DNA from: Burkholderiaceae bacterium
Lineage (GTDB): Bacteria; Pseudomonadota; Gammaproteobacteria; Burkholderiales; Burkholderiaceae_D
NCBI GenBank assembly: GCA_031291325.1
Contig: JARLJG010000016.1
Span: forward strand, 44,499 to 108,498
Direction of reading: 5' to 3'
Length of the DNA: 64,000 nucleotides
In this document: in pieces, positions 1 to 64,000 of the stretch
Layout: every line of letters begins with the position of its first letter
Numbering within the stretch: the first letter of the stretch is position 1
Position numbers and translations under genes: made by a program
Notes under the pieces: model-generated
The model's input: only the letters and a program-made list of their open reading frames with translations
Database searches by the model: none
What the model was told of the DNA's origin: nothing

Positions 1-333
1 GCCAGCCCAAAATTTAACGGCGTCGATGTGAGCCAGCTCGCGCGCATGGTAGAAACTTTCGCAGTTTCCATTGGGGCTGTCGCCGTTGCCGTCGTCGCCG
101 GCAGAAAAGACGATGAACACGACCTTCGCACCGTTCTTCTCGATCTCGTCCCAGGCATTGCGCGCCATGAATAATTCGATATCGTCCGGGTGCGCGGCGA
201 TGTAGAACGACGTGCGGTTGACGCTGGCGGCGGGATCGGCGACCTGATATTGCAGTCCCGCGCAGCCGCCCAAGCACAGACATGCCAATATGCACATCCA
301 GGCTTTGAATAGAATTTGTTCGATGCGAGACAC
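1..333 (-). CDS. PIG-L-like deacetylase lipoprotein (C-terminus truncated by window edge)
   Basis: Manual minus-strand translation from GTG 333 (or ATG 297): ...MCILACLCLGGCAGLQYQVADPAASVNRTSFYIAAHPDDIELFMARNAWDEIEKNGAKVVFIVFSAGDDGNGDSPNGNCESFYHARELAHIDAVKFWAG; lipobox LGGC and the AHPDD motif of the PIG-L family. Not in ORF track because it runs off the edge. Confidence 0.8.
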   Translation of the reverse strand, partial: MSRIEQILFKAWMCILACLCLGGCAGLQYQVADPAASVNRTSFYIAAHPDDIELFMARNAWDEIEKNGAKVVFIVFSAGDDGNGDSPNGNCESFYHARELAHIDAVKFWAG

Positions 334-533
334 GATGCTCCGTTTGAAGTTTATCTGTGGTCGGAACGCCGGTTCTGCGGACACCATTCCGATTAACGGG
401 GCGCAAAATGCGGCGATGCGGAATACGTAGCACGAATTGCGCCATACGAACCCGGCTTTTGAAGCATCGAAGCGCGCCGGGTATATTACCGCAGCACGCT
501 GTCTATCAAATGCTCAACATTCTCGACTCAGTA

Positions 534-719
534 TCAACAAGAGAAGTCGATCAGACCCGTAAACAGGGCGATCCACAATCCGAGGAAACTCCCCAGCGCC
601 AAGCCGGCTGCAACGAGAATCAGCCGCAGCACAGTCGTTGCAATGATTTTCGATGCCGGAGCGCTGCTTGTGGCGCTAACGGAATCGCCCGCAGCGTATG
701 GTGGGACTGGGACGGTCAT
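534..719 (-). CDS. small single-TM hypothetical protein
   Basis: 61 aa with hydrophobic C-terminal segment; start overlaps the stop of the upstream gene by ATGA (716-719), suggesting translational coupling. Confidence 0.55.
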   Translation of the reverse strand: MTVPVPPYAAGDSVSATSSAPASKIIATTVLRLILVAAGLALGSFLGLWIALFTGLIDFSC

Positions 720-1297
720 TGCGTTACTCCGGTGGCGCGGCTGCGATTGGCGATGCGGCGCGCTATTGCGCCGCTCAAATCGTCAGCCGAAAAACTCGTC
801 GATTTCACTGCCGCCAGAATGGCGGCGGCGTCCATTCCGCCGCTGCGCGAAGCTTCGACCAGGCTCCAGGTGCGCGCGGCGCGGCGACCGATCCGGCAAT
901 ATAGAAGAATCGGCTTGGGGCTGTTGGCAATCGCCTTGTCGAGCGCAGCGACCGCAGAATCCGGAATATCTCCGCGCGGCACCGGCACGTAGGCGAAACT
1001 TATTTGTTCGGCGCGCGCCGCCGCGTCGATTGCAGTCGAGGGCGGCTGATCCGCCGCTTCGCCGTCCGGTCGGATATCGATGACGGTCGCAAAACCCTGC
1101 GCCTTAATCTGCGCAAGCGTTGCCGGGCCGATTTGCGCGGTGACCGCAATGCCCGGCGCCAGATTGCTGACCACTATGGGCGGCACACGAGTCCACTTCG
1201 CATAGGCTGCCGAAGCCACCACATAGACAATGCCGAGCAAGACGGCCAGGACAAAAATTTTTCCGTTGCTTATGGGTTTCGAGAGTCCTAGCTTCAT
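716..1297 (-). CDS. membrane-anchored DUF442/DSP-like phosphatase or sulfur transferase family protein
   Basis: N-terminal TM, then VTAQIGPATLAQIKAQGFATVIDIRPDGEAADQP...LLYCRIGRRAARTW; Cys-x5-Arg-type loop. Confidence 0.75.
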   Translation of the reverse strand: MKLGLSKPISNGKIFVLAVLLGIVYVVASAAYAKWTRVPPIVVSNLAPGIAVTAQIGPATLAQIKAQGFATVIDIRPDGEAADQPPSTAIDAAARAEQISFAYVPVPRGDIPDSAVAALDKAIANSPKPILLYCRIGRRAARTWSLVEASRSGGMDAAAILAAVKSTSFSADDLSGAIARRIANRSRATGVTQ

Positions 1298-1512
1298 TGT
1301 GTTGGATAGGCCGGAAAGGAAACGATAAGTTCGCCGCGTGCATACGCGATTTGTCGACGAGTATGCGTTTGCCTTTCTGGAAAATCCAGAGATTCAGCGC
1401 CGGTATCGAATCAAGCCACCTGCGGTCGTATATTCCGCTACCAGCGCAAAGGAAAGTCGCGCCCACGGCATCCTGGGCAATGCGACGTAACCGCTTGACG
1501 CCGGACTTTTGA

Positions 1513-2760
1513 CTACGCCTGCAACGCCTGCCTGAAATCATCGAGCAAGTCAGCACTATCCTCGATCCCCACCGAAACCCGGATCAGCGATTCGGCGATG
1601 CCCATCGCGGCGCGGCGCTCTGGCCCGATCTCGTAAAAGATCGTGTGCGCGACCGGGATCACCAGCGTGCGGGTGTCGCCCAGGTTGCTCGATGCAATCG
1701 CCAGTTTCAGGCGGTTCAGGTAATCGAAGCAATCGATGCCGTCCTTCAGCTCGAAGCTGAACAGGCCGCCATAGGCGCGGAATAGTTCGCCGGCCAGCGC
1801 GTGCTGCGGATGCGAGGCCAGCCCCGGATAATGGACCGCCGCCACGCGCGGATCGGCTTCCAGCATCTGCGCTAACGCCAGCGCATTCGCGCACTCGCGC
1901 TCCATGCGCAAGGCGATGGTTTCGGCGCCGACCGCCAGCGCATGCGCGGCCTCGGGGGCCAGGGCCGCGCCGAAATCGCGCAAGGCTTTGGCGCGGATCT
2001 GCGCGATGCCCCATTGCGCAGTCGGGAAGCGTTTGTAGGATTCGTAGATATTCGGGAAGCGGCCCCAGTCATAGACGCCGGTATCGGTCAGGCTGCCACC
2101 GAGCGCGTTGCCGTGGCCGCCAACGTACTTGGTCAACGCATTGATCGAAATGCCGGCGCCGACCGCCTTCGGCTGGAACAGGTAGGGCGAAGTCATCGTA
2201 TTGTCGACCACGTACAGAATCCCGCGCGCCGCGCACAGCGCGCCGATGCGCTTCAAGTCGGCGATCTGGGTGCGCGGATTGGCGATGGTCTCGACGAACA
2301 CGATGCGCGTGGCCGGCGTAAGTGCCGCTTCGACCGCCGCCACATCTGTGGCATCGACGAACGACAGCGTGCAGCCCAACCCTGCCACGGTTTGCCACAA
2401 GCTGCTGGTATTGCCGAACAGGAAAGACGACGACACCACATGATCGCCCGTGCGCAACAGCGACTGCGCCAGCGCGCCGATAGCGCCCATGCCGGAAGCG
2501 AAACAGACCGATGCCGTCCCGCCCTCCATCTTGGTGACCTTGTCTTCCAGCGCCGACACCGTCGGATTACCCTGCCGCCCATAGCGGTAACCGGATTGCT
2601 TGCCCTGGAATACCGCCGCCAGCTCGCGCGCATCGGCATAAGCGAAAGCCACGCTGTTATGCACAGGCTTGTGCAAGGAGCCATGCTCGATCGGCTTTTG
2701 CCGGTCGCCGTGCAGGATGGTGGTGGTAAAGCCGTATTCTTTGTCGTTTTTGCTGGTCAT
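1513..2760 (-). CDS. Cys/Met metabolism PLP-dependent enzyme (cystathionine gamma-synthase / sulfhydrylase / methionine gamma-lyase-like)
   Basis: MTSKNDKEYGFTTTILHGDRQKPIEHGSLHKPVHNSVAFAYADARELAAVFQGKQSGYRYGRQGNPTVSALEDKVTKMEGGTASVCFASGMGAIGAL...ALTKYVGGHGNALGG. Start taken at ATG 2758-2760; the ORF-track extension to 2829 runs through the leader RNA. Confidence 0.88.
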   Translation of the reverse strand: MTSKNDKEYGFTTTILHGDRQKPIEHGSLHKPVHNSVAFAYADARELAAVFQGKQSGYRYGRQGNPTVSALEDKVTKMEGGTASVCFASGMGAIGALAQSLLRTGDHVVSSSFLFGNTSSLWQTVAGLGCTLSFVDATDVAAVEAALTPATRIVFVETIANPRTQIADLKRIGALCAARGILYVVDNTMTSPYLFQPKAVGAGISINALTKYVGGHGNALGGSLTDTGVYDWGRFPNIYESYKRFPTAQWGIAQIRAKALRDFGAALAPEAAHALAVGAETIALRMERECANALALAQMLEADPRVAAVHYPGLASHPQHALAGELFRAYGGLFSFELKDGIDCFDYLNRLKLAIASSNLGDTRTLVIPVAHTIFYEIGPERRAAMGIAESLIRVSVGIEDSADLLDDFRQALQA

Positions 2761-2762
2761 AA

Positions 2763-2797
2763 TAAAAAACCCGTCGTAGCGTGCGCTAAAACGGGTT
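2763..2797 (-). terminator. intrinsic terminator in leader of the PLP enzyme gene (riboswitch expression platform)
   Basis: Minus strand: AACCCGT-tt-TAGC-gcac-GCTA-cg-ACGGGTT-TTTTATT, ending immediately before ATG 2760. Confidence 0.85.
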
Positions 2798-2811
2798 GAT
2801 GAGCATTTCAT

Positions 2812-2899
2812 ATCCCTTTTTAGCGGCACTTGTTATGGGACTGCGTTCCGTACCTGTGTGGAACTACCCAGGCGCCCGCAAGCTGAAGCAAATCGGCGC
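2812..2899 (-). promoter_or_regulatory. SAM-II-type riboswitch aptamer candidate
   Basis: Minus strand: P1 GCGCC/GGCGC (2895-2899 / 2872-2876), loop GATTTGCTTCAGCTTGCG, pseudoknot ATTTG (2889-2893) with CAAGT (2828-2832), and conserved GCTAAAAAGGG (2814-2824), with an extra hairpin between P1 and the pseudoknot 3' strand. Upstream of a Met/Cys PLP enzyme. Confidence 0.85.
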
Positions 2900-3065
2900 A
2901 ATACCCTATCGTATCTTATATTTGAGGAAATGCAAAATGGTGGCGAAAAGAAATGGCGGGGAATATACTAATCCAGGTCGAGATGCCGTGCCGCAACTGG
3001 CGTATCGATGTTGAATCGGAACGGCACCGAATCTCGCATTTCAAAAATAAATAAAAAGGCCATAT

Positions 3066-3521
3066 ATGAGACAAATTGGAACTACGGTATTGGCAAGCGT
3101 GCTCTGTTTCACCGCGATGTCGGCCTATGCCGAAACCGCCTCCGAGCAAGCCGCAAAGGCGCTGGTCAAGAAAGCGATTGTCCAAATCAAGAAGGTCGGG
3201 GTCGACGCCGCCTGCAAGGACTTTGCTGCCCCCAAGGGCGGATTCATCGACGGCGAGCTGTATGTCTTTGTGCAAGACCTGAACGCCAAGATGATTTGTC
3301 ATGCAGTCAATCCCAAGCTGAACGGCAAAGACCTGGCTGAACTCAAGGACGCCGACGGCAAGTATTTCAACAAGGCGATGGTCGAATTGGTCAAGACCAA
3401 GGGCAGCGGGTGGGTCGACTATCACTGGGTCAACCCGACCACCGGCACAATCCAGGCAAAGTCGAGCTACGTCGAAGGCGTCGAGGGCAACCTGGTTGGC
3501 GTAGGAATCTATAAGAAGTAA
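3066..3521 (+). CDS. secreted single-Cache-domain protein
   Basis: Signal peptide MRQIGTTVLASVLCFTAMSAYAET; Cache-like GGFIDGELYVFVQDLNAKMICHAVNPKLNGKDLAELKDADGKYFNKAMVE...GSGWVDYHWVNPTTGTIQAKSSYVE. Confidence 0.85.
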   Translation: MRQIGTTVLASVLCFTAMSAYAETASEQAAKALVKKAIVQIKKVGVDAACKDFAAPKGGFIDGELYVFVQDLNAKMICHAVNPKLNGKDLAELKDADGKYFNKAMVELVKTKGSGWVDYHWVNPTTGTIQAKSSYVEGVEGNLVGVGIYKK

Positions 3522-3554
3522 GGACACGCCATGACGCCCGGTTCGCAGTGCGAA

Positions 3555-4205
3555 CTAGGCGTCCGGCTGCATCGCATCCGATTCGACGACCTGCACGCCG
3601 CACGCAGTTTGCTGCGACGCCAACACCATTGTGCGCGCCACCGCGTGCGCGGACACGGATCGATATTTCTTGGGCAGCAGCCGGTTGCCCACCTTCAACA
3701 GCGCCAGAGCGAGGCTCTCGCCGGCGCGCTGCTCGGTGCGTTCGCCGGTCAGGAAGGATGGCCGGAATATCGTCACGGCGTCGTAGCCGAGCGCGGCAAT
3801 GGCTGCTTCCATCTCGCCTTTCACGCGATTATAGAAGATCGCCGAATGCGCATTGGCGCCCATCGCCGACACCACGTACAGGCGCTTGGCGCCCGCCTGT
3901 TGCGCTTTGCGGGCTGTTTGCACGACGTAGTCGTAATCGACATGGCGAAATGCAGCTTGCGAGCCGGCGACCTTGATCGTCGTGCCGAGACAGCAGAACA
4001 TCGCATCGCAGGCGGGCCAGTCGGCGGCAGCGAGTTGATCGAAATCGACAACGTGCCGGATCAGCTTCGGGATGGCGCCAAGCGTATCGATCGGGCGGCG
4101 CAGCATCGCATGCACCGCTGCCACGCCGGCCTCGTCACACAGTTGCGCGATCAGTTCGCGCCCGACCAGGCCGGAAGCGCCGACTACGCATGCGGAGATT
4201 GCCAT
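3555..4205 (-). CDS. NAD(P)-binding atypical SDR / NAD-dependent epimerase-like protein
   Basis: N-terminal VVGASGLVGRELIAQLCDE Rossmann motif; RLYVVSAMGANAHSAIFYNRVKGEMEAAI. Confidence 0.8.
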   Translation of the reverse strand: MAISACVVGASGLVGRELIAQLCDEAGVAAVHAMLRRPIDTLGAIPKLIRHVVDFDQLAAADWPACDAMFCCLGTTIKVAGSQAAFRHVDYDYVVQTARKAQQAGAKRLYVVSAMGANAHSAIFYNRVKGEMEAAIAALGYDAVTIFRPSFLTGERTEQRAGESLALALLKVGNRLLPKKYRSVSAHAVARTMVLASQQTACGVQVVESDAMQPDA

Positions 4206-4360
4206 GTTGGTCCCGTCAGGTTGTCCTGCAACACAAACTTATTTACCCGCCCCAAGTATTGCTTGTCGGCGAAAGTCGCAGCTCGCTGCGCCAGCGATTC
4301 CGGCGCGAGCATGTGGCAATTCCCACCACCATTTGCCGATCGCACATATTGCGTCGACAA

Positions 4361-5086
4361 TTACTGTTTCACGCTCTGAAGAGGGCTTAGCACCAAATCA
4401 GTGGCTTCCCTGATTTCTTTTGGATCGGAAAAAAGATCGCTACGCAGCACGCCTTTCTTCTTCTTTACATCGCTTTGGTAAGGAAGAAGGATACCGCCAT
4501 ACGTCGTGAACTCCCATTCACCCTTATCATTGAAAGCCATCAACTCCAATGATAAACCAGCCGCTGTTCCATCGTATTCGTACTTCAAATTCGACATGAG
4601 AACCTCGTCCTTTTCGTGCTCCGCTCTCGTCACACCGTCCCATGAAGCGCTACTGTGCGACACTTTCGCCGATTGCAAGACGAATCGCGGCGCCAGCACC
4701 ATCGAACAATCCACTTCGGCGGCTATCCGTTTTACCAACGAACTCAATGCCCGTACATAAGCATCCGGGCGAAACCGACCGCTTTGCGGATCATAAATTC
4801 CGCCGACTGCAGCGACCTCTTGCCCCCAGGTTTCGACGTAATTCTTTTCATCGAGCACGGCGACCTTATAGTTTGCGCGTTGCAATTGCGCGTACAGTTG
4901 TCGATTGACGACGGACCCGCCAGAAGCAAATTGCGGAGCATCCACCTTCGATGGCAACAATACAATCCGCTTGGAACGATCGGGGGCCTGGAAATTTTTC
5001 GCAAACTTGTTATCAGGCTGCACGACGTCAGAAGTTGCACAGCCGGTCAACAGCGAAGTCAATATGGCCAAAATGAGGTAACGCAT
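4361..5086 (-). CDS. predicted lipoprotein, unknown function
   Basis: MRYLILAILTSLLTGCATSD signal with lipobox LTGC; start placed at internal ATG 5086. Confidence 0.65.
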   Translation of the reverse strand: MRYLILAILTSLLTGCATSDVVQPDNKFAKNFQAPDRSKRIVLLPSKVDAPQFASGGSVVNRQLYAQLQRANYKVAVLDEKNYVETWGQEVAAVGGIYDPQSGRFRPDAYVRALSSLVKRIAAEVDCSMVLAPRFVLQSAKVSHSSASWDGVTRAEHEKDEVLMSNLKYEYDGTAAGLSLELMAFNDKGEWEFTTYGGILLPYQSDVKKKKGVLRSDLFSDPKEIREATDLVLSPLQSVKQ

Positions 5087-5216
5087 TGTCTTCCCGATTA
5101 AATGAGGTGTTTTTTGAATTCTACTGATGCACCGAGTGCCGCATCGCAAAAAGCCGCTGCTCGACGTAGGTCGTTCGTTCCAAGGCATATGTAGGTAAAC
5201 ATTGTTCCCCCTGTCG

Positions 5217-5741
5217 CTAGCACCCGGTCGTAACGACCGACAAGGTGTACTGCTGATTGCCAGTACCCCATGCATTGCCGTACGTTACGCTGCAATTGGC
5301 CGGCGTCGGCGCAGATTTCAATGCAAATGTTGTATACGGGTTGGAAACCGAGATCGTGAAACCGGAGTAGCTGATCGTATTATCGACCAGCCCCGTATTG
5401 ATGCCGGTTCCGGCGCCAATCCATCCGTAATTCATGCCGTAGGTCGTGCCATTGTAGGTCAGGCTTCCCATCTGGGCGTTTATGTCACAGCCTGTGCTGG
5501 CATTGAGAGCGCACAGGAGGCGAAAATTCGACGCGGACTCGGTAATGGCGCCCGCCAACGCATTGACCGCCGCGATACGGGCCGATTGCGAGATATTCTG
5601 GTACGACGGTAGTGCTATCGCCGCCAGTATCCCGATGATGACGATAACCGCCACCAGCTCCAGAAGCGTGAAGCCCTGCTGGGATCGCGGCTCTATCCTC
5701 TGATTAAGTGCCTTCATGGGCGCTGTAATTTGAATCGGCAA
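5217..5741 (-). CDS. type IV pilin-like protein
   Basis: Prepilin motif QQG|FTLLELVAVIVIIGILAAIALPSYQ; likely start MKALNQ at ~5717. Confidence 0.88.
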   Translation of the reverse strand: MPIQITAPMKALNQRIEPRSQQGFTLLELVAVIVIIGILAAIALPSYQNISQSARIAAVNALAGAITESASNFRLLCALNASTGCDINAQMGSLTYNGTTYGMNYGWIGAGTGINTGLVDNTISYSGFTISVSNPYTTFALKSAPTPANCSVTYGNAWGTGNQQYTLSVVTTGC

Positions 5742-5901
5742 AAAAGGGCTGAAGACGGCTCACGGCGAATCGAAAGCAGTTGCCGCGTGCAACCGATAAT
5801 CGGCGACCGCGACTGCTGCGCGCGGCGATCCATTGCAAATCGATCGGTCGCCGCGTGTGCGCGTCCCTCATTTCCGCACCGCGCGACGGCGCGCCAATCG
5901 G

Positions 5902-7419
5902 CTAGTCGACGTGCGCCAGATTCAAATTCAACTGCGAGCGCACCGCATCGTCGTTCTCCGGCTTTGCATCGTTGCGCACGGATTCGAGGCGGTCGAGGTA
6001 GTCGCGCGAGATGTCGCCGGTCACGTAGACGCCGTCGAAGCAGGATGCCTCGAAATTCTTCAGCAGCGGATTGACGTCGGAAATCGAGCGCTTCAGCGCT
6101 TCGATGTCCTGGTACACCAGCGCGTCGGCGGTGATTTCGCGGCACACTTCTTCGTCGCTGCGGCCGTAGGCGATCAATTCGTTGCGGGTCGGCATGTCGA
6201 TGCCATACACGTTCGGGAATTTGACCGGCGGCGCAGCGGAGGCGAAGATCACGCGCTTGGCGCCGGAGTCGCGCGCCATCTGCACGATCTCGCGGCTGGT
6301 GGTGCCGCGCACGATCGAGTCGTCCACCAGCAGCACGTTCTTGCCCTTGAATTCGGAGCCGATTGCATTCAGTTTCTGGCGCACCGACTTGCGGCGGATC
6401 GCCTGCCCCGGCATCAGGAAGGTGCGTCCGATATAACGGTTCTTGATGAAGCCTTCGCGGTATTCGAGATTCAGCTTGAGCGCCAGCTCCATCGCTGCCG
6501 GACGGGAAGAATCGGGGATCGGCATCACCACGTCGATCTCGCCGTGGCTGAATTCGCGCTTGATCTTGTCGGCCAGGTATTCGCCCATCTTCAGGCGCGT
6601 GGCGTAGACGGAAGCGCCGTCGATGATCGAATCCGGGCGGGCCAGGTAGACGAACTCGAACGCGCACGGGTTCATGGTCGGATTTTCCGCGCATTGCTGG
6701 TTATACAGCTTGCCATCCATGTCGATGAAAATCGCTTCGCCCGGAATCACGTCGCGCAGGAAGCGGAAACCCAAGCCTTCGAGCGCTACCGATTCGCTGG
6801 CGACCACGTATTCCTGGCCTTTTTCGGTATCGTTGAAGCCGATGCACAAGGGGCGGATGCCGAACGGATCGCGGAAGGCGAGCAAACCGTAGCCGGCGAT
6901 CTGCGCCACCACCGCATACGAGCCGCGCACCCGCTTGTGCAGCGCGGCCACGGTCTTGAACAACGAGGTCGGGTCGAGCGAATAGCCGGTGGTGGCTTCC
7001 TGCATTTCGTGCGCCAGCACGTTGAGCAACACTTCCGAATCGGAATCGGTGTTGATGTGGCGGCGGTCGTTCTTGAACATCTCGATCTTGAGCTGTTCGA
7101 CGTTGGTCAGGTTGCCGTTGTGCGCGAGCGTGATGCCGAATGGGGCATTGACGTAGAACGGCTGCGCTTCTTCCGCGCTGGACGAGCCGGCAGTCGGATA
7201 ACGGACCTGGCCGATGCCGGCGTTGCCCATCAGCGAGCGCATGTTGCGGGTGCGGAAGACATCGCGCACCAGGCCGTTGGCCTTGTGCATGCTGAACTTG
7301 TTGCCGGAATTGGTTGCGATCCCGGCAGCGTCCTGACCGCGATGCTGCAACAGCAGCAGTGCGTCGTAGATCAACTGGTTGACGGGGCTATGGGAAACGA
7401 CGCCGACTATGCCACACAT
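5902..7419 (-). CDS. purF: amidophosphoribosyltransferase
   Basis: MCGIVGVVSHSPVNQLIYDALLLLQHRGQDAAGI N-terminal Cys nucleophile domain; PRPP loop VLLVDDSIVRGTTSREIV. Confidence 0.97.
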   Translation of the reverse strand: MCGIVGVVSHSPVNQLIYDALLLLQHRGQDAAGIATNSGNKFSMHKANGLVRDVFRTRNMRSLMGNAGIGQVRYPTAGSSSAEEAQPFYVNAPFGITLAHNGNLTNVEQLKIEMFKNDRRHINTDSDSEVLLNVLAHEMQEATTGYSLDPTSLFKTVAALHKRVRGSYAVVAQIAGYGLLAFRDPFGIRPLCIGFNDTEKGQEYVVASESVALEGLGFRFLRDVIPGEAIFIDMDGKLYNQQCAENPTMNPCAFEFVYLARPDSIIDGASVYATRLKMGEYLADKIKREFSHGEIDVVMPIPDSSRPAAMELALKLNLEYREGFIKNRYIGRTFLMPGQAIRRKSVRQKLNAIGSEFKGKNVLLVDDSIVRGTTSREIVQMARDSGAKRVIFASAAPPVKFPNVYGIDMPTRNELIAYGRSDEEVCREITADALVYQDIEALKRSISDVNPLLKNFEASCFDGVYVTGDISRDYLDRLESVRNDAKPENDDAVRSQLNLNLAHVD

Positions 7420-7455
7420 GGTGGACTCCTCAAACAATCTAAAACATTTATACCA

Positions 7456-7944
7456 TTAAAACTTGACATACCTTGCGATATTGTCGGGCAAAAAGGGCTT
7501 GGCCGCGTGCGCTGCGGATTCCGCATACGGGCTCAGTTGCGCATGCCGCCAGAAATCCTGCTGCGGCAGCGCGGTCATTCCGCACAACGTCACCGCCACC
7601 AGCGCAATCACCGCGCCGCGCAACAATCCAAATACTGCTCCCAGGCCGCGATCGGCCAGCGTCAAGCCGGTCGCCGCGATGATCGAATCCAGCGCCATCG
7701 CCAGCAGCATGATCAGCAACCTGACGCCAATGAACAAGGCGATGAAGGCAACGATCAGGCGCGTCGCCTGGCCCGGAATAAAATCCGGCAACAGCAGCGC
7801 CAGCGCGCCGCCGTAGGCATTGGCCACGACCAACGCCACGATCCAACCAACCAGCGACAACAACTCCTTGACCAAGCCGCGCATGATGCCGATCAGGGTC
7901 GAGCAAGTCAATATGAACAAAAGAACATAATCGAAAATCGTCAT
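7456..7944 (-). CDS. cvpA: CvpA family protein
   Basis: Four TM segments, FDYVLLFILTCSTLIGIMRGLVKELLSLVGWI; adjacent to purF. Confidence 0.92.
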   Translation of the reverse strand: MTIFDYVLLFILTCSTLIGIMRGLVKELLSLVGWIVALVVANAYGGALALLLPDFIPGQATRLIVAFIALFIGVRLLIMLLAMALDSIIAATGLTLADRGLGAVFGLLRGAVIALVAVTLCGMTALPQQDFWRHAQLSPYAESAAHAAKPFLPDNIARYVKF

Positions 7945-7958
7945 GCTGCCATCAGGCG

Positions 7959-8921
7959 CTACGACGGCATCAACTTGCCGTTAAACCCGAGCTTGCCGAG
8001 CTTCACGCGCGCACTCTCCGCTTCATCCTTGCTGCCGAACGGGCCTACCCGTACCCGTATGCGCACACCCGCATCGGTCGGCACCTTTTGCACATACGAC
8101 TTGAACCCGGCTTCGGTCAACTTGCCTTGCAATTCGGTCACTTTTTCTTCCGATGCCAGCGCGGCCACCTGCACCACGAATTTGCCGGGCTTCTTGTCGG
8201 CGCTCGGCTTGGCATCGCTGTCCTTGCCGTCCAGGATCGCAGCGGCGCGGGCATCGTCGTGCTCGGGTTTCGCTTGCGGCTTGGGCTCGGCGGCGTGCTC
8301 CACCTTCACTGGCGGCTTGACCTCGGCAGCTTCATGCGCCGGTTCTTGCGGCTTGACTTTGACGGAGGCGACAGCAGCCGCGCCGGCGGGCGTCACAGTG
8401 GTGGGCGGACTGGCGGTTTGCGCCGGCATTTTAACAGGAGTTGCGGCAGGCGGTGTGGCAGCGGCAGCATTCGGCTTGGGCATCTGCACCAGTTGTTCCT
8501 GCTGGCCGAGGGAGGCCGCCGCCGACACCGAAGCGGCAGGCGCGCTGGCAGCGTTGGGGGGTGGCGCTGTCGTTGTCGCTGAAGCTGGCGCCGCAGCCGG
8601 CAGCGCGGCGCCTGGCTTGTCCTTGGACGGGATCTGGACCGCAATATCTTCGGACACGGGCTTCGGCTCGGAATCGAGGATCATCGGCAAACCGATAATC
8701 ATCGCCAACACCAACGCGACCGCGCCAACCAGGCGGCGACGTGCGCGCTTCTTTTCGGGCAATACGGGATCGACCGGCGAATTCGCTTCCTTGGTCGACT
8801 TGCCGGATTTGCGTTTGCGTCCGCGCGCCAGTTGCGACTCCTCCTCGGCGCGCGAATAAAATTCGCCTTCGCCGGATGGAGTTTCCTGCTTGCTTTTACG
8901 GAGGAACGAGAACAAGCCCAT
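7959..8921 (-). CDS. SPOR-domain protein (DedD-like)
   Basis: N-terminal TM, Ala/Pro-rich linker, C-terminal KFVVQVAALASEEKVTELQGKLTEAGFKSYVQKV...RVRVGPFGSKDEAE. Confidence 0.88.
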   Translation of the reverse strand: MGLFSFLRKSKQETPSGEGEFYSRAEEESQLARGRKRKSGKSTKEANSPVDPVLPEKKRARRRLVGAVALVLAMIIGLPMILDSEPKPVSEDIAVQIPSKDKPGAALPAAAPASATTTAPPPNAASAPAASVSAAASLGQQEQLVQMPKPNAAAATPPAATPVKMPAQTASPPTTVTPAGAAAVASVKVKPQEPAHEAAEVKPPVKVEHAAEPKPQAKPEHDDARAAAILDGKDSDAKPSADKKPGKFVVQVAALASEEKVTELQGKLTEAGFKSYVQKVPTDAGVRIRVRVGPFGSKDEAESARVKLGKLGFNGKLMPS

Positions 8922-8939
8922 GCAATCAATATCGAGTTA

Positions 8940-10232
8940 TCAACGATTTCGGGCCGACATCACGCCGGCGACGGTCAAGAACGATCCGAAAACCACAATT
9001 CTATCATCCTCCCTCGCTCGGCTCATCGCATTTGCGTAAGCATCTGCCGGCGACGTGAATTTTTCGATACTTTTCTCTTCGCCCGGCTGCTGATTCGGCG
9101 TCACGCCGGCTCGCAATAATTTTTCTTCGATCTGTTGCGCGCTTGCCGCACGCGGCAGCGGCAAATCGGTCACGCACCAATGGTCGACGATGCCTTTCAA
9201 CTGCGCAATCACGCCGTCGATATCCTTATCCAGCATAGAACCAAACACTGCAAAAGTGAATCGATGAAATCCCATATTGCCGAGATTTTGCGCCAGCGCT
9301 GCCGCCGCATGCGGATTATGCGCGACATCGAGCACCACCGTCGGTCGCCCCGGCAACACCTGGAAACGCCCCGGCAGATCGACCATCGTCAAGCCGTTGC
9401 GCACTTCCTGCGCGCCGACCGGCAAGCGGTCGCGCAATACTTCGAGCGCCGCCAGCACTGCCGACGCATTCAATAGCTGATTGGCGCCGCGCAGGTTCGG
9501 ATAGCCGAGCGAATTGCGGCGTTGTCCGCGACCGCCGTAATTCCATTGCTGCTTGTCGCCGGAATAGTTGAAATCGCGCCCGAATAGCCACAGGTCGGCG
9601 CCGATCTGTTCTGCATGCTGCACCAGCGATTGCGGCGCCACCGGATCGGCGCAGATCGCAGGTTTGCCGGCACGGAAGATTCCGGCTTTCTCGAAACCGA
9701 TCTTTTCGCGCGTGTCGCCGAGGTAATCGACGTGGTCGATATCGACGCTGGTGACAATCGCAACGTCGCCGTCGAACACGTTGACGGCATCGAGCCGTCC
9801 ACCCAGGCCGACTTCGAGGATCACCGCATCCAGATCCTGCTGCGCAAACAAATGCACGATGGCCAACGTGGTGAATTCAAAATAGGTGAGCGAAATATCG
9901 CCGCGCGCCGCTTCGACCGCCTCGAAACTGGCGATCAAGGCCGCATCGGACGCGCATTCGCCGCGCAGCCGCGCGCGCTCGTTGAAATGCAGGAAATGCG
10001 GCTTGATATACAGGCCGACGCGGTAACCGGCGCGCAACAGGATCGATTCCAGCATCGCGCAGGTGGAACCCTTGCCGTTGGTGCCGCCGACCACGATCAC
10101 CGGACATTTAAAGCGGATGGCTAGCCGCTCCTTGACCTGGGCGACACGCTCCAGGCCGAGGTCGATGGCCTTGAAGTGGCGCGACTCCAGCAAGGCGAGC
10201 CAGTCTGCGAGTGTGGTGGGATTGCTTTGCAT
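8940..10232 (-). CDS. folC: bifunctional folylpolyglutamate synthase/dihydrofolate synthase
   Basis: VIVVGGTNGKGSTCAMLESILLRAGYRVGLYIKPHFLHFNER; Mur ligase-like. Confidence 0.95.
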   Translation of the reverse strand: MQSNPTTLADWLALLESRHFKAIDLGLERVAQVKERLAIRFKCPVIVVGGTNGKGSTCAMLESILLRAGYRVGLYIKPHFLHFNERARLRGECASDAALIASFEAVEAARGDISLTYFEFTTLAIVHLFAQQDLDAVILEVGLGGRLDAVNVFDGDVAIVTSVDIDHVDYLGDTREKIGFEKAGIFRAGKPAICADPVAPQSLVQHAEQIGADLWLFGRDFNYSGDKQQWNYGGRGQRRNSLGYPNLRGANQLLNASAVLAALEVLRDRLPVGAQEVRNGLTMVDLPGRFQVLPGRPTVVLDVAHNPHAAAALAQNLGNMGFHRFTFAVFGSMLDKDIDGVIAQLKGIVDHWCVTDLPLPRAASAQQIEEKLLRAGVTPNQQPGEEKSIEKFTSPADAYANAMSRAREDDRIVVFGSFLTVAGVMSARNR

Positions 10233-10250
10233 CTTATGTTACGCGCCGTG

Positions 10251-10317
10251 CTCCCCTCTCCCGCAGGCGGGAGAGGGGTGGGGCGGGCCGCGTAGGCTGA
10301 GGGCCGTTGATCGAAGA
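10251..10317 (+). repeat. REP-like palindromic repeat, copy 1 of an inverted pair
   Basis: ctcccctctcccgcaggcgggagaggggtggggcgggccgcgtaggctgagggccgttgatcgaaga. Confidence 0.85.
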
Positions 10318-10450
10318 GAAGCCGTCAACATCCGATAAATCATTTCCATTAATGCCTCGTTATTCCAAAAACGCAATGCGGCGATACCATGTGCATGCCA
10401 CTATTCGCTATAGCTGCTATCCGGGAAGTGCTCCACAATTATTCTTCCTT

Positions 10451-10518
10451 TCTTCGATCAATCGCCCTCAGCCTACGCGGCCCGCCCCACCCCTCTCCCG
10501 CCTGCGGGAGAGGGGAGC
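10451..10518 (-). repeat. REP-like palindromic repeat, copy 2 (inverted)
   Basis: tcttcgatcaatcgccctcagcctacgcggcccgccccacccctctcccgcctgcgggagaggggag is near-identical to the reverse complement of 10251-10317. Confidence 0.85.
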
Positions 10519-10571
10519 AAAGTGCATCGCGTGAGTAAGCATCCCAAAGCACATATGGCGATGATTTGAAA

Positions 10572-10599
10572 ATTAAAAAGCCCGGATGGTCCGGGCTTT
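10572..10599 (-). terminator. intrinsic terminator downstream of accD
   Basis: AAGCCCGGA-TGG-TCCGGGCTT stem; minus strand continues with TTTAATTTT. Confidence 0.85.
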
Positions 10600-10618
10600 G
10601 CGTAAATGGTGCAGGAGT

Positions 10619-11491
10619 TCAGGCCAACACGTCCGCCGGCTGATTCTGCAGCAAAGCCAGCAAATGCGCGATTTCTTCACGCATTTTGCGACGGTCGACG
10701 ATCATGTCGATTGCGCCCTTCTGGATCAGGAATTCGGCCCGCTGGAAGCCTTCCGGCAATTTTTCGCGCACGGTGCTTTCGATCACGCGCGGGCCGGCAA
10801 AGCCGATCAAGGCTTTCGGTTCGGCCATCACGATGTCGCCCAGGAAGGCGAACGAAGCCGACACCCCGCCCATGGTCGGATCGGTCAATACCGAAATAAA
10901 CGGCAATTTCTTTTCCGCAAGCTTGGTCAAGATAGCCGTGGTTTTCGCCATTTGCATCAATGACAACAAGCCTTCTTGCATACGAGCACCGCCGGTTGCT
11001 GTAATACAAATAAGCGGCACTTTTTGTTCCAGCGCGACTTGCGCAGCGCGCACAAAGCGTTCGCCGACCACCGAACCCATCGATCCGCCCATGAATTCAA
11101 ACTCGAAGCAGGCGACCACGACCGGCAAGCTCATGATGGAGCCGCCCAGCACGATCAACGCATCGGTCTCGCCGGTGGCGTCCATCGCCGCTTTCAAGCG
11201 GTCCGGGTATTTTTTGCTGTCCTTGAATTTGAGCGTGTCGACCGGCAATGCCTCTTGTCCGATTTCATAGCGACCGCCGGCATCCAGCAGCGCATCCAGG
11301 CGATCGCGGGCGCGGATGCGCATGTGGTGATCGCATTTGGGGCAGACATGGATATTCGATTCGAGATCGGTGCGGTACAACACTGCTTCGCAAGACGGGC
11401 ACTTGACCCACAATCCCTCGGGAATCGACTTGCGGGTCGCGGCTTCTGACCGCTGAATACGGGGGGGCAATAGTTTTTCCAGCCAACTCAT
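10619..11491 (-). CDS. accD: acetyl-CoA carboxylase carboxyltransferase subunit beta
   Basis: Zn-ribbon [55 protein letters not shown]. Confidence 0.97.
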
Positions 11492-11576
11492 GGAAACCTC
11501 TTTTCAAATTTGACCTGCCGCATTGTACAGCCGCTTGGCGAATGCGCCAAGTTTTGGCAGATTAACAATACACAGA

Positions 11577-11801
11577 TCAATGACCGCCGGTTTGGCTATC
11601 AAGTCGATCCAATATGTCCAACGCCGTCTGTACGTCACCTTGAATCGCCAATGCGCGGAACCGATTTTCCGTATCCCACGCTGCCAGTGCCTGCGCGCTC
11701 ATTTCTTCCATCAGCTTATTAACGCTTAAGCCACGGCTCCGAGCAAGCGTTTTCAAGCGCAAAGCGGTGCTTTCCGGCAAACGGATTGTGAGTGTGGTCA
11801 T
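11577..11801 (-). CDS. ribbon-helix-helix antitoxin-like protein (no partner toxin seen)
   Basis: MTTLTIRLPESTALRLKTLARSRGLSVNKLMEEMSAQAL, RHH/Arc-like; start placed at internal ATG 11801. Confidence 0.75.
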   Translation of the reverse strand: MTTLTIRLPESTALRLKTLARSRGLSVNKLMEEMSAQALAAWDTENRFRALAIQGDVQTALDILDRLDSQTGGH

Positions 11802-11860
11802 CGCATTTTCTCCAAATTGCAGGGCCAACGCATCAAATTCAGCGCATAATCAGGCACTTA

Positions 11861-11978
11861 CGCCCCTTCCCCCTTGCAGGGGGAAGGTTGGGATGGGGGT
11901 AGAGTGTCCAAATTACCGCATCACGTATCTCGACCGCCCTACCCCTCCCTACGCGGGCCGCCCTAACCCTCCCCCTTT
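11861..11978. repeat. REP-like palindrome pair
   Basis: cgccccttcccccttgcagggggaaggttgggatgggggtag and cgaccgccctacccctccctacgcgggccgccctaaccctccccct. Confidence 0.6.
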
Positions 11979-12044
11979 GTATGGACCCTGCTCCAAATCG
12001 GCTTTTTTGTCACTCAACACGAAAATTATGCTAATCTAACCAAT

Positions 12045-12248
12045 ATGTCTACCGCCCTCTCTCCCATCGTTTCGGAATTCGACACAGCCGAACAAGCCGA
12101 ATCATATGACCGTTGGCTTCGCGCCAAGGTGCAAAGATCGCTGGAAGATCCGCGCCCAAGCATCCCTCACGACCAAGTGATGGCGAAGGTTCAAGCCATT
12201 ATCGACGCCAAGCGCAAAGAGAATGCTGCTCGTTCAGTGGCTGCGTGA
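12045..12248 (+). CDS. type II antitoxin (RelB/stability-determinant-like)
   Basis: 67 aa; FDTAEQAESYDRWLRAKVQRSLEDPRPSIPHDQVMAKVQAIIDAKR; overlaps the downstream RelE/ParE-like gene. Confidence 0.82.
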   Translation: MSTALSPIVSEFDTAEQAESYDRWLRAKVQRSLEDPRPSIPHDQVMAKVQAIIDAKRKENAARSVAA

Positions 12249-12498
12249 GGCTGAAGACGATCTTGTCGAAATCGTTTCTTTCATCGCCGACCGCGACGAA
12301 ATCGCGGCACAGCGCCTGAAAGATGCCATCGAGTTCGCTGCGTCAAGAGTTCCCGAACATCCTTACCTGTATCGCCTCGGCGTAGTTCCAGGCACACGCG
12401 AAATCGTTGTTCACCCCAATTACATCGTTGTATATCGCATCGCGTCGACGTGCGTTGAAATTGTCAACGTGGTGCATGCTCGACAAGAGTATCCCTGA
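12223..12498 (+). CDS. type II toxin, RelE/ParE family
   Basis: WLREAEDDLVEIVSFIADRDEIAAQRLKDAIEFAASRVPEHPYLYRLGVVPGTREIVVHPNYIVVYRIASTCVEIVNVVHARQEYP. Confidence 0.9.
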   Translation: MLLVQWLREAEDDLVEIVSFIADRDEIAAQRLKDAIEFAASRVPEHPYLYRLGVVPGTREIVVHPNYIVVYRIASTCVEIVNVVHARQEYP

Positions 12499-12519
12499 CG
12501 CCCTGTCTCCATAGCAATA

Positions 12520-12554
12520 AGCAGGGCGAAAAAGGGTATTTCCGCCCTGCTTGC
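12520..12554. terminator. hairpin in convergent intergenic region (possible bidirectional terminator)
   Basis: AAGCAGGGCG-14 nt-CGCCCTGCTT perfect 10-bp stem between the toxin gene (+) and trpA (-); no long T-run. Confidence 0.5.
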
Positions 12555-12581
12555 AGAAGATCAAGTCATTACTTGGTGGGC

Positions 12582-13379
12582 TTACTCGTCCAGCGCCTTG
12601 CGTATCCCGCCCAAAAACGTCCGCACCGCATCGACCGCCTTCTCGCGCGGCGAATTTTCCAGTTCCTGGATGATGCGGCTGCCGATGACGACTGCATCCG
12701 ATACCGTCGCCACCGCCTTGGCCGTGGCGGCGTCGCGGATGCCGAAGCCGACGCCGATTGGCAGTTTTACATGCTTGCGGATCGCTGCCAGGCGTTGCGC
12801 GACTTCCGTGGTGTCGATATTGGCAGCGCCGGTCACGCCCTTCAACGACACGTAATAGCTGAAGCCGCTGCCGACCTTGGCGACTTGCTCGATGCGCTCT
12901 TCGGTCGAGGTCGGCGATAGCAGGAAGATCAAGTCCAGCCCGTTGGCGCGCATGCTTTGCGCGAATTCTTCGCATTCCTCGGGTGGATAATCGACCACGA
13001 TGGTGCCGTCCACGCCCGCTTCTTTCGCGGCGTCGATATAGGCTTGCTGGCCGATGCGTTCGATCGGGTTGGCATAGCCCATCAGCACGATGGGCGTGCG
13101 GTCATTGGTCTTGCGAAATTCCGCGACAATGCCGAACACATCGCGGATGCCGATGCCGAATTTCAACGCCCGTTCGCAGGCGCGCTGGATCACCGGGCCT
13201 TCGGCCATCGGGTCGGAGAAAGGCACGCCGAGTTCGATCACGTCCGCGCCGCCTTCGACCAATGCATGCAGCAAGGGCAGCGTCAGTTCGGGCGCAGGGT
13301 CGCCGGCGGTGATGAAGGGAATCAGCGCCTTGCGCTTTTGTGCCGCCAGGGCGGCGAATGTGGCTTGGATTCTGGACAT
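12582..13379 (-). CDS. trpA: tryptophan synthase subunit alpha
   Basis: [49 protein letters not shown]. Confidence 0.97.
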
Positions 13380-13382
13380 GAT

Positions 13383-14645
13383 TTATACCGCCTTCTTCGC
13401 GCGTTCGGCCACTGTATGCATATCCTTGTCGCCGCGTCCGGACAAATTGACCAGGATGATCTTGTCCTTGGGCAGCGTCGCTGCGAACTTGGCCGCATAG
13501 GCCAGCGCATGGCTCGATTCCAGCGCCGGAATGATGCCTTCGATGCGGCAGCACTGATGGAATGCCGCTACCGCCTCGTCGTCGGTAATCGACACGTATT
13601 GCGCGCGCCCGCTATCTTTGAGCCACGCATGCTCGGGGCCGACGCCAGGGTAATCGAGGCCAGCCGACACCGAATGGGTTTCGATGATCTGGCCGTTGGC
13701 ATCTTGCAGCAGATAGGTGCGATTGCCATGCAGCACGCCGGGCGAACCAGCCAGCAGCGAAGCCGAATGACGCCCGGTTTCAAGGCCGTCGCCGGCTGCT
13801 TCGACGCCGATCAATTGCACATCCGGGTAGTCGATATACGGGTAAAAAATCCCCATCGCATTCGAGCCGCCGCCGATGCAGGCAATCACGTAATCCGGTT
13901 GGCGTCCGGCCAATTCCGGCATTTGTTCTATGCATTCGGCGCCGATCACCGACTGGAAGTCGCGCACCATCATCGGATACGGATGCGGGCCGGCAACCGT
14001 GCCGATGATGTAGAAGGTGTTTTCGACGTTGGTGACCCAGTCGCGCATCGCTTCGTTCAACGCATCCTTCAAGGTCTTGGAGCCGGATTCGACGGGGACG
14101 ACTTTCGCGCCCAGCAATTCCATCCGGTACACGTTCTGCACCTGGCGCTTGACATCTTCGCTGCCCATGTAGACCACGCATTCCATGCCGAAGCGGGCGC
14201 AGATGGTGGCGGTGGCGACGCCATGCTGGCCGGCGCCGGTTTCGGCGATCACGCGCTTCTTGCCCATGCGCTTGGCGAGCAGTGCTTGCCCGATCACGTT
14301 ATTGATCTTGTGTGCGCCGGTGTGGTTCAAGTCTTCGCGCTTGAAGTAAATCTGCGCGCCGCCGGCGATCTCGGACCAGCGCTTGGCGTGGTAGATCGGG
14401 CTGGGGCGACCGACGAAGTGTTTAAGTTCGCTGTGGAATTCGGCCAGGAATTCCGGGTCTTTGCTGTAATGCGCGTACGCGGCCTTGAGTTCGCTCAACG
14501 CATGGGTCAGCGTCTCGGAAACGAAGCTGCCGCCATACGGGCCGAAGTGGCCGCGTGCGTCGGGCAGGTTGTAATGGGCAGCTTGAATCACTGCCGCCGT
14601 GTGCAAATCAGTGCGCAGGTTGTCGCGCGGATTGATGATGGTCAT
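13383..14645 (-). CDS. trpB: tryptophan synthase subunit beta
   Basis: [47 protein letters not shown]. Confidence 0.98.
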
Positions 14646-14654
14646 AGAGTTCTC

Positions 14655-15320
14655 TCATGGGATGCTTGCATCTGCCGCCTGCACCGCGTCGACAAACGCG
14701 CGGATTTTGGCGACATCCTTGATGCCCTTGCTGTGTTCGACGCCACTGCTGACGTCGACCGCATACGGGCGCACGCGCAACAACGCCTCAGTGACGTTTT
14801 GCGCGTTCAAGCCACCACTTAAAACGACCCGAGGCGCGAGTTCTTCTGGAATGAGAGCCCAATCGAAAACCTTTCCACCACCGCCATAACCATCGACGAA
14901 TGCATCGAGCAGCAAGCCGGCGAACAATGGACTGGCTGCGCGATATTCGTGTTCGTATTCTAGCAAATCTTCCGACCGCAGTCCCGGTTGCACCCGAATC
15001 GCCCGCAAAAATGGCCGATTGACCGCCTTGGCTGCCGCGCAACACTGGTCCAGCGTCTCGTCGCCGTGGAATTGCAGGATCGACACCGGCGCTTGCGCGA
15101 CCACGGCGGCGACCTCCTCCGCACTGGCGTTGACGAACAAGCCGACGCTGCCGATGAACGGCGGCAGCGTGGCAATCAAGCCGGCTGCGGCTTGTGGCGC
15201 TATGTAGCGCGGGCTGGCTGGGTAAAACACGAAGCCGAGCGCATCGGCGCCGGCCGCCAGTGCCGCTTGCACGTCTTCGGGCCGCGTCAGGCCGCAAATT
15301 TTGATGCGGGTTCGGTGCAT
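14655..15320 (-). CDS. trpF: phosphoribosylanthranilate isomerase
   Basis: RIKICGLTRPEDVQAALAAGADALGFVFYPASPRYI; LSGGLNAQNV. Confidence 0.96.
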   Translation of the reverse strand: MHRTRIKICGLTRPEDVQAALAAGADALGFVFYPASPRYIAPQAAAGLIATLPPFIGSVGLFVNASAEEVAAVVAQAPVSILQFHGDETLDQCCAAAKAVNRPFLRAIRVQPGLRSEDLLEYEHEYRAASPLFAGLLLDAFVDGYGGGGKVFDWALIPEELAPRVVLSGGLNAQNVTEALLRVRPYAVDVSSGVEHSKGIKDVAKIRAFVDAVQAADASIP

Positions 15321-15341
15321 AGGCTGGGTCGATTCGCAATT

Positions 15342-16154
15342 TTATGTCAGAAACGGCAACGCCACGTCTTCCTGCGGCAAGCCCCATGCCGGATCATAAT
15401 CGACTTTCGCCAGATACAGACCATCCGGCATGAAAGTGGGCGCCGCCCGTTCGCGCTGGCCGGCGTCGAGGACATCTTTTAGCCACTGCGCATCGCGCGC
15501 GCCGGTGCCGGTGAAAATGAGCGAACCGACGATGTTGCGCACCATGTGGTGCAAGAAAGCGCTGGCGCGCAGCGTGAACACGATCAAGTCGCCGCGCCGC
15601 ACGATGCGCACTTCGTGCATGGTCTTGACCGGCGACTTGGCCTGGCATTGCGACGAGCGGAATGCCGAAAAATCGTGCGTGCCGAGCAAATGATTTGCCG
15701 CAGCCTGCATCTTTTCGATATCGAGTGCACGGAAGACCCAACCGGCACGCCCGACCAGCAGCGGCGAACGCACGGGGTTGTTATACAGCAGGTAATGATA
15801 GGTGCGCGCACGGGCGGAAAACCGCGCATGGAAATCCTGGCCGTCGTTGCCGTCAATGCCGAAGCTGACATCCCAGGCCCAGCGCACCGCAATCGATGGC
15901 GGCAAATAGGCATTCAAGCCGCGCGTCCACGAAAACATGTCGCGCTCCAGTTCGGTATCGAAATGGACGATTTGCTCCAGTCCGTGCACCCCGGCGTCGG
16001 TGCGCCCGGCGCAGGTTGTCAGAATCTCGGTCTGCGCGAATTGCCGCAGCGCTGCCTGCAATTTATCCTGCACCGTGTTGCGCGTCGGTTGCGTCTGCCA
16101 GCCTTGCCAGGGGGAACCGTCGTATTGAACTCCGAGGGCGATGCGTTTCATCAT
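15342..16154 (-). CDS. truA: tRNA pseudouridine(38-40) synthase
   Basis: RIALGVQYDGSPWQGWQTQPTRNTVQDKLQAAL...CAGRTDAGVHGLEQIVHFDT; start at one of two adjacent ATGs. Confidence 0.95.
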   Translation of the reverse strand: MMKRIALGVQYDGSPWQGWQTQPTRNTVQDKLQAALRQFAQTEILTTCAGRTDAGVHGLEQIVHFDTELERDMFSWTRGLNAYLPPSIAVRWAWDVSFGIDGNDGQDFHARFSARARTYHYLLYNNPVRSPLLVGRAGWVFRALDIEKMQAAANHLLGTHDFSAFRSSQCQAKSPVKTMHEVRIVRRGDLIVFTLRASAFLHHMVRNIVGSLIFTGTGARDAQWLKDVLDAGQRERAAPTFMPDGLYLAKVDYDPAWGLPQEDVALPFLT

Positions 16155-16164
16155 AATCAAAAAC

Positions 16165-16190
16165 AAACGGGCGCATGATCGCGCCCGTTT
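16165..16190 (-). terminator. intrinsic terminator between fimV and truA
   Basis: AAACGGGCGC-ATGATC-GCGCCCGTTT; minus strand continues with GTTTTTGATT. Confidence 0.8.
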
Positions 16191-16207
16191 GGATAAAAAC
16201 AAATTGG

Positions 16208-19200
16208 TTAGCCCATTTTTGCGAGCAATACCTTGGCCTTTTCCGCATGCTCGGGAACGCCGCCCTGGATCACTTCTTCCAGCAATTCGCGCGCGCCTTC
16301 CTTGTCGCCGATTTCCTGATAGGCGACCGCCAGATCGAGCTTGGTGGCCATTTCCGCATTATTGGAATACTCGTGATCGACATCGGTGTCCAGCGCGATC
16401 TCTGCTTCCGAATGGATCGGCGGCATCATGTCGGGCAACAGATCGAGCGCGGGCCCGCCATGTGCAGGCGCAACGTTTGTTGCAGGCGCATGATGGCTAT
16501 CGTCCGACAAATCGAAATCCATCGCAGGCACGTGAGCCGCGAGAGTTTCAGGGGCATGAAATTCCGGCGCGTGGATTTCCGGCGCATGAATTTCGGATGC
16601 GTGGATTTCCGGCGCATGGATTTCAGGTGCGTGGATTTCCGGCGTATGAATTTCAGGTGCGTGGATTTCCGGTGCATGAATTTCAGGCGCATGGATTTCA
16701 GGGGCATGAAAATCCATCGAAGCGATCTCGGGCACGTTCAAGTCGAAGCTGTGCTCGGCAGCCTTGGCCTCCGTTGGCGCCGGTTTGTCGGCTTGACCGA
16801 GTTCCAGTGTAATGCCGGACAGATCGAAGTCCAGCGCCTGTGCCGATGCGGGTGCGTGTTCGTGCGCCGCCACTTCGGGCAAGTGCGGCTCAGCCGGAAC
16901 TTTCATTGCCGGCATCAATTGCGTTACTTCGTCAGCGTTGGCGACCGGCTGGTCTGCCTTCTTGCTGTCGGCATCGATAAAGTCGAAATCGATATTGCCG
17001 AAATCCATTTCTGGCTCGGCTGGAGCCGCCGCAGCCGCCGCCACCGGCTTCGGCTCGACGACTTCGGGGATCTCGATCGCTTCGGCGTCCATGCCATCGA
17101 GGTCGAAATCGAGGCTGGTATTGACGTCGAGCGGCAGATCTCCGCCTTGGCTCTTGGGTTGGCTTTCGGAATGGCGCGCAACCGTGTCCGGCTCCAGGCG
17201 ACCCAGGGTCGTGCTGTCGAAATACGGCGCCTCTTCCGACGTATTCTGGCTCTTCATCGATGGCTTGCTATGCGTATCGGAAGCCAGATCGTCGAGGTCC
17301 GGTTCCTGCGGCGGCACGATGGGGCGGGCGATGACCACCGTCTTTTCGTGCGCATCGTTGCCTATTGCATACAGCGGATTCTTGGGGTCGATCGTCAATC
17401 CCAGGCTCGCGGCCTGCTGCCAATCTTCGCCTTCGCCCTTGGTCATGCCATACAATTCGCTGGCCATCACCTCGAACGAGCGCACATCCTTGCGGTTGGC
17501 ATAGATTTCCAGCAGCTTGACGCGCACGGCGTTGCGATCCGGTTGCGTGCGCAGCGCTTCCTTGAGGATTTCTTCGGCCTGCGCATCGCGGCCATAGGCG
17601 ATGTAGACGTCGGCTTCGGCCACCGGGTCGACTTCGTTGCTGTCGAGTTGGCTGGCCGACGGCGCAAAATTCGAATTGAAGACGCTGTTATTGGTATCGA
17701 CGCTCTGTCCGCCGGTCGAGCCGAACAGCGAGTTCGCCTTCAGGCTGGAATCGGTGATGATGCTGTCGCCAAACGACTTTTCCTTGCGCTTGCGGTAGCC
17801 GCTATAAATCCCGAACGCGCCACCGCTCAGCAACAATACCGTGAGGCTGCCCCAGACCAGCGGATTGCCGAGCACGCCCAGCACATCGTCGAGCAGGCTG
17901 GTTTCAGGCGGCGGAATCGGTCTTGGTTTCGGCTTGCGCGGCCCGGCCGGCGGAGTCGCTGCCACCACCGGCGTTGCAGGCTTGACCTCCGGCTTCACCT
18001 CGGGCTTGGCGACTTCGGCAGCAGGAACAGGGGCCGGCGCGGACGCAGCCGGGGTCGCTGCTGCAGCGACGGGCGCTGGCGCAGGCGTCGCGGCGGGTTT
18101 GACGGCTGGCTTGGCTGCATCGGCTTTTTGCTGATCCGCCAGGCTCTTGTTCTTGACTTCCAGCAGCTTTTGCAAATCGTTGACATTCTTTTCCAACTGC
18201 TTGACGCGCTCATTGGCTTCGGCAATGGCTTTTTCCTTGGCGATCTTGTCTTCCTCGCCCGGTGCAATCTTGCTGCCTTTCTCGCCCGGCACGCCAGCCT
18301 TCGACAATTTCAATTTGTCTTTGGCCTCAGTGGCGGCAGTCGCCTTTTCTTCAACCTTGGCAGTAATCTTCCCGGATGCGCTTTGGCGCGGCTCGGTCGA
18401 CTTTTGCGCTTCGGTGTTGACTACCTGTCCGGCCAGTTTGTTGCGGTAACTATTGAAATCGGAAGTCTGCGCGACGATCACGCCATGCGCTTCGCCATTG
18501 CCGATTGCCCCTGCAGTGCCGGCGTCCGGCACGCTCAACACCTGGCCGGCGCGCAGCCGATTCATGTTGTTGCCGATAAACGCGGCTTGATTGGCGCGAA
18601 ACAGCGCGACCAGCATTTGATCGAGCGAAACGCCGTCCGGCTTGATCCGTCCGGCAATCTTCGACAAGGTATCGCCGCTCTTGACTTTATAGTCGCCTTG
18701 TTGCGCTGCGTTTTGCGCTGGCGCTGGCTGCGGCGTCGCCGCTGGCCTGATCGGCCTTTCCTGCGGCGCGCGCGGTATGCGTGCCGTTTGCGCAGGCCGC
18801 TCGAACGCCGGCGGCTCCTCGGTTTGCGTGCGCGTCGGCGCCGGACTTTGGCTCGCCGTGCTTTGGCTCGCCGTGCTTTGGCTACTGCGCAACGGCGCCA
18901 GCGGGCGCGGGCTGCCGCTCACTTCCGGCGCTTGATTATTTTGCAGATCGGGCGTCGGATCGAGCAGGAAAGTATATTCCCGCACCAGATGGCTGCTGCT
19001 GTTGCCGCCCACTTCCAGCAACAAGTCGACGAACGGATCACTGATGGGCGTCACCGAAGTGATGCTGATGACTTGCCGATTGCCGCCGCGCTGCTCGACT
19101 GCGAAATGCAGGGACCGCAGCGCCGGGTTGAAGTCGATATTCGCTTTCCGAAATGCGTCGAGCGACGCCAGCTTTGGATTCAGCAGGCCGCTTTCGTCGG

Positions 19201-19408
19201 GGCCGACGGCAGTCAGCTCGACCTCTGCCCGCAACGGTTGGCCTAGTCCCGATAGCACGGTCAATTTGCCTAATCCCGCTGCCGAAGCATTACCGAACAT
19301 CAGTGCCGAAACCACCGCCGCACTGAGCAACTTTAAACTGAACGAAATCGATTTCGGGCTAGTGTTTAATCGCATTTTTTGTGACATAGATTCGCATTCC
19401 ATTGGCAT
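16208..19408 (-). CDS. fimV: FimV-family peptidoglycan-binding/polar protein
   Basis: GLGKLTVLSGLGQPLRAEVEL N-terminus, LysM VKSGDTLSKIAGRI, C-terminal KLDLAVAYQEIGDKEGARELLEEVIQGG. Confidence 0.92.
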   Translation of the reverse strand: MPMECESMSQKMRLNTSPKSISFSLKLLSAAVVSALMFGNASAAGLGKLTVLSGLGQPLRAEVELTAVGPDESGLLNPKLASLDAFRKANIDFNPALRSLHFAVEQRGGNRQVISITSVTPISDPFVDLLLEVGGNSSSHLVREYTFLLDPTPDLQNNQAPEVSGSPRPLAPLRSSQSTASQSTASQSPAPTRTQTEEPPAFERPAQTARIPRAPQERPIRPAATPQPAPAQNAAQQGDYKVKSGDTLSKIAGRIKPDGVSLDQMLVALFRANQAAFIGNNMNRLRAGQVLSVPDAGTAGAIGNGEAHGVIVAQTSDFNSYRNKLAGQVVNTEAQKSTEPRQSASGKITAKVEEKATAATEAKDKLKLSKAGVPGEKGSKIAPGEEDKIAKEKAIAEANERVKQLEKNVNDLQKLLEVKNKSLADQQKADAAKPAVKPAATPAPAPVAAAATPAASAPAPVPAAEVAKPEVKPEVKPATPVVAATPPAGPRKPKPRPIPPPETSLLDDVLGVLGNPLVWGSLTVLLLSGGAFGIYSGYRKRKEKSFGDSIITDSSLKANSLFGSTGGQSVDTNNSVFNSNFAPSASQLDSNEVDPVAEADVYIAYGRDAQAEEILKEALRTQPDRNAVRVKLLEIYANRKDVRSFEVMASELYGMTKGEGEDWQQAASLGLTIDPKNPLYAIGNDAHEKTVVIARPIVPPQEPDLDDLASDTHSKPSMKSQNTSEEAPYFDSTTLGRLEPDTVARHSESQPKSQGGDLPLDVNTSLDFDLDGMDAEAIEIPEVVEPKPVAAAAAAPAEPEMDFGNIDFDFIDADSKKADQPVANADEVTQLMPAMKVPAEPHLPEVAAHEHAPASAQALDFDLSGITLELGQADKPAPTEAKAAEHSFDLNVPEIASMDFHAPEIHAPEIHAPEIHAPEIHTPEIHAPEIHAPEIHASEIHAPEIHAPEFHAPETLAAHVPAMDFDLSDDSHHAPATNVAPAHGGPALDLLPDMMPPIHSEAEIALDTDVDHEYSNNAEMATKLDLAVAYQEIGDKEGARELLEEVIQGGVPEHAEKAKVLLAKMG
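16548..16712 (-). repeat. 15-bp in-frame tandem repeat (about 11 units) encoding HAPEI
   Basis: HAPEIHAPEIHAPEIHAPEIHTPEIHAPEIHAPEIHASEIHAPEIHAPEFHAPET in FimV. Confidence 0.95.
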
Positions 19409-19719
19409 GTGTTGCGTATGTTACGATAAACACAAGCTTCGCTATCGCTGCTATTTATCATTGTTCTGGGAACTTTCACAATATCATCATGGACTTACGC
19501 AAGCAAGCGCAACCATATTAGCAACATATGTTAAACCCGCCAAGACCTCTTTGCGAGCAATTAGTTCACTGGATAGTGTTGCAAAATGACAACAATGCGG
19601 ATAATAGCACTATATTTGCGTTAGGTGGGCCTCTCTAGAGAGCCGATTTTGATCCAGAACGAGCACCGCTCCCAAGCCGGCACCACGCTGGCCTGGAAGC
19701 GAATTGCCGAAGCGTCCCG

Positions 19720-20865
19720 TCAATCCACGATAATGCGCAGCATCCTGCGCAGCGGCTCGGCCGCGCCCCATAACAATTGATCGCCGACGGTGAATGCCGA
19801 CAAGTATTCGCCACCCATCTGCATCTTGCGCAAGCGACCGACCGGGATCGTCAAGCCGCCGGTGACCGCCGCCGGCGTCAGATCGCGGATCGACGCTTCG
19901 CGCGTATTCGGCACCACCTTGGCCCATTGGTTGTTGTCGGCGATGATGTCGTTGATTTCATCGAGCGGCACGTCTTTCTTGAGCTTGATGGTCAAGGCTT
20001 GCGAATGGCAGCGCATCGCGCCGATGCGCACGCACAGGCCGTCGACAGCGATCGCCGCCTTGGCGTCGGCGCCAAAGGCCGTGCCGCGCCCCAGAATCTT
20101 GTTGGTTTCGGCGCCGGCCTTCCATTCTTCCTTGGACACGCCATTGCCGAGGTCCTTGTCGATCCACGGAATCAGGTTGCCGCCCAGCGGCACGCCGAAT
20201 TGCTTGGTTTCGTCGGCGGTAAACGCGTGTTGCTTGGCCAATACCTTGCGGTCGATTTCCAGGATGGCCGAAGCCGGGTCGTCCAGCAAGGCCTTGACTT
20301 CGGCATTGATGGCGCCGTACTGGGTCAGCAGTTCGCGCATATGCTGCGCGCCGCCGCCGGATGCGGCCTGATACGTCATCGACGTCATCCAGTCGACCAG
20401 ATCGTGCTGGAACAAGCCGCCCAAACCCATCAGCATGCACGACACCGTGCAGTTGCCGCCGATAAAATTTTTCACGCCACGGCTCAGTGCCGATTCGATG
20501 ACATCCAGATTGACCGGGTCGAGGATGATGATCGCGCTATCGTCCATGCGCAGCGTCGATGCGGCGTCGATCCAGTAACCGTTCCAGCCGGCGGCGCGCA
20601 GCTTGGGGAAAATCTCCGTGGTGTAGTCGCCGCCCTGGCAGGTAATAATGATGTCGCATTTTTTCAACGCATCGATATCGTTTGCGTCTTTCAATGTGGT
20701 TTCATTTTTCGCTTGCGCCGGGGCTTTGCCGCCGGCATTCGAAGTCGAAAAAAACACCGGTTCGATCTGGGCGAAATCGCCCTCTTCCTGCATTCTTTGC
20801 AGCAAGACCGAACCCACCATGCCACGCCATCCTACCAGGCCAACTAATTTCACAGCTTCCTCCAA
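19720..20865 (-). CDS. asd: aspartate-semialdehyde dehydrogenase
   Basis: [43 protein letters not shown]. Confidence 0.97.
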
Positions 20866-20958
20866 AGGTTTACTTCAAAAAAATCTTGCGTCTCTAAACA
20901 TTCCTTCGATCCCCGTCTTACTTACTGGGCAATCGCATAAAGTTCGCCGCTCGGCACC

Positions 20959-21134
20959 ACTCCCCTCGCCCGCTTGCGGGAGAGGGGTCGGGGGTGAGGG
21001 AGCGCCGCGCACAGAAAAATTTTTGTACCAATTTTCCCGCTTTTCGATATTTTTCGGAATGCATTTTTTCTATTGCTTCGTGCATTTGTGCATTCCCTCT
21101 CCCCCGCCCCTCTCCCGCAAGCGGGCGAGGGGAG
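20959..21134. repeat. inverted pair of REP-like palindromes
   Basis: actcccctcgcccgcttgcgggagaggggtcgggggtgaggg and cctctcccccgcccctctcccgcaagcgggcgaggggag, about 90 bp apart in the asd-leuB intergenic region. Confidence 0.8.
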
Positions 21135-21175
21135 ACGCGATCTTCCTGCGATTGCCCCAGCTTACCTATTACACC

Positions 21176-22246
21176 TTATCCAAGCGCCGCGACCACCGCT
21201 TCGCCCATTTCCTTGGTGCCGACCTTGGTCGTGCCCGCTTCATAAATATCGGCAGTGCGCAAACCTTGCGCCAATACCTTCTTGACCGCCGCTTCGATAC
21301 GGTCGGCTTGTTCGGCCTTGTTCAGCGAATAGCGCAGCATCATCGCCGCCGACAAAATCGTCGCCAGCGGATTGGCAATGCCCTTGCCGGCGATATCCGG
21401 CGCCGAGCCGTGCGACGGTTCGTACAAGCCCTTGTTGTTGGCATCCAGCGAAGCCGACGGCAGCATGCCGATGGAGCCGGTCAGCATCGCCGCCTGATCC
21501 GACAGGATGTCGCCGAACATATTGCCGGTGACCACCACGTCGAAGCGCTTCGGCGCCTTCACCAACTGCATGGCTGCATTATCGACATACATGTGATCGA
21601 GTTCAACGTCTGGATATTCCTTGTGGACATCGGTCACGATTTCCTTCCAGAACTGGAAAGTCTCCAGCACGTTGGCCTTGTCGACGCTGGTCAAGCGCTT
21701 GCTGCGCTTTTGCGCGGCCTGGAAAGCGACATGGGCGATGCGGCGGATTTCGCCTTCCGCGTAACGCATGGTGTCGAAACCTTCGCGCTGGCCTTTGAAC
21801 GGGCCGTCGGGGGCGATGCGCACGCCGCGCGGCTGGCCGAAATAGATGTCGCCGGTCAGTTCGCGCACCAGCAGGATATCCAGCCCGGAGACTACTTCCG
21901 GCTTCAAGGTCGATGCGCCCGCCAGTTCCGGGTACAAAATCGCCGGCCGCAGGTTGGCAAACAGATTCAGGTTCTTGCGCAGGCCAAGAATCGCCTGTTC
22001 CGGGCGCAGCGCGCGCTCCAGCGTATCGTATTTCCAGTCGCCGACTGCGCCGAACAGGATGGCGTCGGCGTCTTGCGCCAGTTTCAGCGTCGCTTCCGGC
22101 AACGGATGGCCATGCGCGGCATAGCCGGCGCCGCCGACCGGCGCGCTTTCCATTTCAAACGATTCGCCCAGGCGATTGAGCACGTTGACCGCTTGTTCGA
22201 CGATTTCAGGACCGATGCCGTCACCCGGCAAGATTGCAATTTTCAT
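21176..22246 (-). CDS. leuB: 3-isopropylmalate dehydrogenase
   Basis: [57 protein letters not shown]. Confidence 0.98.
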
Positions 22247-22279
22247 GTTGGCGATTCTTCAGATAAATTTTAAATGTTG

Positions 22280-22927
22280 TCAGATGGCGTTGGCCAGCCA
22301 CGGGTGGGCGGCGATATGGCGCTCTTCAAAGGCGCGGATCAAATCGGCTTGACGCAGCGTCAGGCCGATGTCGTCCAACCCGTTCAACAGGCAATACTTG
22401 CGGAACGCATCGATCTCGAACGGATAGCTGGCAGCGCCGTTGGAGGTGGCGACGATTTGCCGCTCCAGGTCGATGGTCAGCCGATAACCGGGGAAGGCGC
22501 GCACTTCGTTGAACAGGTGGTCGATCTGCGCTTCGGTCAAGACGATCGGCAGCAGGCCGTTCTTGTAGCAATTATTGAAGAAGATATCGGCAAAACTCGG
22601 CGCGATGACCGCGCGAAAACCGAATTGATCGAGCGCCCACGGCGCATGCTCGCGCGACGAGCCGCAGCCGAAATTCTTGCGCGCCAACAAGATCGTCGCG
22701 CCTTGATAGCGCGCCTGATTGAGCACGAAGTCCGGGTTCAGCGGACGCTTGCTGTTGTCCTGCCCCGGTTCGCCGTGGTCGAGGTAACGCCATTCGTCGA
22801 ACAGGTTGGGGCCGAAGCCGGTGCGCAAGATCGACTTCAGGAATTGCTTGGGAATGATGGCGTCGGTATCGACATTGGCGCGATCGAGCGGCGCAACCAG
22901 GCCATCGAGGAGAGTGAATTTTTGCAT
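22280..22927 (-). CDS. leuD: 3-isopropylmalate dehydratase small subunit
   Basis: [34 protein letters not shown]. Confidence 0.98.
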
Positions 22928-22945
22928 GCTGTGCGTCCTAAATTC

Positions 22946-24346
22946 TTACAAGCTGCGGATATCGACGAAGTGGCCGGCAATGCCGGCGGCGGCGGCCATC
23001 GCCGGGCTGACCAGATGCGTGCGTCCGCCCGCGCCCTGGCGCCCTTCGAAATTGCGGTTCGAAGTCGATGCGCAACGCTCGCCCGGTTCCAGGCGGTCGG
23101 CGTTCATCGCCAGGCACATCGAGCAACCCGGCTCGCGCCACTCGAAACCGGCGTCGCGGAAAATCCGATCCAGCCCTTCGCGCTCGGCCTGTTCCTTGAC
23201 CAGGCCGGAGCCGGGCACCACCATCGCCAGCCGCACGTTGGAGGCGCGGAACTTGCCGCGCACCACCGCTGCGGCGGCGCGCAAATCCTCGATGCGCGAA
23301 TTGGTGCAGGAGCCGATGAAGACCTTGTCGATGCGGATGTCGGTGATCGCGGTATTCGGTTTCAGCGCCATGTAGACCAGCGCCTTTTCCATCGCATCGC
23401 GCTTGACTGCATCCTTTTCGCGGTCGGGATCCGGCACGCGGGCGTCGACCGACACCACCATCTCGGGCGAGGTGCCCCAGGTCACTTGCGGCGCGATCTC
23501 GGCGGCGTTCAGGGTTACCACCAGGTCGAAGCGGGCGCCGGCATCCGAATGCAGCGTGCGCCAGTATTCGACCGCGCGATCCCAGTGCGGCCCGACCGGC
23601 GAAAACGGCCGGCCCTTGACGTAATTGATCGTGGTGTCGTCGACGGCGATCATGCCGGCGCGCGCGCCCGCTTCGATGGCCATGTTGCACACCGTCATGC
23701 GCCCTTCCATCGACAACGCGCGGATCGCCGTGCCGGCAAATTCGATCGCATAGCCGGTGCCGCCTGCGGTGCCGATCTTGCCGATGATCGCCAGCACGAT
23801 ATCTTTCGCGGTCACGCCGGGGCGCACCGCGCCATCGACCTGCACCAGCATCGCCTTCGATTTCTTGGTCAGCAGCGTTTGCGTGGCCAGCACATGCTCG
23901 ACTTCCGAGGTGCCGATGCCGTGCGCCAGGCAGCCGAACGCGCCGTGGGTGGAGGTATGCGAATCGCCGCACACCACCGTCATGCCGGGCAGCGTCGCGC
24001 CCTGCTCCGGCCCGATCACATGGACGATGCCCTGGCGCTTGTCGCGCATGCTGAAATAGGTCAGTCCGTATTGCTTGACGTTGGCATCCAGCGTTTCCAC
24101 TTGCAGGCGCGAGACCGGGTCGGCAATGCCGTCGATGCGGTCGGTGGTCGGCACATTGTGGTCGGCCACCGCCAGATTGGCGGCAATGCGCCACGGCTGG
24201 CGCCCGGCCAGTTTCAGCCCGTCGAACGCCTGCGGACTGGTCACCTCGTGCAACAAGTGCCGATCGATATACAAAATAGTGGTGCCGTCGTCGCCGGTAT
24301 GGACCACATGCGAATCCCAGAGTTTGTCGTAGAGCGTTTGAGCCAT
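22946..24346 (-). CDS. leuC: 3-isopropylmalate dehydratase large subunit
   Basis: [42 protein letters not shown]; aconitase-family [17 protein letters not shown]. Confidence 0.98.
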
Positions 24347-24488
24347 AGATCAAAAGAGCGCCAATCGGCACAGGTGAAAGAAATGAACTGACGATTATGC
24401 CATATTTGCGCAACGCACTAGCATATGAGCGCGGCTTGTGATAGCAATGTTAGGGAAACCTCAAAAAGCATGCATCAAAATGGGCGTT

Positions 24489-25649
24489 TTATTGCCGCGC
24501 CTGCCACCGAAACGACAGAAATGCAGCAACCCACCCCAGCGCCGCCAGCACTGCCGCCGCGAAAAACACCGCGCGGCCATCGACATCGCTCCAGAATGCG
24601 CTCAACAACATGCCGCCGAACGATCCGCCAAGGCCGTACGAGATGCTGATGTACAACGCCTGACCGCGCGCCTGCAAGGCGCCGGCGAACCAGCGCTGCA
24701 TGGTCAGCACCGATGCCGAATGATGGGCAGCAAACGTGGCGGCGTGCAAGAGCTGCGCAAACAACAGCAACAGCAGCGATTGCGCGCCCAAGCCGATCAA
24801 TAAAAAGCGACCGACTGCAAGCGCCAGACTGGCCAGCATCAGCGTTTTGACACCGAGGCGGCGAAACAGCGGGGCCTGGAAATAAAAGAATGCGATCTCG
24901 GCAATCACACCCCACGACCACATCAGCCCGATTACCATCTTGCTATAGCCGGCCTGTGCCAGATACAGTGAATAGAATACGTAGAGCGCCGAATGGGCCG
25001 CCACCATCATGAAAGTCGACGTGAAAAACGCGGCGACTTCCGGTCGCAGCAATAGCGCGCGCACCGACGGCACGCTGTGCTGCACTTGCCGGTGCGGCGA
25101 CTCGCGCAGGCGTAGCGCGGCCACCAGGACCATTCCCAGCAAGGCCCACGACAGCCAGGGCATTGCCGCCACACCCTGCCAATCCAGCAGTTTGCCGCCG
25201 AACGCGACGGCCACGATGAAGCCGACCGAGCCCCACAGCCGCAAGCGTCCATAATGGGTCAAATCGCCCTGCATTTCAGACAACATCAGCGCCTCGGATA
25301 ACGGCCCTTGGGCGCTGGTCGCCGTATTGAGCAGCAACATCACCAGGAAAAATTGCGCAAAGCCCTTGCAAACGAACATCCCGCCGAAGACGATCAGCGC
25401 CGCCACGGCGGTCACGCCCAGCACGACGACGCGCCGCTGCGTGCGATCGGCGGCCCAGCCCCAGAGATTGGGGCCGAAAATGCGCGTTACTTGCATCAGC
25501 GACATCAATATGCCGATTTCGGCGGCGCCCATGCCCCGTTCGGCGAAAAACAAGCCGGCGTACGGCGTGAACGCGCCGATATAGGCGTAATAGGCGAAAA
25601 AGAAAAACGCGAAGTTGAACGACTGTAGAGGCCAGGATCGATGCGGCAC
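24489..25649 (-). CDS. MFS transporter (HcaT/3-phenylpropionate transporter-like)
   Basis: SFNFAFFFFAYYAYIGAFTPYAGLFFAERGMGAAEIGILMSLMQVTRIFGPNLWGWAADRTQRR; start GTG 25649 inferred, since the 620-aa ORF fuses antisense-of-aroC frame with the real gene. Confidence 0.82.
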   Translation of the reverse strand: MPHRSWPLQSFNFAFFFFAYYAYIGAFTPYAGLFFAERGMGAAEIGILMSLMQVTRIFGPNLWGWAADRTQRRVVVLGVTAVAALIVFGGMFVCKGFAQFFLVMLLLNTATSAQGPLSEALMLSEMQGDLTHYGRLRLWGSVGFIVAVAFGGKLLDWQGVAAMPWLSWALLGMVLVAALRLRESPHRQVQHSVPSVRALLLRPEVAAFFTSTFMMVAAHSALYVFYSLYLAQAGYSKMVIGLMWSWGVIAEIAFFYFQAPLFRRLGVKTLMLASLALAVGRFLLIGLGAQSLLLLLFAQLLHAATFAAHHSASVLTMQRWFAGALQARGQALYISISYGLGGSFGGMLLSAFWSDVDGRAVFFAAAVLAALGWVAAFLSFRWQARQ

Positions 25650-25675
25650 GGGGGGCTGATCGCCAGTTGATTCGA

Positions 25676-26779
25676 TCAATCGGGCTTGTGCGTGGCGATT
25701 CGGGGCGTCGTGACCTGCACGTCCGCACACTGCGCGCGATGGCGCAGCGCATGATCCATCAATACCAGCGCCAGCATCGCCTCGGCGATCGGCGTGGCGC
25801 GGATGCCGACGCAGGGATCGTGCCGGCCGAAGGTTTCGACGATGGCTGGCTGGCCGCTCTTGTCGATCGAATGGCGCGCGGTGCGGATGCTGGAAGTGGG
25901 CTTGATGGCGAGCGACACCAGGATATCCTGCCCGGTCGAAATCCCGCCCAGCACGCCGCCGGCGTTGTTGCTGGCGAAACCCTGCGGCGTCAGTTCGTCG
26001 CCGTGGACCGTGCCTTTTTGCGCGACGCTGGCGAAACCGGCGCCGATTTCCACGCCCTTGACCGCATTGATGCCCATCATCGCGTAGGCGATATCGGCGT
26101 CGAGCTTGTCGTAAATCGGCTCGCCCAGGCCAACCGGCACGTTTTGCGCGACCACGTCGATGCGCGCGCCGCAAGAATCGCCATCCTTGCGCAAATTGTC
26201 CATGTATTCTTCCAACTGCGGCAAAATCGTTGCATTGGCGGCAAAAAACGGATTCGCGGCGACATGTTCCCACGACTCGAATGGAATGGCGATCTCGCCC
26301 AACTGGCTCATGCATCCCTTGAACGTGGTGCCGTACTGCTGCAACAGCCATTTCTTGGCGATGGCCGCAGCGCCGACCACGGGCGCGGTCAGGCGCGCCG
26401 ACGAGCGTCCGCCGCCGCGCGGGTCGCGGATGCCGTATTTGTGCCAGTAAGTATAGTCGGCATGGCCGGGACGAAATGTGTCGGCAATATTACCGTAATC
26501 CTTGCTGCGCTGGTCTTCGTTGCGAATGAGCAAGGCAATCGGCGTGCCGGTGGTTTTGCCTTCATAGATGCCGGACAGGATTTCCACCGTATCGGACTCC
26601 TGGCGCTGCGTCACATGACGCGAAGTGCCGGGTTTGCGCCGATCCAGTTCCGGTTGTATATCGTCGACCGACAACGGCAAGCCCGGCGGGCAACCATCGA
26701 CCACGCAGCCGATAGCCGGGCCGTGCGATTCGCCAAAAGTAGTGACTGTAAAAAGCGTGCCAAAAGTATTGCCGGACAT
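25676..26779 (-). CDS. aroC: chorismate synthase
   Basis: [57 protein letters not shown]. Confidence 0.98.
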
Positions 26780-27066
26780 AATCTGCGATTTCTCAACGAT
26801 AGAATTCCATCAATTTTACCAGCGCTGACCGCCTATCGCCTGTAAAGCCGCTGCAGGCAATTGATTTGTTGGAAAATTTTTTCCAGGCAACAGAAAAATG
26901 CTGCATCCGACAGCCGCATGCAGCGCGAAAAACGGCGCTGTCGGGGGTGCAGCGAAGTGTGGCATGGCTAGCAATATCGCGCGGCTTACCGCGCGATTTA
27001 CGCAATATTGGACGTATTACCTATATACTATTTCCCAACGAGAATATCTCGGACTCTGGAGGCACA

Positions 27067-29307
27067 ATGAGCAAACCGACCATCCCGCCCGAGGACGATC
27101 TGGTCTTTTTGGAAGAATCCAGTCCTGGCGCCGTGTCGACCGCACCTTCCTCGCGCAACGTATGGCGCGTCATGATTATCGACGACGACGCCGATGTTCA
27201 TTCCGCCACCACTTTTGCGCTCGGCAATCTGGAGATGCAAAACCGCCCGCTGGAGTTTTTGCATGCCTATTCGGCGGCAGAGGCGCGCGCCATGCTCAAG
27301 GAAGAACAGGATGTGGCCGTGATCCTGCTCGACGTCGTGATGGAACAGCAAGACGCCGGTCTGCTATTGGTCCGCTATATCCGCGAATCGCTCGGCATGT
27401 CCGAAGCGCGCATCATCCTGCGTACCGGCCAGCCCGGCTACGCGCCGGAAATCGACGCGATCCGCGACTTCGACATCAACGACTATAAAACCAAATCCGA
27501 ACTGACCCGCATCAAATTGTACACCACCGTCACGGCGGCGATCCGCTCGTACGACCAGATCCGCGCAATCAATGCCAGCCGGCGCGGGTTGGACTTGATC
27601 GTGCGCGCCAGCACCGCATTGATGGCGCAGCACGGTCTGGAAAATTTCGCCGCCGGCGTGATTACGCAAATCGCCGGCTTGCTCAGCCTGCGGCCCGAAG
27701 GCCTGCTGTGCGTGCAGGAAAACCAGCATGGCAATAGCGCCAGCCTGGTGGTCATCGCCGCTGCCGGCCACTATCGCGACCTGATCAACAAGCCCGTCAG
27801 CGAGGTGCGCGACCAGCGCATCCAGCAATCCTTGATCGAAGCGCTGGATCGACGCCGCAACATCTACGGCCCGGACTACACCGCGCTGTTTTTTGTCGGC
27901 AAGGCCGGGCGCGATTTCGCCGCCTTCATCAACACCGGCATGCCGTTAAACGAAATCGACCAGCGCTTGCTGGAGGTTTTCTGCGCCAACATTTCGGTCG
28001 GCCTGGATAACGTCGAGTTGGTGACCCGGCTGCATAATTTCGCGTTCTACGACGCCTTGACCAAGCTGCCCAACCGCACGCGCCTGCTGGAATTGTTGCA
28101 TGAAATCCTGCTCAGTCCGGCGAAAGAGCAGATGACGCTGGCCTTGGTCGACATCGACCACTTCGCCGAAACCAACGACGCGCTCGGACATAAATTCGGC
28201 GATCTGTTGCTGTTGGCGATTTCGTCGCGCCTGCAAGCGGCATTGGGCGTCGAGCTGACCCTCGCGCGCGTCGGCGGCGACACCTTCGGCCTGCTTGGAC
28301 ACGGCGACCAGGTCAATCCCAAGAATATCCTGGGACAATTCGAGGAGCCGTTCCGCATCGACGGCCAGGACGTCCAGTTGTCGGCCACCGTCGGCCTGCT
28401 GCGGCTGGCCGAATACGAAGGGACCGAAGCGGACGCCTTGAAGGATGCCGACATCGCGTTGAAGCGCGCCAAGCTGCGGCAACGCTCTGGACATTTCTAT
28501 TTTTCGCGCAGCATGGGCGTCGATATCCGCGAGCGGGTGCGCATGATGTATGCGTTGCGCGCGGCCTTTGAAAGCGGGCAACTGTTCGTCGTCTATCAGC
28601 CGGAAGTCGACTTGAAAAGCCGGCAAACGCTCGGCGCCGAAGCGCTGTTGCGCTGGAAAACGCCGGACGGCAGCTTCATTTCGCCGGACCGCTTCATTCC
28701 GATCGCCGAATATTCCGGCCTGATCGTCGAGTTGGGCGAATGGGTGATGCGCGAAGCCTGCAGCGAACTGGTGCGCATCCACGCGCTCGGATACCGCGAC
28801 TTCATCATGTCGATCAATGTCTCGCAGGTGCAATTCCGCCATCCGCATTTTCTCGACACCTTGAACCGCGCGCTGCGCGATACCGGAGCGCCGGCCGTCG
28901 CGATCGAACTCGAAATCACCGAGTCGATGGCGATGGAGGAGCCGGACTTGCTCATCAAGCTGCTCGGTCATATCAAAGAGATCGGCGTCGGCATCGCCAT
29001 CGACGATTTCGGCACCGGATTTTCGTCGTTGAGCTACCTGCAAAGGCTCAATGTCGACAAGCTCAAGATCGACCGTGCATTCGTCACCGAGATCACCAGT
29101 TCGACGCGCGGCTCGAGCATCGCCGAAATGGTGATCCAGCTCGGGCGCAATCTCGGCTTGCGGGTGATCGCGGAAGGCGTGGAAGACGAACGGCAGGCGC
29201 AAATCCTGCAAGCGCTGGGCTGCGAGCTGGGGCAAGGCTATCTGTTCGCGCGCCCGATGAGCGCCGAACAATTGCTGGCCTGGATGCAAGAATCGGCAGC
29301 GCGCTGA
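27067..29307 (+). CDS. response regulator with REC, DUF3369-like, degenerate GGDEF and EAL domains
   Basis: REC VWRVMIIDDDADVHSATTFAL..VILLDVVM; GGDEF position reads RVGGDTFGLLG; EAL GAEALLRWKTPDGSFISPDRFIPIAE, ITESMAMEEPD, IDDFGTGFSSLSYLQRLNVDKLKIDRAFV. Confidence 0.92.
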   Translation: MSKPTIPPEDDLVFLEESSPGAVSTAPSSRNVWRVMIIDDDADVHSATTFALGNLEMQNRPLEFLHAYSAAEARAMLKEEQDVAVILLDVVMEQQDAGLLLVRYIRESLGMSEARIILRTGQPGYAPEIDAIRDFDINDYKTKSELTRIKLYTTVTAAIRSYDQIRAINASRRGLDLIVRASTALMAQHGLENFAAGVITQIAGLLSLRPEGLLCVQENQHGNSASLVVIAAAGHYRDLINKPVSEVRDQRIQQSLIEALDRRRNIYGPDYTALFFVGKAGRDFAAFINTGMPLNEIDQRLLEVFCANISVGLDNVELVTRLHNFAFYDALTKLPNRTRLLELLHEILLSPAKEQMTLALVDIDHFAETNDALGHKFGDLLLLAISSRLQAALGVELTLARVGGDTFGLLGHGDQVNPKNILGQFEEPFRIDGQDVQLSATVGLLRLAEYEGTEADALKDADIALKRAKLRQRSGHFYFSRSMGVDIRERVRMMYALRAAFESGQLFVVYQPEVDLKSRQTLGAEALLRWKTPDGSFISPDRFIPIAEYSGLIVELGEWVMREACSELVRIHALGYRDFIMSINVSQVQFRHPHFLDTLNRALRDTGAPAVAIELEITESMAMEEPDLLIKLLGHIKEIGVGIAIDDFGTGFSSLSYLQRLNVDKLKIDRAFVTEITSSTRGSSIAEMVIQLGRNLGLRVIAEGVEDERQAQILQALGCELGQGYLFARPMSAEQLLAWMQESAAR

Positions 29308-29354
29308 ATGCGATACGCGAGCGCCACGACCGACGACATGACAAGCAGCCATCC

Positions 29355-32300
29355 ATGAACGACCGCACCCTGACTCTGCGACGCGCGATCGTCCTGGTGG
29401 TGGTGTTCGGCTTGCTGATGCCGGCCTTGCTCGTGAGCGGCTATGCCTGGTTTGAAGTGTACGACCACGAGCTGCAGAAACGCACCCAGGATCTGTTGCA
29501 GCAAAATGCGGATGTGCTGGCCAACGGCATGCAGGAACCGTTGTGGAACATCAATACCGAGAGCGGCCGCGCGCTGCTCGATGCGATGATGATGCGCAAC
29601 GAGGATATCGTCCGCATCGAAGTGCGCGATACCGCGCTGGGCGTGTTCGTCAAAGACGAGCGGCCGGAGCGGCGCATCGGCTATACCGCATCGACCGAAA
29701 AACCGGTGACCTATCGCGGCAGCACCATCGGCTCGGTGCAGATCGAAGTCGGCAGCACGCGGCTGCGGCGCATCATGATCGACAGCCTGACCCAGCAGAT
29801 GACGGCGCTGGCCGCGCAAATCGTGCTGTCCATCGTGCTGATTCTGATCCTGCTGGAAAAGCGCTTGGTCGGTCCCTTGCAGCGACTGGGCAAGGGAGCG
29901 GAACGGCTGGCCGGGCGGGAATTGGACGTGCCTTTCACCTGGAGCCGCCTGGACGAAATCGGCCTGCTGTCGCGCCGGCTGGAAGCCACCCGCATCAGTT
30001 TGCGCTCGCTATTCGAGGAGTTGGACCAGAAAAATCGCGAGCTGGAACTGGACATCGACAAACGCAAGCGCATCGAGCAGGAACTGCACGAGCGGGAAGC
30101 GCGCTTTCGCGCGCTGGTCGAGCAAAGCCCGATTGCGATCATCGAATGGGATAGCGGGCACCATGTGATCGAATGGAATGCGGCGGCCGAGCATATATTC
30201 GGCTACACGCGCGAGCAAGCCATCGGCAAGCACGGCAGCTTCATCGGCACCGCAGTCGCCGGCGATAGCTACCATAGCGCGATCCTGGCGCTCACCGGCG
30301 AAGGTTCGGGCCGCAATATCGGCGAAAATGTGCGCGCCGACGGCAAGATCATCGTCTGCCAATGGAGCAATACCCAAATCGACGACGAATCCGGCCATAC
30401 CGGACGGCTCTTGTCGATGGCCGAAGACATCACCGAAAAGCGCCGGGCCGAAGACGCGCAACGGCTGTCGGAAGCCAAGTTCGCCGGCGCCTTCCAATGC
30501 AATCCCGATTCGGTCTCGATTACGCGCGTCGGCGACGGCGTCTTTTTGGATGTCAACCAGACTTTTGAAAAAACCACCGGCTACAAACGCAGCGAATGGC
30601 TGGGCAAGAACGCAGTCGAGCTCGATCTTTGGCAGTATCCAGAAGAAAACGACGTGCTGATCGGGCAATTGAGCCTGCACAAGATGGTGCGCGACTTTCC
30701 GTGGACCATGCGCACAAAAAAAGGCGATTTGCGCAGTTGCATGACCAACGCCACCATTTTCGCGGTCGGCCCCGAGCTGTATATGCTGGCGGTGATCCGC
30801 GACGTCACCGACCAGCACATCCTGGAAGAGCAAAAAGCCGAAGCCGACCGCGCGCTGCTGCGACTGGCGCAAGGCACCCAGCAGCTCGCCGGCGAATCGT
30901 TCTTCGAATTGCTGGTGGCCGATCTGGCCTCGGCGCTGCGCACCGACCGCGCGTATATCGGTTTGCGCCTGCCGCAGGCGCCCGACCGCATCAAGACGGT
31001 GGCCGCGCATATGGACGGGCGGGTGGTCGAGAATTTCGACTACGCGGTGCCAGGAACGCCATCCGAGTATACGCTGGAGGGCGATATCTGCTTCTTTCCA
31101 ACCGATATCCAGAGGAAATTTCCGCAAGACTCGTCGCTGGCCGAGGGCGGCTGGGAAAGCTACGCCGGGGCGCCGCTGCGCGACGCCGAAGGCAAGCCGA
31201 TCGGCGTGCTGGCGGTCACGCACCGGCAAGCGCTGGGCAATCCCGACCTGGTGAGATCGCTGCTGCAGGTGTTTAGCGAACGGGCGTCGGCGGAACTCGA
31301 GCGCAAGCGCGCCGAAGAAGCGTTGCGCAGCAGCGAACAGCGCTTTTCGACCATTTTCCAGTCGTCGCCGGTGGCCATGTTCCTGACCCAGTTCGGCAAC
31401 GGGTTCCCGGTGAAAGACGTCAACAGCGCATTCGAGCGACTGTACCTGCGTTCGCGGGAATCCGTGATCGGCAAGAGCACGGCGCAGTTGGGCATGTATC
31501 AGGACATCGAAGACCGCAGCGAGATCGTCGACGCCCTGGAAAGCGACGTCGCCTATCAGCGCGAAGCCTGGATGGTCCGTGGCGACGGCACCCATATACT
31601 GGTGCAGCTTTCCGCGCATAAATTTGGACTGGAAAACGAGCACTTCGCGATTTCCGCCTGCGAAGATGTGACCGACAAGCGCCGCATCGAACACGAAATC
31701 CACGAATTGAACGCCAACCTGGAACGGCGCGTCGTCGAGCGCACCAACGAATTGCAACGCACAAACATGGAGCTGGCCAGCACCGTTGCCACCTTGAACA
31801 TGGCGCAAGAGGAGTTGGTGCGCAGCGAGAAACTGGCGGCGTTGGGCTCGCTGGTGGCGGGCATCGCGCACGAGCTCAATACGCCGATCGGCAACAGCCT
31901 GATGGTCGCCAGCACGCTGGTCGATCAAACCAAATCGCTGACGACCACTTATGCCGCCGGCAACGGCTTGAAGCGCACGGCGCTGGAGGGCTATTTGCAG
32001 GACGCGGCAAAAGCAGGCGACATCCTGGTGCGCAATCTATACCGGGCTGCCAATCTGGTGACCAGTTTCAAGCAGGTTGCGGTCGATCAAACCAGTTCGC
32101 AGCGCCGCGTCTTCTCGCTGGCAGAGGTGATCTCGGAAATCCTGTTGACCCTGTCGCCGACGCTGAAAAGAACCGCATTCGTTTTCGAGCAAGATATTCC
32201 AGCCGAGCTGACGTTGGACAGCTACCCCGGCCCGCTCGGGCAAGTCGTCACCAATCTGGTCAACAACGCGCTGGTGCACGGGCTGGAGGGACGCGCCGAC

Positions 32301-32609
32301 GGCAAGGTATCGCTGTCGGCCACCCTCAATAGCGACGGCAACGTCGAGCTGACCGTGAAAGACAACGGCAACGGCATTCCGGCCGCCAACCTGGGCCGCA
32401 TCTTCGACCCGTTTTTCACCACCAAGCTGGGCGCCGGCGGCTCCGGCCTGGGTTTGAACATCACCCACAATATCGTCACCGGCGTGCTGGGCGGGCGCAT
32501 CCGCGTAGTGAGCGAGGTCGGCCTGGGCACTACTTTCGTGCTGACGCTGCCGACCGTTGCGCCGCAATTGCAAATCGACGACCTGCCGCCCCGCGCGACG
32601 CCGAAGTAA
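29355..32609 (+). CDS. membrane sensor histidine kinase with PAS and GAF-like domains
   Basis: N-terminal TM, HAMP-like EKRLVGPLQRLGKGAERLAG, PAS repeats, H-box GSLVAGIAHELNTPIGNSLMVAS, G-boxes DNGNGIPAANLGRIFDPFFTTKLGAGGSGLGLNI. Confidence 0.94.
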   Translation: MNDRTLTLRRAIVLVVVFGLLMPALLVSGYAWFEVYDHELQKRTQDLLQQNADVLANGMQEPLWNINTESGRALLDAMMMRNEDIVRIEVRDTALGVFVKDERPERRIGYTASTEKPVTYRGSTIGSVQIEVGSTRLRRIMIDSLTQQMTALAAQIVLSIVLILILLEKRLVGPLQRLGKGAERLAGRELDVPFTWSRLDEIGLLSRRLEATRISLRSLFEELDQKNRELELDIDKRKRIEQELHEREARFRALVEQSPIAIIEWDSGHHVIEWNAAAEHIFGYTREQAIGKHGSFIGTAVAGDSYHSAILALTGEGSGRNIGENVRADGKIIVCQWSNTQIDDESGHTGRLLSMAEDITEKRRAEDAQRLSEAKFAGAFQCNPDSVSITRVGDGVFLDVNQTFEKTTGYKRSEWLGKNAVELDLWQYPEENDVLIGQLSLHKMVRDFPWTMRTKKGDLRSCMTNATIFAVGPELYMLAVIRDVTDQHILEEQKAEADRALLRLAQGTQQLAGESFFELLVADLASALRTDRAYIGLRLPQAPDRIKTVAAHMDGRVVENFDYAVPGTPSEYTLEGDICFFPTDIQRKFPQDSSLAEGGWESYAGAPLRDAEGKPIGVLAVTHRQALGNPDLVRSLLQVFSERASAELERKRAEEALRSSEQRFSTIFQSSPVAMFLTQFGNGFPVKDVNSAFERLYLRSRESVIGKSTAQLGMYQDIEDRSEIVDALESDVAYQREAWMVRGDGTHILVQLSAHKFGLENEHFAISACEDVTDKRRIEHEIHELNANLERRVVERTNELQRTNMELASTVATLNMAQEELVRSEKLAALGSLVAGIAHELNTPIGNSLMVASTLVDQTKSLTTTYAAGNGLKRTALEGYLQDAAKAGDILVRNLYRAANLVTSFKQVAVDQTSSQRRVFSLAEVISEILLTLSPTLKRTAFVFEQDIPAELTLDSYPGPLGQVVTNLVNNALVHGLEGRADGKVSLSATLNSDGNVELTVKDNGNGIPAANLGRIFDPFFTTKLGAGGSGLGLNITHNIVTGVLGGRIRVVSEVGLGTTFVLTLPTVAPQLQIDDLPPRATPK

Positions 32610-32625
32610 GACGAACTGCGCGGCG

Positions 32626-34521
32626 TTACTTCCAGTCGCCGCGCAAGGCCAATACCTTTTGCTGCAGGATCTCCGGCGTCACATCGGCAGGCTTCATCGC
32701 TTCGCCCACCGCCAGCGATAACTTCGACCACGGGCCGCGCCGGAACGAACGGCCGAACGGATTGCCCTTGCCGCGCGTGAGCAGGCTGCCCCACAGGCCG
32801 CGCAGGGCCATCGGGATCACCGGCACCGGCGTGCGCTCGACGATCTTCTTGATGCCGCCCTTGAATTCGTTCATTTCGCCGGTCGACGTCAGCTTGCCTT
32901 CCGGGAAGATGCAGACCAGGTCGCCATCCTGCAGGGCCTGCGCGATCGTGTCGTAAGCCTTTTCCATCATTGCCGCATCTTCCCTGGCCGGCGCAATCGG
33001 AATCGTCTTGCCGGCCTTGAACAGCCACGACAACACCGGTATCTTGAAAATCCGGTGATCCATCACGAACCGGATCGGACGCGGACTGGCGGCCACGATC
33101 ACCATCGCATCGACGAAGCTGACGTGGTTGCACACCAGCACCGCTGCCCCCTCGGCCGGGATGCGGTCGGTGTCGACGCCACGCACGCTATGGATGGTGT
33201 GGATCAAGATCCAGGCGACAAAACGCAGCAGGAACTCCGGCACCAGCGTGAAGATGTAGATCGCCACCAGCGCGTTCAAGATGGCGGTTACCAGGAACAA
33301 CTGTGGAATACTAAAACCCATCTTCAGCAATACAATTGCCAGTCCCGCCGCCGCGACCATGAACAGGCTGTTCATGATATTCATGCCGGCAATCGTCCGC
33401 GAAATATGCCGTTGATCGCAGCGCGTTTGGATCAAGCCAAACAATGGCACGATAAAAAACCCGCCGAACAATCCGATCGCCACGCAATCGAACAAAATGC
33501 GCAGACTCCCGTGCTGATGCACAAAGCCGACGACATCGACCAAGCTGGTATTCGTGTAGCCATTGCTGGCAAAATATAAATCGAGCCCGAACACGGAAAG
33601 TCCGATCGACCCGAACGGCACCAGGCCGATTTCGATCTTGTGACCGGACAATTTCTCGCACAACAGAGATCCCGCGCCGATTCCCAGCGAAAATACCGTC
33701 AACAGCAACACATAGATGGTCGGGTCGCCATGCAAATATTCCTTCGCATATTGCGGAAACTGCGCCAGAAAAATGAATCCGTAGAACCAGAACCATGAAT
33801 TCCCGAGCAAGGACAAAAACACCGTGCGATTTTTACTGGAAAAGCTAAGATTGCGAAAGGTTTCGGAAAAGACATTCCAATTGATATTCAATTCCGGCTC
33901 GGAGGCAGGCGAGACCGGAATTCTGAGACTAATCAACCAACCGATGGCGGCAAAAGCGATGGTGCCGCCCGCAACCAATTCGATACCCCAGGATTTCTGC
34001 ACCACCAAAGTGGCCCCCAGCACTTCGCCGAGCAAAATTCCGACGAAGGTTCCCATCTCGATCAGCCCGTTACCCCCCATCAATTCATCCGGTCGTAAAT
34101 GCTGCGGCAAGTATGCATACTTGACCGGACCGAACATCGTCGAATGGAAACCCATGCCGACGATCCCGACAATTAACAACCACAGTGTATGGGTCATCCA
34201 GCCGGTAGCGGCAACCAACATAATCGCGATTTCCAATACCTTCACATAACGCGCCATGCGCGCCTTATCGAATTTATCCGCCAATTGCCCGGCGCTTGCG
34301 GAAAAGAGCAAGAACGGCAAAATGAACAAGCCCGGAATCAGGTTGGTCAAGAAGCCAACATCTCCGGTTGTCCAATTGATCGCATCGTAAGTGAGGATGG
34401 CCAACAACGCATTCTTGAAGACGTTATCGTTAAACGCGCCGAAAAACTGCGTCCAAAAAAACGGGCCGAAGCGGCGTTGTTTAAGCAGGCTGAATTGACT
34501 GGATTGGCTCATGTCGATCAA
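32626..34521 (-). CDS. MFS transporter fused to 1-acylglycerol-3-phosphate acyltransferase domain
   Basis: N-terminal LplT-like MFS (GPFFWTQFFGAFNDNVFKNALLA), C-terminal PlsC (VLVCNHVSFVDAMVI, IFPEGKLTSTGEMNEFKGGIKKI). Confidence 0.9.
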   Translation of the reverse strand: MIDMSQSSQFSLLKQRRFGPFFWTQFFGAFNDNVFKNALLAILTYDAINWTTGDVGFLTNLIPGLFILPFLLFSASAGQLADKFDKARMARYVKVLEIAIMLVAATGWMTHTLWLLIVGIVGMGFHSTMFGPVKYAYLPQHLRPDELMGGNGLIEMGTFVGILLGEVLGATLVVQKSWGIELVAGGTIAFAAIGWLISLRIPVSPASEPELNINWNVFSETFRNLSFSSKNRTVFLSLLGNSWFWFYGFIFLAQFPQYAKEYLHGDPTIYVLLLTVFSLGIGAGSLLCEKLSGHKIEIGLVPFGSIGLSVFGLDLYFASNGYTNTSLVDVVGFVHQHGSLRILFDCVAIGLFGGFFIVPLFGLIQTRCDQRHISRTIAGMNIMNSLFMVAAAGLAIVLLKMGFSIPQLFLVTAILNALVAIYIFTLVPEFLLRFVAWILIHTIHSVRGVDTDRIPAEGAAVLVCNHVSFVDAMVIVAASPRPIRFVMDHRIFKIPVLSWLFKAGKTIPIAPAREDAAMMEKAYDTIAQALQDGDLVCIFPEGKLTSTGEMNEFKGGIKKIVERTPVPVIPMALRGLWGSLLTRGKGNPFGRSFRRGPWSKLSLAVGEAMKPADVTPEILQQKVLALRGDWK

Positions 34522-34743
34522 TGGTTATGTGAAGTGGAGATAGGTTCGATTGAGCAGCAGTGTAATGCATGATTGGCAAGGCGTCAGCAAAACGTCCAGG
34601 GTCGCGTTATTCGATACCGCAAGCATCGATAAGACGAGCGATTGCGCAAAAATCTGCGCAAACGTCGCGCCATTTGCCGACGGCAACATAGATGACCGAA
34701 TCCGGTATCATATGACATATAATGCCGTGGTTTAATCCCATTT

Positions 34744-37700
34744 GTGCCAAAGTCGATGCGGGATGCTGCCGTGATGCAAAGCATAAACATCTCACCACCG
34801 GGCCCGCTGAAGAAATTCGATTGCGCAATGGCGGCCTTTCTGCCGTGCGCCTTGCTTTGCCGCCGCGCTCCTGCCGGCGCGCGCATTGGGCGTCGCGGCT
34901 TCGATCTGTTGCGTAGATGGTCGGCCATCGCGGCCTTGGCGTTTTTCGCGCCGGCCTGGGGAGTGACGGCAGCGACGCCGGCGTCGGATTTTGGCTTTTC
35001 CGACCCGTATTTCGAGATGGTGGGCGATAGCGAATCGATCCCGTTCGGCGTGGTGACCGCGCAAGCAATGGATGCCAAGGGCCTGCTCTGGATCGGCACG
35101 CAAAACGGTCTGGTCAGCTACGACGGCTATCGCTTCAACAAATACACCCACATCGCAAACGACCCCGGCTCACTGGCTGGCGACTTCATCAATTGCATCG
35201 AGGCCGGCGCCGATGGCCGCTTGTGGGTTGGCACCAACAATGCCGGACTGTCGGTGTACGATCCGCGCGTCAACCATTTTGTTTCATTCCATCACGATGC
35301 CACCGAGCCGGCCAGCCTGGCCGATGAAGACATCACGGCAATTGTCACCGACGCCGTCGGCGGCCACTGGATAGGCACCGGAAAGGGGCTGGACTACCGC
35401 CCCGTCAATGGCCGCGCCTTCACGCATTATCGGCACGATCCGGCCAACCCTGCCAGCCTGGTCGACAATCGTGTGCGCGCGCTGCTAATGGATCGGCAAG
35501 GCGTGCTATGGATAGGTGGCGACGGCGGCTTGCAGCGCCTTGCGCCTGGCGCCGGCAAACTGGAAAGTGTCGTGCCGGAGCAGAGCGCCCCCGATTCATC
35601 CGGCAAATGGCAAATCCGCAGCCTGTTTCAAGCGCAGGACGGCAAGATATGGATCGGCACTTCCAGCGGTGGCCTGGCATGGCTGGCTGCGGGCGAAGCG
35701 ACCCCGCATTGGGCGCCGACCGACATCGCACGCGCCGCCGGAAAAAGACGGTCAAGCATCAGAACCATCGCGCAGCCGCGCCCCGAGGAAATCTGGCTGG
35801 GCACGTTCGGCGACGGCATCGACATCGTATCGGCGGTCGATGGCCAGCCGCTGCTTGGCCTGCGCCACGATCAATCCAATGCCAGCGGGCTGGCGCTGGA
35901 CATCATCGGTTCGCTGATGGCTGACCATAGCGGCCAGCTTTGGATCGGCACCTGGGCCGGCGGCTTGCAGCGTTATGCGGCCACCAACCGCGCCTTCCGC
36001 ATGCTGCACCATAGCGCGAATCGCCCCGAGGGACTCAGCGTATCCGACGTGCATAGCGTCTTGCCGCTCGACGATGGCCGCATCCTGGTCGGCGCCGCCA
36101 ACGCCGGCATCGACATCCTCGACCGCGGGCGCGGCTTGCAGGGTGGTTATCGTGCGCAAGCGGGCGCGCCAGGCAGCCTGCCGCAAGACATCGTGACGAC
36201 GATGGCGAAGACGGCAGACGGATCGCTCTGGGTCGGAACCGAGCAATCGGGGCTGTTCCGTCTGCCGCCCGGCGCCAGTCGGTGGCAAGCGTACGCGCTC
36301 TCGCCCAAACGCGCAAAGCTGGAAGTGACCGGCATTTTCGTGACCGCCAAAGGCGAGCTGTTTGTCGGCGCCGAGGACGGCTTGTGGCACTGGCGCGGCG
36401 AACAGGGCGGCTTTGAAACCTATACGGCCGACGACGGCAACCCGATGAAAACCGCCGTGTATCCGATGCAGGAAGACGGCCAGGGCCGCATCTGGGCCGG
36501 CACGCAGCGCGGCCTGTGCGTGCTGGAACCCGGCGCCAAGGTCTTGCATGTCATTGTCGCCGACCCGACCCAGCCAGACAGCCTCAGCGCCAACATGGAC
36601 AGCGGGCTGCTGTACGACCGCGAAGGGCGGCTCTGGGTCGCCACCGAGTCCGGGCTGGATCGCTTGCGCAGTTGGGACGGCAAGCATGCGCAATTCGACC
36701 ACATCAGCGCGCAAGCCGGGCAAATGAGCCAATATTTCGGCTCCAATCTGCTGGAGGACAAGGCCGGGCGCATCTGGAGCGAAGACCACCTGTTCGATCC
36801 GGCGAGCGGGAAGATGGTCGAAATCACCAAGGCCGACGGCATGGATATCGGCACCTCCTGGACCGGCTCGTACGCGCGCACTGCGGACGGCTTGTTCCTG
36901 TTCGGCGGCACGCTAGGCGTGGCCGTGATCGATCCCGATAAATTCCGCCCCTGGGAAAATCAGCCGGCGCTGGTTGCCACCGAACTCAAGATCAACGGCA
37001 TCGCCCAGCCGCTGGGCGCGCTGGAAGCGGGGCTGACGCTCACCCCGGAGCAGCGCAATTTCTCCGTCGAATTCGCCGCGCTCGATTATTCGGCGCCGCA
37101 AAAGAACCGCTATAGCTACCGTCTGCTGGGCTATGACGACCAATGGATCGCCGCCGACGCCGCGCACCGCAGCGCCAACTACGGCAATCTGTGGCCCGGA
37201 AGATACACGCTGCAGGTGCGCGGCAGCAATCGCCTGGGCGCCTGGAGCAGCCATTTGCTGTCGATCCCGGTCATCGTTTATCCGGCGTTCTGGCAAACCA
37301 CGTGGTTCCTGGCGCTGGCCATAGTGATTGCCGCCTCGGCGGTGTATGGCGGCTACCGCTGGCGCCTGGCGCTGCTGCACGCCAAGGCCAGGGCCTTGCA
37401 GACCTTGGTCGATATCCGCACGCTGGAACTGCTGGAGAAAAACCGGGAACTGGCGCAAATCGCCGTCACCGACCGCTTGACCAAGCTGTACAACCGCGTG
37501 AAACTCGACGAACAGATCGAGGAGCAACTGGCCCGGGCCGAGCGCTACGGCACCAGCTTCGCACTGGTGCTGCTGGACTTCGACCTTTTCAAGTCGATCA
37601 ACGACTCCTACGGGCACCAGGTCGGCGATCAAGTCTTGATCGCGTGCGCCAATATCCTGTCCGACGAAACGCGCGACGTCGACATCGTCGGCCGCTGGGG

Positions 37701-37941
37701 CGGCGAAGAATTCCTGGTCGTCGCCTGCAATACCGACTTGGCGGGCGCGCAGGAAATGGCGGAAAAATTGCGCAAGAAAGTGGCCGAACACACTTTCCCC
37801 GGCGTCGGCCAGCGCACCGTCAGTGCCGGCGTCACCGCCTTCCGCTCCGGCGACAGTGTTACAGAGATGATGGCGCGCGCCGATCGCGCGCTGTATCGCG
37901 CCAAGACGAACGGCAGAAACCGGGTCGAATGCGAACCTTGA
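34744..37941 (+). CDS. periplasmic propeller/Y_Y_Y sensor linked to GGDEF diguanylate cyclase
   Basis: Repeated LWIGT/LWVGT propeller motifs, Y_Y_Y region RYSYRLLGYDDQWIAADAAHRSANYGNLWPGRYTLQVRGSN, TM, then TDRLTKLYNRVKLDEQIEEQL...GRWGGEEFLVV. Exact start uncertain. Confidence 0.92.
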   Translation: MPKSMRDAAVMQSINISPPGPLKKFDCAMAAFLPCALLCRRAPAGARIGRRGFDLLRRWSAIAALAFFAPAWGVTAATPASDFGFSDPYFEMVGDSESIPFGVVTAQAMDAKGLLWIGTQNGLVSYDGYRFNKYTHIANDPGSLAGDFINCIEAGADGRLWVGTNNAGLSVYDPRVNHFVSFHHDATEPASLADEDITAIVTDAVGGHWIGTGKGLDYRPVNGRAFTHYRHDPANPASLVDNRVRALLMDRQGVLWIGGDGGLQRLAPGAGKLESVVPEQSAPDSSGKWQIRSLFQAQDGKIWIGTSSGGLAWLAAGEATPHWAPTDIARAAGKRRSSIRTIAQPRPEEIWLGTFGDGIDIVSAVDGQPLLGLRHDQSNASGLALDIIGSLMADHSGQLWIGTWAGGLQRYAATNRAFRMLHHSANRPEGLSVSDVHSVLPLDDGRILVGAANAGIDILDRGRGLQGGYRAQAGAPGSLPQDIVTTMAKTADGSLWVGTEQSGLFRLPPGASRWQAYALSPKRAKLEVTGIFVTAKGELFVGAEDGLWHWRGEQGGFETYTADDGNPMKTAVYPMQEDGQGRIWAGTQRGLCVLEPGAKVLHVIVADPTQPDSLSANMDSGLLYDREGRLWVATESGLDRLRSWDGKHAQFDHISAQAGQMSQYFGSNLLEDKAGRIWSEDHLFDPASGKMVEITKADGMDIGTSWTGSYARTADGLFLFGGTLGVAVIDPDKFRPWENQPALVATELKINGIAQPLGALEAGLTLTPEQRNFSVEFAALDYSAPQKNRYSYRLLGYDDQWIAADAAHRSANYGNLWPGRYTLQVRGSNRLGAWSSHLLSIPVIVYPAFWQTTWFLALAIVIAASAVYGGYRWRLALLHAKARALQTLVDIRTLELLEKNRELAQIAVTDRLTKLYNRVKLDEQIEEQLARAERYGTSFALVLLDFDLFKSINDSYGHQVGDQVLIACANILSDETRDVDIVGRWGGEEFLVVACNTDLAGAQEMAEKLRKKVAEHTFPGVGQRTVSAGVTAFRSGDSVTEMMARADRALYRAKTNGRNRVECEP

Positions 37942-37944
37942 TGT

Positions 37945-38961
37945 TTAGTGCACCGCCAGCCGCAGCGATTCCGCCATCGCCAAACCGCTCAAATACGCGT
38001 TCTCGATCCGGCCGTTGCCGTCCAATCCGGCCTTGAACCAATCGCCGCAAGCGCCGATGCGCAGCGTGTTGTCCCATAGGCAGTCGCCGGCGATCGGTTG
38101 CACCGCCTGGGCGAAATGCCAGCGATAGACATGCGCATAAATCGGTTGCACTTGCGATCCGGTGGCGACGTGGAATGCCTTCAGCAATTTTTCTTTCGCG
38201 CGTTCCTCGTCGTCGTCGAAATGCTCGACGCTCCAAGCGGGGGATGCGTGCGCGACCCAATGCTCGCCGGCGCGTCGCTGCTGCTTGGAAGCGTCGCGCG
38301 CAATCCAGGCCAGGCGCGACGACTTCACCCATGCGCCATCGTACGGCAAATCCAGTGAATCCTGGAAGCCCAGCATCAAGGCCCAGCATGGCGCGAACCT
38401 GGCCTGCTCGGCCTGCGCCAGCAGTTTCGGCGCGACGCCCAACAACGGCGTCGCCTGGCCGGACGGAATGGCCAGGATCACCGCGTCGAATGGGCCGGCG
38501 GCCTCATCGGCAGGCACCGTGTCCGACACGAGATTGAGCAGCCATTGATCGCCGCGCGCTTCGACGCGCTTGACCAATTGCTCGGTGCGGATGTCCAAGC
38601 CTTGCGCCAACTGCTGTCCCAATGCGCTCATGCCGGGAATGGCGACATAGCGCTGCTTGAGCATTTCTGCGCTGCGCCCGGCCGATTCGGCCTCGCCGTT
38701 TTCCAGCACCACCAATTTGCCATTCCACGCGCTGACCCAACCGGCCTTGCGCCAGCCGACGATCGCATTCTTGAAGGCGTCGCTGCTGGCGGTGAAGTAT
38801 TGCGCGCCATGATCGAAGCCGCCCAATTCGGTCTGGCGCGTTCCCATGCGTCCGCAGATTTCGCGCTCTTTTTCATAGACGACGACTTGATTGCCTTGCT
38901 CTTGAAGCTGGCGAGCGCAGATCAGACCGGCCAGGCCGGCACCGACAATGGCGATATGCAT
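37945..38961 (-). CDS. NAD(P)/FAD-dependent amine oxidoreductase (renalase-like)
   Basis: MHIAIVGAGLAGLICARQLQEQGNQVVVYEKEREICGRMGTR; HRWHFAQAVQ. Confidence 0.88.
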   Translation of the reverse strand: MHIAIVGAGLAGLICARQLQEQGNQVVVYEKEREICGRMGTRQTELGGFDHGAQYFTASSDAFKNAIVGWRKAGWVSAWNGKLVVLENGEAESAGRSAEMLKQRYVAIPGMSALGQQLAQGLDIRTEQLVKRVEARGDQWLLNLVSDTVPADEAAGPFDAVILAIPSGQATPLLGVAPKLLAQAEQARFAPCWALMLGFQDSLDLPYDGAWVKSSRLAWIARDASKQQRRAGEHWVAHASPAWSVEHFDDDEERAKEKLLKAFHVATGSQVQPIYAHVYRWHFAQAVQPIAGDCLWDNTLRIGACGDWFKAGLDGNGRIENAYLSGLAMAESLRLAVH

Positions 38962-39270
38962 GGAAATTTCCTTAAAATTGGCAGGTCGTTAGCGGCCTGC
39001 GGGACGACGAAGCGCGCGCTGCGCGTTCGTCTGCGATGAAAAGCTGGGCAATAGCGGGAGTAATCGAAGCGAGGAAAATACGGTGCGCCAACACGGCGCA
39101 GGATCAACCCCCACTGTCGAATCCGATGGAATTGAATGCTGTCGGACGGCCGGTGGATAAGGCACAGGCCGTCCCCGGCATCGGCTGGGCGCGCAAAAAA
39201 GTCCACCTCGATCAAGCGCAGGGGCGTTACGCGCAGTTGCATCTGATCGGGATTTGCGTCGGTATGCAGG

Positions 39271-39720
39271 TTATTCGTTTTCGCCCTCTGCCGGCCAATC
39301 GCGGATATACGCCTTGAGCATCTTGTTTTCAAAGCTTTGCGCTTCCAGCACTGCCTTGGCGACATCGTAAAACGATATAACGCCTTGCAACACCTTGGCA
39401 TTCATCACCGGCACATAGCGCGCGTGGTGCTCCAGCATCAGGCGCCGCACTTCATTGACTTCGGTATCGGGCGTGATCGTGATCGGCTGGTCGTTCATGT
39501 GCTTGCGCACCGTGTCGAGCCCGACCGTTCCCCGGTTCTCCTGGATGACCTTGATGACTTCGCGAAAGGTCAGCATGCCGACCAATTCGCCCAGTTCCAG
39601 CACCGCCACCGAGCCGATGTCCCGCTCTGCCATCACATTGACCGCATCGAGCAAGGACTCATCCGGCGTCACGGTATAAAGGCCTGCGCCTTTGACCTCG
39701 AGGATTTCGGATACTTTCAT
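39271..39720 (-). CDS. CBS-domain protein
   Basis: Tandem CBS: GLYTVTPDESLLDAVNVMAERDIGSVAVLELGELVGMLTFREVI; PITITPDTEVNEVRRLMLEHHARYVPVM. Confidence 0.9.
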   Translation of the reverse strand: MKVSEILEVKGAGLYTVTPDESLLDAVNVMAERDIGSVAVLELGELVGMLTFREVIKVIQENRGTVGLDTVRKHMNDQPITITPDTEVNEVRRLMLEHHARYVPVMNAKVLQGVISFYDVAKAVLEAQSFENKMLKAYIRDWPAEGENE

Positions 39721-39955
39721 TGTTCTATCCTGTCCGTTTTTTTGTATTTAGTGCTCCAATGTAGCCTAAGCGCAAAGAAAAATCCAGCGCAGACAAACGA
39801 ATGCGCGCGCTGCGCGAAAATTCCCGGCGCTCTTGATCCGACCGGGTTTCGGCGACGCGCATTCAATGCTACGATTCGCACCATCGCGTATTTAAACAAT
39901 GCTGCAGTACAGCAAAACGCAACGACCCCACGCTACGACAGGAGCACACCCCACC

Positions 39956-41266
39956 ATGAGCGGTCCCAACTACCCCGGTTTCGATACCCTGGCGCTGCAT
40001 GCCGGCGCCGCGCCGGACCCAGCCACCGGCGCGCGCGCCACGCCGATTTACCTGACCAGCGCCTACGTGTTCAAGGATTCCGACCACGCCGCGTCGCTAT
40101 TCAACATGGAGCGCGCCGGCCATGTCTACTCGCGCATTTCCAACCCGACCAATGCGGTGCTGGAAGAGCGCATCGCGGCACTCGAAGGCGGCGTGGCCGG
40201 CATCGCGGTGGCCAGCGGGCAAGCCGCCTTGCATCTCGGCCTGGCCACCATCGCCGGCGCCGGCTCGCACGTGGTGGCGTCGCGCGCGCTGTACGGCGGT
40301 TCGCAAAACCTGCTGGCGTATACGATGAAGCGCTTCGGCATCGAGACCACCTTCGTCGATCCGCGCGACCTCGACGCCTGGCGCGCGGCGATCCGACCCA
40401 ACACCAAGGTCTTGTTCGGCGAAACGCTGGGCAACCCCGGCCTGGACGTGTTGAACATCCCCAAGATCGCCGCCATCGCGCACGAGCATTACCTGCCGCT
40501 GATGGTCGATTCGACCTTCACCACGCCCTACCTGTTGAAACCGTTCGCGCACGGCGCCGATTTGATTTTCCATTCCGCCACCAAGTTCCTGTGCGGACAC
40601 GGCACCGCAATCGGCGGCTTGCTGGTCGACGGCGGCGCGTTCGACTGGCAGCAGGCGCACGACAAGACCGGGCATTTCGGCGAATTATGCGAGCCGTACG
40701 ACGGCTTCCACGGCATGGTGTTCGCGGAAGAATCGAGCGTCGCGCCGTTCTCGCTGCGCGCCCGGCGCGAAGGCTTGCGCGACTTCGGCGCGGCAATGAG
40801 TCCGCACAACGCGTTCGCCATCCTGCAAGGGGTGGAAACGCTGGCGCTGCGCATGGAAAAGCATGTCGCCAATACGCGCAAGGTGGTCGAATTCCTGGTC
40901 GCGCACGCGGCGGTGGAATCGGTTTCCTATCCCGAACTGGTCTCGCACCCGGATCACGCGTTGGCGAAGTCGCTGTTGCCCAAGGGCTGCGGCGCAGTAT
41001 TCTCGTTCAACATCAAGGGCAATCGCGCAGCCGGACGACGCTTCGTCGAATCGCTGGCCGTGTTCTCGCATCTGGCCAATGTCGGCGACGCCAAGTCGCT
41101 GGTGATTCACCCAGCCTCGACCACCCATTTCCGCGTGCCGCCCGAGCAACTGGCCGCCGCTGGCCTGACCGAAGGCACGATGCGGCTGTCGGTCGGCTTG
41201 GAAGACGTGGACGACTTGATCGAAGATTTAGGGCGCGGCTTGAAAGCCTCGCAAAAGGGAGCCTGA
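39956..41266 (+). CDS. O-acetyl/O-succinyl-homoserine sulfhydrylase family PLP enzyme
   Basis: GFDTLALHAGAAPDPATGARATPIYLTSAYVFKDSDHAASLFNMERAGHVYSRISNPTNAVLEERIAALEGGVAGIAVASGQAA...IFHSATKFLCGHGTAIGG. Confidence 0.93.
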   Translation: MSGPNYPGFDTLALHAGAAPDPATGARATPIYLTSAYVFKDSDHAASLFNMERAGHVYSRISNPTNAVLEERIAALEGGVAGIAVASGQAALHLGLATIAGAGSHVVASRALYGGSQNLLAYTMKRFGIETTFVDPRDLDAWRAAIRPNTKVLFGETLGNPGLDVLNIPKIAAIAHEHYLPLMVDSTFTTPYLLKPFAHGADLIFHSATKFLCGHGTAIGGLLVDGGAFDWQQAHDKTGHFGELCEPYDGFHGMVFAEESSVAPFSLRARREGLRDFGAAMSPHNAFAILQGVETLALRMEKHVANTRKVVEFLVAHAAVESVSYPELVSHPDHALAKSLLPKGCGAVFSFNIKGNRAAGRRFVESLAVFSHLANVGDAKSLVIHPASTTHFRVPPEQLAAAGLTEGTMRLSVGLEDVDDLIEDLGRGLKASQKGA

Positions 41267-41267
41267 C

Positions 41268-42074
41268 ATGCTGTTGAAAATCGACGGCCACGATGCCTAT
41301 TGCTATACCGGCGGCAAGCCTTTCGACGCCGCCTTGCCGACCGTGGTCTTCATCCACGGCGCGCAAAACGATCATTCGGTCTGGATCTTGCAGACCCGCT
41401 ATTTCGCCCACCACGGATTCAGTGTGCTGGCAGTCGACTTGCCCGGTCATGGCCGCAGCCAAGGGCCGGCGCTGACCTCGGTCGAAGCGATGACCGGCTG
41501 GCTGTTGCGCGTGCTCGATGCGGCCGGCGTGCAGTCAGCCAGCCTGATCGGCCACAGCATGGGGTCACTGATTGCCTTGGAGACGCAGGCCAGGGCGCCG
41601 GCGCGCGTCGCCAAGCTGGCGCTGGTCGGCACCGCCTATCCGATGAAAGTGTCGGACACGCTGCTCAACGCGGCCTTGAACGACGAACAGAGCGCCATCG
41701 ACATGGTCAACATCTGGTCGCACTCGTCGATTACGCAAAAGCCATCTTTCCCCGGCCCCGGCTTTTACGTGACCGGCGGCGCGCAACGCCTGATGCAGCA
41801 TATCTCGCGCCACAGCGACGAAAAGGTCTTTTACATCGACTTCTCCGCCTGCAACGCCTACGCCAACGGCGAAGCGGCAGCGCAACAAGTCACCTGCCCT
41901 ACCCTGTTCCTATTGGGAAAACGCGACATGATGACCCCACCCAAGGCCACCGCGACCTTGACCAAGGCCATCCCCGCCGCCAAGATCGTGCAGTTGGAAA
42001 ACTGCGGGCACGATTTGATGGGGGAACAGCCGGATGCGGTGTTGGACAACCTGTTTGGATTTGTGGGGCGATGA
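41268..42074 (+). CDS. alpha/beta hydrolase
   Basis: VVFIHGAQNDHSVW; SLIGHSMGSLIALETQAR; directly downstream of the sulfhydrylase. Confidence 0.92.
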   Translation: MLLKIDGHDAYCYTGGKPFDAALPTVVFIHGAQNDHSVWILQTRYFAHHGFSVLAVDLPGHGRSQGPALTSVEAMTGWLLRVLDAAGVQSASLIGHSMGSLIALETQARAPARVAKLALVGTAYPMKVSDTLLNAALNDEQSAIDMVNIWSHSSITQKPSFPGPGFYVTGGAQRLMQHISRHSDEKVFYIDFSACNAYANGEAAAQQVTCPTLFLLGKRDMMTPPKATATLTKAIPAAKIVQLENCGHDLMGEQPDAVLDNLFGFVGR

Positions 42075-42095
42075 GGAAAAGGATCAAGCGCCCGC

Positions 42096-42926
42096 TCAAC
42101 TCAACGACACCAACTTCGCCACGCCGAGCAGCGGCCATTCCAATAGCCGCCTGAATGGCTCGAACATCGGAATTGGCCTTAGCAGCATCTTGACCGCGAC
42201 TGCATGCGGGTAGTCGCGGCGCGATTGAACCTTGACCGCCTTGTGATAGCGCTGCCAGTCGGCTTCTTGAAACGGTCGTTCGGGATGGCGCGCTGCGTAC
42301 ACGTGCTTGAAGGCGAGATACGCATCCTGCCCGCCGATATCCCGCATGCGGCGCCAGATGGCGGCGGCGACGGCGCCGAAGCCATGCTTTTCGACCGCAT
42401 TGTAGATCGAAAAATAACGCCGAAAATGCGCGTAGTGCGCAGACTCGTCCGCCGCGATATTGCCGATCATCTGCCGCAGCACCGGCTCGCGCACGTAATT
42501 GTAGATCGCGCGATACATGGTCGTGGTGCCGGTCTCGACGACGCAACGCCCCATCAGTTCCAGGGCCCGCTGCGGCTCCAATTGTTCGACCAGGCAGAAC
42601 GAACTGTATTCCTGCCAGAAGGCGGCGTGGGCCGCATCCCAGTCGAACTCCGGCCAGACCTTGTTGACGTATGCCTTCAGTGCGCGTCCGTGCTGCACCT
42701 CTTCCTCTTGCCACGACTCCTTCAGCCAGGTCGTCACCTCGGCATTGCCGCCAAAATGCGCGATCAGGTTGGCGCTGTATTTATCGGCAAGGATTTCCAC
42801 GAACGAGGCCGAGGCCAGCATGTGGAACAAGAATTCGTTGTCATGCACCGCCTCGGGGTCGACCAGGTCGAAATCGATATCCTCGATCCGCCAGCGCAAG
42901 CGGCTGCTATTTTCCATTTCGGACAT
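42096..42926 (-). CDS. ferritin-like di-iron protein (acyl-ACP desaturase-like fold)
   Basis: Carboxylate/His motifs WQEEEVQHGRALKAY and ADESAHYAHFRRYF in an all-helical protein. Confidence 0.72.
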   Translation of the reverse strand: MSEMENSSRLRWRIEDIDFDLVDPEAVHDNEFLFHMLASASFVEILADKYSANLIAHFGGNAEVTTWLKESWQEEEVQHGRALKAYVNKVWPEFDWDAAHAAFWQEYSSFCLVEQLEPQRALELMGRCVVETGTTTMYRAIYNYVREPVLRQMIGNIAADESAHYAHFRRYFSIYNAVEKHGFGAVAAAIWRRMRDIGGQDAYLAFKHVYAARHPERPFQEADWQRYHKAVKVQSRRDYPHAVAVKMLLRPIPMFEPFRRLLEWPLLGVAKLVSLS

Positions 42927-43336
42927 CCGGCATTCCTCCTAGTAATAGCAATTTATTAATAGTAAGTGTACCGCAGTCTATGCGTCTGTGCGCAGACACA
43001 CATTTTCGAGGCCGAATTGAGGTTGGAAAAGGCAATTGGCGTCGACCCAGGTTGCAACCGACACGATACAAATTGGGACATGCATCGCAACGCCTGTTCG
43101 AAAAAGGCACAGTCAGGGCATCATCCCCCTCAAGAATGCGGCCTTTTGAAAGCTGTCCAAGCGCTGGCGCCATTCCCCACTCTTGCGTATTGCACGATGT
43201 TACGACCAAATGCGGCTGGCACAGTATGTGCTGAACGCTCCGTGCGTTACGAACATGCCTGTCGATCGGCGCGTCGCCGTTGCATCCGCGATGTGGGCGA
43301 TCGACCAGGAATGCCGGTGGTGAACGCGATCCGGTA

Positions 43337-44020
43337 ATGGAGGAGCAATTGAACATTTGCGATAACAACGGTAACGGCCAGAAAATATCGCCCGGCTGGT
43401 GGCGCACGACGGGACGGCAGCGGGCGGCGATCCTGCTCGGATGCGCCGGATGGGCCATGAGCGGCTTGGTTGTGGCCCAAAGCGACGACGCGGACAAAGC
43501 GAAGACGATTGTTGCGACCGTCTGTTCCGCATGCCATGGAATGGATGGCAACAGCACGGTGGCGACGTTTCCGAAACTGGCCGGACGCCAACCCGAGTAT
43601 GTGGCGCGCGAGTTGAGAGAGTTCAGCTCCGGCAAGCGCAAGAGCGACATCATGGCGCCCATTGTCGCCACCATCGACCCGGACGATTTCAAGGCGCTGG
43701 GCCAGTATTTCAGCGCGCAGAAACCGACCTCGGAGCCGGTGCTCGACCAGAAGGCCGCCGATGCCGGCAAGAAGCAGTTTCTGGAGGGCGACGAGGCGCA
43801 CGGCGTGCCGTCCTGCGACGCCTGCCACAACACCGATGCCAGCGGCAGCAAGCGCGCGCCGCGATTGGCCGGCCAGCATCGGCAATACCTGATCGATCAG
43901 TTGCATAATTTCCAGAACGACGTGCGCAACTACGAATCGGCGCGTGTCATGCGCGAAGTGGCCAAGCGCCTGAACGACGATCAGATCAAGGCCTTGGCGG
44001 AATATATAACCGGCCTATGA
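43337..44020 (+). CDS. dihaem cytochrome c
   Basis: Two CXXCH motifs: CSACHGMDG and CDACHNTD. Confidence 0.9.
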   Translation: MEEQLNICDNNGNGQKISPGWWRTTGRQRAAILLGCAGWAMSGLVVAQSDDADKAKTIVATVCSACHGMDGNSTVATFPKLAGRQPEYVARELREFSSGKRKSDIMAPIVATIDPDDFKALGQYFSAQKPTSEPVLDQKAADAGKKQFLEGDEAHGVPSCDACHNTDASGSKRAPRLAGQHRQYLIDQLHNFQNDVRNYESARVMREVAKRLNDDQIKALAEYITGL

Positions 44021-44049
44021 GGCGGCATGGCATCGACAGGGGAAATATC

Positions 44050-44730
44050 GTGAAGCAAATGATGAAAGCAGCGTTGGTCGTTTTTTTGTGGCCGCTCAGC
44101 GTATTGGCGCAAGATGTAACGCCGGTCAAGGCCGGCGGTGGCGAACACGCATGGAACGAACTTTCCGGCGAAAAATTGGCCGCTCTCAAACGCAAGGGCG
44201 ATGTCGCAAACGGCGAAGAGGCCTTCAGGCTGTGCAAAGGCTGCCACAAAAACGGCGCGGCGGGCAGCACCAGCGGACTGTATCCGCGCCTGGCCGGACA
44301 GCACGCGACGGTGCTGATTGAACAGATGGCCGATATACGCTCCGGCAAGCGCCAGAATCCCACGATGCAGCCGTTTATCGGCAATCATGTGCTGACGACG
44401 CAAGACATGAGCGACATCGCCGCCTACCTGCAGACGTTGCCGATTCCGCCCAATCTGGGCAAGGGCGCGGGAAAAATGCTGGCGCGCGGCAAGGAGCTCT
44501 ATGCGCGGGATTGCGCGACCTGCCACGGCGACAAAGGCCAAGGCGATGCGGAGAAGTTCTACCCGCTGGTGGCCGGGCAGCATTTCAAATACCTGTTGCG
44601 CGAAGAAACATTCATCCGCAGCGAAAGCCGTGGCAACGCCAACCCCGACATGGTGAAGGTGATCAAACTCTACAACGACGACGATCTCGACGCGGTGGCG
44701 GATTACATTTCCCGGCTGCCGCCGCCTTGA
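44050..44730 (+). CDS. dihaem cytochrome c
   Basis: GTG start with SD-like GGGGAAA; signal VKQMMKAALVVFLWPLSVLAQ; CKGCHKNG and CATCHGD. Confidence 0.9.
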   Translation: MKQMMKAALVVFLWPLSVLAQDVTPVKAGGGEHAWNELSGEKLAALKRKGDVANGEEAFRLCKGCHKNGAAGSTSGLYPRLAGQHATVLIEQMADIRSGKRQNPTMQPFIGNHVLTTQDMSDIAAYLQTLPIPPNLGKGAGKMLARGKELYARDCATCHGDKGQGDAEKFYPLVAGQHFKYLLREETFIRSESRGNANPDMVKVIKLYNDDDLDAVADYISRLPPP

Positions 44731-44862
44731 TTGGTCGCGCAATCAAGGGGGCCGGGCAACATGCCTGATTTTTTCACCGACAAATCCGATGCGCGGCCCG
44801 GCGCCGCCGATATCGCGCGCTTCGTTCGGCGGCGAAGACGCGCCTTTTCGCCATCGATTCCC

Positions 44863-46155
44863 TCAACCGTTTTGCAAGCGATGAAAAATCGCATCGTACG
44901 GCCCGATATGCGTCGGCGATTTCCACGTGGCGTCGCGCAGGCTGGCTTGTATCTGGTTCTCGACCCCCAGCAGCACCGCGAAGATCGCCATGCGCACCGG
45001 GATGCCGTTGTCGGTTTGGCGGAAGATGGCCAGGCGCGGATCGCGGTTCAGGTCGGTGCTTAAATCGTTGGCGCCGGCGCGGCTGTCGCGCGGCAGCGGA
45101 TGCATGACGAAGGTGTCCGGGTTGCAGGCGCTGTCGAGCATTTCCAGATTGACTTGCAGATCGGTGCTGTAGCCTTCGATCTCTTCGCCGGAAAAACGCT
45201 CTTTCTGGATGCGCGTCGCGTACAACACGTCGACGTCCTGCAAACCGCTGCGCAGCGATTGCGACTGCACGATGGTGTGGCCGCGACTGGCCACCAGGTC
45301 GAGGATGCCGGCGGGCATTTCCAGCGCAGTCGGCGCCACCAGCGTGAATTTGATGCCGCGAAACAGCGACAGCAACTTGATCAGCGAATGCACGGTGCGG
45401 CCATACTTGAGGTCGCCGACCAGCGCGATGTGGGCGCCGTCGATTTGCTTGTCCAGTCGGGCGAATTCCTTGCGGATCGTGTACAGGTCGAGCAAGGCCT
45501 GGCTCGGATGTTCGCCGGGGCCGTCGCCGCCGTTGATGACCGGGATATTGGTGGCGTCGGCAAATTCTGCGACCGAGCCTTTGTCCGGGTGGCGCACCAC
45601 CATCGCGTCGACGTAGCCGCTCATCACGCGGCTGGTGTCGTAGATCGATTCGCCCTTGGCCATCGACGAGAAGGTGAAGCCTGTCGTGTCGCACACCGAG
45701 CCGCCCAGGCGGCAAAACGCGGTGCCGAAGCTGACGCGGGTGCGCGTGCTGGCTTCAAAAAATAGATTGCCCAGCACCGCGCCTTCCAGCACGCGCGTGA
45801 CCTTTTGGCGGCGCGCGATCGGCTCCATCGTTTCCGCGATTGCCAGCAATTCCTCGACCGATTCGCGGTTGAATTGCTCGACTGAAATCAGTTGCGGCTT
45901 GCCGTTGTACGACATCCGGCTTGCCAAATCAGTATGTGCGCTTTGCGTATATTTTTGATTCCGTGCGTCTTGCTGCAAAATCTCTTGAATGAATTTTTCC
46001 ACCACGCTCGGCATCGCCCGGAATTCGTTCGAATTCTCAGGCAGCAACCAAGTATCGAGAGTCCTGCGCTTGATCGCCAAGCGTTCGGCAAACACATCGC
46101 GGGTCATGTTGAGGCTCTGCATCGCATCGCGCAGCAGGGTTTGTTGGGTCGTCAT
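44863..46155 (-). CDS. aspartate carbamoyltransferase with N-terminal HTH-like extension
   Basis: ATCase motifs EASTRTRVSFGTAF, SSMAKGESIYDT, GDGPGEHPSQALLDLYTI, VGDLKYGRTVHSL, VMHPLPRDSRAG, GIPVRMA; N-terminal TRDVFAERLAIKRRTLDTWLLPENSNEFRAMPSVVEKFIQEIL resembles an HTH. Confidence 0.92.
   Translation of the reverse strand: MTTQQTLLRDAMQSLNMTRDVFAERLAIKRRTLDTWLLPENSNEFRAMPSVVEKFIQEILQQDARNQKYTQSAHTDLASRMSYNGKPQLISVEQFNRESVEELLAIAETMEPIARRQKVTRVLEGAVLGNLFFEASTRTRVSFGTAFCRLGGSVCDTTGFTFSSMAKGESIYDTSRVMSGYVDAMVVRHPDKGSVAEFADATNIPVINGGDGPGEHPSQALLDLYTIRKEFARLDKQIDGAHIALVGDLKYGRTVHSLIKLLSLFRGIKFTLVAPTALEMPAGILDLVASRGHTIVQSQSLRSGLQDVDVLYATRIQKERFSGEEIEGYSTDLQVNLEMLDSACNPDTFVMHPLPRDSRAGANDLSTDLNRDPRLAIFRQTDNGIPVRMAIFAVLLGVENQIQASLRDATWKSPTHIGPYDAIFHRLQNG
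45937..45953. promoter_or_regulatory. operator-like motif copy B (inside the ATCase gene)
   Basis: TGCGCTTTGCGTATATT, 16/17 identical to copy A; lies at the end of the HTH-coding part. Confidence 0.5.
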
Positions 46156-46180
46156 GGCGGGATTCCTTTCGGTTGAAATA

Positions 46181-46197
46181 TGCGCTGTGCGTATATT
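46181..46197. promoter_or_regulatory. operator-like motif copy A (upstream of the ATCase gene)
   Basis: TGCGCTGTGCGTATATT, part of the imperfect palindrome ATATGCGC-TGT-GCGTATAT just upstream of the SD. Confidence 0.55.
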
Positions 46198-46289
46198 AAT
46201 CCAAAATGCGCTTGACGACCAACACTATTTTATTAGCCTTTGAAATGATTCAATTCCATGCCTCGCATACCCTTCACGGGTATATTTGC

Positions 46290-46928
46290 CTAATTCTGCC
46301 TGGCAAAAACCAGTTTGATGCCCAAGCCGACGAACAGGCATCCGGTCATGCGGTTGAGGATATTGGCCAGCCTGGCATTGCCCTTCAAGCGGGCGCCGGC
46401 GGTCGCTGCCGACCATGCAAGAAAATTACACCACAACATGCCGTTGAAATCGAAAATCGCGCCAAGCGCGACGAACGCCAGCGGCTTGTCGGGCGCCGCC
46501 GGATCGATGAATTGCGGCACGAATGCCAGAAAGAACAAGGCGACTTTCGGATTCAACAGATTCGTCAAGAAGCCCTGCGTATATATCTGCCGCAGCGTTG
46601 CTGGCGCAATGCGTTGCACCGGGCCATTCGCCGGCGAACCGGAACGACTGCGCAGCAACGAGACGCCGACATACAGCAGATAGCCTGCGCCGAGCAGTTT
46701 GACCACGGTAAAGGCCGCCGCCGAAGTTGCAAGGATGGCCGACAAACCGAACGCCGCCGCCAGCACATGCACCAGCGTGCCGCTGCCGACGCCGAATGCG
46801 GCGGTGGCGCCGGCGCGCCAGCCCTGCGAGGCACTGCGACCGACGATGTAGAGCGAGTCGGGGCCGGGCGTGATGTTGAGCAGCAAGCCGGACAGGACGA
46901 ATAGCGCCAGATCGTGGATACCAAGCAT
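46290..46928 (-). CDS. LysE-family amino-acid exporter
   Basis: LALFVLSGLLLNITPGPDSLYIVGRSASQGWRAGATAAFGVGSGTLVHVLAAAFGLSAI. Confidence 0.92.
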   Translation of the reverse strand: MLGIHDLALFVLSGLLLNITPGPDSLYIVGRSASQGWRAGATAAFGVGSGTLVHVLAAAFGLSAILATSAAAFTVVKLLGAGYLLYVGVSLLRSRSGSPANGPVQRIAPATLRQIYTQGFLTNLLNPKVALFFLAFVPQFIDPAAPDKPLAFVALGAIFDFNGMLWCNFLAWSAATAGARLKGNARLANILNRMTGCLFVGLGIKLVFARQN

Positions 46929-46947
46929 CGCCACTGTCCCCGACGAA

Positions 46948-47493
46948 TTAAAAGATCTTGAATTTGAATTGGAACGACAAGGCGCCATACAGCCTGTTTT
47001 GATAGCTGGGCACAAACGACAGGTTGAGGCCGACGCGCCCGTAATCGTAGCTGGCGACGGGAATCGCCGCCAGGAACCAACTACCGTTTTTCATTTTCGG
47101 GTAGCCGTCGAACGCGCCGATCGCTGCGCCCAAACGCACATCGCCGATGGCAAACGGCTGGTAATAGCCGCCGACATACTTTGAACTGACGCGGTCGCTA
47201 TTGCGAAATTCACCGGCGGTCAGCGAAGCCACGGTCGAAAATCGGTATTCCACGCCCGGGCCGAAGTTGTCGCCGTTGAGATTCAGATCGCGCTGCCAAT
47301 GATAGGAGAGGAATCCGGGATTGACCCACAGTTCGCTGATCGGCTGCGAATCGATCATGTGAAACAAGTCGCCAGAGGCAGCCGGCGCGGCCGGCGCGCC
47401 GGTGTCGGACTCGGCATGCGCGGCAGTGCACGACAAGCCGGCCAAAATCATTCCCGCTTGCGCCAGGCGCATCCATTGCTGCAATTTTCGCAT
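46948..47493 (-). CDS. outer-membrane beta-barrel-like secreted protein (distantly PagP-like?)
   Basis: Signal peptide LAQAGMILAGLSCTAAHA; C-terminus AAIPVASYDYGRVGLNLSFVPSYQNRLYGALSFQFKFKIF typical of a barrel ending in F. Confidence 0.5.
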   Translation of the reverse strand: MRKLQQWMRLAQAGMILAGLSCTAAHAESDTGAPAAPAASGDLFHMIDSQPISELWVNPGFLSYHWQRDLNLNGDNFGPGVEYRFSTVASLTAGEFRNSDRVSSKYVGGYYQPFAIGDVRLGAAIGAFDGYPKMKNGSWFLAAIPVASYDYGRVGLNLSFVPSYQNRLYGALSFQFKFKIF

Positions 47494-47544
47494 TTGGTAT
47501 ATTTCCATATTAAATTGTCGCAAAATATTGCAAATCATTGCAAA

Positions 47545-47907
47545 TTATTGCGAAACGGTGATCTTGTCGATGAAATACTCGGTGTCGCCGAAGCAGGAGC
47601 CCGGTATGCCTTTATGCTGGCTGTAACTCAGCACGACCCGCTTGCCGGCATTGGCTGAAAGCTGCGCGGCAACCGCATCGTCGCGCACGGTAAATTCGAA
47701 TTTTTCCGGCACCACGCCCGGCAAGGTTGTCAACAACAACTCGCCTTCCCAGGTCTTGCAGATCCAGCCTTTTCTGGAAAATTTCTGCACATAGCCGGCG
47801 CGCTCGCCGTCCGAATACGACCATGTCAAAACCAGCCAGACATACGCCGCAAACAAGAGTGCGAGAAGCAGCAAGATGGCGCAAGCGACAACGGTAAACC
47901 GTTTCAT
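47545..47907 (-). CDS. single-TM hypothetical protein
   Basis: MKRFTVVACAILLLLALLFAAYVWLVLTWSYSDGERAGYVQKFSRKGWICKTWEGELLL; start placed at ATG 47907. Confidence 0.65.
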   Translation of the reverse strand: MKRFTVVACAILLLLALLFAAYVWLVLTWSYSDGERAGYVQKFSRKGWICKTWEGELLLTTLPGVVPEKFEFTVRDDAVAAQLSANAGKRVVLSYSQHKGIPGSCFGDTEYFIDKITVSQ

Positions 47908-47984
47908 GTTCGTCACGCGATTCTCCCTTAATCTAGGTTGAATAGGCTGAGCAGGCTGAGTAAAGCGCAGCGCAAACGATGCCC

Positions 47985-48314
47985 CTATTGCATCAACTGG
48001 CGTATCGCTTTCACCGTCGCCTCGTTTTTTTGATCGAATTGAAAGCCGACCCGAAACCCGGAAGTGCCGACGCAAGTGCAATACGTCGATTTGGCCGTCA
48101 CATTGATGTTAACGATTTTTCCGCCAACCGGAGCGTCGAACGCGATCGCACATTGCTGCGGAACGGTAAACGGTTCGTCCAGCATTATGCTGATACCGCC
48201 CATCGAAATATCGATGGTGCGTCCTTTGATCTGCCTGGCGTCATTCAATGCGATTCTGGCGGCGCAACGCAATACTTTACGGGCCTCGGTGCGCAAATCC
48301 TTCGGTGCTGTCAT
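47985..48314 (-). CDS. PilZ-domain protein
   Basis: RTEARKVLRCAARIALNDARQIKGRTIDISMGGISIML. Confidence 0.85.
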   Translation of the reverse strand: MTAPKDLRTEARKVLRCAARIALNDARQIKGRTIDISMGGISIMLDEPFTVPQQCAIAFDAPVGGKIVNINVTAKSTYCTCVGTSGFRVGFQFDQKNEATVKAIRQLMQ

Positions 48315-48412
48315 CTCTCAACATTCTCTTTAGACATGACGAGACGACCACCGTCGACGACAAAAATCGCGATGGTCGACTCGGGCAATTTCTTATCCCT
48401 GCAATCCGGCTG

Positions 48413-48682
48413 TCATATTCCCAGACTCGCCAGCATGTCGGTCAATTCGCGCAACAACGGCTCCAGACGAGGGTGCTTGGCGGCAAATCTGGCCGAAATC
48501 GATTGCGCCTGGCTCGCCAATCCATCGGCGTCGGACTTTTCGGCGGTTTGCTTGACCAGCAGCGCACGAATATCGGAATCGAGCACCTGCAATAGCCGCG
48601 CCAACTCGGCATCGGGCGACTCCGCGTCTTCCAACGTCAGGTGCAATTCCTTTAACTTCTCTTTCAGTGCGTCCATGCTCAT
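48413..48682 (-). CDS. DUF4404-like small protein
   Basis: LKEKLKELHLTLEDAESPDAELARLLQVLDSDIRALL. Confidence 0.65.
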   Translation of the reverse strand: MSMDALKEKLKELHLTLEDAESPDAELARLLQVLDSDIRALLVKQTAEKSDADGLASQAQSISARFAAKHPRLEPLLRELTDMLASLGI

Positions 48683-48900
48683 ATTTTACCTCGGATCGGT
48701 GGCGGCTCTACGCGATGCGTAACTTTCCGCTAATGATAACAGGCAGCAGAGGGCCACGCACCTAATCCATCGCGTCAAACGTACGGAAAACCGCAAACCG
48801 GGAAAACTGCCGCCCCATCCGAAGAAAAAGCTTGCAGAACACATAAGTGATTATAATTCATGGCACCTGTTTGGCCCGATCGACGAAAAAGGATTCACCG

Positions 48901-50523
48901 ATGTTGCGCGCTTTGCTCCCCGTGCTCGAGTTCGAAGAGATGTATCCCCTCTCCCGCGAGCGGGAGAGGGTTAGGGTGAGGGCGTCTGCCAAGTCAAGCG
49001 GCTTCGCGAGCGCCCTCGGCCCACGCGGCCCGGCTCTCCCCTCTCACGCCTGCGGGAGAGGGAAGTACAGCGGAGTCATTTCCGTAACTACCCATATTCG
49101 GCGTTTGTTGCTCGCCTTGCCAGCTCTAGCCGTGCTGTGCGCAAGCATACCGGCAAGCGCCGCGCCACAAGCGGGCCACAGTTGCCACATGTCCGGTTAC
49201 GACCAGGCATTGCGGTGCGTCACCGTCAGCGCGCCGCTGGATTACCGCAACCCGTCCGGGCCAAAACTGGCGCTGCAAGTCACGCTGGCGCCGGCCTTGC
49301 GCGAAGCGGCGCGTCCCGATCCGCTGTTCGTGCTTGCCGGAGGGCCAGGACAAGCCGGCAGCGACATCTTGCCGCTGCTGGAGACAGCATTTCGGAAAAT
49401 CCGCGCCACCCGCGATATCGTCTTCATCGATCAGCGCGGCACCGGCTTGTCCGGCAAGCTCGATTGCGACAGCAAAGAGCCGCTCGACGAAAGCTCCAGC
49501 GCGGAGCAGGAACGCTTGATCGCGCTCTGCATGCACAGGCTGAACCAGCCTTTCGCTTTCTACAATACGGAAAATTCGGCGCGCGACCTGGAACAGATCC
49601 GCGTCGCGCTGGGCTACGGAAAAATCGATCTGTGGGGCGCGTCTTACGGCACCCGCCTGGCACAGGCCTATGCGCGACTATACCCGGACAACGTGCGGTC
49701 AATGATCCTCGACGCGGTGGCCGCGCCCGACCAGATTATTTTCGCCTGGGGCCGCGACGCGCAGGCCGCGTTGGACGCCACCTTCCAGCATTGCGCCGAA
49801 GACCGCGATTGCCACGCGGCGTTTCCGACTCTGGCGCAGCAGTTTGCCACCTTGCAAAAGCGCGTCGACGACGGCGCGGTCACGCTCGATTTCAAGCATC
49901 CGCGCACAGCCGCGCAGGTCAACCTGCGCTTGACTGCCGAGCGCTTTGCGCAAACCGTGCGCGGCGCATTGTATTCGCCCGACAGCGCCAGCCGGCTGCC
50001 GTTTTTGATCGATAGCGCGGCGCGCGGCAACTGGGCGCCGTTCCTGGCGCAAATGGTTGGCGCCAGCGATTTTTCCCTGGACGGCCCGGCGGTCGGCCTG
50101 CTGTTGTCGGTGACTTGCGCGGAAGATATCCCGCGCCTGACGCCGGCGATTGTCGCCGACGAAGAAAGCCATTCGTTCCTGCACGGGATGGAAGTGAAAA
50201 CGGTGCCGACCTGGTGCCGCTCGGTGAACGTGCCGCCGATCGCCTACCGTGCGCCGGCGCAAATCGCTGCGCCCGTGTTGCTGCTGTCGGGCGCGCTCGA
50301 CCCGGTCACGCCGCCGTATCGCGCGGACGACGCAGCGAGATACATGACCCATGCGCAGCGCTTCGTGGTAGCCAACGCTGCGCATGGCGTGTCGCAACTG
50401 GGCTGCGCGCCGCGCCTGTTGCGCGAATTCGTCGACCTGCCGGAACGGACGCTGGTAGCGGACTGCTTGAAAGAGATCCCGCGCAGCAGCTTTCAACTCG
50501 ACGCAGCCGGTCCGCATCCCTGA
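48901..50523 (+). CDS. secreted alpha/beta hydrolase (S33 / TAP-like C-terminus)
   Basis: LFVLAGGPGQAGSD, FIDQRGTGLSGKLDC, LWGASYGTRLAQAYARLYP, PVLLLSGALDPVTPP. The N-terminal ~60 aa is encoded by REP-like sequence, so the true start is uncertain. Confidence 0.9.
   Translation: MLRALLPVLEFEEMYPLSRERERVRVRASAKSSGFASALGPRGPALPSHACGRGKYSGVISVTTHIRRLLLALPALAVLCASIPASAAPQAGHSCHMSGYDQALRCVTVSAPLDYRNPSGPKLALQVTLAPALREAARPDPLFVLAGGPGQAGSDILPLLETAFRKIRATRDIVFIDQRGTGLSGKLDCDSKEPLDESSSAEQERLIALCMHRLNQPFAFYNTENSARDLEQIRVALGYGKIDLWGASYGTRLAQAYARLYPDNVRSMILDAVAAPDQIIFAWGRDAQAALDATFQHCAEDRDCHAAFPTLAQQFATLQKRVDDGAVTLDFKHPRTAAQVNLRLTAERFAQTVRGALYSPDSASRLPFLIDSAARGNWAPFLAQMVGASDFSLDGPAVGLLLSVTCAEDIPRLTPAIVADEESHSFLHGMEVKTVPTWCRSVNVPPIAYRAPAQIAAPVLLLSGALDPVTPPYRADDAARYMTHAQRFVVANAAHGVSQLGCAPRLLREFVDLPERTLVADCLKEIPRSSFQLDAAGPHP
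48951..49069. repeat. inverted pair of REP-like palindromes inside the S33 hydrolase ORF
   Basis: cctctcccgcgagcgggagagggttagggtgagggcg and ctcccctctcacgcctgcgggagaggg. Confidence 0.82.
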
Positions 50524-50532
50524 AAGTAGAAA

Positions 50533-51267
50533 ATGATTTTAGTCGATTCGGTAGGCAAACATTTCGGCGCCGTCAAGGCCCTGGACGGCGTCAGCTTCCA
50601 CGCGCGCGACGGTCAGATTACGGCCTTGCTGGGACCGAACGGGGCTGGCAAGACCACGCTGTTGCGGCTGTTGGTCGGCTTGCTGCAACGCGACTGCGGC
50701 AGCATCGCCATCGATGGACTGGACCCGGCGCGCGAGCCGATCCGGGTGCGCAAGAGCATCGGCTTTTTGACCGATCAATTCGGATTGTACGAGCGCTTGA
50801 CCACGCGCGAACACCTGGTCTATTTCGGCGAACTCAATGACATGGAACCGCAGGAAATCGGCCAGCGCATCCGCGACGTGGTGGCGCTGCTGGCGATGGA
50901 CGATATCATCGATCGCCGCACCCGGGGCTTTTCGCAAGGCCAGCGCGTCAAAGTGGCGCTGGCCCGCACGCTGCTGCACCGGCCGCGCCACCTGTTGCTC
51001 GACGAGCCCACGCGCGGCCTGGACGTGATGAGCACGCGCGCGTTGCGCAAGACCCTGACCATCTTGCGCGCAGAGGGTTGCTGCATCGTCATGGCGACCC
51101 ATGTGATGCAGGAAGTCTCGCATCTGTGCGACGATGTGATCGTGATCGCCAAGGGCAAGACCGTGGCGCAAGGATCGCCCGCCGAACTGTGCGAGCGCAC
51201 CGGCATCGCCAGCCTGGAAGATGCGTTCGTCAGCCTGGTCGGCACCGATGAAGGGATTTCCGCATGA
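50533..51267 (+). CDS. ABC transporter ATP-binding protein (NatA-like)
   Basis: Walker A LLGPNGAGKTTLLRLLVGL; signature FSQGQRVKVALARTLL; Walker B LLLDEPTRGLD. Confidence 0.95.
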   Translation: MILVDSVGKHFGAVKALDGVSFHARDGQITALLGPNGAGKTTLLRLLVGLLQRDCGSIAIDGLDPAREPIRVRKSIGFLTDQFGLYERLTTREHLVYFGELNDMEPQEIGQRIRDVVALLAMDDIIDRRTRGFSQGQRVKVALARTLLHRPRHLLLDEPTRGLDVMSTRALRKTLTILRAEGCCIVMATHVMQEVSHLCDDVIVIAKGKTVAQGSPAELCERTGIASLEDAFVSLVGTDEGISA

Positions 51268-52448
51268 GCGCAAAATTCGCGGTCGTCATGCGCAAGGAAT
51301 TGCGCGAAGCGCTGCGCGACCGCCGCGCGCTCGGCGTGCTGTTGCTGATGGTGGTGATGTACCCGCTGCTGCTATGGGTGGTGTTGCACAAGATGATCGA
51401 CCTCTCGACCAAGGCGGAACATGAAGACATCAAGCTTGTGGTCGTCGGCGCGCCGCAAACGCCGACGCTGTTGAACCTGCTGAAGCAGAAAAACGTGCAA
51501 GTCAGCACGCGCGACAGCATGAGCGACGCCGAAATCACGGGGCTGCTGCGCCAGCACGACTACGTCGGCGTGGTCAAGGTCGACGCCAGGTTCACCGAAA
51601 ATTACACTGCAATGCGTCCGGCGCGGATCGAACTGTGGTTCGACTCTGCATCCGAACTGCAATCCAAATTGCGCCGCGTCGAGGGCGTGCTGCACGGCTA
51701 CAACAACACGATCGCCGGCGCCCGCCTGCTGGCGCATGGCGTCTCGCCGGCGGTGCTGGCGCCGATCCAGTTGCAATACTACGACACGGCCACCAACGCC
51801 TCGCGCTCGGTGCGCTTCATCGGCGCCTTGCTCGGCATGTTCTTCGTCACCACCTTCATCTTCTGCATGAACACCGCGATGGACACCACGGCCGGCGAGC
51901 GCGAGCGGCGCTCGCTGGAAGTGCTGCTGGCGCAGCCGGTGCGGCCATTCGCGCTGATCGCCGGCAAATGGCTGGCGACGGCGGCATTGGCGGTGCTCGG
52001 CCTGACGCTGGAATTGCTGGTCGCGCACTTCATATTAAAATGGATGCCGCTGGAAGAAATCGGCATGTCGTGGCGCGTCAGCCTGCCGATGCTGTTCGGC
52101 ATGATCGTCTGCGCGATACCGTTGTGCCTGTTTGCCGCCGCATTTGAAATCGCGCTGGCGATGAATGCCAAGACCTTCAAGGAGGCGCAGACCATGATGA
52201 GTTTCGCATTGCTGCTGCCAATGATGCCGGCTATCATCGTGCCGATGCTGGACTTGAACACGGCGTGGTGGATGTACGCGCTGCCGGTGCTGTCGAACCA
52301 GACCTTGTTGATGGAAGTGGCGAAGGGCCAGGCGGTCGGCCCGCTGCCCTATCTGTTGACGATCGGCAGTTCGCTGCTGGGCACGACGGTTGCCGTGAGC
52401 TTTGCCGCCTGGCGCTTGCGCAGCGAAAAATATGTGTTGGGCGTTTGA
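51264..52448 (+). CDS. ABC transporter permease (NatB-like)
   Basis: Start overlaps the ATPase stop (ATGA); VMRKELREALRDRRAL; multiple TM with TTAGERERRSLEVLLAQPVRP. Confidence 0.93.
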   Translation: MSAKFAVVMRKELREALRDRRALGVLLLMVVMYPLLLWVVLHKMIDLSTKAEHEDIKLVVVGAPQTPTLLNLLKQKNVQVSTRDSMSDAEITGLLRQHDYVGVVKVDARFTENYTAMRPARIELWFDSASELQSKLRRVEGVLHGYNNTIAGARLLAHGVSPAVLAPIQLQYYDTATNASRSVRFIGALLGMFFVTTFIFCMNTAMDTTAGERERRSLEVLLAQPVRPFALIAGKWLATAALAVLGLTLELLVAHFILKWMPLEEIGMSWRVSLPMLFGMIVCAIPLCLFAAAFEIALAMNAKTFKEAQTMMSFALLLPMMPAIIVPMLDLNTAWWMYALPVLSNQTLLMEVAKGQAVGPLPYLLTIGSSLLGTTVAVSFAAWRLRSEKYVLGV

Positions 52449-52493
52449 TCGGGCGTGCGTTCGAGCATGCATCTATCCGGGGAGGGAATCAAG

Positions 52494-53066
52494 ATGAAAT
52501 TGCAATCCATCGCGACCGTCGGCATCGTTATCGGCGCCTGCGTGTTGGCCGGCTGCGCCAGTCGGCATAACCGGCAACAGCCGCATCAAGCGCTGCTGGA
52601 AGTGCCGCAAACCACCGCTTCGCTGCGCGTGCCGCCCGGCCAGACCTTGACGCTGGAAGTCAGGGCCATTGGCGTGCAAATATACGAATGCGGGGTCGAC
52701 AAGGGCGATGAAACCAAATTCGCCTGGAACTTCAAGGCGCCCGAAGCGGAGTTGTTCGACACGCACGGAAAACAAGCGGGACAGAAAGTCGGCAAGCACC
52801 ATGCCGGACCGACCTGGGAAGGCAACGACGGCAGCATGGTCGTCGGCCAAGTCAGGGCCAGCGAAAACAGCTCCGACCCGAGCGCTGTCGCCTGGCTGCT
52901 GCTGAGCGCGAAATCGAATTCCGGCAGCGGCATTTTCGCCAGAACCGCCAGTATCCAGCGGCTCAATACCGCCGGTGGCAAAGCGCCAGCCGATGGCTGC
53001 GACCAGGCGCACCTGGGCGCGGTTGCGCGCGTCCCGTATGCGGCGCTGTATTTCTTTTACAACTGA
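52494..53066 (+). CDS. DUF3455-like lipoprotein
   Basis: Lipobox VLAGC; VQIYECGVDKGDETKFAWNFKAPEAELFDTHGKQAGQKVGKHHAGPTWEGNDGS. Confidence 0.85.
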   Translation: MKLQSIATVGIVIGACVLAGCASRHNRQQPHQALLEVPQTTASLRVPPGQTLTLEVRAIGVQIYECGVDKGDETKFAWNFKAPEAELFDTHGKQAGQKVGKHHAGPTWEGNDGSMVVGQVRASENSSDPSAVAWLLLSAKSNSGSGIFARTASIQRLNTAGGKAPADGCDQAHLGAVARVPYAALYFFYN

Positions 53067-53096
53067 GATCGGAACAATCGCGGCAGGCACCAAATT

Positions 53097-53122
53097 TCCC
53101 TCTCCCGCCTACGGGAGAGGGA
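53097..53122. repeat. solo REP-like palindrome
   Basis: ccctctcccgcctacgggagaggg. Confidence 0.75.
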
Positions 53123-53173
53123 GCATTCTGGTTTTGCTAATAGCCATTACTCTGAACTGACGTGCGCAGGCGC

Positions 53174-53455
53174 TTACATCGTATTCCAGCGAATACAATA
53201 TCCTTGCGGCGATATCTGGTCGTCGCCGGGAATGAGTTTGCAGCCACCGCGATCGGTCGCTGTTTTTCCCGGCAGGAATTCGAGGCAGGTGAGGCAGGAT
53301 TGTCCGCTCTTGGGCGTGTCCTGATATTTCAGTTCGGCGCGCAGCGCTGCATTGCTTGCAGCATGCGCTTGCCGGGTCATGGCGGCAAGCGGCAGGAAAG
53401 CCAGCGTCAAGCCGGCAGTTTTACATAATTTGCGGCGGATCGGGTTGGCGCTCAT
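53174..53455 (-). CDS. high-potential iron-sulfur protein (HiPIP)
   Basis: Twin-Arg-like start NPIRRKLC; C-x2-C SCLTCLEF, GGCKLIPGDDQISPQGYCIRW. Confidence 0.92.
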   Translation of the reverse strand: MSANPIRRKLCKTAGLTLAFLPLAAMTRQAHAASNAALRAELKYQDTPKSGQSCLTCLEFLPGKTATDRGGCKLIPGDDQISPQGYCIRWNTM

Positions 53456-53568
53456 TGCACCCCTCTAGATAGTAGGCAGTGCGGGAATTATACGTGACTC
53501 GTCGCCATCCTATTTTCCGGCGCTTTCTTGGCGCGACTTGGCGTTGCTGAAAAACAAAGCGCGAACGC

Positions 53569-53823
53569 TCACTTGTGCGGGAGATTGTATTTTTCCCGAA
53601 CGTGTTCGACTGCTTCCCGCACTTCGGTCTCGTAATCGTTGCCGCCTCGAAAAACCCCCATGTCCCAGTTACAGCCATCGCGGTCCGGTTCATGCCACTG
53701 TGGAAGCGGCGTCTCAACCTTGGCTTCATCGTCTGCCACTTCGGGAATTGCATTCACGAGCTTTTGCACGCGTTTGCGAATTTCCTCGGCGCTCAGAATG
53801 GTTCTCTCCATGGCAATCTCCAC
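53569..53823 (-). CDS. conserved small hypothetical protein
   Basis: 84 aa intact ORF without a better frame; SD-like GGAGA near start. Confidence 0.55.
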   Translation of the reverse strand: MEIAMERTILSAEEIRKRVQKLVNAIPEVADDEAKVETPLPQWHEPDRDGCNWDMGVFRGGNDYETEVREAVEHVREKYNLPHK

Positions 53824-54054
53824 AATGGCGGAAAAGTCATCCTAGCATGAATGTCACGCTGGCGTTTTTTCTTACGAATGTTACGACAGAATTTCCCGCA
53901 GTTGCAAGATAGCGAGGCGGCAATTACAACACTAGCGCCACGATGCATCGATCCCGCACAAGCATGCACGCACCGTGGGGAAATTTCAGTTTGAAATTTT
54001 ACGAAATTGATGCCACTATCATGCAGTGTAGTGGCATAAAATGGAGTCAACCGC

Positions 54055-54402
54055 ATGGCTGCCGAAGAAAAACGTTTGCATTTCCGCAAATTTTTACGTG
54101 CCGAAGCGTCGATTGCCGATGTGCTGGGCAACACTTGGACTGCAATCAATTTCCTCGATATCTCACGCAGTGGCGCCGCCTTTATCAGTCCGAGCGCGCT
54201 CGCTCCCGGGTCTTCGCGCACGGTGCGTTTTTGTTTGCCCGAGAACCCCAAACGGATCAGTGTTATATGCAAAATAGTTCACTGCGCGGAGCATCCGTAT
54301 CTGTCGGGCTATCGGGTGGGAGTGGAGTTTGCCAGGATACAGAGTGACGACGTGGATTTGATCGACGGCTATATCGCGCAAACGAACGCTGCGGCCACTT
54401 GA
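54055..54402 (+). CDS. PilZ-domain protein
   Basis: RLHFRKFLRAEASIADVLGNTWTAINFLDISRSGAAFIS. Confidence 0.82.
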   Translation: MAAEEKRLHFRKFLRAEASIADVLGNTWTAINFLDISRSGAAFISPSALAPGSSRTVRFCLPENPKRISVICKIVHCAEHPYLSGYRVGVEFARIQSDDVDLIDGYIAQTNAAAT

Positions 54403-54420
54403 AGCGGTTTGTTCGTCCCG

Positions 54421-54912
54421 TTATTTGCCGGAATCCAGCTCCATTTGCTTTTTATAAATATCGCGCTGTATATTGATATCCAGGCTGCGCATATCGTCGC
54501 TTTGCCGTTTCAGCCAAGCCTGGAATGGATCGGCGTCGGATTCCGGCGCTTTGAATTCCGTTACGGCGGCATCGCCGCGCCGCTCTTCGATCAACGCAAA
54601 CGCAGCGCCGGCAATCGATGTGGAACGATGGCTGCGGCAATAGGAGTCGACAAACAAACCCAATGCGAAATCGCCGGGCATATGTCCCATGGCAACCTGA
54701 TTGTCGGGATTGGCGAAGTTATATCCGGTGACGATGCCCCTGATCCAGGCGATGTACTGGGCGCGCACTTCATCGCTGCCGTGCGAGTCCAGCCAGTCGC
54801 TGCAAGACATCTTGTCGAAGCCGTGGATCGCAACCACGGCCTTGTCGTCCGCGCGGGCAACGCACGACGCGACGCATAACAAGAATAGAGCCACCCGGAT
54901 ATGCTTGTTCAA
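54421..54912 (-). CDS. secreted hypothetical protein
   Basis: Signal peptide MNKHIRVALFLLCVASCVARAD; MSCSDWLDSHGSDEVRAQYIAWIRGIVTGYNF. Confidence 0.65.
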   Translation of the reverse strand: MNKHIRVALFLLCVASCVARADDKAVVAIHGFDKMSCSDWLDSHGSDEVRAQYIAWIRGIVTGYNFANPDNQVAMGHMPGDFALGLFVDSYCRSHRSTSIAGAAFALIEERRGDAAVTEFKAPESDADPFQAWLKRQSDDMRSLDINIQRDIYKKQMELDSGK

Positions 54913-54976
54913 TCTATGCCTGCTCCCCGTGGACGCTACCTCAGGATCGCTACGCCGCCGCCGGCGGCGCAGCGCT

Positions 54977-55954
54977 TCAAGCTTCGAGCGACAACTCTTT
55001 GTATGAACCGTAGCTGAGCAAACGCTCGTGCCGACGCTGCAATAACTTGTCGACTCCCATGTCGTCGATCTGGCGCAGGCTTTCGGTCAGCGCTTTCTTC
55101 AACGCCGCCGCCGCGCCCTTGGGATCGCGATGGGCGCCGCCGACCGGCTCGTTGACGATCTTGTCGACCAGCTTGAGCGCCTTCAGGCGATGCGCTGTCA
55201 GCGCCAGGGCTTCGGCCGCATCGTTGGTGTGCTCGGTATTGCGCCACAGGATGGAAGAGCACGATTCCGGCGAAATCACCGAGTAGGTGCTGTATTGCAG
55301 CATCAAGGACACGTCGCACACGCCGATCGCCAGCGCGCCGCCGGAACCGCCTTCGCCGATCACCGTCGACACGATGGGGATGCGCAAACCGGCCATCTCA
55401 AACAGATTCTTGCCGATTGCCTGCGATTGATTGCGCTCCTCGGCATCGATGCCGGGCCAGGCGCCGGGTGTGTCGATAAAGGTGAAGAGCGGGATGCCGA
55501 ACTTTTCGGCGATTTTCATCAGGCGCAAGGCCTTGCGATAGCCTTCAGGGCGCGGATAGCCGAAATTGCGGAGCGCCCGTTCCTTCGTATCGCGCCCTTT
55601 TTGATGGCCGATCACCATGCAGGCCTTGCCGTTCAAGCGGGCCAGCCCGCCGACGATCGATTGGTCGTCGGCAAACATGCGGTCGCCGCGCATTTCGTGG
55701 AAATCGGTAAAGATGTGGTTGACGTAATCGAGAGTGTACGGACGCTTGGAGTGACGCGCCACCTTGACAATCTGACCGGGGGTCAGCTTCGCGTAGATAT
55801 TTTGCGTGAGAGTAAAACTCTTGGCTGCCAGGCGATCGATTTCTTCCGACAGATCGACGGCTGACTCGTCGTCCGAATAGCGCAGCAGTTCGATTTTTGC
55901 TTCAATGTCGGCAATCGGCGCCTCGAAATCCAAATATACGCTCTTATCTAGCAT
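54977..55954 (-). CDS. accA: acetyl-CoA carboxylase carboxyltransferase subunit alpha
   Basis: [57 protein letters not shown]. Confidence 0.97.
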
Positions 55955-56341
55955 GTAGTTACCCAATTGATATTTGACAGAGTATTCGCAATGCGACGCA
56001 GCCTCGTGTTTTCTTTGTTTGTCACAAGCTTCGGTTGGCGTTCGGTGCGACCCAAATTCATTCGCGACAATCACCGCGTGATCGTCGTCTTACACAATGC
56101 GGCAGATTCGCCGGTTCCGACCTGGGGTAGTCCACTTGTCAGGGACATGACCAAGGCAAGATGACACTTAATTGAATGTCAATCAGTCTTTCGTGATGCA
56201 CATTTTAGCACTAAATGTTGGAGGTTTGACTGACTATTGCCAACTTGAACGATGCAATATCGGCAACCGATACCTGCCGGCATAGCGCCAAGCAAGGTAT
56301 AGTTCAGGCATCGACCTGTCTCCGCAACCTCGAAAATCGGC

Positions 56342-57028
56342 ATGATGATGCGCTTCGCCCGCTTCGCCGCAAAAGCTGTCGCCTGGCTGTTGCTCCCGCT
56401 GTGCTTATACGCGGGCGCGGCGCTCGCGCTCGGACTGTTGCCGGTCAACCGCGACTTCCGGCAAGCCGACTCCGGCATCGACATCTACCTGCGGGCCGAC
56501 GCCGTGCATACCGATTTGCTGTTGCCCGCCAGTTCCGGCTTGCACGATTGGCGGGCACTGTTCAAGCTGCCTGGAATCGAGCAGGCGCCATATTTATCGA
56601 TTGGCTGGGGCGACCGCGCGTTTTACCTCGAAACCAAGACTTGGGCCGATCTGCGCGCCGGCAACGCGCTGCGCGCGCTGGTCGGGCTCGACGGCACGCT
56701 GTTGCACGTAGCCGCCGAAGCCAGGCCGCGCGAATCTGCAGACATCGTGCGTATCCGCGTGACGCCGGATCAACTGCGCCGCCTGGTGGCGCAAATCGAC
56801 GCCAGCCTGCTCCGCGATGCCAACGGCTTGGCGCTGCCGGTGACCGGCGCGCACTACGCCGCCAATGACGGTTTCTTTGAAGCGCGCGGTCATTATTCGA
56901 TGCTTACGACCTGCAACGAATGGGTGCGGACTGTCTTGTCCGGCGCCGGCGTGCGCACTGCGCGCTGGGCGCCGCTGGCGGTCGCGCTGCGCTATCAGGC
57001 GCAGCAGATCGAGGACGGAAAGCGCTAA
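56342..57028 (+). CDS. DUF2459/TIGR02117-like protein
   Basis: IDIYLRADAVHTDLLLP...YLSIGWGDRAFYLETKTWADLRAGNALRALVGLDGTLLHV...TTCNEWVRTVLSGAGVRTARWAP. Confidence 0.88.
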   Translation: MMMRFARFAAKAVAWLLLPLCLYAGAALALGLLPVNRDFRQADSGIDIYLRADAVHTDLLLPASSGLHDWRALFKLPGIEQAPYLSIGWGDRAFYLETKTWADLRAGNALRALVGLDGTLLHVAAEARPRESADIVRIRVTPDQLRRLVAQIDASLLRDANGLALPVTGAHYAANDGFFEARGHYSMLTTCNEWVRTVLSGAGVRTARWAPLAVALRYQAQQIEDGKR

Positions 57029-57044
57029 ACCAGCCAACCCCGCG

Positions 57045-57377
57045 TCACGGATGGCAGCGTATATAGTATTTCCGGTTTAACGAAAAGCCGGGTGGAGACT
57101 CCGCCGTGGCGGATGCCGGGCCGGCTTCGTTGGCAGCAGCGCGTGGAGCCATTACCTCCGGCGGCGCGACGACCGACACCGGCGAGCCATCCGCCTGCAC
57201 GAAGCGATAGCCCAGCGTGCCGCACATCTGACCGGCTTTCTCCACGCACGATTCATACGATTGCAACTGGCACGAAACCGCATACACAATCGCGCCTTCC
57301 GACGTGTAGACCTCGCGCGTGGACGAGCAAGCGCACAATATGGCGGCTGCGGCCAGCGCGAGTATTGCTCGTTTCAT
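57045..57377 (-). CDS. predicted lipoprotein
   Basis: MKRAILALAAAAILCACSSTREVYTSEG lipobox. Confidence 0.6.
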   Translation of the reverse strand: MKRAILALAAAAILCACSSTREVYTSEGAIVYAVSCQLQSYESCVEKAGQMCGTLGYRFVQADGSPVSVVAPPEVMAPRAAANEAGPASATAESPPGFSLNRKYYIRCHP

Positions 57378-57494
57378 GTTTTCTCCTTATTGCAACGGCA
57401 AACAAATAAAAGGTCGAACAAAACAATTAAGCCATAATCGACATAGATTGTCTGGAGATACTTGTTGGTCGAAAAAGTGAACAACCATTCGCAA

Positions 57495-58001
57495 TTATTT
57501 CGCCCGCAATGATTTTTCATTTTTCACAACCCAATCGAATTGCTCGGGAGTATCCGGAACTGGGACGCCTCTCGCTTGAGAAACCAACTTGAAAGCTTCG
57601 ACGGGGCTGAAGCCTTCCCGAACGAGTATCGAGGCCGATATCAGGCCAGTCCGACCAATGCCTGCACGGCAGTGAATCACCGTATTTTTGCCGTGCAGAA
57701 TTCCATCGTGAATTTCATCGACCATCGCAAATGTTTTGGTCGCCGAGAGCGGAATATCGCGGTCTTTGATTGGAAAATGAATATACTCAATCCCATTCGA
57801 CTCGCAGAGTGTCGGCGCCTTGGACAAGCCCAACTCTGAAATCTCGTGCCGCTCAAGAAGCGAAACCATGCATTTGACATCGAATTGCGCAATTCCCGCA
57901 AACTCGTCGACAATCCATTCCCCAGCCACCGGTTTGGCCATAACGGCCAAAAACCCTTCGCCGCATTTTGCCACTTTATATATGGTCGGTCGCATCGTCA
58001 T
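57495..58001 (-). CDS. dual-specificity/tyrosine protein phosphatase family protein
   Basis: HCRAGIGRTGLISASILVREG P-loop; start overlaps the upstream gene stop (ATGA). Confidence 0.9.
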   Translation of the reverse strand: MTMRPTIYKVAKCGEGFLAVMAKPVAGEWIVDEFAGIAQFDVKCMVSLLERHEISELGLSKAPTLCESNGIEYIHFPIKDRDIPLSATKTFAMVDEIHDGILHGKNTVIHCRAGIGRTGLISASILVREGFSPVEAFKLVSQARGVPVPDTPEQFDWVVKNEKSLRAK

Positions 58002-58288
58002 AGTCTGGCATATATGGCTTCAATTCCCATTTCCATTTTTTGCCGCGCGGACGAATTTGCAGAATGCACCGATATTTTTGGCGGCACGAAACCACGAGTG
58101 ACCACCGCCTCCTCGATCCACAACACAACATCGTATCCGGTGCCGCGTTCATCGTCACCCAAATCGTGGTCAAGGCTCATCGCAGTGACAGTTCCCGTCT
58201 CAAGCAACAAAATCGCTTCGTCCGGCCAATAAACGCGAACCCAACCTGCTGGCGCTTGCCGTTCGTCATCCAAAAACACCTTCATCAC
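57998..58288 (-). CDS. cyclic-phosphate-processing receiver (cREC-like) domain protein
   Basis: MMKVFLDDERQAPAGWVRVYWPDEAILLLETGTVTAMSLDHDLGDDERGTGYDVVLWIEEAVVTRGFVPPKISVHSANSSARQKM. Confidence 0.82.
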   Translation of the reverse strand: MMKVFLDDERQAPAGWVRVYWPDEAILLLETGTVTAMSLDHDLGDDERGTGYDVVLWIEEAVVTRGFVPPKISVHSANSSARQKMEMGIEAIYARL

Positions 58289-58461
58289 GACACTCCGGTT
58301 TGATCCCAGCGGGAAATTGAAAGAACCCGCACGTTATCCCTCAATTGTCGTATTATAAAATGTAGCATATTCGGCGACGGCAAGTCCCGCAGCCAAGACG
58401 AGCGGCTTAGCAATTTGCGCCAGTCTATTCCAAAAACGCCACAAACAAAAAGGAGACTACG

Positions 58462-58875
58462 ATGAAAAAAACCGTTTTAATCCGATCATTGGCCTGCACA
58501 TTGTTGTTCGGCATGGGCGTCGCCACCGGGCTGGTGGCGCAAACCCTCAACGATTCGCCGCAGCGCGTCGAGCAGAAACGCACTGACCTCTCCGGCGCGC
58601 CGGGTATGGAAGTGATCGCATCGATTGCCGAGTACAAGCCGGGCGACACCGTCGACGCGCATGTCCATCATGGGGTGGAAGCCGCCTACGTAGTGCAAGG
58701 CGCATCGGTGCAAATGGCCGGCAAGGAGCCGATGACGCTGGCGACCGGATCCACCACGCTGAACCTGCGCGATGTCCGGCATGGCGGCTTCAAGGTGGTT
58801 GGCGACACCTCGTTGAAATTATTCACCGTGCATGTGGTCGACAAGGGCAAGCCGCTGTATGACTACAGCAAGTAG
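58462..58875 (+). CDS. secreted cupin-domain protein
   Basis: Signal peptide; SIAEYKPGDTVDAHVHHGVEAAYVVQGASVQMAGKEP. Confidence 0.88.
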   Translation: MKKTVLIRSLACTLLFGMGVATGLVAQTLNDSPQRVEQKRTDLSGAPGMEVIASIAEYKPGDTVDAHVHHGVEAAYVVQGASVQMAGKEPMTLATGSTTLNLRDVRHGGFKVVGDTSLKLFTVHVVDKGKPLYDYSK

Positions 58876-58922
58876 CCGACAGACATAGCGCAAAGGGAAC
58901 CGGTCTGGCGGTCTGCTCGGTG

Positions 58923-59327
58923 TCAGACCTTGACTATCGTCCCTTGCGCCACCGCGCACAGCTTTTCTTCGCCGTCCTTGACGACGAAGACGTCGCATTG
59001 CGAGACCGCCTGCTGCTTGCCGGCGTATTTGACTGTGGCGCGTGCAATCAACATGTCGCCCACCGCCGGGCGCAGGTAGTTGATCTTGAATTCGCCGGTC
59101 AGCGCATTGTTTTCCAGCATCGAGCCGCCGGCAAAAGTCAGCGCGTTATCGGCTAAATAACTGAGCACGCCGCCATGCACGAAACCGTGCTGTTGCTGCA
59201 AATCGGCCTTGATCGCCAACCTCAGCTCGGCTTTGCCGGGTTCAAACGCACTTAGTTCAGCGCCCAGCAGGCGGCTGAAAGGCTGCGCCTGCAACACTTT
59301 TTGGGCAAATTTCAATTGCTCGCTCAT
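58923..59327 (-). CDS. PaaI-family thioesterase
   Basis: LGAELSAFEPGKAELRLAIKADLQQQHGFVHGGVLSYLADNALTFAGGSML; start overlaps the ligase stop (ATGA). Confidence 0.9.
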   Translation of the reverse strand: MSEQLKFAQKVLQAQPFSRLLGAELSAFEPGKAELRLAIKADLQQQHGFVHGGVLSYLADNALTFAGGSMLENNALTGEFKINYLRPAVGDMLIARATVKYAGKQQAVSQCDVFVVKDGEEKLCAVAQGTIVKV

Positions 59328-61312
59328 GTCGATCCATCCTTGCCAAAATCCACCAACCTGGTCTTTACCGGCAACGCCGCCAGCGCGGCGCGCAGCCGCT
59401 CGTGAAATTCGGTGGAGCGCGCGCCACCGGCATTCGGCGTCAACGTCACCTGCACGCCGCCATGCTCGCTCGCCTGCAATTGCGGGCGCGCATCGGCATC
59501 GACGGCAAATTCGCGGCATAGCTCGTCGATCAGCGCGCCCACCACAGATTGTGCCGCCAGCAGGCGCAGCGCCGGCTTGTACAGCTTGCCGACGTTGGTC
59601 ATCGGCATCGTCTCGACGATGGTCACGGTCTTCGGTTTTGCCGGCCCCTCGTCGACCCGTTGCGCGGCGAAAGCGAGCAACTCCGCCTCAGTCACCGTTG
59701 AGCCCGGCACCAGCGTGGCGAACAATACCGGCAACTCGCCCGCATAGGCATCCGGCGCGCCGACTGCTGCGCAGATTTGCACCGCAGGATGCGCGCCCAA
59801 CGCGTCTTCGATCATCTTCGGGTCGATGTTGTGGCCGCCGCGTATGATCAAATCCTTCGAGCGGCCCGAAAGGTGCAGGCGTTGTTCGCTGTCGAGCATT
59901 CCCAGGTCGCCGGTGGCGAGCCAGCCGTCGGCGGTGAAGGCGTTGGCGTTGTCTGCCGGATCGAGAAAGCCGGAAAACAGGTTCGGCGATTTGAACAACA
60001 GCATGCCTTGCTCGCCGACCGGCACATCGCGCCCGCTCGGATTGCCGTTGCCATCGAGCGCGACGATGCGCAATTGCGCGTAGGGCAGGCGGAAGCCGAC
60101 GCAGCCGGCGGGCGCTTCGACGCCGGGCGGCGTGATGCTGGAAATGCCGGCCATCTCGGTCATGCCCAGGCTCTCATGCACATGCAGGCCGAACAAGCGC
60201 TTGAAGCGCGCCTGCAGCTCCGGCGACAGCGGCGCCGCGCCGGTGCGGCAATAGCGGATCGACGAGATGTCGGCGCCGGCAAGCGGCACATTGGTCAAGG
60301 CCGCCAGCACGGTCGGCACCGCGGACACCGAAGTGGCGCGGTATTTTTCGATCAAGCGCCAATAGTTGGCAATCACTTCGCGGTTGCGCATCAGCGACGG
60401 GGTCGGCATCACGGTTTCGATCCCCGCCGACAGCGCGGTCAGCGAAGCCGGCAACACGCCCGCCACATGGAACAGCGGGTAGCCGTTGATCGTCACATCG
60501 TGCGGGGCCAAACCTTGCAGCTTGACGCTGGCCCAGGCAGTAAACACTTGCGCGCCGTGGCTGTGGCGGGCCAGCTTGGGCGCGCCTGTCGTGCCGCCAG
60601 TGTGGAAATAGGCGGCGATGTCCGTCGCTTCAATCTGCCGTCCGCTGACCAGGCGGTCGTCCGCTTCCTGCGCGCGCAGCGCGGCAAAGTCGAGCACGCC
60701 GTCCGGCAAGGCAGGAGTAGACGCCTCGTCGTGCGGCGCGACGCGCAATACGTGCGTGAGCGTAGGCACGTGGTCGCGCAGGCGCAGCGCCTTCGACCAG
60801 ATCTGCGATTCGGCGTCCGAGCCATACGCGAACAAGACCTTGGCGCGCGCGGTATTCATCAGCGACACCAGCTTCTCGTCGGTCAACAGCGGGTTCAAGG
60901 GCTGCACGATGCCCGCCGCTTCGCCGCCCCACAGCGCCAGATGATAGTCGAGGCAGCCGGGCAGCAGGATCGCCACGGTGTCGCCGGCTTGCACGCCGAG
61001 GCGATACAGCAAATTGGCGGTCTGGTGAATGCCGGCCAACAAGTGCGCGTACGACCAGCGGATCGGTTCATCGTCCGGATTGCCGCTGCGCAGGAAGGTC
61101 AACGCCGTCTTGTCGCCGAACGCATGCGCCGAATTGCGGAAGATTTCATAGGTGCTTTGCACCGGCAACGCCTGTTCGAGCGGAATCGCTTCCAGCCGCC
61201 GCACGTCGTCGATGCTGCGCACCGGGAATTCGCAGATAAAGGGTTGACCGAAAGAAGTATAGCTGGTTGCCACTGCGGGCCTCCCCGAATATTTTTTTGC
61301 AAGCCGCAACAC
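59324..61312 (-). CDS. AMP-dependent acyl-CoA synthetase
   Basis: HTGGTTGAPKLARHSH; GWLATGDLGMLDSEQRLHLSGRSKDLIIRGGHNIDP. The start may be internal. Confidence 0.93.
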   Translation of the reverse strand: MLRLAKKYSGRPAVATSYTSFGQPFICEFPVRSIDDVRRLEAIPLEQALPVQSTYEIFRNSAHAFGDKTALTFLRSGNPDDEPIRWSYAHLLAGIHQTANLLYRLGVQAGDTVAILLPGCLDYHLALWGGEAAGIVQPLNPLLTDEKLVSLMNTARAKVLFAYGSDAESQIWSKALRLRDHVPTLTHVLRVAPHDEASTPALPDGVLDFAALRAQEADDRLVSGRQIEATDIAAYFHTGGTTGAPKLARHSHGAQVFTAWASVKLQGLAPHDVTINGYPLFHVAGVLPASLTALSAGIETVMPTPSLMRNREVIANYWRLIEKYRATSVSAVPTVLAALTNVPLAGADISSIRYCRTGAAPLSPELQARFKRLFGLHVHESLGMTEMAGISSITPPGVEAPAGCVGFRLPYAQLRIVALDGNGNPSGRDVPVGEQGMLLFKSPNLFSGFLDPADNANAFTADGWLATGDLGMLDSEQRLHLSGRSKDLIIRGGHNIDPKMIEDALGAHPAVQICAAVGAPDAYAGELPVLFATLVPGSTVTEAELLAFAAQRVDEGPAKPKTVTIVETMPMTNVGKLYKPALRLLAAQSVVGALIDELCREFAVDADARPQLQASEHGGVQVTLTPNAGGARSTEFHERLRAALAALPVKTRLVDFGKDGST

Positions 61313-62436
61313 TACACCAATGCCATGTAGCGCTCAAGATGAAAATCCTCGTCGCCCAATTGATGGTCGATCATCACCAGCCGCTTGGCATAGTGCGCGA
61401 GCGGCAATTCCCAGGTCATGCCGATGCCGCCGTGCAGTTGGATGCATTCTTCGGCGACGCGCGCGCCGATGCGGCCTATCGTGTACTTGGCGGCAGACAA
61501 GGCTTTTTCGCGCGCGACACGCGGCTGTTCCAGCGCGGCGGCGGCATTGATGACTGCCGAGCGCGCCTGCTCGATTTCCAGCAGCAGATCGGCCATCCGG
61601 TGCTGCAAGGCCTGGAAGCTGCCGATAGGCGCGCCGAACTGTTTGCGCGTGCGCAGATAGTCGAGCGTCGCCTGCTTGGCGACATCCATCGCCCCCAGCG
61701 CTTCCGCGCACAAGGCCAGCACGCCGCGCCCGATGCAGTATTCCAGCGTGGCATACGCGCCGCCTTCCACGCCCAGCAACGCGTTTGCCGGCAGCGTCAC
61801 AGCGTCGAGCGTGACTTCAGCTGCGCTGCCGCCGTCGATGACCGGAAACGCACGCAGCGTGAGGCCGGGCGTCTGCTTCGGCACGATGAAGAGCGAGATG
61901 CCGTTTTCGTCGCCGGGCTCGCCGCTGGTGCGCGCCGACATCACCAGGGTATCGGCCTGGGCGCCGTTTTGCACGACCGCCTTCGCGCCATCCAAAATCC
62001 AGCCGTCGCCGCTGCGCCTGGCGCTGCTGGCAAGCTGGGCCAGGCTATAGCCGCCATCCGCTTCGCCATGCGCCAATGCGACGACGCGCGTGCCGGCGAC
62101 GATTTCCTCGATCAGCGTGCGCTGTGTTGCGTCGCCCGCATGCGCGATGGCGCTGCCGGCCAACAAGGTGGCGAGAAAAGGTTCAAGCACCAGGCCGCGC
62201 CCGAGCGCTTCGAATACCACGGTCAGATCGAACCCTGCGCCGCCGTAGCCGCCAACGTCAGCGTCGAACAGCGCGCCGATCACACCCATGTCGGCAAACT
62301 GCTGCCAATGTTCGGCGTCGTAACCCGCCGCCGACTTGGCGATGCGGTCGCGTACGTCAAAGCTGTAGCGTTTGGCGATATAACGATCGAGGCTGTCGGC
62401 CAGCATCCGTCTATCTTCGGTATGTTCAAAGTTCAT
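61312..62436 (-). CDS. acyl-CoA dehydrogenase
   Basis: ADMGVIGALFDADVGGYGG; CIQLHGGIGMTWELPLAHYAKRL. Confidence 0.92.
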   Translation of the reverse strand: MNFEHTEDRRMLADSLDRYIAKRYSFDVRDRIAKSAAGYDAEHWQQFADMGVIGALFDADVGGYGGAGFDLTVVFEALGRGLVLEPFLATLLAGSAIAHAGDATQRTLIEEIVAGTRVVALAHGEADGGYSLAQLASSARRSGDGWILDGAKAVVQNGAQADTLVMSARTSGEPGDENGISLFIVPKQTPGLTLRAFPVIDGGSAAEVTLDAVTLPANALLGVEGGAYATLEYCIGRGVLALCAEALGAMDVAKQATLDYLRTRKQFGAPIGSFQALQHRMADLLLEIEQARSAVINAAAALEQPRVAREKALSAAKYTIGRIGARVAEECIQLHGGIGMTWELPLAHYAKRLVMIDHQLGDEDFHLERYMALV

Positions 62437-62442
62437 GGCGAT

Positions 62443-63639
62443 TTACAACCCCAGTATCATTTTGGAAATGATGTTTTTTTGAATTTCATTGGAACCGCCG
62501 AAAATCGACAGCTTGCGGTTGTTGAAGTAGGCGACGGCGGCGCGCCCCGCTTCGGCAGGACCGATCGGCGGCAAGCCCGCATCGGGGTCGTAGTATTCGT
62601 CGACATAATGGCGCGCATACGGCCCCATCGCTCGCCGCATCAGTGACGAAATTTCCTGCCGGATTTCGGTGCCGCGTATCTTCAACATCGAGCTTTCTGC
62701 GCCCGGCACGCCGCCGCCGGCCACCGCCGCGATCATGCGCAAGTTGGTGGTCGACATGTTCGCCAAATCGATTTCGACTTTCGCCAGCCGCGCCGCGAAA
62801 GCCGGGTCCGCCGCCAGCGGCTTGCCGTTCTTCATTTGCTTGGCGGCGAATTTCTTCAACTGGCGCAGCGCCGCCACCGAAAAGCCGATGCCGGCGATAT
62901 TGGTGCGTTCATAGGTCAGCAAGTATTTCGCGCAGGTCCAGCCGCGATGTTCGTCGCCGACCAGGTTTTCCAGCGGCACCTTTACGTCGGTGAAAAACAC
63001 TTCGTTGACTTCATGCTCGCCATCCAGCGTCACGATGGGCCGCACTTCGACGCCGGGTGTATTCATATCGATCAGCAAGAAGCTGATGCCCTCTTGCTTC
63101 TTGGCCGTCTTGTCGGTGCGCACCAGGCAAAAGATCATGTTGGCGAAGTGCGCCAGCGTGGTCCAGGTCTTTTGGCCGTTGACGACGTAGTGATCGCCGT
63201 TGCGCACCGCGCTGGTCTGCACGGCGGCCAGGTCGGAACCGGCGCCCGGCTCGGAGTAGCCCTGGCACCACCAGTCGGAACCGTCGAGAATGCGCGGCAA
63301 CCAGTATTGCTTTTGCGCCGGCGTGCCGTATTTGATCAGCACCGGCCCCAGCATGTTGACGCCGAACGGCACGATGCGCGGCGCATGCGCCAGCGCGCAT
63401 TCATGCTCGAAGATGAACTTGCAGGCCGCGTTCCAGCCGGGGCCGCCGTGCTCGACCGGCCAATGATTGGCCAGCCAGCCGCGCGCATGCAGGATCGCAT
63501 GCCACTGCTGCATGTCTTCCTTGGACAAGCGCAAGCCGCTGCGCACCTTGTCGGCCAGGCGCGGCGGAAGTTTGTCGGCCAGGAAGGCTTGCACTTCGCT
63601 GCGGAAATTTTCTTCTTGCGGGGAAAAACTCAAGTCCAT
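62443..63639 (-). CDS. acyl-CoA dehydrogenase
   Basis: MDLSFSPQEENFRSEVQAFLADKLP; GYSEPGAGSDLAAVQTSAVRNGDHYVVNGQKTWTTLAH. Confidence 0.95.
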   Translation of the reverse strand: MDLSFSPQEENFRSEVQAFLADKLPPRLADKVRSGLRLSKEDMQQWHAILHARGWLANHWPVEHGGPGWNAACKFIFEHECALAHAPRIVPFGVNMLGPVLIKYGTPAQKQYWLPRILDGSDWWCQGYSEPGAGSDLAAVQTSAVRNGDHYVVNGQKTWTTLAHFANMIFCLVRTDKTAKKQEGISFLLIDMNTPGVEVRPIVTLDGEHEVNEVFFTDVKVPLENLVGDEHRGWTCAKYLLTYERTNIAGIGFSVAALRQLKKFAAKQMKNGKPLAADPAFAARLAKVEIDLANMSTTNLRMIAAVAGGGVPGAESSMLKIRGTEIRQEISSLMRRAMGPYARHYVDEYYDPDAGLPPIGPAEAGRAAVAYFNNRKLSIFGGSNEIQKNIISKMILGL

Positions 63640-63682
63640 TTTGTGCCCTTTGGATATCGCGTCGTGTGAAGTCATCCCCGTC

Positions 63683-63704
63683 GTTGCCCCGCACGCGGGG
63701 CAAC
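63683..63704. repeat. 22-bp perfect palindrome in divergent promoter region
   Basis: GTTGCCCCGCACGCGGGGCAAC between the acyl-CoA dehydrogenase (-) and the aldolase/dehydrogenase (+). Confidence 0.7.
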
Positions 63705-63787
63705 AAATGGCGGTGGCTACCAATAAAAAACAAATGGTTACCCCCATACCGGGCAACACCGCTCAACGCGGAAAGGAGGAACGACCG

Positions 63788-64000
63788 ATGAGCCGCCATC
63801 CTTCCCTTCACGACGCCATGTTGCCCGATCTGTGGGACGACGCGCTCGCCGCCAAGCTCGATGAACCCGGCCTGCTGCTCTATCGCTCCAACCTGCTCGG
63901 CAGCGACCTGCGGATCACCAATTTCGGCGGCGGCAACACCTCGGCGAAAGTCCACGGCGTCGATCCGCTCACCGGCGAAGCGGTCAAGGTGCTGTGGGTC
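63788..64000 (+). CDS. bifunctional rhamnulose-1-phosphate aldolase/short-chain dehydrogenase-like (C-terminus truncated by window edge)
   Basis: Manual translation from ATG 63788: MSRHPSLHDAMLPDLWDDALAAKLDEPGLLLYRSNLLGSDLRITNFGGGNTSAKVHGVDPLTGEAVKVLWV; SD GGAAAGGAGGA. Not in ORF track. Confidence 0.82.
   Translation, partial: MSRHPSLHDAMLPDLWDDALAAKLDEPGLLLYRSNLLGSDLRITNFGGGNTSAKVHGVDPLTGEAVKVLWV

Follow-up and report, generated by a model that had tools for sequence, protein, structure and literature searches.

SAM-II riboswitches were described in 2005, with many members linked to terminators and a few found outside the alpha-proteobacteria, Bordetella being among those shown (PMC1273637), and terminator-linked SAM-II elements in the beta-Proteobacteria were reported in 2007 (PMC2258182). 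In S. meliloti, work has been done on a SAM-II leader for which control by a terminator is predicted (PMC9373788), and 44 cases of tandem SAM-II pairs are known (PMC9481103). Leyn and colleagues described in 2014 a beta-proteobacterial 'metXZ' element to which no ligand was assigned; it has six conserved regions, can adopt two folds and is followed by a terminator. They reported SAM_alpha in two alpha orders only (PMC4239095). Finally, the Rfam family RF02424 (Bp2_287) goes back to a screen for Burkholderia small RNAs, with RT-PCR support, whose authors already suspected that it might be a cis element of methionine genes (PMC3521395).

Here we examined a leader at 2899-2763 on the minus strand of a 64-kb window (the whole stretch of Burkholderiaceae DNA under analysis), for which the original prediction had proposed a SAM-II-type aptamer with a terminator platform. 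We consider it highly likely that this leader is a SAM-II-type riboswitch attenuating transcription of the gene behind it, PRK05939. By analogy with the SAM-II class, its ligand would be SAM and the direction of control would be OFF. The suggestion that such a terminator-linked betaproteobacterial case would be a first has to be withdrawn in view of the 2007 report and of the 'metXZ' element, published in 2014 with a terminator and an antiterminator (PMC4239095).

The regulated gene (1513-2760, minus strand) had been read as a PLP-dependent sulfhydrylase or gamma-synthase, and its product indeed matches NCBIfam NF004609 (PRK05939, cystathionine gamma-synthase family), a PLP-dependent enzyme of Cys/Met metabolism; among its relatives of solved structure, an O-acetylhomoserine sulfhydrylase (3ri6) and methionine gamma-lyases are the nearest. 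A met gene is thus found downstream, as expected of a SAM-II element. The strings quoted in the prediction for P1, loop, pseudoknot, core and terminator were all located by a sequence check at the minus-strand places given for them. Read 5' to 3' from 2937 to 2763 (minus strand), the leader comprises a promoter-like sequence, P1, its loop, a 35-nt insert hairpin, CAAGT, CGCTAAAAAGGG, a short linker and the terminator; the promoter-like sequence (2937-2908) and the hairpin (2870-2836) are additions to what had been predicted. The former consists of TTTTGC (2937-2932), an 18-nt spacer and TACGAT (2913-2908), and ends about 8 nt 5' of P1. Similar hexamers occur in most of the 19 orthologous PRK05939 leaders, and in a simple consensus promoter scan of the window this site fell under the cut-off.

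From sequence and folding, P1 is formed by GCGCC (2899-2895) and GGCGC (2876-2872); it is invariant within the PRK05939 leaders and covaries only among wider relatives (GCGTC/GACGC in L186, CCGCC/GGCGG in a metK variant). The loop opens with GATTTG (2894-2889), which supplies the third strand (TTT, 2892-2890) and the pseudoknot 5' strand, is invariant across 24 short relatives and recurs as an identical string in alphaproteobacterial SAM-II loci. It is followed by the variable CTTCA (2888-2884) and by GCTTGC (2883-2878), which is common to the alpha SAM-II elements and contains the UUGC of the SAM pocket. By eye, CTTC could pair with GGG as a distal P2 (P2a), weakly and mostly through wobbles. 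Folding showed an inserted two-part hairpin (TGGG/CCCA and GTTCC/GGAAC, 2870-2836) that separates P1 from the pseudoknot 3' strand and has no counterpart in the short SAM-II forms; the inserts of related leaders likewise fold as hairpins. The pseudoknot 3' strand, CAAGT (2832-2828), pairs with ATTTG (2893-2889) through one T.G wobble. This strand reads AAGT in 6 of 19 PRK05939 leaders and AAAT in the other 13 and in all others counted, so little variation that the complementarity seen in the window gives no covariation proof.

Downstream lies the SAM-pocket core GCTAAAAAGGG (2824-2814), within a segment, CGCTAAAAAGGG (2825-2814), that sequence, complementarity and folding identify both as the pocket core (GCTAAA) and as the putative antiterminator 5' strand. 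By the same means CCCGTTTTAGCG (2795-2784) was assigned as antiterminator 3' strand and terminator 5' arm. The intrinsic terminator (2797-2763) was obtained by folding, with a hairpin at 2797-2768 (about -15.9 kcal/mol) and a T run at 2769-2764, and its end at 2763 directly precedes the ATG at 2760. It is absent from the list of a simple terminator scan, probably owing to a mismatch in the stem, and the MFE z-score of the whole leader was not significant (-0.87). A further ATG at about 2811 stands right after the core AAGGG, and its frame (2811-2761) runs through the terminator into the PRK05939 gene, a layout reminiscent of the two-start S. meliloti metA that is not kept in orthologues.

A search with the Rfam SAM-II model, as the prediction had proposed, gave a divided answer. 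The window copy scored 11 bits against RF00521 (SAM_alpha), through P1 and loop only and against a gathering cut-off of 36, most likely because of its 35-nt insert, while several short relatives rose above that cut-off: L007 ahead of metZ (45.2 bits), L055 ahead of metK (41.7), L009 ahead of metX (40.6), L052 (38.8) and L053 (38.1). Across the order, the cut-off was passed in 16/100 genomes. We used two covariance models of our own. One (R1) was built from 15 leaders; a regular-expression search and this model turned up the core in relatives, in front of metX, metZ and PRK05939. The other (R2) was trained on 24 short metX/metZ/metK/metH elements, with no PRK05939 leader among them, and its best match in the 64-kb window was nonetheless the window site (33.0 bits, E 2.4e-9, covering the 5' half as far as the insert), which was also found in a whole-genome search (E 1.8e-7). 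R2 further recovered alphaproteobacterial SAM-II loci, four of them at 31-36 bits (maximum 35.9). With these R2 matches and the short relatives above the cut-off, the absent Rfam match can be dismissed as an argument against SAM-II.

The pocket itself is kept. GATTTG, GCTTGC and GCTAAA in the window are identical to those of alphaproteobacterial elements whose scores reach 88 bits, the pocket nucleotides UUU, UUGC and GCUAAA are all present, and so are the U and A residues described as contacts in the structure of SAM-V, which is closely superimposable on SAM-II (PMC6061858). The SAM-V model, RF01826, had no match in the window up to E 10. Through these homologies, and not as an RF00521 match, we assign the window element by sequence to SAM-II; the covariance-model matches, which connect this family and the SAM_alpha elements of Rfam in both directions, support the aptamer type originally predicted, as does the met-gene regulon described below.

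We collected 123 elements, whose identified targets are genes of the met cycle; they precede metX (56), metZ (27) and PRK05939 (23), the remainder standing mostly ahead of metH and metK. Matches to R1 were found in 206/300 genomes and 101/135 genera of the order and in 165/246 genomes of the family. The window's own genome, whose nearest relative is an Oxalobacteraceae MAG, contains four copies: those at PRK05939, metH (L047) and metX (L048), and a variant at metK (L222). When PRK05939 could be placed by a simple scan (16 relatives), it carried the element in 6, lay directly after purF without an element in 8 and showed neither arrangement in 2; Herminiimonas and Noviherbaspirillum are among the named carriers of the PRK05939-type element. 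Three further observations were made at these loci. Near metH in the window's genome are two copies of RF02278 (betaproteobacteria toxic small RNA; L047:1638-1702 and 1907-1971). In L055 the SAM-II element ahead of metK (1493-1565) is followed 1.4 kb downstream by an SAH riboswitch (RF01057, 2908-2986). A beta-type element also stands ahead of metX on a contig of a MAG labelled Chitinophaga pinensis (L093), a label that is probably a binning or labelling error.

In the mechanism we propose, transcription would start near 2902 and P1 would then form. With SAM bound, the 3' strand (CAAGT...GCTAAA) would form the SAM-II pseudoknot by folding back into the loop of P1, and the ligand-contacting strand CGCTAAAAAGGG would also be the rival partner of the terminator 5' arm. 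Without SAM, CGCTAAAAAGGG would pair with CCCGTTTTAGCG once the arm had been transcribed, blocking the terminator and allowing the gene to be read; with SAM, CGCTAAAAAGGG would be held in the pocket, leaving the arm free to form the terminator and to stop transcription ahead of the ATG. The step in which SAM holds the core strand is drawn from SAM-II and SAM-V structures (PMC6061858, PMC10907184).

Several results bear on this switch. The complementarity of CGCTAAAAAGGG (2825-2814) with CCCGTTTTAGCG (2795-2784) at 11 of 12 positions is as had been claimed, and this architecture recurs upstream of the orthologous gene in 18 other leaders, all distinct (19 with the window); they represent a small number of genera and are not independent of one another. 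The core/arm duplex was more stable than in dinucleotide shuffles in 15/18 PRK05939 leaders (mean -14.9 vs -8.6 kcal/mol) and in 14/23 metZ-class leaders. In the alignment of the 19 PRK05939 leaders, 91.4% of antiterminator cells were paired, against 23-58% in slid controls, as were 90.9% of terminator cells. Double changes in the antiterminator were limited to two pairs, barely above shuffles, and we therefore speak of conserved complementarity and not of strong covariation; variation among these leaders is too low for covariation to serve as proof. The comparison of orthologous leaders that the prediction had called for thus retained the architecture and the core/arm pairing, while P1 proved invariant and antiterminator covariation weak. 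One PRK05939 leader (L024:1357-1520) has lost its T run, and its core GCTAAGAGGG and arm CCTCTCTTGGC have changed jointly with complementarity kept.

We then folded growing transcripts of the window leader. Transcripts ending at 2784 to 2770 adopted the antiterminator, and at an end of 2768 the terminator was ahead by about 1 kcal/mol; for the leader to 2763 the two states were at -41.4 (antiterminator) and -42.4 kcal/mol (terminator), in a model that leaves the pseudoknot outside. Such a balance of about 1 kcal/mol between the two modelled states is what a ligand-tipped switch would require. Together with the conserved complementarity, this folding sustains the mutually exclusive antiterminator of the original prediction, with weak covariation at the pairs.

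A terminator follows 99/116 related elements across classes, in keeping with the predicted platform. Extension of the core/arm antiterminator to the metX class was rejected, since the duplex was better than shuffles in just 6/44 of its leaders; pairing in the region of GCTTG-CGGGC with GCCCG(A)CAAGC, significant in only 11/44, may be its alternative. Other metX leaders are built differently. In betaproteobacterial MAGs, L080, L081 and L102 have a core, GCTAAAGAGA, that abuts the start codon without a terminator, and translational control is likely there. In L149, L150 and L156-L158 there is no recognised terminator, and a downstream CATTCAGCC...TTTTAGCC is the complement of the tail of the aptamer, GGCTAAAG...TTGAATG, and may be another expression platform.

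Could the same aptamer act mainly on translation in the window as well? AAGGG would then be a Shine-Dalgarno sequence hidden by SAM, serving the in-frame ATG at about 2811 or, from a distance, the ATG at 2760, and the terminator would be ligand-independent, as has been reported for Sinorhizobium metA. The AAGGGATATG at the aptamer end does open a frame joined to the PRK05939 gene, the ATG at 2760 has no clear Shine-Dalgarno sequence, the S. meliloti SAM-II leader has a distant-SD, AUG1-terminator-AUG2 layout (PMC9373788), and in L080, L081 and L102 the core lies directly ahead of the start codon. However, the frame from the post-core ATG soon stops in L017, L018, L027 and L041, the ATG itself is missing in L024 and L035, and an arm tuned to the core in 15/18 leaders would be needless for a ligand-independent terminator; we regard translational control of PRK05939 as unlikely. 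Slightly less likely still is a SAM-II-shaped relative that senses another compound of the pathway (SAH, methionine, homocysteine or acyl-homoserine). Variants of other riboswitch classes do exist with altered ligands (PMC10853860), the window copy stays below the cut-off of the Rfam model, AAGT can replace AAAT in the pseudoknot and the loop is mostly shorter in the window class, yet the pocket nucleotides match those of alpha SAM-II, and AAGT and AAAT alternate among orthologous leaders of the same gene, so that the change looks neutral.

The remaining reading takes the plus strand as the conserved RNA, a small RNA as RF02424 would have it. This family matched the window's plus strand at E 0.00018, ahead of any minus-strand family match, and its origin includes RT-PCR evidence (PMC3521395); with 30 bits the match stayed short of the gathering score of 70, and the met gene is on the other strand. 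The strongest RF02424 matches (L186-L188, 108-204 bits) have an R1 SAM-II element antisense to them, ahead of metZ (L186:1501-1673, L187:1501-1677, L188:1501-1703), which rules out taking the plus-strand match at face value. Moreover, the T run would be a 5' poly-A on the plus strand, so the terminator cannot end such an RNA; promoter, terminator and downstream met gene make sense solely on the minus strand, and a cis element for methionine genes was proposed in the RF02424 source itself (PMC3521395). RF02424 thus models the antisense strand of a SAM-II-type leader, and a plus-strand small RNA is very improbable. SAM-II-type attenuation of PRK05939 is the reading that we retain.

The copy at metK in the window's genome (L222:951-1008; G000:C6:16650-16707) belongs to a variant, with P1 CCGCC/GGCGG, GAGTTAACAGACAACTTGCG and GCTAAAGCGTCGCAGG and without a SAM-type Rfam match; a possible pairing of its GCAGGCTC with GGAGCTTGC at the start codon suggests that control is translational. 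The variant motif reads GAGTTAA or GATTTAA...GACAACTTGC...GCTAAAGCGTCGC, a third-strand U being G in about half of the members. Its relatives precede metK in many Burkholderiales, with compensatory P1 changes and 15 double-change cells over the whole structure (0/500 shuffles), and a variant model matched 196/300 genomes, a count that includes cross-matches on normal elements. Among 30 loci examined, 12 were at metK and 17 at a small M(F/Y)DC reading frame, and 13 of these 17 stood in tandem behind a normal element. Normal elements followed by a variant within about 260 nt were seen in L232-L237, L248, L250, L252, L254, L255, L257, L258, L260, L262-L264, L266 and L267, mostly ahead of the M(F/Y)DC frame, which had no Pfam match in one case tested; a MATE-type-transporter-like frame follows in L232, L233, L236 and L238. 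A wider proposal, to which we give an even chance, is that SAM-II-type aptamers of the Burkholderiales form a genome-wide met regulon of at least two types: the window type, with a possible P3-like hairpin and one strand for ligand and antiterminator, and an undescribed, often tandem metK/exporter type. The latter could bind SAM at another affinity, or another ligand.

SAM-II of this kind being already known in betaproteobacteria, the novelty is modest. New are the PRK05939 target, the hairpin-bearing form missed by Rfam, a met regulon with four copies in a single genome, the correction of the strand of RF02424 and, in many Burkholderiales, the metK-type variant. The SAM-II class, whose curated model misses hairpin-bearing members, is linked to a leader element of beta-proteobacteria that had been an orphan and to an Rfam 'sRNA' family placed on the wrong strand; the regulon in the order is widened from metX/metZ to metH, metK and PRK05939; and the window offers a compact case in which a single RNA strand would be both ligand pocket and antiterminator.

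The window element shares with SAM-II (RF00521; Corbino 2005, PMC1273637) P1, the GATTTG/GCTTGC loop, the pseudoknot, the GCTAAA core, a promoter just 5' of P1 and a downstream met gene, and many SAM-II members also have a terminator between aptamer and gene. It differs in its extra hairpin, its P1 (GCGCC/GGCGC), its weak distal P2, its PRK05939 target and its sub-cut-off score. With SAM-V (RF01826) it has in common a pocket nearly identical by published structure (PMC6061858), and SAM-V has a P3 helix much as the window copy has its insert hairpin, whereas SAM-V is translational and was described from marine bacteria. RF02424 (Bp2_287) describes DNA elements of this kind too, with its model on the other strand. 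The metXZ element (PMC4239095) is alike in bacterial group, metX/metZ targets, a choice of pseudoknot or alternative fold, terminator and proposed antiterminator. That element was given as a single copy in each genome, at metX or metZ only, with its antiterminator strand placed in other regions (3 and 4) and with no link to SAM-II, in contrast to the up to four copies per genome found here, including PRK05939, metH and metK. By genes, taxa and layout, the metXZ element is very probably the SAM-II-type element that we describe.
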